From assembly GCA_026646335.1 (NCBI GenBank), contig JAPKFY010000017.1:1-32430 (forward strand): a stretch of DNA of 32,430 nucleotides, written 5' to 3'. This DNA is from Aequorivita sp. (GTDB lineage: Bacteria; Bacteroidota; Bacteroidia; Flavobacteriales; Flavobacteriaceae). Shown here in pieces: positions 1 to 32,430 of the stretch. The notes beneath the pieces are model-generated. The model had not been told where the DNA came from. It made no database searches and saw only the letters and a program-made list of their open reading frames with translations. Both the position numbers and the translations under genes were made by a program. The first letter of the stretch is position 1. Each line of letters begins with the position of its first letter.

Positions 1-143
1 AAAATGTTTTTAATCGAAAAAATATTACACTTTATCGGATAAATCGTAATTATTTCAAAAAGGACAATGACTTAAAATTATGCTTATGCACTGTAAACAT
101 TATATTTTTCACGTATATTAGGGATGAATTTAAAACGATTGTC

Positions 144-1208
144 ATGGTTAAAATTTTAACATATTTTATTGCTATTTTTCTTCTTTTCGGGTGTAAAAAC
201 GAAGAAAAACCCGCTTCTAAAACTATAAAAGCATCAGAAAATGCAATTAAAAAGGAAGAAAACTTCGGAATTGTGATTCACGGAGGCGCCGGAACCATCC
301 TGAAAGAAAATATGAGTGATTCCTTGGAAGCTGCGTATAAAGCAAAATTGGAAGAGGCAATTTCTGTAGGATATGAAATTTTGAAAAAGGGCGGGACTTC
401 ATTGGAAGCTGTTACACATACTATTAATGTAATGGAAGATTCCCCGCTTTTCAATGCAGGAAAGGGAGCGGTGTTTACACACGATGGTTCCAACGAGTTG
501 GACGCTTCAATAATGGACGGCACAACATTGAATGCCGGCGCTGTTGCCGGACTAAAACACATCAAAAACCCAATAGACTTAGCCAGAGATGTAATGCAAA
601 AAAGCGAACACGTAATGCTTTACGGTGCTGGCGCGGAAGAATTTGCGCAAACATTGGGCTATAAAATGATGGATACAACATATTTCTATACTAAAAATAG
701 ATATGAGTCTTTACAAAGGGTATTGGAAAAGGAAAAAGAAAAAAATGAAAAGAAAGTTTCTTTTGAAGATCATTATATCAAAAATTCAAAATTTGGCACT
801 GTGGGTTGTGCCGCATTGGACAAGCACGGCAATCTCGCCGCTGGAACCTCAACAGGCGGAATGACCAACAAACGCTGGAACCGCATTGGCGATGCGCCTA
901 TTATTGGAGCGGGCACTTACGCCAATAACGCAACTTGTGCCGTTTCTTCAACAGGTTGGGGTGAATATTTCATTCGGGCTGTGGTTGCTTATGATATTTC
1001 CGCTTTAATGGAATATAAAGGAATGTCTTTACAAGATGCCGCAAAGGAAGTCATTCAGAAAAAAATACCTGCCCTTGGCGGTGATGGCGGAATTGTTGCC
1101 ATTGACAAAGACGGAAATGTGGCTATGGAATTCAACACGTCGGGAATGTATCGCGCCACAATGAATTCCGAAGGTGAATTAATTATTAAAATCTATAAAG
1201 AACAATAA
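144..1208 (+). CDS. Isoaspartyl peptidase / L-asparaginase (Ntn-hydrolase), lipoprotein
   Basis: This 354-residue protein matches the plant-type asparaginase/isoaspartyl peptidase family, which autocleaves into alpha and beta subunits and hydrolyses isoaspartyl dipeptides and L-asparagine. The N-terminal block HGGAGT is near residue 50. The autocleavage site is G218-T219 in FGTVGCAALD, so Thr219 would become the N-terminal nucleophile of the beta subunit. The substrate-binding block GTSTGG follows about 18 residues later. The first 17 residues form a lipoprotein signal ending in LFGC (Cys17), so the enzyme is predicted to be exported and lipid-anchored, unlike the cytoplasmic E. coli enzyme. 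The residues after Cys (KNEEK) are charged, resembling Bacteroidetes surface-export signals; that is only suggestive. Its stop codon directly abuts the ATG of the next gene, so the two are probably co-transcribed. Glycosylasparaginase belongs to the same fold family and is a less likely alternative. Confidence 0.9.
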   Translation: MVKILTYFIAIFLLFGCKNEEKPASKTIKASENAIKKEENFGIVIHGGAGTILKENMSDSLEAAYKAKLEEAISVGYEILKKGGTSLEAVTHTINVMEDSPLFNAGKGAVFTHDGSNELDASIMDGTTLNAGAVAGLKHIKNPIDLARDVMQKSEHVMLYGAGAEEFAQTLGYKMMDTTYFYTKNRYESLQRVLEKEKEKNEKKVSFEDHYIKNSKFGTVGCAALDKHGNLAAGTSTGGMTNKRWNRIGDAPIIGAGTYANNATCAVSSTGWGEYFIRAVVAYDISALMEYKGMSLQDAAKEVIQKKIPALGGDGGIVAIDKDGNVAMEFNTSGMYRATMNSEGELIIKIYKEQ

Positions 1209-1511
1209 ATGGAACCGTATTACGCTGTAATCTTCACTTCAGTCCAAACTGAAAACATTGATGGCTATTCTGAAATGGCCGAATTGATGGAAACCCTGGC
1301 AAAACAACAATCTGGATTTATAGGAATTGAAAGTGCCCGAAACGAAATCGGTATAACCGTAAGTTACTGGCAAAATCTTGAAAGTATTAAGAAGTGGAAA
1401 GCGAATTTAGATCATTTATCAGCACAGCGAAAAGGCAGGGAGCAGTGGTATTCCTATTATAAGGTTAGGATTTGCAAAATAGAGCGGGAATATGAATTTA
1501 TCCGTTCCTAA
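1209..1511 (+). CDS. Antibiotic biosynthesis monooxygenase (ABM) domain protein
   Basis: This 100-residue protein has the pattern of stand-alone ABM-fold (dimeric alpha-beta barrel) proteins: YYAVIFTS at the start, a central GFIGIES followed by GITVSYWQNLESIKKWK, and the closing block REQWYSYYKVRICKIERE. Members include small heme- or quinol-related monooxygenases and many proteins of unknown substrate, so the exact reaction cannot be assigned. There is no signal peptide, so it is cytoplasmic. The ATG follows the asparaginase stop codon with no intervening base, indicating translational coupling. The functional link with the exported asparaginase is not obvious. Confidence 0.8.
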   Translation: MEPYYAVIFTSVQTENIDGYSEMAELMETLAKQQSGFIGIESARNEIGITVSYWQNLESIKKWKANLDHLSAQRKGREQWYSYYKVRICKIEREYEFIRS

Positions 1512-1698
1512 AACCAATTTGTTAATTCCCTCCCAAATGTTAAATTTTTAAATACGATTTTAAAATAATGCTACGTTTAAAATAAAACTTCCCCACCCTA
1601 AAAACGGATTTCAGACATTTTCAAACAAAACGAATTGGTTTTGCTTTGTGGCTCAATCAATTTGCCTTAATTTTAAATACTTTATTTAACCGTCGCTT

Positions 1699-4600
1699 AT
1701 GCAAACCTCACTAAAGTTCCTATCCATCGTTTTGTTGCTTTTCGTTTTTTCCTGTAAAGACAAGGACAAACACTCCGAAACCGACAACCTCTTCAAATTC
1801 AAGGAATACATTTCCTACAATACCTACGGAAACCAATCCATTACCACAGACATCCGCGTAGAGCTAGCAAAACCGTTGGAACAATTTGAGATGACACAGG
1901 AACTTTCCGCCGAGGAATATTTAAAGATTTCGCCAAAAACCGTGGGAAAACTGATTGTTGAAAACGGCAAAACCCTCATTTTCCAACCTGCGGAATATTT
2001 AAAACCGGACACTGAATATACTGTAACCGTAAAGCTGAATAAGTTTTACGAAGACATTGCCAAAGAATTCAAAACCTACACTTTCAGTTTTCATACCATT
2101 ACCCCGAATTTTAAGGTTGACATTGGCAATCTTCAAAGCTATAGCAAGCAATGGCAATATGTTGAAGCTTCGGTGGAAGCATCGGATGTTATTTCTTTTG
2201 AAAAAGCAAAACAATTGGTTTCGGCTTCCCAAAACGGTAAAAATTTAAAATTGAAATGGCCCTCGGAAGCAACCGATGCGCGATACTACAATTTTACTAT
2301 TGACAGTATCAGCCGAAAAATGGAAGATTCAGAAATTCTCATTAAATGGGATGGAAAACCTATAGGTGCTGAAAATAAAGGGGAAAATACTTTTGCGATT
2401 CCGGGACAAAATAACTTCACAATCGTTGATATCAAAAGCACCTTGGCACCCACCGCCGTGTTGAGCATCAATTTTTCCGATCCAATAATGGAAAATCAGG
2501 ACTTTGCCGGATTGGTTACGATTGAAAACACACAGAATTTACGCTATGAAGTTGACGGAAACGTTTTAAATGTGTATCCGCCAAACAGAGTTGTGGGCGA
2601 TGTAAAAGTCACCGTTTTCACAGGAATCAAAAACACCGAAGGCATTGGTTTAAAAAAGGAATTTTCGGAATTGGTTTCCTTTGAACAATTAAAACCCGCC
2701 GTGCGGATGATTTCAAAAGGTGTAATTCTTCCGAATTCAGCCTCCACGCCCGTTTATTTTGAAGCGGTAAACCTTTCAAAAGTTGATGTGCGCATCATTA
2801 AAATTTACGAAAACAATGTACTTCAGTTTCTTCAAAGTTATAATTTGAATGACAACAACACCTATGATATTAAAAGGGTTGGAAGGCGAATTGCCAAAAA
2901 AACCATAGCTCTTAAAAATGGCGGTTTGGGAAATGATGATAGCTGGAAAGCCTACGCCATAAACCTTTCGGAATATTTTAAAGCAGATCCGGGCGCCATT
3001 TATCAATTGGAACTCAGCTTCAAAAAAGATTACATTACTTATGATTGCAGTGAAACTGCTTCCGAAGTGGAAAATATTGAAGAAACGAATGAGGAGGGCG
3101 ATGAATATTATGACGATTATTACGAAGAAGATTCCTATTACGCCGATGATTCCTCTGAAGATGAAGAACTACGCGAAGAGCGCTATTGGGACAACGAAAT
3201 TTACCGCTGGAGAAATTATACCTACAATTGGGAACAGCAAGACAACCCATGCCACGCTGCATATTACAACGATGACCGTGTGGTTACCGCAAACATTTTG
3301 GGCTCAGATTTGGGTATGATTGTTAAAAAGGGAAACAATCGTTCCTATCACTTTATTACCACTAACCTAATTTCCGCAAAACCCGAAGGTGCTGTAAAAA
3401 TCAGACTTTTCAACTATCAGCAGCAACTGATCGAAACGGTAACTACCGAAGGTGATGGAATGACCATTTACGATGGCACCAAAAATGCAGCATTCGCCGT
3501 GGCCCAAAAAGGAAATAATTTTGCCTACGTAAAACTGGAAGACGGAAATGCCCTTTCAATGAGCAATTTCGATATTTCTGGAAAAGAACTTCAAAAAGGT
3601 TTGAAAGGGTATACATATACTGAACGCGGCGTTTATCGTCCTGGCGACAGTATTCACCTTACTTTTGTTCTGAACGACAACGCAAATCGACTGCCAAAGA
3701 ATCATCCAGTAACGCTTTCTGTTACAGACGCTCGGGGAAAACTCGTGCAACGCACCGTTTTGAATGTGAGTGATTCCCCCCTTCGAGGGGTGCAGGGGGG
3801 CTTTTATTATTTCCCAATCGCCACGGATGCTTCTGCACCTACAGGAAATTGGAATGCAACAATAACCGTTGGTGGCGCACAATTTTCGCATACATTAAAA
3901 GTAGCGACCATAAAACCAAACCGTCTAAAAATCAAGCTCGATTTTGAAGATGAAATCCTCGACGCCACCAAACCCGTAAAAGGAACGGCAAGCGCAATTT
4001 GGCTCCACGGATCGCCTGCGCGCAATTTAAAGATTGATATGACCGCCACACTTCGCGCCAGCAATTCTGCTTTCCCGAAATTTACGAAATACAATTTCAT
4101 AGATCCAATCCGAACTTTTTCGGAAGTGGAAATCCCGGTTTTGGACGCGCAACTTTCTATGGAAGGCAGCACTGCTTTTAGCCAAAATATGGAAGTTGGA
4201 AAGAACGCGCCCGGAATGTTGAATGCTACTTTTTTGACGAAAGTTTATGAAGGCGGCGGCGATTTTTCTATGGATATTTTTTCAAAGGAAATAGCACCGT
4301 TCTCACATTTTGTCGGTTTGAAATCTCCAGAAGCTGGCCGTTATGGCTCCTATTTTACAGATGAAAACACTGTATTTGATGTGGTTTCGGTAGATGCCCA
4401 AGGAAAACCTACTGCCAATCGCGAGCTCGACGTAAAAGTTTTCCAGATTGAATGGCGCTGGTGGTGGAACCGTGGCGAGGACAATCTTTCAACTTATGAA
4501 AATTCAACCGTACACCGCCCTGTAAAAGAATTCAACATAAAAACCGATGGCAGCGGGAAAGGAAAATTCACCGTAAATATTCCAGATGAAGAGGGTGGGA

Positions 4601-7317
4601 GATATTTAATACGCGTAATCGATAAACAATCCGGTCACGCAACTGGACGGATAACCTATTTCTACAGAAATTGGTGGCAACGCCCAAGCGACGGCGATTC
4701 TGAAAGTGCGCGCATGCTTGTATTTTCAGCGGATAAAGAAAAATACAATGTAGGCGAAGAAGCTTTTATAACGTTCCCTTCGGGAAGTGATGGCCACGCC
4801 TTGATTAGCGTTGAAAACGGCACCGAAGTGTTAACCACATATTGGATTGAAACCAAAAAAGGCGAAACCAAAGCCGCGATAAAAATCACGAAGGAAATGG
4901 CGCCGAATATTTATGTGAATATTTCATTGCTCCAACCGCACAGCCAAACTAAGAATGATTTGCCGATACGGCTTTACGGCGTTATTCCGCTTTTGGTTGA
5001 AGACCCTTCAACGGTGCTTCACCCCAAAATCACGATGCCGAATGTGCTAAAACCTGAGGAAAAATTCACCGTAAAAGTTTCCGAGGAGAAAGGAAAACCA
5101 ATGACCTATACTTTGGCCGTTGTTGACGAAGGCTTGCTCGATTTAACCCGCTTTGCCACACCCGATATCCACGAAGGTTTTTACAGTCGCGAAGCTTTGG
5201 GTGTTAAGACTTTTGATATGTTCGATTATGTGATTGGGGCCTATTCCGGCAGTGTCGATAATATTTATGCAATTGGGGGTGGCGATGCTGCAGCGGGTGC
5301 GAAAAACAGAAAAGCCGACCGTTTTAAACCCGTTGTAAAATACCTCGGTCCATTTGAACTGGCCGCCGGAAAAACCGCATCGCACAATATAATGATGCCA
5401 AATTATGTGGGTTCGGTGCGCACAATGGTAATTGCGGGCGATAAAACCAAAAGTGCTTATGGCAGTATTGAAAAAACCACACCCGTCCGAACGCCTTTGA
5501 TGGTGCTAGCTTCGCTTCCGCGGAAATTATCTCCGGGCGAAACCGTTACTCTTCCAGTTACCGTTTTTGCGATGGAAAATAAAGTGAAAACCGCCACGAT
5601 TACCGTGAGAACTGGAGATGCATTGAGACCGATAAATGGGTCGTCAAAAACTGTTACTTTCAATGGCCCAGGCGAACAAATTGTAAATTTTGAATTCGAC
5701 GTTTCGGCTGTGCTCAACGTGACAGATGCAGTACAAACTATTGAAGTAACGGCTTCCGGCAACGGCGAAAAGGCGAGTTACAAAGTGGAAATAGACGTGG
5801 AAAATCCGAATCCTATTTCACAAAAATCTACGCAATTCACCATTGTTGAAAACGGGTCGCAAACCATCAATTTTGAAACGTTTGGCGTGCCCGGAAGCAA
5901 TGCCGCAATGCTGGAATTCTCAACCTTGCCGCCGATGGATTTCGGAAAACGGATGGAATTTTTGATCCACTATCCCTACGGATGTTTGGAGCAGACCACT
6001 TCTTCAGCATTTCCGCAGCTTTATTTGGCTGATGTTTTTGATATTACTTTTGATAAGAAGAAAGAAATCGAGAAAAATATAAAAGTAGCAATTGAGCGTT
6101 TGGGCAGGTTCCAAACCGCAAACGGCGGACTTGCTTACTGGCCCGGCGAACGCGAAGCTGATGAATGGGCGACCAATTATGCCGGGCATTTTATGCTGGA
6201 AGCGAAACAAAAAGGTTATGCTTTGCCGATAAGTTTTATGAGCAATTGGTTGCTGTACCAACAAAACACGGCGCGCCAATGGCGAAATAGTTATGCGCGT
6301 TACAATTCAAGTTTGACGCAGGCTTACAGGCTTTACACCTTGGCATTAGCCGGAAAACCTGAGCTTGCCGCGATGAACCGTCTTCGCGAAAGCAAAGAAT
6401 TGAGCAATGACGCCAAATGGCGCTTGGCCGCAGCTTACGCTTTGGCTGGAAAGAAAAATGTGGCAGAGCAGATTGCGCAAACGGCAAATATCAATTTTGT
6501 TTCTGAAAAATACGATTATTACACCTATGGTTCGCCTTTCAGAAATAGGGCGATGGCTTTGGAAACCTTGGTTTTGTTAGGGGATTCAAAGCAACGTGAT
6601 TTAGCGATTTCTGTCGCGAAAGATCTTTCTTCAGGAAATTGGTACAGCACTCAGGAAACTTCGTATGCCTTGATGGCGATGGCGAAAATGGTTGCCAAAA
6701 ACGGAGGAAAGGCAATGGAATTAAGCTTTGCTAATGGCGGAAAATCAATTGAGGTAAAAACCGACCGGGCCGTTTCGCAACGCGATCTTTCTTTTGTGAT
6801 GGGAAGCAATTCAGTTTCGGTTACCAATAAAAAAGGAAATGTGGTTTACATTACGCTTTCACAAAAAGGAAAGTTGCCATTAGGCCAAGAACTTGCCGAA
6901 AAACGCAATCTATCCATAAAATCTGAATATTTGGGAGGTGATGGAAAGCCGATTGACGTTACAAAATTGCGACAGGGGACGGAAATCATTGCCAAAGTAA
7001 GTATTTCAAACACTTCAAATGATTGGATAAATAATGTAGCTTTGGCAAAAATCTTCCCAAGCGGTTGGGAAATTGTAAACACCAGTTTTAGTGAATTGGG
7101 CGGAGGCGCAAGCGGAAATGCACGTTACACAGACATTCGCGACGACAGGGTGAATTTCTTTTTCGATTTAAAAGCTGGAGAGACCAAAACGTTCAGCGTA
7201 AAATTGAACGCTTCTTATTTGGGAACTTATTATTTGCCAGGAACACAGGTGGAAGCGATGTATGACAATTCGTTTTATGCACGGAACAAAGGAATGTGGG
7301 TAACGATTGAGCAGTAA
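1699..7317 (+). CDS. Alpha-2-macroglobulin-like lipoprotein with thioester site
   Basis: This 1872-residue protein is a bacterial alpha-2-macroglobulin (YfhM/ECAM type), thought to trap attacking proteases in the periplasm through an internal thioester. It has a lipoprotein signal ending in VFSC (Cys19). An Ig-like N-terminal domain follows, then a very acidic D/E/Y-rich stretch at about residues 449-500. MG2-type repeats start near GYTYTERGVYRPGDSIHL, and the A2M core contains YTLAVVDEGLLDLTRF. The thioester signature YGCLEQTTS places Cys1429 and Gln1432. An alpha-alpha toroid with NGGLAYWPGE and a C-terminal receptor-like domain complete it. A GC-rich palindromic insert encodes residues 693-701. 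The gene overlaps pbpC by 11 bp, the usual pairing for this family: PBP1C is proposed to repair the wall where the macroglobulin guards it. The 187-bp upstream gap holds no gene. Confidence 0.93.
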   Translation: MQTSLKFLSIVLLLFVFSCKDKDKHSETDNLFKFKEYISYNTYGNQSITTDIRVELAKPLEQFEMTQELSAEEYLKISPKTVGKLIVENGKTLIFQPAEYLKPDTEYTVTVKLNKFYEDIAKEFKTYTFSFHTITPNFKVDIGNLQSYSKQWQYVEASVEASDVISFEKAKQLVSASQNGKNLKLKWPSEATDARYYNFTIDSISRKMEDSEILIKWDGKPIGAENKGENTFAIPGQNNFTIVDIKSTLAPTAVLSINFSDPIMENQDFAGLVTIENTQNLRYEVDGNVLNVYPPNRVVGDVKVTVFTGIKNTEGIGLKKEFSELVSFEQLKPAVRMISKGVILPNSASTPVYFEAVNLSKVDVRIIKIYENNVLQFLQSYNLNDNNTYDIKRVGRRIAKKTIALKNGGLGNDDSWKAYAINLSEYFKADPGAIYQLELSFKKDYITYDCSETASEVENIEETNEEGDEYYDDYYEEDSYYADDSSEDEELREERYWDNEIYRWRNYTYNWEQQDNPCHAAYYNDDRVVTANILGSDLGMIVKKGNNRSYHFITTNLISAKPEGAVKIRLFNYQQQLIETVTTEGDGMTIYDGTKNAAFAVAQKGNNFAYVKLEDGNALSMSNFDISGKELQKGLKGYTYTERGVYRPGDSIHLTFVLNDNANRLPKNHPVTLSVTDARGKLVQRTVLNVSDSPLRGVQGGFYYFPIATDASAPTGNWNATITVGGAQFSHTLKVATIKPNRLKIKLDFEDEILDATKPVKGTASAIWLHGSPARNLKIDMTATLRASNSAFPKFTKYNFIDPIRTFSEVEIPVLDAQLSMEGSTAFSQNMEVGKNAPGMLNATFLTKVYEGGGDFSMDIFSKEIAPFSHFVGLKSPEAGRYGSYFTDENTVFDVVSVDAQGKPTANRELDVKVFQIEWRWWWNRGEDNLSTYENSTVHRPVKEFNIKTDGSGKGKFTVNIPDEEGGRYLIRVIDKQSGHATGRITYFYRNWWQRPSDGDSESARMLVFSADKEKYNVGEEAFITFPSGSDGHALISVENGTEVLTTYWIETKKGETKAAIKITKEMAPNIYVNISLLQPHSQTKNDLPIRLYGVIPLLVEDPSTVLHPKITMPNVLKPEEKFTVKVSEEKGKPMTYTLAVVDEGLLDLTRFATPDIHEGFYSREALGVKTFDMFDYVIGAYSGSVDNIYAIGGGDAAAGAKNRKADRFKPVVKYLGPFELAAGKTASHNIMMPNYVGSVRTMVIAGDKTKSAYGSIEKTTPVRTPLMVLASLPRKLSPGETVTLPVTVFAMENKVKTATITVRTGDALRPINGSSKTVTFNGPGEQIVNFEFDVSAVLNVTDAVQTIEVTASGNGEKASYKVEIDVENPNPISQKSTQFTIVENGSQTINFETFGVPGSNAAMLEFSTLPPMDFGKRMEFLIHYPYGCLEQTTSSAFPQLYLADVFDITFDKKKEIEKNIKVAIERLGRFQTANGGLAYWPGEREADEWATNYAGHFMLEAKQKGYALPISFMSNWLLYQQNTARQWRNSYARYNSSLTQAYRLYTLALAGKPELAAMNRLRESKELSNDAKWRLAAAYALAGKKNVAEQIAQTANINFVSEKYDYYTYGSPFRNRAMALETLVLLGDSKQRDLAISVAKDLSSGNWYSTQETSYALMAMAKMVAKNGGKAMELSFANGGKSIEVKTDRAVSQRDLSFVMGSNSVSVTNKKGNVVYITLSQKGKLPLGQELAEKRNLSIKSEYLGGDGKPIDVTKLRQGTEIIAKVSISNTSNDWINNVALAKIFPSGWEIVNTSFSELGGGASGNARYTDIRDDRVNFFFDLKAGETKTFSVKLNASYLGTYYLPGTQVEAMYDNSFYARNKGMWVTIEQ
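3776..3800 (+). repeat. In-frame GC-rich palindromic repeat inside the macroglobulin gene
   Basis: CCCCCC is separated from GGGGGG by 13 bases, and an inner hairpin CCCCT-TCG-AGGGG lies at 3778-3790. In this AT-rich gene the block stands out. It encodes S693-PLRGVQ-GG, directly before FYYFPIATD. From memory, homologues run from the preceding strand almost directly into a GFYxF block, so these residues look like an insertion. It resembles dispersed flavobacterial C/G-run repeats (recollection, not a search). Confidence 0.6.
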
Positions 7318-9718
7318 AAATCCATTGAAATTTGACAAATCTGAAATAAAAAAAAGAATCAGCAGGCACAAAATAAAACTCAGTGTCCTGCTGATTTTAT
7401 TTTTGGTTTGGCTTTGCTGTCTTCCCTCACCATTATTTGAGGTTCCCACTGCGACAGTCGCCGAAAGCAGCAGCGGACAAATGCTTGGCGCACGAATTGC
7501 TGATGACGGCCAATGGCGATTTCCGCAAATGGATTCCGTGCCGACAAGGTTTGAAAAATGTATTCTTTATTTTGAGGACGAGCATTTTTATTGGCATCCC
7601 GGCTTCAATCCGGTTTCCATTTCAAAAGCACTTTGGAGCAATCTCACCACAGGTTCCCGTCGTGGCGGGAGTACAATTACCCAACAAGTTATCCGTCTTT
7701 CCCGACAGAATAAAGGGCGAACTTATTTTGAAAAATTGATAGAAATTTTTCAGGCCACGCGCTTGGAAGCGGGTTTTAAGAAAAAATCAATTTTGAATTT
7801 ATACGCTTCGTATGCGCCTTTTGGCGGAAACGTGGTTGGATTGGAAACCGCGTCTTGGCGCTATTTTGGAATTCCTGCCAGCGAATTGAGTTGGGGGCAA
7901 TCAGCAGCCTTGGCCGTACTTCCAAATGCGCCATCACTTATTTTTCCCGGAAAGAACGAAGAGATTTTGAGGCAAAAAAGAGATGCACTATTGCTGAAAC
8001 TTTTTCAGAATGAAGTGATAGATGAAACCACCTATCAATTGGCTTTGGATGAAAAACTACCTGGAAAACCATTGCCGTTACCAGAATATGCACCTCATTT
8101 AACTGAAAAAATTAGAAAGGAACATCGTGGAAAACGAATTGAAACAACCATTGATTTTTCACTTCAGCAAAAAGTAAACAACATTGTGAAAGCGCAAAAT
8201 TATATGTTGGCGCAAAACCAAATCCACAATCTGGCCGTTTTGGTTTTGGACGTGAATACGCGTGAAGTTTTGGCGTATGTGGGCAATTCCCCAACAACTC
8301 GGGAACACAACAATTTTGTGGACATCATCGAGAAGCCTCGAAGTACGGGCAGTATTTTAAAACCATTTTTGTTTACTTCGTTGCTAGATGCTGGCGAGAT
8401 TCTTCCGAATACATTGGTTGCAGATATTCCAACAACCGTCAATGGATATACGCCCGAAAATTTTGATAAAAAATTCAATGGCGCAGTTCCCGCAAGTGTT
8501 GCGCTTTCGCGTTCGCTGAATATCCCCGCGGTGCGGATGTTGCGCGATTTTGGTTTCCAGCGGTTCTATAATATTTTGGGGAAAATGAATCAAAAAGCAA
8601 TTGATAAATCAGCAGATTATTATGGACTTTCCTTGATTCTTGGAGGTGCGGAAAGCAGTTTGTGGGATATTACGAAAGCCTATGCGGGAATGGCTTCAAC
8701 GCTAAATTTTTTCAATACTTCTTCCAGCGAATACCGAAATAATGAATTTGTAGATCCTGTTTATGTGAAAAATCACGATGAAATTGACCCGATAGCTATC
8801 GGGTTTGGAAAAAATCAGCAAAAACCTCCGGTTTGGAATGCGGGAGCAATTTATGAAACCTTCGATGCGATGGAACAGGTGAACCGTCCGAGCGGTGAGG
8901 AAAACTGGGAGTTTTTTACTAGCAGTCAGCCGCTTGCTTGGAAAACTGGAACCAGTTATGGCTTTAAGGATGCGTGGGCCGTTGGCGTTACGCCAAAATA
9001 CGCAATTGGCGTTTGGGTGGGAAATGCCGATGGCGAAGGGCGTCCGGGATTGACGGGAATTCAAGCTGCGGCACCTGTTTTGTTTGATGTTTTAAATGTT
9101 TTGCCAGAAAGCGGGTGGTTCAAAATTCCGTATGATGAGTTGGTGGAAGCTGAAATTTGCACGAAAAGTGGCCATCTTGCAGGACTTTTTTGCGACGAAA
9201 TAAAGACGGAATGGATTCCCAGAAATGGCGCGAGAACAGAAGCTTGTCCGTATCATCAAACCGTATTTTTATCCCGAGGCGTCGGGATGGAAAATTTTCG
9301 GGTGAATTCTTCGTGTTATCCGCTTTCAGAAATGGTTCAAAAGAACTGGTTTGTGTTGCCGCCGGTTATGGAATATTATTATGCTTCACTTCATCCAGAA
9401 TATCATCCTTTGCCCCCGTTTGCGCCAAATTGTTTGCAGGAAGGCGAAAAGCTGATGGCTTTTATTTATCCCAAGAAAAATGAAACGGTTTTACTTCCGA
9501 AGAATTTTGATGAAAATGTGAATGAGGTTATTTTTAAACTTGCCCACCGTTCACCAGAAACTATAGTTTTTTGGTATCTGGATTCAAAATATATCGGGAA
9601 AACGGAGACGTTTCACGAGTTGGCTGTTTCGCCTAAACCGGGGAATTATGTTTTAACGGTTGTGGATAGTGAAGGCAATGAGTTGAAAGAGCAAATTGAA
9701 ATTAAAACACTTCAGTAA
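7307..9718 (+). CDS. pbpC: Penicillin-binding protein 1C
   Basis: This is a bifunctional peptidoglycan synthase of about 800 residues. One transmembrane helix (about residues 24-41) is followed by a GT51 glycosyltransferase domain with EDEHFYWHPG and GGSTITQQ. A transpeptidase domain carries S349-ILK (SxxK), S403-LN (SxN) and K546-TG. The C-terminal domain (from about residue 710) matches the BiPBP_C type typical of PBP1C. The start is taken as TTG at 7307 because an in-frame stop lies at 7301-7303 and no ATG precedes the membrane helix; a second TTG at 7325 is possible. The start lies inside the macroglobulin gene (11-bp overlap), suggesting translational coupling. Two short palindromes are embedded in frame at 8788-8803 and 9271-9288 without disturbing the catalytic motifs. 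Confidence 0.94.
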   Translation: MSSKNPLKFDKSEIKKRISRHKIKLSVLLILFLVWLCCLPSPLFEVPTATVAESSSGQMLGARIADDGQWRFPQMDSVPTRFEKCILYFEDEHFYWHPGFNPVSISKALWSNLTTGSRRGGSTITQQVIRLSRQNKGRTYFEKLIEIFQATRLEAGFKKKSILNLYASYAPFGGNVVGLETASWRYFGIPASELSWGQSAALAVLPNAPSLIFPGKNEEILRQKRDALLLKLFQNEVIDETTYQLALDEKLPGKPLPLPEYAPHLTEKIRKEHRGKRIETTIDFSLQQKVNNIVKAQNYMLAQNQIHNLAVLVLDVNTREVLAYVGNSPTTREHNNFVDIIEKPRSTGSILKPFLFTSLLDAGEILPNTLVADIPTTVNGYTPENFDKKFNGAVPASVALSRSLNIPAVRMLRDFGFQRFYNILGKMNQKAIDKSADYYGLSLILGGAESSLWDITKAYAGMASTLNFFNTSSSEYRNNEFVDPVYVKNHDEIDPIAIGFGKNQQKPPVWNAGAIYETFDAMEQVNRPSGEENWEFFTSSQPLAWKTGTSYGFKDAWAVGVTPKYAIGVWVGNADGEGRPGLTGIQAAAPVLFDVLNVLPESGWFKIPYDELVEAEICTKSGHLAGLFCDEIKTEWIPRNGARTEACPYHQTVFLSRGVGMENFRVNSSCYPLSEMVQKNWFVLPPVMEYYYASLHPEYHPLPPFAPNCLQEGEKLMAFIYPKKNETVLLPKNFDENVNEVIFKLAHRSPETIVFWYLDSKYIGKTETFHELAVSPKPGNYVLTVVDSEGNELKEQIEIKTLQ
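8788..8803 (+). repeat. In-frame 16-bp perfect palindrome in pbpC
   Basis: CCCGATAGCTATCGGG is a perfect palindrome encoding D494-PIAIG within the linker before PPVWNAGAIYE. I recall the same core as a very frequent dispersed palindrome in Bacteroidetes genomes, but no search was run. It sits between conserved transpeptidase motifs in a variable loop. Confidence 0.65.
9271..9288 (+). repeat. In-frame inverted repeat in pbpC
   Basis: ATCCCGA-GGCG-TCGGGAT has 7-bp perfect arms around a 4-base spacer. It encodes L655-SRGVGM, between CPYHQTVF and ENFRVNSSCYP. The half-site resembles the arms of the palindrome at 8788-8803 (both contain TCGGG/CCCGA), suggesting related elements. The insert lies in the segment between the transpeptidase domain and the C-terminal domain. 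Confidence 0.55.
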
Positions 9719-9732
9719 TTATGTTATAAAAA

Positions 9733-9764
9733 AAAGAGGCTACCTTTTTATAGATAGCCTCTTT
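9733..9764. terminator. Bidirectional hairpin terminator between convergent genes
   Basis: AAAGAGGCTA at 9733-9742 pairs perfectly with TAGCCTCTTT at 9755-9764 around a 12-base loop. An A-run precedes it and T residues end the right arm, so it can serve both pbpC (plus) and the convergent T9SS cargo gene (minus). Confidence 0.8.
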
Positions 9765-9787
9765 AAGAATTCTTTGTTCGGAATAAA

Positions 9788-11305
9788 TTATTGCTTTACA
9801 AATCGAACAATGCTTGAGTTGTTGTCAGAATTAAGTTTCACCAAATAAGTTCCGGAAGCTAAACCAGAAACATCAATTTGTCCTACTTTTTGAATTTCAG
9901 AAGAGTAAACTTTCTTCCCCAAAACATCAAAAATAGCAACTTGGTAGATCGAAGAAGCATCACTCATTTCAATAGTGATTTGCTCTTTGGCTGGATTTGG
10001 GTATAAGCGGAAATCTACATTTTGAAAATCCTCGGTTCCTACCGTACCATCATTTAGGAAACGGGCAACCTCAAACTCAGAACCGCCACCGCCGTATGAA
10101 TAACCGGCCAAGATAATTTTATTGTCGGCCTGAAGTGCAATTGCTTGGCCATAATCTTCGCGACCTTCATAGTCAAAGCTAACCATTCCGTCACCATTGA
10201 ATGTTGAATCAAGGTTACCAGCTGTATCAAATCTTACCACGGCCATATTAATTTCGCCTTGTAGTATAGTAAAGCCAGCCAAGATAGGCTTGTCGTCTGC
10301 CTGCAACACGATGCCATTACTATAATTCGCACCATCAACCAGTCTTGCCGTAGCTACTCCATCAGTTCCATAAGAAGTATCTAAGCTGCCATCAGTATTC
10401 AGTCTTGCAACAAATAAATCATGTCTCTCTTGAATATTGGAAATCCATTTATGGCCCCCAATCAAAATTTTTCCATCACTCTGAATGGCCACTCCTTCGC
10501 CAAAATCGTTCCAATCGCCTACATTAAAAATCACCTTGCCATTTGTTCCAAAGGAATTGTCAACTGAACCATCTGCATTGAGTCTTGCGGCAGCAACTTG
10601 AAAACGATTATTGTTATTCAATGCAAATCCTGAGACAACAATTTTTCCATCACCCTGAATGGCCACATCGTCAGCAAAACTTGCTGTATTATCAAAAGGA
10701 ACAACAGCCCATCCGTTAATACCAAAGCTTGTGTCCAAGCTACCATCTGTATTGAATTTTGCCACTGTGAAATGATCATTTTGGTAACCAACCATTAAGA
10801 TTTTCCCATCATCCAACAAACTCATGGCTTCCGAGGCTTCTGTTTCTGGCGTTTCAATCAATGAAATACCGTTGGTTCCAAAGCTATTGTCAAAGCTGCC
10901 ATCTTCATTAAGGCGTACGAGGGCGAAATCACCTGAAACGTTATCCCAAGTACGACCTCCTAACAGAATCTTTCCGTCTGGTTGTTGTGCCATATCCATT
11001 ACAAAAGATTTGAGGGAACCTACAAGAAAACGTAAAGTGCCATCATTACCAAAAGAAGTATCCAAGGACCCATCTTGGTTATATCTCACTACCGCCATTT
11101 GATAAGTGGAAGGAGTACCGGCGCTTCCGGCAACTAAAATCTTTCCATCGGCCTGCACAACCGTGGTTTCTGCCATATTGTAATTAGGATGAATAGCAGT
11201 TGTAACAACACCATCTGTTCCAAATGTGGGGTCAAGAGTGCCCGATTGGGCTTGGGAAAATGTTGTTGCTACTAAAAGAAATACTAAAGTAAAAAGTTTG
11301 TTCAT
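9788..11305 (-). CDS. Delta-60 repeat protein with T9SS C-terminal sorting domain
   Basis: This 505-residue secreted protein starts with a Sec signal (MNKLFTLVFLLVATTFSQAQ). It then carries seven copies of the delta-60 signature LDxSFGxDG, spaced by roughly 50-60 residues, each followed by a QxDGKIxxxG strand; these are expected to form a beta-propeller-like structure. The last ~77 residues (from FRLYPNPAKEQ to VKLNSDNNSSIVRFVKQ) are a type A sorting domain for the type IX secretion system. The protein is therefore predicted to cross the outer membrane and be surface-attached or released. Its function is unknown; delta-60 proteins are often annotated as uncharacterised surface proteins. It is a single gene facing pbpC and sharing its terminator. 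Confidence 0.9.
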   Translation of the reverse strand: MNKLFTLVFLLVATTFSQAQSGTLDPTFGTDGVVTTAIHPNYNMAETTVVQADGKILVAGSAGTPSTYQMAVVRYNQDGSLDTSFGNDGTLRFLVGSLKSFVMDMAQQPDGKILLGGRTWDNVSGDFALVRLNEDGSFDNSFGTNGISLIETPETEASEAMSLLDDGKILMVGYQNDHFTVAKFNTDGSLDTSFGINGWAVVPFDNTASFADDVAIQGDGKIVVSGFALNNNNRFQVAAARLNADGSVDNSFGTNGKVIFNVGDWNDFGEGVAIQSDGKILIGGHKWISNIQERHDLFVARLNTDGSLDTSYGTDGVATARLVDGANYSNGIVLQADDKPILAGFTILQGEINMAVVRFDTAGNLDSTFNGDGMVSFDYEGREDYGQAIALQADNKIILAGYSYGGGGSEFEVARFLNDGTVGTEDFQNVDFRLYPNPAKEQITIEMSDASSIYQVAIFDVLGKKVYSSEIQKVGQIDVSGLASGTYLVKLNSDNNSSIVRFVKQ

Positions 11306-11571
11306 AATATTAGGTTTTAAAAATTTTCGCCGAAGATATCCTTTTTTAGTTGCTATACTATATGATTTTTATCATTAATGCCTGAAAGTCAAATGAATGA
11401 ATATCGATGTTAAATTCGAAAAACCAGAATATTATGCTATTCTTAATACGCTTTGAAAATTATATTCACAAAATTTTGAGTCTTTCTCCATTTTGAAATC
11501 ATTCTGTTGTGAAAGTGAAAAATGTGTTAATATAAAACGGGAGATCTTATTTAACACAAATTTAATAACAC

Positions 11572-11597
11572 ATTAGTTCGGAAACATCCGAACTAAT
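11572..11597. promoter_or_regulatory. Palindromic operator of the efflux operon
   Basis: ATTAGTTCGG (11572-11581) is the exact reverse complement of CCGAACTAAT (11588-11597), with the 6-base spacer AAACAT. It ends two bases before the -7 box and covers the -33 region. The regulator gene begins 45 bp downstream, so the simplest reading is autorepression by that GbsR/MarR-type protein. The palindrome is seen directly; the assignment of the binding protein is inferred. Confidence 0.75.
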
Positions 11598-11607
11598 CGT
11601 ATTTTTG
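11577..11607 (+). promoter_or_regulatory. Bacteroidetes-type promoter of the regulator-RND operon
   Basis: TATTTTTG at 11600-11607 matches the Bacteroidetes -7 consensus TAnnTTTG exactly. At a 19-base spacing upstream lies TTCG (11577-11580), a partial match to the -33 TTTG element, inside the operator palindrome. Transcription would start near 11613, about 30 bases before the GTG start. Confidence 0.6.
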
Positions 11608-11641
11608 CTGCTTGAATTTTTGAATTACATATTTCAGGATT

Positions 11642-12121
11642 GTGAACAGAAAAGAAAATTTAGTGGAAAGATTAGGGGTACACCTTGAGAATAAGGAGCA
11701 GATTGCTCCATTGGCAGCCCGCATACTTTCGAAACTTATTTTAATTGGAAAAAAGGGAATTACTTTTGAAGATTTGGTCTGCGATTTAGGTGCGAGCAAA
11801 AGCACGATTTCTTCACATTTAACCAATTTACAGGCAACACAACGTGTAACTTACTTTACAAAATCTGGCGACAGAAAAAAGTATTTTATCCTTTCGCCAG
11901 GCGCGATGATTAAGTCGATGACAGAAATGTTGAAAACCTGGGAATTGGAAAGCGTACTTCATCGTGAGGTCATGGAATATAAAGAAGAAATCAATCATTC
12001 CTTACCTGAAGATTCCGACGAGAAATTTGAACTTGACTTTCATAAAGATTATATCAGTTTTCTGGAACAAGCAAGTGCTTCCATTGAAAAATTACGAGAA
12101 AAATTATCCGAAAAAGAATAA
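11642..12121 (+). CDS. GbsR/MarR-family transcriptional regulator
   Basis: This 159-residue protein has a winged helix-turn-helix at about residues 35-90: ILSKLILIGKKGITFEDLV, then LGASKSTISSHLTNLQ as the recognition helix, then a wing RVTYFTKSGDRKKYFIL. A helical C-terminal half rich in Glu/Lys, probably for dimerisation, follows. This layout fits the GbsR-like regulators of Bacteroidetes that commonly precede RND pumps. The start is GTG at 11642; upstream in frame there is a stop at 11621-11623 and no ATG. It is the first gene of the efflux operon, 23 bp before the adaptor gene, and probably represses its own promoter through the palindrome at 11572-11597. The inducing ligand is unknown. 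Confidence 0.85.
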   Translation: MNRKENLVERLGVHLENKEQIAPLAARILSKLILIGKKGITFEDLVCDLGASKSTISSHLTNLQATQRVTYFTKSGDRKKYFILSPGAMIKSMTEMLKTWELESVLHREVMEYKEEINHSLPEDSDEKFELDFHKDYISFLEQASASIEKLREKLSEKE

Positions 12122-12144
12122 AAATCAACTTATTAAAACCAACA

Positions 12145-13281
12145 ATGAAAAGTAAAAAACTATACTACGCACTTCCCCTTATTTTTGGGTTTTCGTTATT
12201 ATTAGCTTCCTGTGGAGATGATAAAAACGCGCAACAGGCACAGTTTGCGCAACAAGCTCCAACCTTGCCCGTGGTAAGTGTTCCTTCAAAAACCGTAACG
12301 GCATTTACTACCTATCCGGCAAGTATTGAAGGGATTGTAAATAGTGAGGTACGCGCTAAAATTTCGGCATATATAACGGATGTTTTGGTAGATGAGGGTC
12401 AAAAAGTAAAAAAGGGGCAAACGCTTTTTAAACTTGAAACCCAAATCTTAAATCAGGATGCTGCTGCAGCTCGGGCCAATGTTAATGCCGCCCAAGTTGA
12501 GGTTGACAAACTGAAACCTTTGGTGGAAAAAAACATCATCAGCAATGTGCAATTGGAAACTGCCAAAGCAAAACTTCAGCAAGCCCAAAGCAGTTACAAT
12601 GGTATTGCCGCAAACATAGATTTTGGAAACATAAAAAGTCCGGTAGATGGTTATGTAGGGTCCATAAATCTTCGCAAAGGAGCTTTGGTGAGCCCTTCTT
12701 CGCAAATACCTATGACTACGGTTGCAGACATTAGCAAGGTGTATGCCTATTTTTCTATGAATGAAAAGGAGTATCTAGACTTTATGCAAAATGCGGAAGG
12801 GAAAAATGTTGAAGAAAAAATAAAGAAACTTCCAAAGGTGCGATTGCTGTTGGCAAACGGAAGTCTATACGAAGAAGAAGGAACTATTGAGACCATCAAT
12901 TCGCAGGTTAATGCCAATACGGGTTCCATATCTTTTAGAGCCGTTTTTGACAATCCTTCGCGAATTTTAACAAGTGGCAACAGCGGAAAGATTCAAATTC
13001 CGAAGGTTTATACAGATGCATTAGTTGTTCCGCAGGAAGCTACTTTTGAACAGCAAGGGAATATTTATGTGTATAAGGTTGGGAAGGATAGCACCGCCAC
13101 TTCAACGAAAATTGGTACTTCAGCCGTAGTTGGAAATTTATATGTGGTTACTTCCGGCTTGGAAAAGGGCGATGTAATAGTTGCCAGAGGCGCTAATAAA
13201 TTACGTGGCGATTCAAAAATCAATCCACAGGAAATGCCTTTTGACAGTATTGCAAAACCTACAGAAACACTTTTTAGATAA
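12145..13281 (+). CDS. RND efflux pump periplasmic adaptor (membrane fusion protein)
   Basis: This 378-residue lipoprotein has a signal ending in LASC (Cys23). It shows the AcrA/MexA layout. A first lipoyl half is EVRAKISAYITDVLVDEGQKVKKGQTLFKLE. A helical hairpin follows (AAAARANVNAAQVEVDKLK to LETAKAKLQQAQSSYNGI). The second lipoyl half is IKSPVDGYVGSINLRKGALV, followed by beta-barrel and membrane-proximal domains with ISFRAVFDNPSRILTSGNSGKIQIP. It would bridge the inner-membrane permease and the outer-membrane channel encoded just downstream, only 19 bp before the permease start. The substrate cannot be read from the sequence; multidrug export is the family default. Confidence 0.92.
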   Translation: MKSKKLYYALPLIFGFSLLLASCGDDKNAQQAQFAQQAPTLPVVSVPSKTVTAFTTYPASIEGIVNSEVRAKISAYITDVLVDEGQKVKKGQTLFKLETQILNQDAAAARANVNAAQVEVDKLKPLVEKNIISNVQLETAKAKLQQAQSSYNGIAANIDFGNIKSPVDGYVGSINLRKGALVSPSSQIPMTTVADISKVYAYFSMNEKEYLDFMQNAEGKNVEEKIKKLPKVRLLLANGSLYEEEGTIETINSQVNANTGSISFRAVFDNPSRILTSGNSGKIQIPKVYTDALVVPQEATFEQQGNIYVYKVGKDSTATSTKIGTSAVVGNLYVVTSGLEKGDVIVARGANKLRGDSKINPQEMPFDSIAKPTETLFR

Positions 13282-13300
13282 CCGTTTCAGAAAAAAGACC

Positions 13301-16300
13301 ATGATAAAAACATTCATAAACAGACCCGTACTTTCTACGGTTATCTCGATAATTATAGTGATTCTTGGAGTTCTGGGCCTTTCCAATCTTCCCATTACCC
13401 AATATCCAGACATTGCGCCGCCAACCATTCAAGTGAATGCATCCTATCCAGGTGCAAATGCTGAGACTATTCTAGAAAGCGTAATTATTCCACTGGAAGA
13501 ACAGATTAACGGGGTAGAAGGAATGACCTACCTAAGCTCTACCGCTACCAATAACGGAACGGCTTCCATCAGCGTGTTTTTTGATCAGGAAGTAGATCCA
13601 GACATTGCAGCGGTAAACATTCAGAACCGTGTTGCCCGCGCAAACTCTTTACTGCCGCAGGCGGTACTTCAAACAGGGGTTACTGTTTCAAAACAGCAAA
13701 CTTCGGCTTTAATGTTCCTTTCTTTTTACAGTGAAAACAAGGATTACGACGATACCTATCTTCAGAATTATTTAAAAATCAACGTTATTCCTGAATTACA
13801 AAGGGTTAATGGTGTAGGTGACGTAAGTGTTTTCGGAGGAAAGGATTATTCTATGCGAATCTGGCTAAATCCACAAAAACTCGCTGCCTACAGTTTAATG
13901 CCATCTGATGTTGTGGCAGCGTTGAAAGAGCAAAGTCTTGAAGCAGCCGCCGGTGCTTTGGGAGAAAATAACGGAGAGGCTTTTTCATATACCATAAAAT
14001 ATCCAGGCCGTTATAAAACCGAGCAGCAATACAGCGACATTGTAATAAAAGCTTTGGGCAATGGCGATTTCCTAAAATTGAGTGATGTTGCCAAAATTGA
14101 ACTCGGCGCACAATCCTACTCCGGCGGTTCCGTAACCAACGGTTTTCCCGCAGTGAATATGGGTATTTTCCAAACAAAAGGCTCAAATGCACAGGAGATT
14201 ATTGATGCAATAAAGGTTGAACTTGCAAAAGTAGAACGCGACTTGCCCGAAGGAATTACCTATTATATTCCTTACGACACCAACAATTTCCTAAATGCGT
14301 CCATAGAAAAAGTAGTGACTACTTTGTTGGAAGCTTTCCTTTTGGTTTTCCTCGTTGTATTTATCTTTTTGCAGGATTTTCGCTCCACATTAATACCCGC
14401 CATTGCGGTTCCGGTTTCGATTATTGGAACATTTTTCTTTCTGAATTTATTCGGATATTCCATAAATCTACTAACACTTTTCGCATTGGTATTGGCAATC
14501 GGTATTGTTGTGGATGATGCGATCGTGGTCGTTGAAGCCGTACACGCAAAGATTGACGACGGCGAAAAAAGCGCGAAGAAAGCATCAGTCGATGCGATGC
14601 ATGATATTACTGGAGCAATCGTTTCCATTACCTTGGTAATGTCTGCGGTTTTTATACCCGTTACTTTTATTAAAGGTCCAACGGGTGTATTTTATGAACA
14701 ATTTGGGGTAACTCTAATTGTTGCAATATTGATTTCTGCAGTAAACGCTTTAACCTTGACTCCAGCATTATGTGCATTATTTCTGAAAGGTCACGACGAA
14801 AAACAAAGCAGCAACAAGCCTGGTTTTGTACAGAAATTTTTCAACGGTTTCAACAGAGGTTTTAAAGCCACTGTAAATCGTTACGGAAGATCGGTTCATT
14901 TTCTATATAGAAATAAATGGATTACGGTACTCATTTTACTCTTGGCAGTAGGAGGGATTTATTGGTCTTCTTCAGTTACAAAAACAGGATTCGTACCCGA
15001 CGAAGATCGCGGTATTATCTTTGTGAACATGGAGCTTCCAGCGGGCTCGTCCATAGACCGAACGCACGAAGTAAACCAAATTCTATACGCCAAGATTAAG
15101 GATTTACCGGGCATTCAGGGAGTGTCCCTAATTGACGGACGAAGTTTAATTAGTGGCGCAGGAAGCAACTACGGACTTGGATTTATTCGACTTGATAATT
15201 GGAATGATCGCAAAGCAGATTCACTTTCAGCACAAGCAATTACTGGCAAACTTTTCGGGGTTGCTGCCCAAATTCCTGATGCGCAGATTATTTTCTTCTC
15301 GCCACCAAGTATTCCCGGTTTCGGTAACTCGGCGGGAGCGGAAGTCAATCTTTTGGACCGCTCCGGCGGAAGCTTTACTGATTTGGATAAAGCCAACCAA
15401 GAATTTATTGCCAAGCTTAGTGCCCGTCCAGAGGTTCAATACGCGCAATCGTCTTTCAACACGCGCTATCCGCAATATGAAATGACACTCAATGTGCCAT
15501 TGGCAAAAGAAGTTGGGGTTTCGGTGCAAACTATTTTTACAACACTCCAAGGATATATAGGAAGTATTTTTGCAGCAGATTTTTCACGCTTCGGAAAACA
15601 ATACCGTGTTTATGTGCAGGCTTTACCAGAAGATAGAGCCACAGAAAACGATTTAAACAGTATTTACGTGCGCACACAAAGTGGCGAAATGACACCGATT
15701 ACACAGTTTGTAACTTTGAAAAGAGTTTACGGTCCGCAGTCGGTTACACGTTTTAACCTCTTCAATTCAACTAAAGTTACGGCTGCTACTGCTCCGGGCT
15801 ACAGTTCGGGTGACGTTATTAAAGCGATAGAAGAAGTAAAACAAACACTCCCAAGTAATTTTGACATTGCCTATTCCGGATTGACTTTGGAAGAAAAAAA
15901 CGCGGGAAACCAAACGACAACCATTTTCATACTGTCGTTGGTGTTCGTTTACTTTTTGCTAGCCGCCCAGTATGAAAGTTATTTATTGCCTTTTGCCGTG
16001 TTACTCTCCTTGCCAGTTGGGGTTTTTGGAGCATATATCAGCACTCAAATCGCAGGTTTACAAAACAATATCTATTTCCAGATTGCACTGATAATGTTAA
16101 TTGGACTTCTCGCCAAAAACGCAATTCTTATTGTTGAATTTGCCTTACAGCGAAGAAAGCACGGCGAATCTATCGTAGATGCAGCAATTGATGGAGCCGA
16201 AGCCAGACTACGTCCAATATTAATGACCTCCTTCGCCTTTATTTTTGGATTGATGCCTTTGGTGCTTTCCAGTGGAGTTGGTGCGGCAGGTAACCGTTCC

Positions 16301-16477
16301 ATAGGTACAGGCGCCGTTGGTGGACTTTTTGTTGGAACCGTTTTAGGAGTATTCGTAATACCAATTTTGTTTATCCTCTTCCAATGGTTGCAGGAAAAAA
16401 TTTCGGGTACGCCCTCTAAAAATTTAGAAATAATTGGAGAAACAATTGCAGATGAAACATCCAAGATTAATCTTTAA
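13301..16477 (+). CDS. RND (HAE1) multidrug efflux permease, AcrB-like
   Basis: This 1058-residue proton-driven transporter of the inner membrane begins with FINRPVLSTVISIIIVILGVL, the usual first helix, which is why the ATG at 13301 is preferred over an upstream in-frame ATG at 13181 that would overlap the adaptor gene. Other HAE1 hallmarks are LPITQYPDIAPPTI and NAETILESVIIPLEEQING. The proton-relay aspartates are D405 and D406 in GIVVDDAIVVVE, and the matching lysine is K939 in GLLAKNAILIVEFA. Twelve membrane segments and two large periplasmic loops are evident. It works as a trimer with the adaptor and outer-membrane channel of the same operon. All key proton-relay residues are present, so the pump looks functional. 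Confidence 0.95.
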   Translation: MIKTFINRPVLSTVISIIIVILGVLGLSNLPITQYPDIAPPTIQVNASYPGANAETILESVIIPLEEQINGVEGMTYLSSTATNNGTASISVFFDQEVDPDIAAVNIQNRVARANSLLPQAVLQTGVTVSKQQTSALMFLSFYSENKDYDDTYLQNYLKINVIPELQRVNGVGDVSVFGGKDYSMRIWLNPQKLAAYSLMPSDVVAALKEQSLEAAAGALGENNGEAFSYTIKYPGRYKTEQQYSDIVIKALGNGDFLKLSDVAKIELGAQSYSGGSVTNGFPAVNMGIFQTKGSNAQEIIDAIKVELAKVERDLPEGITYYIPYDTNNFLNASIEKVVTTLLEAFLLVFLVVFIFLQDFRSTLIPAIAVPVSIIGTFFFLNLFGYSINLLTLFALVLAIGIVVDDAIVVVEAVHAKIDDGEKSAKKASVDAMHDITGAIVSITLVMSAVFIPVTFIKGPTGVFYEQFGVTLIVAILISAVNALTLTPALCALFLKGHDEKQSSNKPGFVQKFFNGFNRGFKATVNRYGRSVHFLYRNKWITVLILLLAVGGIYWSSSVTKTGFVPDEDRGIIFVNMELPAGSSIDRTHEVNQILYAKIKDLPGIQGVSLIDGRSLISGAGSNYGLGFIRLDNWNDRKADSLSAQAITGKLFGVAAQIPDAQIIFFSPPSIPGFGNSAGAEVNLLDRSGGSFTDLDKANQEFIAKLSARPEVQYAQSSFNTRYPQYEMTLNVPLAKEVGVSVQTIFTTLQGYIGSIFAADFSRFGKQYRVYVQALPEDRATENDLNSIYVRTQSGEMTPITQFVTLKRVYGPQSVTRFNLFNSTKVTAATAPGYSSGDVIKAIEEVKQTLPSNFDIAYSGLTLEEKNAGNQTTTIFILSLVFVYFLLAAQYESYLLPFAVLLSLPVGVFGAYISTQIAGLQNNIYFQIALIMLIGLLAKNAILIVEFALQRRKHGESIVDAAIDGAEARLRPILMTSFAFIFGLMPLVLSSGVGAAGNRSIGTGAVGGLFVGTVLGVFVIPILFILFQWLQEKISGTPSKNLEIIGETIADETSKINL

Positions 16478-16539
16478 ACACAAAGCGGAATGACTATTAG
16501 GATGTTCCATATGTCCTTTAAAAAAATTATTATAGACAG

Positions 16540-17934
16540 ATGAAAAAGAATAGATTTTATACCATAATGCTACTTGTAAGTATTCCGTTTTTACTTGTTT
16601 CTTGCTTTGCGGCAAAAGATTATGAACGTCCACAAATAGTAAATGAAGCCAATTATAGAACGGATAATCTTCCGCAGGACACGCTAACAATAGCTACACT
16701 TTCTTGGAAAGAGTTATTTACAGACCCTATTCTTCAAAATTATATTGAGGAAGGACTTGCCAATAATATAGATATCCGCATTGCTTTACAGCAAATGGCA
16801 ATAGCCGAAGCCTACGTTAAACAAGGAAAAGCAGGTTACTTCCCTACATTAAATGGAACTGCTAAAGCAACCCATCAGGAATTTTCTGAAAGCAGCCAGT
16901 TTGGGGATATTTCTTCAGCAAATCAATTTGAAGTTGCGGGGGGTCTTTCTTGGGAAGCAGATATCTGGGGAAAAATAAGAAGTACAAAACGCGCTTCAGA
17001 TGCCACATACTTACAAACCGTAGCAGCTCACCAAGCCGTAAAGAGCAGGTTGGTGGCAAATATAGCAGCGGCCTACTATCAGCTCTTAGCATTGGACGAG
17101 CAGATTCTCGTGACGGAAGAAACGATACAGACCCGTTCCAAAGGTTTAGAAACTACCATTGCCCTTAAAGATGCCGGAATCGGTACACAAGCAGGAGTTA
17201 AGCAAACCGAGGCACAATTATACACGGCAAAGGCTATCTTGATAGATTTAAAAGCGCAAAGTCGCTTTGTAGAGAATACCTTGTCTATTCTTTTAGGAAG
17301 CGCTCCTCATAACATTACCCGAAGTTCATTAAAAGAACAAGATATTAGTATTCCGTTGGAAACTGGCGTTCCATCACAATTGTTGAGCAACAGACCAGAT
17401 GTTATTGCCGCGGAGTATAGTTTGATCAATGCCTTTGAACTTACAAACGTATCCAGAACCAACTTTTATCCTTCCCTTACGATTGGTGCGAGCGGCGGAT
17501 TTCAAAGTTTGGAACTGGATAAACTGTTTAACTTGAATTCTCTTTTCGCAAGTGTGGTGGGCGGGTTAACGCAACCTATTCTTAACGGTCGAAAAATAAG
17601 AACCCAATATGAAGTTTCGCAGGCACAGCAGGAACAAGCATTGTTGCAATTCAAATACGCATTATTGGTTGCCGGAAAAGAAGTTTCAGACGCTATGTAT
17701 TCCATTGAGGCAGCTACAGAGAAAATAGAGACAAAGAAAAGTGAAAACGAGGCCTACAACTTGGCCGCAGTATATTCTCAGGAATTGCTGGACAATGGCA
17801 TGTCTAATTACTTGGACGTTTTGGTCGCACAAGGATTCGCCCTAAACTCCAGCCTAGATTTGGTTGCAGCAAAAAATGATCGCCTCCAAGCTATTATAGA
17901 TTTATACGAAGCCCTTGGCGGCGGCTGGAGATAA
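16540..17934 (+). CDS. RND efflux outer-membrane channel (NodT/OprM family), lipoprotein
   Basis: This 464-residue TolC-like protein has a lipoprotein signal ending in LVSC (Cys22). It contains the duplicated outer-membrane efflux repeat: a first half around WKELFTDPILQNYIEEGLANNIDIRIALQQ, and a second half starting near SNRPDVIAAEYSLINAFELTNVSRTNFYPSLTI. The block GGLTQPILNGRKIRTQYEVSQAQQEQALLQF is characteristic of the OprM/NodT group. It is the last gene of the pump operon, 62 bp after the permease, and is followed by a strong terminator. It forms the trimeric exit duct. The small gap before it shows no separate promoter that I can defend. Confidence 0.93.
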   Translation: MKKNRFYTIMLLVSIPFLLVSCFAAKDYERPQIVNEANYRTDNLPQDTLTIATLSWKELFTDPILQNYIEEGLANNIDIRIALQQMAIAEAYVKQGKAGYFPTLNGTAKATHQEFSESSQFGDISSANQFEVAGGLSWEADIWGKIRSTKRASDATYLQTVAAHQAVKSRLVANIAAAYYQLLALDEQILVTEETIQTRSKGLETTIALKDAGIGTQAGVKQTEAQLYTAKAILIDLKAQSRFVENTLSILLGSAPHNITRSSLKEQDISIPLETGVPSQLLSNRPDVIAAEYSLINAFELTNVSRTNFYPSLTIGASGGFQSLELDKLFNLNSLFASVVGGLTQPILNGRKIRTQYEVSQAQQEQALLQFKYALLVAGKEVSDAMYSIEAATEKIETKKSENEAYNLAAVYSQELLDNGMSNYLDVLVAQGFALNSSLDLVAAKNDRLQAIIDLYEALGGGWR

Positions 17935-17968
17935 GACTTTTTCTTTTGGTTAATTAGTTGGTTGATAG

Positions 17969-18003
17969 ACTGCCTTAGCGTTTTTGCTGGGGCGGTTTTT
18001 TTT
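17969..18003 (+). terminator. Rho-independent terminator of the RND operon
   Basis: ACTGCCTTAGC (17969-17979) pairs over 11 positions (three G-U) with GCTGGGGCGGT (17986-17996) around the loop GTTTTT. A run of eight T residues follows immediately. It lies 34 bp after the channel gene. Confidence 0.9.
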
Positions 18004-18053
18004 ATGTTTATACGTTTTGAAGCTAGTGAGAACTTATTTCATATTTTCGTAAT

Positions 18054-20537
18054 ATGAAAAATCTGCCATTTCTATTTCTTCTTTTTTTGGTGCTATTTAT
18101 TTCGTGTGAAGAATCAGCAAATGAAACGATTTCACTAAACAATGATTGGCAATTTTCCGAAACGGGAAACCAAAATTGGCAAGCTGCAGAAGTGCCGGGA
18201 ACCGTGCAAGCAGATTTATTGCGATTAGGGAAAATTCCCGATCCATTTTTGAAGAATAATGAAGACTCCATTCAATGGATTTCAACAAAAAACTGGCAGT
18301 ATAAAAAAAACTTTTCTGTTTCAGAAGAAACTTTAAAAAGAACAAAGCATTTTTTGAAGTTTGAAGGGCTCGATACATACGCCGAAGTTTTTCTCAATGA
18401 CAGTTTAATCCTTTCCGCAAACAACGCCTTCCGAAGTTGGGAAATAGATTTAAGCGATGCCTTAAAAGCTGAAAATGAACTTTTGGTGATTTTCAAAAGC
18501 CCAGATTCCATTGAAATAAGGGAAGCTGAAAAGTTAGAATATGAGCTTCCCGGCGGCAATCGCGTTTTCACCCGAAAACCCCAATATCAATACGGTTGGG
18601 ATTGGGCGCCAACAATAAAAACCATCGGCATTTGGCGAAATGTTTCTTTAATGAGTTATGGAGTTGCAAGAATAAAAGACACTTTTCTTGAAACAAAATC
18701 CATTTCAGATTCACTGGCAGAAATTGTCGCAAAGTTTGAAATTGAAACCCTAAAAGAGGAAGAAATAACTTATAAAATCACCAATAAAAACACATCCGAA
18801 ACTTTTTCTTCAACCGTAAAAACCAAAGCTGGCCAAAGCGACTATCAAATCCCTTTCAGCATAAAAAATCCAAAACTTTGGTGGACACATAATTTGGGCG
18901 AACCATTTCTTTACGACATTCAAATTGAACTAATTCACAATAAAAGTTCATTAGAAACATATTCAAAAAAACTTGGCATCCGTTCTATTGAATTACTCAC
19001 CGAAAAAGATTCCATAGGCGAAAGTTTTTACTTCAAATTAAATGGAAAACCCGTTTACATGAAAGGCGCCAATTACATTCCGCAACAAATGTTTCAGCCA
19101 AAAGTTGACCGTGAAAAACATGAAAAATTTTTCGCTGATGTTGCTGAATCGAATATGAATATGCTTCGCGTTTGGGGTGGCGGCATTTATGAAGACAACT
19201 ATTTCTACGAATTGTGTGATGAAAAGGGAATTTTAGTTTGGCAGGATTTTATGTTTGCCTGTGCTATGTATCCAGGCGATGCCGCATTTTTGGAAAACGC
19301 AAAACAGGAAGCCATTGAAAACGTAAAACGCTTGCGAGGTCATCCAAGTTTGGCACTTTGGTGCGGCAATAATGAAAACAGTGAAGGTTGGCAGCGTTGG
19401 GGCTGGCAGGACGATAAAACTGAAGTACAAAAGCAAGGAATTTGGGAAAGTTATTACGCCCTTTTCAACTATATCCTGCCACGCGCTGTGGATAGTTTAA
19501 GTCCAAAAATTAGTTATTGGGAAAGTTCCCCAAAGTACGGTCGTGGCGACAAACGCTACCAATTTGAGGGCGATGCGCACGATTGGTGGGTTTGGCACGA
19601 TGGCTATCCATTTGAACATTTTGAGGAAGAAGTGCCGCGGTTTATGAGCGAATTTGGGTTTCAGTCTTTTCCAAATGTTGAAACTTTAAAATATGCCACT
19701 GGAAGAGATTCCATTATTCTGAATGACCCTCTCTTTGCAAACCATCAAAAACATGCACGAGGTTTTAAAATTATCGGAGATTATATGGCGCGCGATTTCC
19801 CTGTTCCTCAAAATGCAGAAGATTACGTTTATATGAGCCAACTTTTGCAAGCACGTGGAATTACGAAGGGAATTCACGCCCAGCGCCGCGCAAAACCCTA
19901 CAATATGGGCACACTTTATTGGCAATTGAATGACTGTTGGCCGGCTGTTTCGTGGTCCAGTATAGATTATTTGGGCAATTGGAAAGCACTTCAATATAAG
20001 GCAAAAAAAGCCTTTGACAATGTGTTGATTTCTGCAGAGGAAAAGAATGATTCGCTCATTATTTTTGTGGTGAACGATACTTTTGAAACTATTAAAGATT
20101 CACTTTCTTTGAAATTGATAGATTTTGATGGAAAGTTGATCTATGAAAAAGAAATTTCTGCTGAAAGCCCACAAAACAGTTGTGAAGTACTATTTTCACT
20201 TCCATTGAAAACTTTGAAATTTGACAAAGCATCCTGTGTTTTAAAAGTGAATTTTTGGGAAAGTGAATACCTGCATTATTTTGCAAAACCGAAAGATTTG
20301 AAGCTGGAGAAGGATGAAATTGAAACCGAAACCGAAAAGACAACGGGAGGATTTTGGGTAACGCTTTCATCAAAAACCCTTCAAAAAAACGTATTTTTAA
20401 TGACTAATGAAAAGGGAAAATTTGAAGATAATTACTTCGATCTGTTGCCGAATGAACCAAAGACTATTCTTTTTTCAACGGAAAGCAAATCAATTCCAAA
20501 ACTGAAATTCAAAACCTTGAACCAATTTATCCAATAG
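18054..20537 (+). CDS. Beta-mannosidase, GH2 family, lipoprotein
   Basis: This 827-residue exported enzyme has a lipoprotein signal ending in FISC (Cys18). The N-terminal sugar-binding domain has SLNNDWQF and VPGTVQADLL, typical of GH2 mannosidases, and the YQYGWDWAP block is also characteristic. In the catalytic barrel, WCGNNEN supplies the acid/base Glu441 and FMSEFGFQSFP the nucleophile Glu533. GTLYWQLNDCWPAVSWSS closes the active site. It would remove non-reducing beta-mannose, for example from N-glycan cores or manno-oligosaccharides. The GH20 gene follows after only 2 bp, so the two enzymes are almost certainly produced together. Length and motifs are complete. Confidence 0.94.
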   Translation: MKNLPFLFLLFLVLFISCEESANETISLNNDWQFSETGNQNWQAAEVPGTVQADLLRLGKIPDPFLKNNEDSIQWISTKNWQYKKNFSVSEETLKRTKHFLKFEGLDTYAEVFLNDSLILSANNAFRSWEIDLSDALKAENELLVIFKSPDSIEIREAEKLEYELPGGNRVFTRKPQYQYGWDWAPTIKTIGIWRNVSLMSYGVARIKDTFLETKSISDSLAEIVAKFEIETLKEEEITYKITNKNTSETFSSTVKTKAGQSDYQIPFSIKNPKLWWTHNLGEPFLYDIQIELIHNKSSLETYSKKLGIRSIELLTEKDSIGESFYFKLNGKPVYMKGANYIPQQMFQPKVDREKHEKFFADVAESNMNMLRVWGGGIYEDNYFYELCDEKGILVWQDFMFACAMYPGDAAFLENAKQEAIENVKRLRGHPSLALWCGNNENSEGWQRWGWQDDKTEVQKQGIWESYYALFNYILPRAVDSLSPKISYWESSPKYGRGDKRYQFEGDAHDWWVWHDGYPFEHFEEEVPRFMSEFGFQSFPNVETLKYATGRDSIILNDPLFANHQKHARGFKIIGDYMARDFPVPQNAEDYVYMSQLLQARGITKGIHAQRRAKPYNMGTLYWQLNDCWPAVSWSSIDYLGNWKALQYKAKKAFDNVLISAEEKNDSLIIFVVNDTFETIKDSLSLKLIDFDGKLIYEKEISAESPQNSCEVLFSLPLKTLKFDKASCVLKVNFWESEYLHYFAKPKDLKLEKDEIETETEKTTGGFWVTLSSKTLQKNVFLMTNEKGKFEDNYFDLLPNEPKTILFSTESKSIPKLKFKTLNQFIQ

Positions 20538-20539
20538 CT

Positions 20540-22831
20540 ATGCGAAATATTTTAGCCGTAATCCTCACATTATTTTGTGCAAACGTTTTTTCGCAAAACA
20601 CTGAAGTGGAATTAATTCCAAAACCGCAATCCATTGAATTAAAAACGGGAAGTTTCAAAATTGATAAAAACACAACTATCTATTTTGAACCAGAATTCGA
20701 AATCGCTGAAAATTTTCTTCAAGATTTTCTTCAAAGCGGAGCGGGATTTTCACTTAAAAAAGCTTCAGAAAAAGAAGCCAATATAATCTTCGAAAAAGAC
20801 GCTTCCCAACCTTCGGAAGGATATCTATTGGATATTTCAAATTTAAAAATTAGCGTTAAAGCCAGCGATGCGAGTGGAGCATTTTATGCAGTTCAGACTT
20901 TGCGACAACTGCTTCCGCCGGAATTGGAAAAATCTCTAGCTCCCAAAGAGAGAAATAAAAGCTTTTTGATTCCACAGCTCACAATTACTGATTTCCCAAA
21001 ATTTCAATACCGCGGAATGCATTTGGACGTTTCCCGACATTTTTTCGATAAGGAATTTGTGAAAAAATATATCGCCAATCTCGCTTTGCTAAAAATGAAT
21101 AAATTTCATTGGCACCTTACCGACGATCAAGGGTGGCGAATAGAAATAAAAAAATATCCCGAGCTAACTGCAAAAGGAGCTTTCCGCGAAGAAACGCGGA
21201 TTGGTCATTACGAAGACAAACCAGAACTTTATGACGGCAAACGTTACGGCGGGTTTTATACGCAGGAAGACATAAAGGAAGTGGTTGCTTTTGCCGCAAC
21301 GCAAAACGTGACCATTATCCCAGAAATTGAAATGCCTGGCCACGCACAGGCCGCCATTAGCTCCTATCCTGAATTGGGGTGCACGGGAAAACAAATTCCC
21401 GTAGCCACAACTTGGGGCGTATTTGAGGATATTTTCTGCCCGAAAGAAGAAACTTTCACCTTCTTGGAAAATGTTTTAAGTGAAGTTATTCCTTTATTTC
21501 CAGGCGAATATATTCACATTGGTGGCGACGAGGCTCCTAAATTGCGATGGAAAAATTGTGCCCACTGCCAGAAATTGATAAAGGATAAAAACCTAAAAGA
21601 TGAAAATGGTTTGCAGAGTTATTTTATCCATAGAATTGAAGAATTTGTAAATAGCAAAGGCAAGAAAATAATTGGTTGGGACGAGATTTTGGAAGGCGGT
21701 CTTGCGCCAAATGCAACGGTAATGTCGTGGCGCGGTATGCAGGGTGGGATTGATGCCGCAAGACAAAAGCACGAAGTAATTATGACGCCAGTTTCGCACT
21801 GCTATTTTGATTATTACCAAAGTGAAAACCTAGATGAACCTGTGGCAATTGGCGGTTTTCTTCCGTTGAAAAAGGTGTATTCCTTCAATCCAATTCCGGA
21901 TGAATTAAATGCTGAAGAAGCAAAATACATCCTCGGAGCACAAGCCAATTTATGGACGGAATACATTCCAACCGAAAAACAAGTGGAATATATGGTTTTC
22001 CCGAGAGCACTTGCTATTAGCGAGGTTACGTGGAGTGGGCCTTCCACAAATTTTGAAAAGGACTATCCCGATTTCTTTTCGCGAGTTGAAGATTTTATGA
22101 AACGATTGGATGCCTTGAATATTAATTACGCCAATTATTTATATGAAATTGAAGGCAAAATCTTGAAAGTCGACGGAAAGATTTTTTATGAATTGACCAC
22201 GCCCACGAAGGGGAAGGAAATCCGCTATTCCATAAATAATTCTAAAGTTGAAGTTTATTCAAAACCAATTCTAATTGAAAAGGATTCAAAGATTACGGCG
22301 AATGTTTTTAAAAATGGCGAAAAATTGGGGCGTAACTTTTCCGAAGAAATAAAATATCACAAAGGAATTACTGCAGAAATCTCACTGAATATCCCGCCAA
22401 ATCCAGCATATGCAGCAGGCGGAAAAGAAGCATTGATAAATGGAATCTCTGGCAGCGACAAACGCTATGGCGACAAAGAGTGGCTGGGCTTTTGGGGTGA
22501 TGACTTGGAGATTACGATAGATTTGGGAAAGCAAATGGAAGTACATTCCATAAAAACCCGATTTTTCAATTCGCCTGGCGTATGGATTTATTCTCCCAAA
22601 GAGTTTTCCATTTCCTGCGAGAATGCGGATGGGAAGAAGGTTTCTTATTTGAAGAATATAAAACTGGAAGACCAAAACAAAATTAGCGTTCAAGTTGATT
22701 TGGTCGAAAATTTTTCCCTCAAAACAAGGTATATAAAAATAAAGGTCCCAAATTATGGGATGATCCCTGACGGCTTGCAAGGTGCGGGCCACAAAGCTTG
22801 GACGTTTATTGACGAAATAATAGTTGAATGA
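20540..22831 (+). CDS. Beta-N-acetylhexosaminidase, GH20 family
   Basis: This 763-residue exported enzyme has a Sec signal (MRNILAVILTLFCANVFSQ). A GH20b N-terminal domain (residues ~25-150) precedes the GH20 barrel, which opens with YRGMHLDVSRHFF and NKFHWHLTDDQGWRIEI. HIGGDEAP supplies the catalytic pair Asp330-Glu331, and VMSWRGMQGG and NLWTEYIPTE follow. The C-terminal ~190 residues hold an Fn3-like segment and a discoidin-like domain (WLGFWGDDLEITIDLG), often carbohydrate-binding. It cleaves terminal GlcNAc/GalNAc. With the upstream beta-mannosidase it could dismantle the Man-beta-GlcNAc core of N-glycans; that pairing is an inference. A palindromic repeat starts 3 bp after the stop. Confidence 0.94.
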   Translation: MRNILAVILTLFCANVFSQNTEVELIPKPQSIELKTGSFKIDKNTTIYFEPEFEIAENFLQDFLQSGAGFSLKKASEKEANIIFEKDASQPSEGYLLDISNLKISVKASDASGAFYAVQTLRQLLPPELEKSLAPKERNKSFLIPQLTITDFPKFQYRGMHLDVSRHFFDKEFVKKYIANLALLKMNKFHWHLTDDQGWRIEIKKYPELTAKGAFREETRIGHYEDKPELYDGKRYGGFYTQEDIKEVVAFAATQNVTIIPEIEMPGHAQAAISSYPELGCTGKQIPVATTWGVFEDIFCPKEETFTFLENVLSEVIPLFPGEYIHIGGDEAPKLRWKNCAHCQKLIKDKNLKDENGLQSYFIHRIEEFVNSKGKKIIGWDEILEGGLAPNATVMSWRGMQGGIDAARQKHEVIMTPVSHCYFDYYQSENLDEPVAIGGFLPLKKVYSFNPIPDELNAEEAKYILGAQANLWTEYIPTEKQVEYMVFPRALAISEVTWSGPSTNFEKDYPDFFSRVEDFMKRLDALNINYANYLYEIEGKILKVDGKIFYELTTPTKGKEIRYSINNSKVEVYSKPILIEKDSKITANVFKNGEKLGRNFSEEIKYHKGITAEISLNIPPNPAYAAGGKEALINGISGSDKRYGDKEWLGFWGDDLEITIDLGKQMEVHSIKTRFFNSPGVWIYSPKEFSISCENADGKKVSYLKNIKLEDQNKISVQVDLVENFSLKTRYIKIKVPNYGMIPDGLQGAGHKAWTFIDEIIVE

Positions 22832-22834
22832 TTT

Positions 22835-22867
22835 AACTTTGACAAAGTTTTAAACTTTGTCAAAGTT
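22835..22867. repeat. REP-A palindrome at the start of cutC (33 bp)
   Basis: AACTTTGACAAAGTTT (22835-22850) and AAACTTTGTCAAAGTT (22852-22867) are perfect reverse complements around a single central T. Each arm is itself nearly palindromic. The only plausible cutC start codons, TTG at 22857 and TTG at 22866, lie in the right arm. The same unit recurs before dinB and, split, beside the transposase gene. Confidence 0.85.
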
Positions 22868-23600
22868 GAGTTATATACAAATTGAAATCTGCGCAAACAG
22901 TTTTGAAAGCGCCAAAGCCGCGCAACTTGCCGGCGCAAACCGAATAGAACTTTGTACCGAACTTTCGGTGGGCGGACTTACGCCAAGCCTCGGTTTAATT
23001 GAAAAAGTGGTTTCAGAATTGAATATTCCTGCCCACGTTTTAATTCGTCCGCGAAGTGGAAATTTCACGTATTCTTCATCGGAATTTGATGTGATGTTGC
23101 GCGATATTGCGTTCTGCAAAGAGTTGGGTTGTGAAGGAATTGTAAGCGGGTTTTTAAGTTCGGAAAACAAAATTGATTTTGAAAAAACGAAGCAATTGAT
23201 TGCAGCTTCCGAAGGAATGGAATTCACTTTTCACCGGGCTTTTGATTGGGTGGAAAACCCTTTGGAAGAGCTTCAAAATTTAATTGATTTAAAAGTGAAT
23301 AGATTGCTTTCTTCGGGACAAAAACCGACAGCGATTGAAGGGATCTCACTGTTGAAAGAACTTCAAGACATTGCAAAAGGCGAGATAGAAATTATGCCCG
23401 GAGGCGGAATCAATTTAGAAAATGCCTCGAAATTTAAAGAAGCTGGATTTAAAAGCATTCATCTTTCCGCAACAATCAAAAAGCAAGTACTTCCGAAAAA
23501 ACCGAAAGTTTCTATGCACAGCGATGCCTTTTTTGAAGAGGGAATTGTGGCAACTTCAAGTGCAGAAATTATTCAAAAAATAAAAGCGCTTTTAGCGTAA
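22857..23600 (+). CDS. cutC: CutC family protein (copper homeostasis)
   Basis: This 247-residue cytoplasmic TIM-barrel protein of the CutC family has IEICANSFESAKAAQLAGANRIELC, GGLTPSLGLI, VLIRPRSGNF, FHRAFDW and GGGINLEN, all family hallmarks. The biochemical role is unsettled: copper tolerance was the original proposal and is disputed. No ATG is available; an in-frame TAA lies at 22851-22853 and the candidate starts are TTG at 22857 or 22866, both within the REP-A palindrome. Since E. coli CutC starts close to the LLEICCYS strand, TTG at 22866 (giving a protein starting (M)SYIQIEIC) is equally likely. It lies 25 bp after the GH20 gene and may be read through from it. Its 3' end overlaps the convergent YciI-like gene by 9 bp. 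Confidence 0.85.
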   Translation: MSKLSYIQIEICANSFESAKAAQLAGANRIELCTELSVGGLTPSLGLIEKVVSELNIPAHVLIRPRSGNFTYSSSEFDVMLRDIAFCKELGCEGIVSGFLSSENKIDFEKTKQLIAASEGMEFTFHRAFDWVENPLEELQNLIDLKVNRLLSSGQKPTAIEGISLLKELQDIAKGEIEIMPGGGINLENASKFKEAGFKSIHLSATIKKQVLPKKPKVSMHSDAFFEEGIVATSSAEIIQKIKALLA

Positions 23601-24086
23601 CGGAAAACCCTTTGCCGCCCACCACGGGTGGATTTCAATTTCCAACCTTCCCGATTTCACCATGGGGTCCATATTCGCCAAACTGTCGGCCATTTTTTGG
23701 GTAGGAACATTGTAAATAGTGATGCCGCGGATATCTCCGTCATCACCAAAGGGACCTGAAATGTCCGCATAACCTTCCTCGTACATGCTGCCCAAATGTG
23801 CTAAATGCAGCTTTTGTAGGCTGTCTGCTTCTTCTTTTGTTTGGGAACGGGTGGGTCCTTTTTTTAGAAATGCAATAAAATATTGTTGCATTAAAATGGT
23901 ATCGCCAGATTTTTCATCGACGTAATCAAAAGTTTGAAAACCTTTTTCGGTCAATTCCGCTTTCAGTTGCGCCATTGGCATTGTTTCTTCCTCTGGGCAA
24001 GGTTCGGTTATGTATTCCTTTTCAATTTTAGTTTCACAACTTAAAACGGTTATTCCTAAAATTGCAACAAGTAATTTAGTTTTCAT
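23592..24086 (-). CDS. YciI-like domain lipoprotein
   Basis: This 164-residue lipoprotein has a signal ending in VLSC (Cys17), a charged linker of ~40 residues, and a C-terminal domain resembling the YCII/dimeric alpha-beta barrel fold: QQYFIAFLKKGPTRSQ, then LQKLHLAHLGSMYEEGYADISGPFGDDGDIRGITIY, then DPMVKSGRLEIEIHPWW. The H-x-x-H-L and GPF-D-G pattern is typical of YciI proteins. Catalytic function is not established for this family, and an exported version is less common. The start codon lies inside the 3' end of the upstream CYTH gene (11-bp overlap), indicating coupled translation. It converges with cutC. Confidence 0.8.
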   Translation of the reverse strand: MKTKLLVAILGITVLSCETKIEKEYITEPCPEEETMPMAQLKAELTEKGFQTFDYVDEKSGDTILMQQYFIAFLKKGPTRSQTKEEADSLQKLHLAHLGSMYEEGYADISGPFGDDGDIRGITIYNVPTQKMADSLANMDPMVKSGRLEIEIHPWWAAKGFPLR

Positions 24087-24555
24087 TTGTCCAAGTTTTA
24101 AAAGGGTTTTTACTCAAATTTGAGTTGTAATATTTAACATCGCCCGTAACTTCTTTTCCCAGCCAATCGGGTTTTGAAAAGGGTTCATTTTCTGAACCGA
24201 GCTCTATTTCGGCAATAATTAATCCTTTGTTTTCACCCATAAAATCATCTACTTCAAAAGTATGGTCACCGCTTGAAATTTCATAACGGGTTTTTTCAAT
24301 AATGCCCGGTTCACAAAGGTGAAGCAATTCTTCGGCTTCTGCTAGCGAGATTTGTTTTTCCCACTCAAAACGCGAAAGACCCGATTTGTTGGATTTGCCT
24401 TTAATAGTAATAAAACCATCACTTCCCTGCACGCGAACACGCACCGTTCGCTCGGGATGGGTGTTCAAAAAACCCTGTACAATGTGTGTGCGTTTGTGGG
24501 CTTCATTTTTAAAAGCTTCGGAAGTGACCAAGAATTTGCGTTCTATTTCATGCAT
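24076..24555 (-). CDS. CYTH domain protein (triphosphate tunnel metalloenzyme)
   Basis: This 159-residue cytoplasmic protein begins with HEIERKFLV, the ExExK metal/triphosphate signature (Glu3, Glu5, Lys7) of the CYTH superfamily. Further tunnel strands carry the expected charged residues: RTVRVRVQGSDGFITIKGK, RFEWEKQIS, EKTRYEI and LIIAEIELGSE. Bacterial short CYTH proteins of this type are usually inorganic triphosphatases or of unknown phosphohydrolase activity; class IV adenylate cyclase is possible but less likely. It is co-directional and overlapping with the YciI-like gene. The gap to the next gene upstream (24556-24634) is filled by a REP-B repeat pair. Confidence 0.88.
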   Translation of the reverse strand: MHEIERKFLVTSEAFKNEAHKRTHIVQGFLNTHPERTVRVRVQGSDGFITIKGKSNKSGLSRFEWEKQISLAEAEELLHLCEPGIIEKTRYEISSGDHTFEVDDFMGENKGLIIAEIELGSENEPFSKPDWLGKEVTGDVKYYNSNLSKNPFKTWTNEN

Positions 24556-24574
24556 GTTTATTTCTATATTACGT

Positions 24575-24630
24575 TGTCAGGTTGAGCGCAGTCGAAACCT
24601 CTTAGTTGTCCTCGACTCGCTCGAACAGAC
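24575..24630. repeat. REP-B inverted pair between the CYTH and NAD(P)-binding genes
   Basis: The left unit (24575-24600, core GGTTGAGCGCAGTCGAAACC) and a diverged inverted unit (24608-24630, core CTCGACTCGCTCGAACAGAC) face each other across about 7 bases. The left unit matches 25 of 26 bases with a copy inside the adjacent gene at 24856-24881. Core sequences of this kind are, from memory, abundant dispersed repeats in flavobacteria. Confidence 0.75.
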
Positions 24631-24634
24631 CTTT

Positions 24635-25303
24635 TCAACCTACAATTTCCCTAATTTTTTCTGAAGTGATAATTTTTTCAGAATAACCTTCTTTCGCCAA
24701 TACCAGCATTGCTTCTGCAATAGTTTCGGCTTTAATCATTTTGTACTTCTTTGGAATTAAAAACCCAAAAATTTTCATAAAAATGGAAGCTACATTTTCA
24801 CCCAAACGCGATTCATTTCGCTCGCCAACAATTAATGAAGGTTGAAGAATATAAATGTCAGGTTGAACGCAGTCGAAACCTTGCTTCAACACATCCCGTT
24901 CCATTTCGCCTTTCGTTTTGTTGTAAAAAACACGGCTATTTTCATCTGCACCCATTGCTGAAATTACGATAACTGTTTCAATCCCATTCTGTTTTGCAAG
25001 TTTTGCAGCGGCAACAGGAATGCCGTAATCTATTTTTTTATAAGTTTCTTTGTTGGGAGTTTTGGCTTTTGTTGTACCGATACAGCAAAAAACTACATCG
25101 GCCTTAAATGTTTCAGAATGTTTTTCCAATTGAAACATATCAATTAAATGCTCTTCAATTTTCGGGGAATTGTTTTCTGCGGAACTGCGGGAGAATAACT
25201 TTATTTTTTCAAAGGAAGAATCTTTCAAAAGCTTTTCTAATAAAATACTTCCCGTTAATCCCGTGGCGCCTAAAATGATTGCTGTTTTTTTCAACTTTGA
25301 CAA
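24635..25303 (-). CDS. NAD(P)-binding oxidoreductase-like protein (atypical SDR / NmrA-like)
   Basis: This 222-residue Rossmann-fold protein has the dinucleotide-binding motif GATGLTGS (residues 12-19), followed by VVFCCIGTTKAKTPNKETYKKIDYGIPVAAAKLAKQ, VIVISAMGAD and YNKTKGEME (an extended-SDR-like YxxxK). It resembles the TIP30/HTATIP2-like atypical SDR group; the substrate is unknown. Residues 141-150 (QGFDCVQPDI) are encoded by a copy of the REP-B repeat, apparently inserted in frame just before YILQPSLIVGER. The gene has no nearby ATG: an in-frame TAA lies five codons upstream, and the candidate TTG starts (25301-25303 and 25292-25294) lie within or at the edge of the REP-A arm, giving (M)SKLKKTAII or (M)KKTAII. 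It diverges from the RAYT gene. Confidence 0.83.
   Translation of the reverse strand: MSKLKKTAIILGATGLTGSILLEKLLKDSSFEKIKLFSRSSAENNSPKIEEHLIDMFQLEKHSETFKADVVFCCIGTTKAKTPNKETYKKIDYGIPVAAAKLAKQNGIETVIVISAMGADENSRVFYNKTKGEMERDVLKQGFDCVQPDIYILQPSLIVGERNESRLGENVASIFMKIFGFLIPKKYKMIKAETIAEAMLVLAKEGYSEKIITSEKIREIVG
24856..24881. repeat. REP-B copy embedded in frame in the NAD(P)-binding gene
   Basis: This 26-bp unit differs from the intergenic copy at 24575-24600 by one base (GAACGC versus GAGCGC). On the minus strand it is read through as QGFDCVQPDI without a stop. The close identity between a coding and a non-coding copy indicates recent dispersal rather than protein-level conservation. Confidence 0.8.
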
Positions 25304-25385
25304 AGTTTTTGAAATTTAATTTTATACTATAATTTGAATTATAATGCTGACTACGATTTAAAAATAGATAAACTTTGTCAAAGCT
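25293..25385. repeat. Split REP-A element upstream of the RAYT gene
   Basis: The arms AACTTTGACAAAGTTT (25293-25308) and AAACTTTGTCAAAGCT (25370-25385) are inverted, with one mismatch to the canonical arm, and separated by 61 AT-rich bases instead of one. The interior holds a smaller palindrome TATAATT-TG-AATTATA (25328-25343). The left arm supplies the TTG start of the minus-strand NAD(P)-binding gene; the right arm is 33 bp before the RAYT ATG. Confidence 0.8.
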
Positions 25386-25418
25386 AGCACTCAAATTTAT
25401 TATATTAAGTTTATAGAA

Positions 25419-26003
25419 ATGCAAAGTTTTTACACCTTGGAAACTGACAGGCACTATCATATCTATAACCGCGCAAATGGAACTGAAAAGATTTTTGTGT
25501 CCACTGAAAATTTTGACTTCTTTCTTCGTAAATATAGGAAGTTTATAGTTCCTGTTGTTGATACATTTTGCTATTGCTTAATGCCGAATCACTTTCATTT
25601 TTTAATAAAGGTCAAGTCTGAAAAACAATTAATGGAACTTGAATTTTACCAAGATTTTAAGAATAAAAGTCTTTTCGTGAGTAAACAATTTTCAAACTTG
25701 TTTAGCTCCTATACGCAGGCTTTCAATAAACAACAGGGAAGAAGGGGCAATCTTTTTATGCGGCCTTTCAAGCGAAAGGAGATACAGGATGAAATTTATT
25801 TTCGAAAGCTTGTTCAATATATTCATCTTAACCCAGTTGAAGCCGGGCTCTGCAATTATCCGACAGAATGGGTGCATTCTTCATACAATGCTTTGATTTC
25901 CCAAAAACCAACTTTGCTAAACAGGTTGGAAGTTTTGAGATATTTTGATACAGTAAAATTTTATTTATGTTCACTCATATCCACCCCAGATTACAGGTAT
26001 TGA
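25419..26003 (+). CDS. REP-associated tyrosine transposase (RAYT, Y1/IS200-like)
   Basis: This 194-residue single-strand DNA transposase of the Y1 HUH superfamily has RHYHIYNRANGTEKIF at the start and the metal-binding HUH motif MPNHFHFLIK (His58, His60). The probable nucleophile is Tyr98 in SSYTQAFNKQQGRRGNLF, followed by PFKRKEI and YIHLNPVEAGL and the terminal SSYNAL block. These features match RAYTs, which are single-copy domesticated relatives of IS200/IS605 transposases and are linked to the spread of REP palindromes. No tnpB and no IS ends are seen. Instead it is bracketed by REP-A palindromes: one arm 33 bp before the start and a full 33-bp copy 15 bp after the stop. This is the expected genomic signature of a RAYT with its cognate repeats. 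Length and motifs look intact. Confidence 0.9.
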   Translation: MQSFYTLETDRHYHIYNRANGTEKIFVSTENFDFFLRKYRKFIVPVVDTFCYCLMPNHFHFLIKVKSEKQLMELEFYQDFKNKSLFVSKQFSNLFSSYTQAFNKQQGRRGNLFMRPFKRKEIQDEIYFRKLVQYIHLNPVEAGLCNYPTEWVHSSYNALISQKPTLLNRLEVLRYFDTVKFYLCSLISTPDYRY

Positions 26004-26018
26004 AACATTCTAAATCTT

Positions 26019-26051
26019 AACTTTGACAAAGTTTAAAACTTTGTCAAAGTT
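26019..26051. repeat. REP-A palindrome at the start of dinB (33 bp)
   Basis: AACTTTGACAAAGTTT (26019-26034) and AAACTTTGTCAAAGTT (26036-26051) are perfect reverse complements around a central A. It is identical in both arms to the copy before cutC and differs only at the central base. It begins 15 bp after the RAYT stop and is read as the first codons of dinB. Confidence 0.87.
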
Positions 26052-27147
26052 GGAAGAAAATATCCGCAAAATAATCCACGTAGATATGGATGCTTTTTAT
26101 GCGTCCGTGGAGCAGTTGGACAATCCCGAACTGCGCGGAAAAGCCGTTGCCGTTGGCGGTAGCTCGGCTCGTGGCGTGGTGAGTGCGGCTAGTTACGAAG
26201 CCCGTAAGTTTGGCGTTCGCAGTGCGATGAGTGGTGCAATGGCACGCAAGCTTTGCCCTGAACTTATTTTTGTGAGAACTAATTTTGATCGCTATAAAGA
26301 AGTTTCAAAACAGATTCGGAAAATATTTTTTGAATATACCGATTTGGTGGAGCCGCTTTCTTTAGACGAAGCCTATCTGGACGTTACCGAAAACAAAAAA
26401 GGCAATCCCAGTGCGACGATGATTGCGACCGAGATTCGGAAAAAGATAAAGGAAAAGACAGGGCTGAACGCTTCCGCAGGAATTTCTGTAAATAAATTTG
26501 TGGCGAAAATAGCAAGCGACATCAACAAGCCCAACGGGCAAAAAACCATTGGCCCCGAGGAGGTGGTTCCTTTTTTGGAAACGTTGGACGTGAAGAAGTT
26601 TTACGGTGTCGGGAAGGTTACCAAAGAGAAAATGTACCGTTTGGGTATTTTTACGGGAAAGGATTTAAAAAGTAAATCAATTGAATTTTTAGAGGAGAAC
26701 TTCGGAAAGAGCGGTGGTTTTTATTACAACGTGGTCCGTGGAATTCACAACAGCAAAGTGAAACCTTCGCGAACGCAGAAATCCTTGGCTGCCGAACATA
26801 CATTTTCAGAAAATATTTCTTCAGAAATTTTTATGATGGAAAGGCTTGAAGAAATTGCGGGTGAAGTTGAAAGACGCCTGCACAAAAGCAAACTTGCAGG
26901 AAAAACGGTTACATTGAAAATTAAATATCGCGATTTCACATTGCAAACGCGCAGCAAAACGCTTCCGCTTTTTATCGCTTCCAAAGAATTGATTTTGGAT
27001 GTAGTTAAAGAATTGTTATTTCAGGAAAAAATGAAGGAATCGGTACGGTTGTTGGGAATTTCAATCTCACACCTAAACAACGAAACCCCTAAGAAAAAGG
27101 AGGTTTTAAAAGAATCAATTGATGTGCAATTGAAGCTTGAATTTTAA
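26023..27147 (+). CDS. dinB: DNA polymerase IV (Y-family translesion polymerase)
   Basis: This Y-family polymerase of about 365-374 residues has RKIIHVDMDAFYASVEQ (metal ligand Asp21), VRSAMSGAMARKLCPELIFV, PLSLDEAYLDVT (Asp115-Glu116), the NKFVAKIASDINKPNGQ thumb block and a little-finger domain ending before a short Lys-rich tail. It copies past DNA lesions and is error-prone. The start is uncertain: there is no ATG before residue 22, and three in-frame TTG codons (26023, 26041, 26050) all lie in or at the edge of the REP-A palindrome. Because family members usually begin one or two residues before RKIIHxDMD, TTG at 26050 (giving (M)EENIRKII) seems biologically most likely. It is co-directional with the RAYT gene 19 bp upstream. 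Confidence 0.92.
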   Translation: MTKFKTLSKLEENIRKIIHVDMDAFYASVEQLDNPELRGKAVAVGGSSARGVVSAASYEARKFGVRSAMSGAMARKLCPELIFVRTNFDRYKEVSKQIRKIFFEYTDLVEPLSLDEAYLDVTENKKGNPSATMIATEIRKKIKEKTGLNASAGISVNKFVAKIASDINKPNGQKTIGPEEVVPFLETLDVKKFYGVGKVTKEKMYRLGIFTGKDLKSKSIEFLEENFGKSGGFYYNVVRGIHNSKVKPSRTQKSLAAEHTFSENISSEIFMMERLEEIAGEVERRLHKSKLAGKTVTLKIKYRDFTLQTRSKTLPLFIASKELILDVVKELLFQEKMKESVRLLGISISHLNNETPKKKEVLKESIDVQLKLEF

Positions 27148-27148
27148 A

Positions 27149-27190
27149 GCCCCCTCCGCCTTCGGCACCTCCCCCTGAAAAAGGGGGAGG
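27149..27190. repeat. GC-rich palindromic repeat after dinB
   Basis: Two bases after the dinB stop codon a C-rich block with GCC-TTC-GGC is followed by a 9-bp hairpin CCTCCCCCT-GAAAA-AGGGGGAGG (27168-27190). It has no T-tract, so it is not a classical terminator, although it could slow or end transcription. The C-run style resembles the insert in the macroglobulin gene and common flavobacterial dispersed repeats (recollection). Confidence 0.7.
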
Positions 27191-27257
27191 AAGATTGTAA
27201 AAATTTTAAATATGATAGAAAGCTACTTATCTTTAACTAATTTAAAACTCCAGATTT

Positions 27258-28019
27258 ATGAAAACCGTAGCTTTTTCCCTTCTTGCCCTTGCAGGTTTCA
27301 CCTTTCTATTTTCCTGTAAAAACGACGCTAAAACAAACGAAGAAACGCAGACTGTTGTAACTGATTCCATTCCTGCGGAAACTGCGCCCGAAGCTATGTA
27401 CGTTACCGCGGTAAGTGGATTGACTTTGCGCGAATTCCCAAACCTTCAAAGTGCAAAGCTTGCCGTGATGCCTTTGGGCACGAAAGTAAAAATCGTGAAT
27501 GCCGAAGGAAAAACCACGATGAATGTGGGGGGAATTGATGGCGCGATGGATGAGGTGGAATTCAACAACCAAAAAGGGTTTGCGTTTAATGGTTTTTTAT
27601 CGAAGTTTTTTCCTCCTGGTGAAAATGCTTCGGCAAAGCATTATGCCGAAGAATTGAAAAAAGAATTTTCAATGGTAAATTATTCTGAAGCAACTGGTGG
27701 AACCGTGAGTCAGCCTACGAAAACAGAAATACTTGTTTTACCGACTGATAAATGGCACGAAGCTTTTTTTACGGCACAGCAACTTTTTCAAATACCAAAG
27801 GCATTTGCTTTTCCCAACCCAAAAGGTTCAAATAACGAAACACAGCAAGACGGTAACAAAAAGAAAAACGATTTTACTAGTGAGTTACAGATTGCACGTA
27901 ATGAAAACGAGCTTCAGAAGATAGTCTATAACTACAAAACGACAGGTTTTGGTTATACGGTTACTATTACCAAAGAAGCGGATGGAATGAAACTTGAAAA
28001 GGTTGAGGTGGCGGATTAA
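27258..28019 (+). CDS. SH3-like domain lipoprotein, function unknown
   Basis: This 253-residue lipoprotein has a signal ending in LFSC (Cys20), then a Thr/Glu-rich linker. A bacterial SH3-like segment at about residues 47-118 starts with MYVTAVSGLTLREFPNLQSAKLAVMPLGTKVKIV and ends with NNQKGFAFNGFLSKFFPP. The C-terminal half (residues ~125-253) is hydrophilic and unrecognised; it includes an Asn/Lys-rich region and ends in a short beta-rich stretch (GFGYTVTITKEADGMKLEKVEV). SH3-like domains of this type often bind peptidoglycan or peptides, but I cannot assign a function. It is a single gene whose stop directly abuts the stop of the convergent pyruvate kinase gene, with no room for a terminator between them. 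Confidence 0.8.
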   Translation: MKTVAFSLLALAGFTFLFSCKNDAKTNEETQTVVTDSIPAETAPEAMYVTAVSGLTLREFPNLQSAKLAVMPLGTKVKIVNAEGKTTMNVGGIDGAMDEVEFNNQKGFAFNGFLSKFFPPGENASAKHYAEELKKEFSMVNYSEATGGTVSQPTKTEILVLPTDKWHEAFFTAQQLFQIPKAFAFPNPKGSNNETQQDGNKKKNDFTSELQIARNENELQKIVYNYKTTGFGYTVTITKEADGMKLEKVEVAD

Positions 28020-29450
28020 TTATTTAACCTGTGTAACCCGCAAGGTATTCACCATTCCTTTATCCACAATGGGCATGGCTGCTAGGTTGATTAAATAATC
28101 GCCTTTGTGTACGTAGCCTTTTTCAAAAGCAATCCGGTTTACGTCGTCCACGGTTTCGTCTGTACTTACATATTTATCGTAATAAAATGCCTTTACACCC
28201 CATAACAAATTTAGGCGCGCCAAAATGCGTTTGTTGCTGGTAAAAGCCAATATAAAAGCCGAAGGTCGCCAAGCTGAAATCTGAAAGGCCGTATAACCAC
28301 TATTTGTCAATGTGCAAATGGCTTGTGCCTCAATTTCATTGGCCATAAGGGCCGCGTGATAGCAGATGGATTTTGTAACGTAACGGTTGGTTTTAATCTG
28401 GGGTGGCTCTTGTGGAACACGAATCAATTCAGAATTTTCTACACTTTTCAGAATTTTCGTCATTGTTTTTATTACGGCAACGGGATAATTCCCCACGGAA
28501 GTTTCTCCGGAAAGCATCACGGCATCGGCGCCGTCCATTACGGAGTTTGCAACGTCGTTCACCTCGGCACGGGTTGGAGTGAGTGAAGTGATCATCGTTT
28601 CCATCATTTGGGTAGCAATGATTACCGGTATCCGTGCACGTTTTGCGGTAAGAACCAATTCTTTTTGAATAAGTGGAACTTCCTCAGCGGGAACTTCTAC
28701 GCCCAAATCGCCACGGGCAACCATCAGGCCGTCGCAGTAGGCAACGATTTTATCGATGTTTGCAACGGCTTCCGGTTTTTCAATTTTAGCGATTATAGGA
28801 ATTTTATATTCCGAATGTGCTTCAATCAGGGCTTGCAATTCCTTTAAATCTTCGGCGTGGCGCACAAAGGAAAGCGCCAACCAGTCTACTTTTTGTTCAA
28901 TGGCAAAAATGGCATCTTCTTTATCCTTTGCCGTCAATGCGGGAAGCGAAATTTTTGTATTTGGCAGGTTTACTCCTTTTTTGGAACGCAGTGGTCCACC
29001 TTGGATAACCATTACTTTAACAGTGTCTTTTCTGTTGGTTTCCAGCACTTCAAACATAAGTTTGCCATCATCCAAAAGTACGCGTTCACCGGGGTTTACA
29101 TCCTTTGGAAAGTTGTCATAATTCATATATACTTTCTTCTTGGTGCCTTCAAACTCTTTTCCTGTACAAAAAAGGAGCTGATCTCCCGGTTGTACCACGA
29201 CTTCTTCTTTCATTACCCCTACGCGAAGTTTTGGACCTTGCAGATCGCCCATTACGGCAACGTGAGTATCCAATTCATCTGAAAGTTTTCGAATGGTTTC
29301 AATAGTTTTTTTTACGGTGGCGTAATCTGCGTGCGAAAAATTCACCCTAAAAACATCTACACCTTCCAAAATCATCTGTCTGAGGATTTCTTCGCTGGAA
29401 CTTGCAGGGCCAAGGGTGGCAACTATTTTGGTTCTTTTTTGATTTGACAT
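28020..29450 (-). CDS. pyk: Pyruvate kinase
   Basis: This 476-residue glycolytic enzyme converts phosphoenolpyruvate and ADP to pyruvate and ATP. It shows TKIVATLGPAS near the start, FRVNFSHAD (substrate-binding Arg35), the active-site segment IIAKIEKPEAV, MVARGDLGVEVPAEEVPLIQKE, ATQMMETM and DAVMLSGETSVGNYPV. The C-terminal allosteric domain ends in TLRVTQVK. Length is normal for the family. Its ATG directly follows the stop of the IPExxxVDY gene with no gap, so the two are translationally coupled. It is the last gene of the minus-strand housekeeping cluster. Confidence 0.97.
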   Translation of the reverse strand: MSNQKRTKIVATLGPASSSEEILRQMILEGVDVFRVNFSHADYATVKKTIETIRKLSDELDTHVAVMGDLQGPKLRVGVMKEEVVVQPGDQLLFCTGKEFEGTKKKVYMNYDNFPKDVNPGERVLLDDGKLMFEVLETNRKDTVKVMVIQGGPLRSKKGVNLPNTKISLPALTAKDKEDAIFAIEQKVDWLALSFVRHAEDLKELQALIEAHSEYKIPIIAKIEKPEAVANIDKIVAYCDGLMVARGDLGVEVPAEEVPLIQKELVLTAKRARIPVIIATQMMETMITSLTPTRAEVNDVANSVMDGADAVMLSGETSVGNYPVAVIKTMTKILKSVENSELIRVPQEPPQIKTNRYVTKSICYHAALMANEIEAQAICTLTNSGYTAFQISAWRPSAFILAFTSNKRILARLNLLWGVKAFYYDKYVSTDETVDDVNRIAFEKGYVHKGDYLINLAAMPIVDKGMVNTLRVTQVK

Positions 29451-29936
29451 TTAGTCGAAAATTAAATTGTTTTTTGATTTTATATTGTCTGTTTCCACAA
29501 GGTAGGCGGAAACAATCTGTTCTATATTGTTTATTTGTGCAAGTAAGCTTTGCAGCGGAACATTTTCAAAGTCTGAATAAATTTTCAGGAAATAATCCAC
29601 TTTTTTAAACTCTGGCAACAGAAAATGGTCTTTTTCTGAACCGATTTCTGAAAACAGGCCACCGGAACTTTGCAAACCTGCTTCCGCGATTCTACATTTA
29701 TTGGCAACAAGATAATATTGGCTATAATTGAATTCGTCCATAAAATCGAAAATCGGAAAGGTTACCATCATTCCTTTTGAAGGAAAATCTATGTCCACTC
29801 TTCTTCTTTTGAAACGTGTGTTTAGGTGCCGGTTCATCAAATAGGCCACTTTATACTCTTCTTCGCTGCAATGGACGGCGATGAGCGTATAGGGTTCTTC
29901 AAATTCCTCTCCCATATCCAATTTGTGATGGACCAT
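29451..29936 (-). CDS. IPExxxVDY family protein
   Basis: This 161-residue protein belongs to a small family known almost only from Bacteroidetes and named after a C-terminal IPExxxVDY motif, here LPEFKKVDYFLKIY. Other conserved pieces are LIAVHCSEEEYKVAYLMNRHLNTRFKRRR and FDFMDEFNYSQYYLVANKC. No function is established. There is no signal peptide. It sits between rnc and pyk, as in most members of the phylum, and its stop codon abuts the pyk start. A 148-bp gap separates it from rnc, and a -7-like box there may give the pair its own promoter. Confidence 0.9.
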   Translation of the reverse strand: MVHHKLDMGEEFEEPYTLIAVHCSEEEYKVAYLMNRHLNTRFKRRRVDIDFPSKGMMVTFPIFDFMDEFNYSQYYLVANKCRIAEAGLQSSGGLFSEIGSEKDHFLLPEFKKVDYFLKIYSDFENVPLQSLLAQINNIEQIVSAYLVETDNIKSKNNLIFD

Positions 29937-30004
29937 ATTTCTTTGATGTTGTTGATATTATGGTTGCTGTGGATGCTATTGTTTTGCTGCCACAAGTATT
30001 TATA

Positions 30005-30012
30005 CAAAAATA
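30005..30012 (-). promoter_or_regulatory. Possible -7 box for IPExxxVDY-pyk
   Basis: On the minus strand TATTTTTG matches the Bacteroidetes -7 consensus TAnnTTTG. It lies 69 bp before the IPExxxVDY start. The -33 element is weak, so the call rests mostly on this box and the unusual 148-bp gap between rnc and its downstream neighbour. Confidence 0.4.
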
Positions 30013-30084
30013 GGCAACTTTAGAGGTATTAACTAAAGAACTTGGGAATGTTGGAAACAATTAATCTAAAAATAACCTTGAAAT

Positions 30085-30828
30085 TTAAGGCTTTTCTGAG
30101 TCAATCTTTATCTGAAGTTTGTAAAAAGCTCTTTTTGCAGCACGTTCTTCGGCTTTCTTTTTAGAGGTTGCACGGGCTTTAGTGATAATTTCGTCCTCAA
30201 GTTTTAGGCGGACGGCAAAATGTTTCAATTCATCTTTGCCATTGTCCTCATAGACCTCAAAGTTGAACTGCTTCTTGTATTTTTGGCACCATTCAATAAA
30301 AAGGCTTTTGTAGCTGATTACCTTTCCTTCCAGTTTTTTGATATCAACATAAGGCTTTATCACCCTTTTTTGGATGAATTTTTCACAATATTTGAAGCCA
30401 CGGTCCAAATAAATTGCACCCACGAGCGCTTCAAAAACATTTCCGTAAATATTTCCACTGAATTGTTGCGTTGGGACCGTTGTTTTTAAAAATTTCACCA
30501 ATTGAAGATCGCGGCCCAGTTCGTTTAAGTGTTCGCGGCTCACTACTTTACTGCGCATTTTGGTTAAATAGCCTTCATTGCCGCTTGGTACTTTTTTAAA
30601 CAAATGTGCAGCTATTACGGCACCTAGCATGGCATCACCCAGAAATTCAAGCCTTTCGTAGTTTTGGGGTTGGCCATTTGGGTTTTTCTCGTTTGTGGAG
30701 CGGTGCGTAAATGCAGTTTTGTAAATGGAAATATCTTTAGGCTTGAAACCCAATATTTTTTTTAGGGAATTGAAAAATTCCCCGTTCTTGTCAGTACGGG
30801 AAGAAAATATGTTTTTAATGGAGGCCAT
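30085..30828 (-). CDS. rnc: Ribonuclease III
   Basis: This 247-residue double-strand-specific endoribonuclease processes rRNA precursors and structured mRNAs. The nuclease domain carries the signature NYERLEFLGDAMLG (residues 56-69) and the second active-site segment GNVFEALVGAIYLDRG, where Glu133 matches E. coli Glu117 and Asn130 occupies the position of Asp114. The C-terminal double-stranded RNA-binding domain spans about residues 170-245 (YKSLFIEWCQKYKKQFNFEV and TKARATSKKKAEERAAKRAFYKL). It follows fabF after 8 bp, the standard arrangement. No clear terminator is visible after it. Confidence 0.96.
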   Translation of the reverse strand: MASIKNIFSSRTDKNGEFFNSLKKILGFKPKDISIYKTAFTHRSTNEKNPNGQPQNYERLEFLGDAMLGAVIAAHLFKKVPSGNEGYLTKMRSKVVSREHLNELGRDLQLVKFLKTTVPTQQFSGNIYGNVFEALVGAIYLDRGFKYCEKFIQKRVIKPYVDIKKLEGKVISYKSLFIEWCQKYKKQFNFEVYEDNGKDELKHFAVRLKLEDEIITKARATSKKKAEERAAKRAFYKLQIKIDSEKP

Positions 30829-30836
30829 TAATTATT

Positions 30837-32090
30837 TTAGGCATCAAGTTTTTTAAAGAGAACACAAGCATTGTGCCCACCAAACCCAAAAGTATTACTC
30901 ATGGCTACTTTTATGTCGCGTTTTTGAGCTTTGTTTAAGGTAAGGTTTAAGGAAGGATCTATGTTTTCATCTACCGTAGTGTGATTAATGGTAGGTGGAA
31001 CAATCCCGTATTTCATTGCCAAAATAGAGGCAATAGCTTCGATAGCACCGGCGGCACCCAAAAGGTGTCCGGTCATAGATTTTGTGGAATTGATATTGAT
31101 GTCCTTGGCGTGTTTGCCAAAAACATTTACAATAGCTTTCAATTCGGCAACATCGCCTAGAGGGGTTGCAGTTCCGTGAGTGTTTATGGTATCTACCTCG
31201 TCTGGACTCATATTGGCATCGCTGAGACAGTTAAGCATCACACGTTCCACACCTATTCCGTCAGGGTGTGGGGCCGTCATATGGTAAGCATCACTGCTCA
31301 TACCTCCACCCACAACTTCTGCATAAATTTTTGCACCGCGCTTTTTAGCGTGTTCGTATTCCTCAAGGATCAATGCTCCAGCTCCTTCGCCCAATACGAA
31401 ACCATCACGGGTCGCATCAAAGGGACGCGATGCCGTTTCAGGGCTTTCATTACGGGTTGATAAAGCGTGCATGGCATTAAAACCGCCCATACCAGCCATG
31501 GTTACAGCTGCTTCGCTTCCGCCTGTAACGATAACATCACACTGGCCCAAACGGATATAATTGAAAGCATCAATCATAGCATTGGCAGCAGAGGCGCAGG
31601 CAGAAACCGTAGTGTAGTTTGGCCCCATAAAACCGTGCTTTATGGAAATGTTTCCGGGAGCAATGTCCGCAATCATTTTTGGAATAAAGAAGGGGTTGAA
31701 ACGCGGCGTTCCATCCCCTTCTGCAAAGTTTATTACTTCATTTTGAAAAGTTTCCAACCCGCCTATTCCGGCTCCCCAAATAACACCAACGCGGAATTTA
31801 TCTACCTCATCGAGGTTTATTCCCGCATCTATTATAGCTTCATCTGAAGATACAAGGGCATATTGGGCAAAACGGTCCAGTTTTCGGGCTTCTTTCCTGT
31901 CAAAATGGTCTTCTGCGTTGAAATTCTTCAATTCGCAAGCGAATTTGGTTTTGAACTTTTCAGTGTCAAAATAGGTTATGGGCGCACAACCGCTTTTCCC
32001 ACTAATAAGAGCGGCCCAATATTCTTCAATATTGTTGCCAATAGGGGTAAGGGCACCAAGGCCTGTAACTACAACTCGCTTTAATTCCAT
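30837..32090 (-). CDS. fabF: Beta-ketoacyl-ACP synthase II
   Basis: This 417-residue condensing enzyme of fatty acid elongation has the catalytic triad Cys165 (TVSACASAAN), His305 (NTHGTATPLGD) and His342 (MTGHLLGAAGAIEA), with the lysine of NSTKSMTGH. The start VVVTGLGALTPIGN and the end NTFGFGGHNACVLF are typical. It extends acyl chains carried by the acyl carrier protein encoded 10 bp upstream, and the two genes with rnc form one transcription unit. Complete and canonical. Confidence 0.97.
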   Translation of the reverse strand: MELKRVVVTGLGALTPIGNNIEEYWAALISGKSGCAPITYFDTEKFKTKFACELKNFNAEDHFDRKEARKLDRFAQYALVSSDEAIIDAGINLDEVDKFRVGVIWGAGIGGLETFQNEVINFAEGDGTPRFNPFFIPKMIADIAPGNISIKHGFMGPNYTTVSACASAANAMIDAFNYIRLGQCDVIVTGGSEAAVTMAGMGGFNAMHALSTRNESPETASRPFDATRDGFVLGEGAGALILEEYEHAKKRGAKIYAEVVGGGMSSDAYHMTAPHPDGIGVERVMLNCLSDANMSPDEVDTINTHGTATPLGDVAELKAIVNVFGKHAKDININSTKSMTGHLLGAAGAIEAIASILAMKYGIVPPTINHTTVDENIDPSLNLTLNKAQKRDIKVAMSNTFGFGGHNACVLFKKLDA

Positions 32091-32100
32091 AGAAGAACTC

Positions 32101-32334
32101 TTATTTTGCTGCTTCTATATAGGAAATTGCTTGACCTACCGTCGCAATGTTTTCAGCTTGGTCGTCTGGAATCTGGATATCAAATTCTTTTTCAAATTCC
32201 ATGATAAGCTCTACCGTATCTAGGGAGTCTGCTCCTAAGTCGTTAGTGAAGCTCGCTTCGTTTACAACTTCGTTTTCGTCTACACCTAATTTGTCTACGA
32301 TAATCGCTTTTACTCGTGATGCAATGTCTGACAT
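32101..32334 (-). CDS. acpP: Acyl carrier protein
   Basis: This 77-residue acidic helical protein carries the phosphopantetheine attachment site Ser37 in [16 protein letters not shown], followed by [23 protein letters not shown]. It shuttles acyl chains in fatty acid synthesis and is the first gene of the acpP-fabF-rnc unit. The length is standard for the family. Confidence 0.97.
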
Positions 32335-32366
32335 AATTCTTAATTTTTAAATTTAATTATAAGTGG

Positions 32367-32374
32367 CAAAAATA
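32367..32374 (-). promoter_or_regulatory. Probable -7 box of the acpP-fabF-rnc operon
   Basis: On the minus strand TATTTTTG fits the Bacteroidetes TAnnTTTG element, 32 bp upstream of the acpP ATG. The surrounding sequence is very AT-rich and no convincing -33 element was found at the usual spacing. Confidence 0.5.
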
Positions 32375-32430
32375 AAATATTTTAATTGAAAACACCATTT
32401 AATGTTGAAAATGTGAACTTGATGATTTTT

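Follow-up and report, generated by a model that had tools for sequence, protein, structure and literature searches.

The window, a stretch of 32,430 nucleotides from Aequorivita sp. (contig JAPKFY010000017.1, positions 1 to 32,430), raises the question of how three genes, cutC, an NAD(P)-binding gene of the SDR type (SDR below) and dinB, came to begin in the arms of one palindrome, each opening at a junction of the form CTTTGTCAAAG-TTG. The features concerned are as follows.

22835-22867, plus strand: REP doublet on the cutC side (15-3-15; arms 22835-22849 and 22853-22867), from sequence and repeat counts
22866-23600, plus strand: cutC (Pfam PF03932, E 3.4e-67)
22866-22868, plus strand: putative TTG start of cutC (TT arm, G flank); in-frame TTG also at 22857
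24635-25294, minus strand: NAD(P)-binding (SDR-type) gene (Pfam PF13460, E 2.6e-9)
25292-25294, minus strand: putative TTG start of SDR, aligned with the ATG of 21 of 26 orthologues
25293-25385, minus strand: long REP doublet on the SDR side (78 nt spacing; arms 25293-25307 and 25371-25385)
25419-26003, plus strand: RAYT (TnpA-REP) gene, with HuH (NHFH) and YIHLNP motifs; possible alternative TTG start at 25437
26019-26051, plus strand: REP doublet on the dinB side (15-3-15; arms 26019-26033 and 26037-26051), from sequence and repeat counts
26050-27147, plus strand: dinB, DNA polymerase IV (PF00817, E 1.2e-54; NF002677, E 8.3e-135)
26050-26052, plus strand: putative TTG start of dinB; in-frame TTGs also at 26023 and 26041

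The original prediction had placed an arm with its junction TTG at the 5' end of all three genes, and the three ORFs do open with in-frame TTGs of the arm. The starts given here (22866-22868 and 26050-26052 on the plus strand, 25294-25292 on the minus strand) are a choice backed by alignment, and the junction TTGs have A at position -3. Pairwise dN/dS of cutC, SDR and dinB was 0.02-0.21 in 15 of 15 pairs, some of which set a TTG genome against an ATG genome and several of which have dS > 1. By this measure the three genes are under purifying selection, which makes it probable that the TTG starts are functional. The start codons appear to come from the arms, and the junction TTGs probably act as starts, a use that is well supported but short of proof.

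The palindrome, AACTTTG(A/T)CAAAGTT, occurs in inverted pairs, 18 nt apart at cutC and dinB and 78 nt apart at SDR, where the arm at 25293-25307 lies at the gene start and the one at 25371-25385, with one mismatch, lies toward the RAYT gene. A search of the window for the 13-mer on both strands with up to two mismatches gave 16 matches against 2.41 expected, and none of 100 shuffles reached 16. The exact 15-mer AACTTTGWCAAAGTT has seven copies in the 3.05 Mb genome (163 contigs), five of them within the window, while its reversed-pattern control has no exact copy in the same genome. With two mismatches allowed, the pattern gave 32 matches and the control 58, so only near-exact copies are informative.

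The gap between the SDR and dinB genes contains an ORF (25419-26003) that, judged by its motifs, is a RAYT. It has both the HuH motif (N57-H58-F59-H60) and the motif of the single catalytic tyrosine (Y134-I-H-L-N-P). Among 20 aligned RAYTs, the relatives showing 40-88% identity, N57, H60, Y134, N138 and P139 are invariant and H58 and H136 are at least 90% conserved; the final ~15 residues of the window protein are unlike those of relatives. The transposase is also found in the named records Aequorivita todarodis KCTC 62141 and Flavobacteriaceae bacterium UBA3591. A profile of the RAYT family matched a single PDB entry at E<=0.01, 4er8 (TnpArep), and 10 of 11 family members matched PF01797 (Y1_Tnp) at E<=0.01. 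The window protein itself matched NCBIfam NF047646 with E 4.7e-17 and 62.2 bits, under the cut-off of 80, and PF01797 with E 0.0067 and a score of 17 against a cut-off of 23; no Pfam family was found for it at E 0.001. These scores under the NCBIfam and Pfam cut-offs, along with the missing classical GTAG foot, speak against the REP-RAYT reading.

Many related RAYTs of Bacteroidetes have 15-3-15 palindrome doublets, variable in sequence, beside or within the gene. In some relatives (e.g. L161-L167, L173, L176, L179) the palindromes lie within the gene, between the HuH and Y motifs; the window RAYT has a variable insert there that contains no REP copy. Because related RAYTs carry such doublets, as in subclass 2.4, we read the palindromes as REPs of this RAYT, and we infer that the RAYT moved them. 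On this reading the starts of SDR and dinB belong to one inserted unit, and at most two separate insertions are needed instead of three. Three independent insertions were therefore rejected, the RAYT unit flanked by SDR and dinB, whose ORF the original prediction had not named, accounting for two of the starts. A point against the REP-RAYT reading is that the palindrome is not confined to this RAYT lineage, as it also occurs at two distant Bacteroidetes loci, L169 and L182.

Genomes with and without the element were compared within the genus (28 genomes). Two of them (G014 and G018), with only distant matches in place of an SDR orthologue and with no full dinB orthologue, were left out. The RAYT unit lies between SDR and dinB in five of the 28 (G000, G005, G008, G013 and G023), and these are exactly the genomes in which SDR starts with the arm TTG; the aligned codon is ATG in the other 21 of the 26 genomes with an orthologue. 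For dinB, ATG was found in 23 of 26 genomes and TTG in three (G000, G013, G023). In G008 the doublet is 9 nt upstream of an intact dinB ATG, possibly an intermediate arrangement, and in G005, where the RAYT is interrupted by in-frame stops, the dinB ATG is also retained. Fourteen cutC starts were read, leaving out the partial gene of G017 and counting that of G024 as ATG in spite of internal stops: 11 were ATG and three TTG (G000, G009, G025). The cutC ATG overlaps the stop of the preceding gene in several ATG genomes; in the three TTG genomes it persists, followed by TAA one codon on, and the element lies downstream of it. In G005 the element is upstream of cutC and the ATG is retained.

Relatives lacking the element, which the original prediction had proposed as a comparison, thus mostly start with ATG, and the TTG is conserved in several species. 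The claim that ATG had been replaced by TTG describes SDR, at the aligned codon, and fails for cutC, where an ATG persists upstream of the element. In the SDR and dinB trees the TTG alleles do not all group together (G000 and G013 pair weakly, 0.53, in the SDR tree), so that one insertion with recombination, repeated insertion and loss are not separable. Other inverted repeats occupy the gap between SDR and dinB in element-free relatives: 4 of 20 have them when arms of 8 bp are required, and more do by eye. Also by eye, the stretch inside the long doublet (G013, G023) was seen to share a match of 13-15 nt, CTATTTTTAATGG, with native intergenic sequence of relatives.

The exact 15-mer is present in 15 of the 28 genus genomes, while among 199 genomes of the family the exact palindrome was found in three, two of the window's genus and one of a further genus. 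We sorted 53 element copies from the genus and the one further genus, two of them with one mismatch, by hand according to their flanking genes, which yielded 29 distinct sites. Sites S22 and S23, known from the window's own genome only, were accepted with one mismatch, no decayed copies being taken in elsewhere; S1 was kept as one site despite a tandem second copy in G023. Neighbours were ORFs of at least 80 aa and not annotated genes. Forty-five of the 53 copies are paired (at 18-19 or 77-79 nt spacing, with one triple) and eight are single. An arm-built start codon was found at 3/29 sites, namely SDR, dinB and cutC, all in this cluster. A start lies no more than 20 nt away at 4/29 sites, whereas in at least one genome a stop lies no more than 15 nt away at 13/29. 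By the test that the original prediction had set for its own refutation, these copies are thus not enriched at gene starts. Stop codons built by the arm also occur at 3/29 sites: T|AA in genes that, from reading their sequences, resemble an acyl-CoA synthetase and an aminotransferase, and a TGA inside the arm in a gene similarly read as coaD-like. For the first two, most element-free genomes have a stop of their own near the arm point, and the arm therefore probably came into use once the native stop was lost.

The bases next to the arms are also skewed. Taking one genome per site, the outward base was G at 26, A at 19, T at 7 and C at 6 of 58 ends, compared with 0.207 for G and 31% for A in the window, and G still accounted for 23/55 with the three start junctions excluded; part of this excess may reflect selection after insertion. 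The commonest ends, formed by the arm and the next base, are TTG and TTA (18/58 each). No recognised gene begins at 15 of the 18 TTG ends, though a few of the 15 open unverified ORFs of 73-142 aa. In a wider scan of 95 distinct doublets (188 ends), which included other REP families and whose definition leaves out the SDR doublet with its longer spacing, ten rows combined an arm-built start with an ORF of at least 90 aa: three for cutC, two for dinB, three inside RAYT ORFs and two for doubtful ORFs.

Taken together, these data make it likely, in our judgement, that we are dealing with a REP-RAYT system in which the TTG starts arose by survivor bias and junction composition, without any aiming at starts. 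A REP-RAYT unit (REPtron) would have entered the divergent gap between SDR and dinB, and a separate doublet of the same family the region just upstream of cutC, destroying or displacing the native ATGs. The only insertions to survive would be those with a TTG in frame at their junction, so that the genes stayed alive, and selection would have maintained this codon since. A TTG arises easily at such a junction because each arm finishes in ...CAAAGTT and is mostly followed by a purine, chiefly G. The same logic would apply to the gene ends where arms give T|AA or TGA stops.

Alternatively, the arms could be kept for a regulatory function, with a hairpin over the start or a -7 box tuning cutC, SDR and dinB. 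The -7 box of the Bacteroidetes type has the motif TAnnTTTG, and the outer arm, T|AACTTTG, fits it. A TAAATTT[GA] box just 5' of the dinB ATG was seen by eye in 19/26 genomes, with variants in three more, and this native box is missing in the four genomes where the element adjoins dinB. Predicted RNA structures, calculated with no shuffle control, place the cutC TTG within a 22-bp stem (101 nt, -28.0 kcal/mol) and the dinB TTG at a stem base (101 nt, -23.8 kcal/mol), and pair the SDR junction with the far palindrome (137 nt, -24.6 kcal/mol); such hairpins could affect expression. In the available text of a study of Flavobacterium johnsoniae, initiation is tuned by mRNA structure and favoured by A at -3 (PMC6847099). 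However, reading the sequence by eye, we saw no well-spaced upstream box for dinB, and the retention of TTG across several species, which might seem to favour regulation, is equally expected of any needed start codon. We regard this explanation as unlikely.

It is also quite unlikely that the starts are misread, with another codon (ATA, ATT or an earlier TTG) opening translation and the arm serving as leader. Each arm does offer several in-frame TTGs: two at cutC, two at SDR (TTG-TCA-AAG-TTG) and three at dinB. On the other hand, protein similarity of SDR begins immediately after AAAGTTG, and neither cutC nor SDR has an ATG or GTG between the junction TTG and the start of the conserved protein. 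The original prediction that none of the three genes has a usable ATG stands; dinB does have a later in-frame ATG, at 26086, but its use would lose the first conserved Asp, which we take to have a catalytic role.

We give a similarly slim chance to the idea that the REP arm has been exapted as a portable initiation module, combining start codon, A at -3, hairpin and perhaps a promoter box, which selection would have kept at three linked genes, including that of the error-prone polymerase dinB, as a means of tuning their expression. Finally, targeting of start codons, as originally proposed, or of AT|G, with ATG exchanged for TTG, is suggested by the SDR junction, where the change falls exactly on the aligned codon, and by three starts within 3.2 kb, but is very improbable and was rejected on the distances of sites to starts and stops and on junction composition, given that arm-built starts are limited to a single cluster, that the cutC insertion lies downstream of the relatives' ATG, that G008 retains its dinB ATG beside the same element, and that most TTG junctions start no recognised gene.

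The locus is a natural experiment on how well a change from ATG to TTG is tolerated in dinB, cutC and SDR, and a warning for annotation, as TTG may have to be allowed when starts are called where a repeat meets a gene. The original prediction knew of no described equivalent, which was too strong. Short palindromes in inverted pairs flanking a RAYT, with further copies in the genome, are a trait of REP/REPIN systems that is present here, and the available text of PMC3733652 describes both REP stop codons and REPs at ORF N-termini. Other traits differ: the classical 5' GTAG (GT[AG]G / CGTC) is absent, the arm running AAC...GTT with an outward purine in 45/58 ends, and copy number is high in REP/REPIN systems, usually >100 per genome according to the accessible part of PMC2817692, compared with 0-11 exact 15-mers per genome in our 28 genomes, decayed copies uncounted.

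One of the closest known systems is subclass 2.4, which equals RAYT group 4 and for which REPs in frame within RAYT genes are reported (Quentin et al., 2018; PMC6006769, as far as its text was available). Common to both are an HuH-Y transposase of ~190 aa, occurrence in Bacteroidetes and palindromes flanking the gene. In contrast to what that text gives for the subclass, there is here no GT[AG]G foot, copies per genome are few, arms form gene starts, and the window RAYT has no internal palindrome (some relatives do). Rickettsia palindromic elements are palindromes that likewise keep the reading frame of host genes, at N-termini too, but as portrayed in the available portions of PMC3733652 and PMC10969869 they are coding sequence inside proteins, with no junction start codon described. 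A REP-derived start codon was not found either in titles and abstract openings from a limited, open-licence search (REP and transposase, mobile-element start codons, Aequorivita palindromes), which is weak evidence that none has been described.

GTAG/CGTC REPs, in the part of PMC3733652 available, lie mostly near 3' ends of genes, and their termini often give a TAG stop; some are at ORF N-termini or inside ORFs, the N-terminal ones being mostly ascribed there to mispredicted starts. Our elements are similar in lying near gene 3' ends, in supplying stops by their termini and in occurring at ORF N-termini; they differ in that the stops are TAA or TGA and in the supply of start codons, which that text does not describe. 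REP termini as stops and REPs inside genes are therefore already known, and start-codon supply is apparently undescribed. As a complement to the stop codons of REP termini, the empty-site comparisons indicate that a start codon can be replaced by the junction that a transposase-linked palindrome forms with its flank.

A second repeat family, GGTTGA(G/A)CGCAGTCGAAACC, which has five copies in the genome with at most one mismatch allowed, is represented in and near the gene of the SDR-type NAD(P)-binding protein:

Window 24575-24600, copy 1
Window 24856-24881, copy 2, in frame within the SDR coding sequence

At the in-frame copy, the SDR protein has four more residues than those of the five relatives compared. 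In other genomes of the genus, the intergenic region between dinB and SDR contains, as judged by eye, at least three further types of repeats. A tandem duplication is seen in G023, one of the genomes with the RAYT (REP-associated tyrosine transposase) unit between these genes:

L048 2168-2564, second tandem copy of the long REP doublet and the first ~77 SDR codons

The terminal TAA of this truncated SDR copy is formed by the REP arm that follows it.

The N-terminal end of RAYT itself (window 25419-25437) has no usable ATG in three relatives (L009, L010, and L011), and a TTG may serve as the start there.

The AACTTTGACAAAGTT palindromes are found, as in the window, at two loci from distant Bacteroidetes:

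L169 1087-2983 and 3928-4665
L182 2285-2317

At L169, they are located on both sides of the RAYT gene there and also within adjacent long ORFs.
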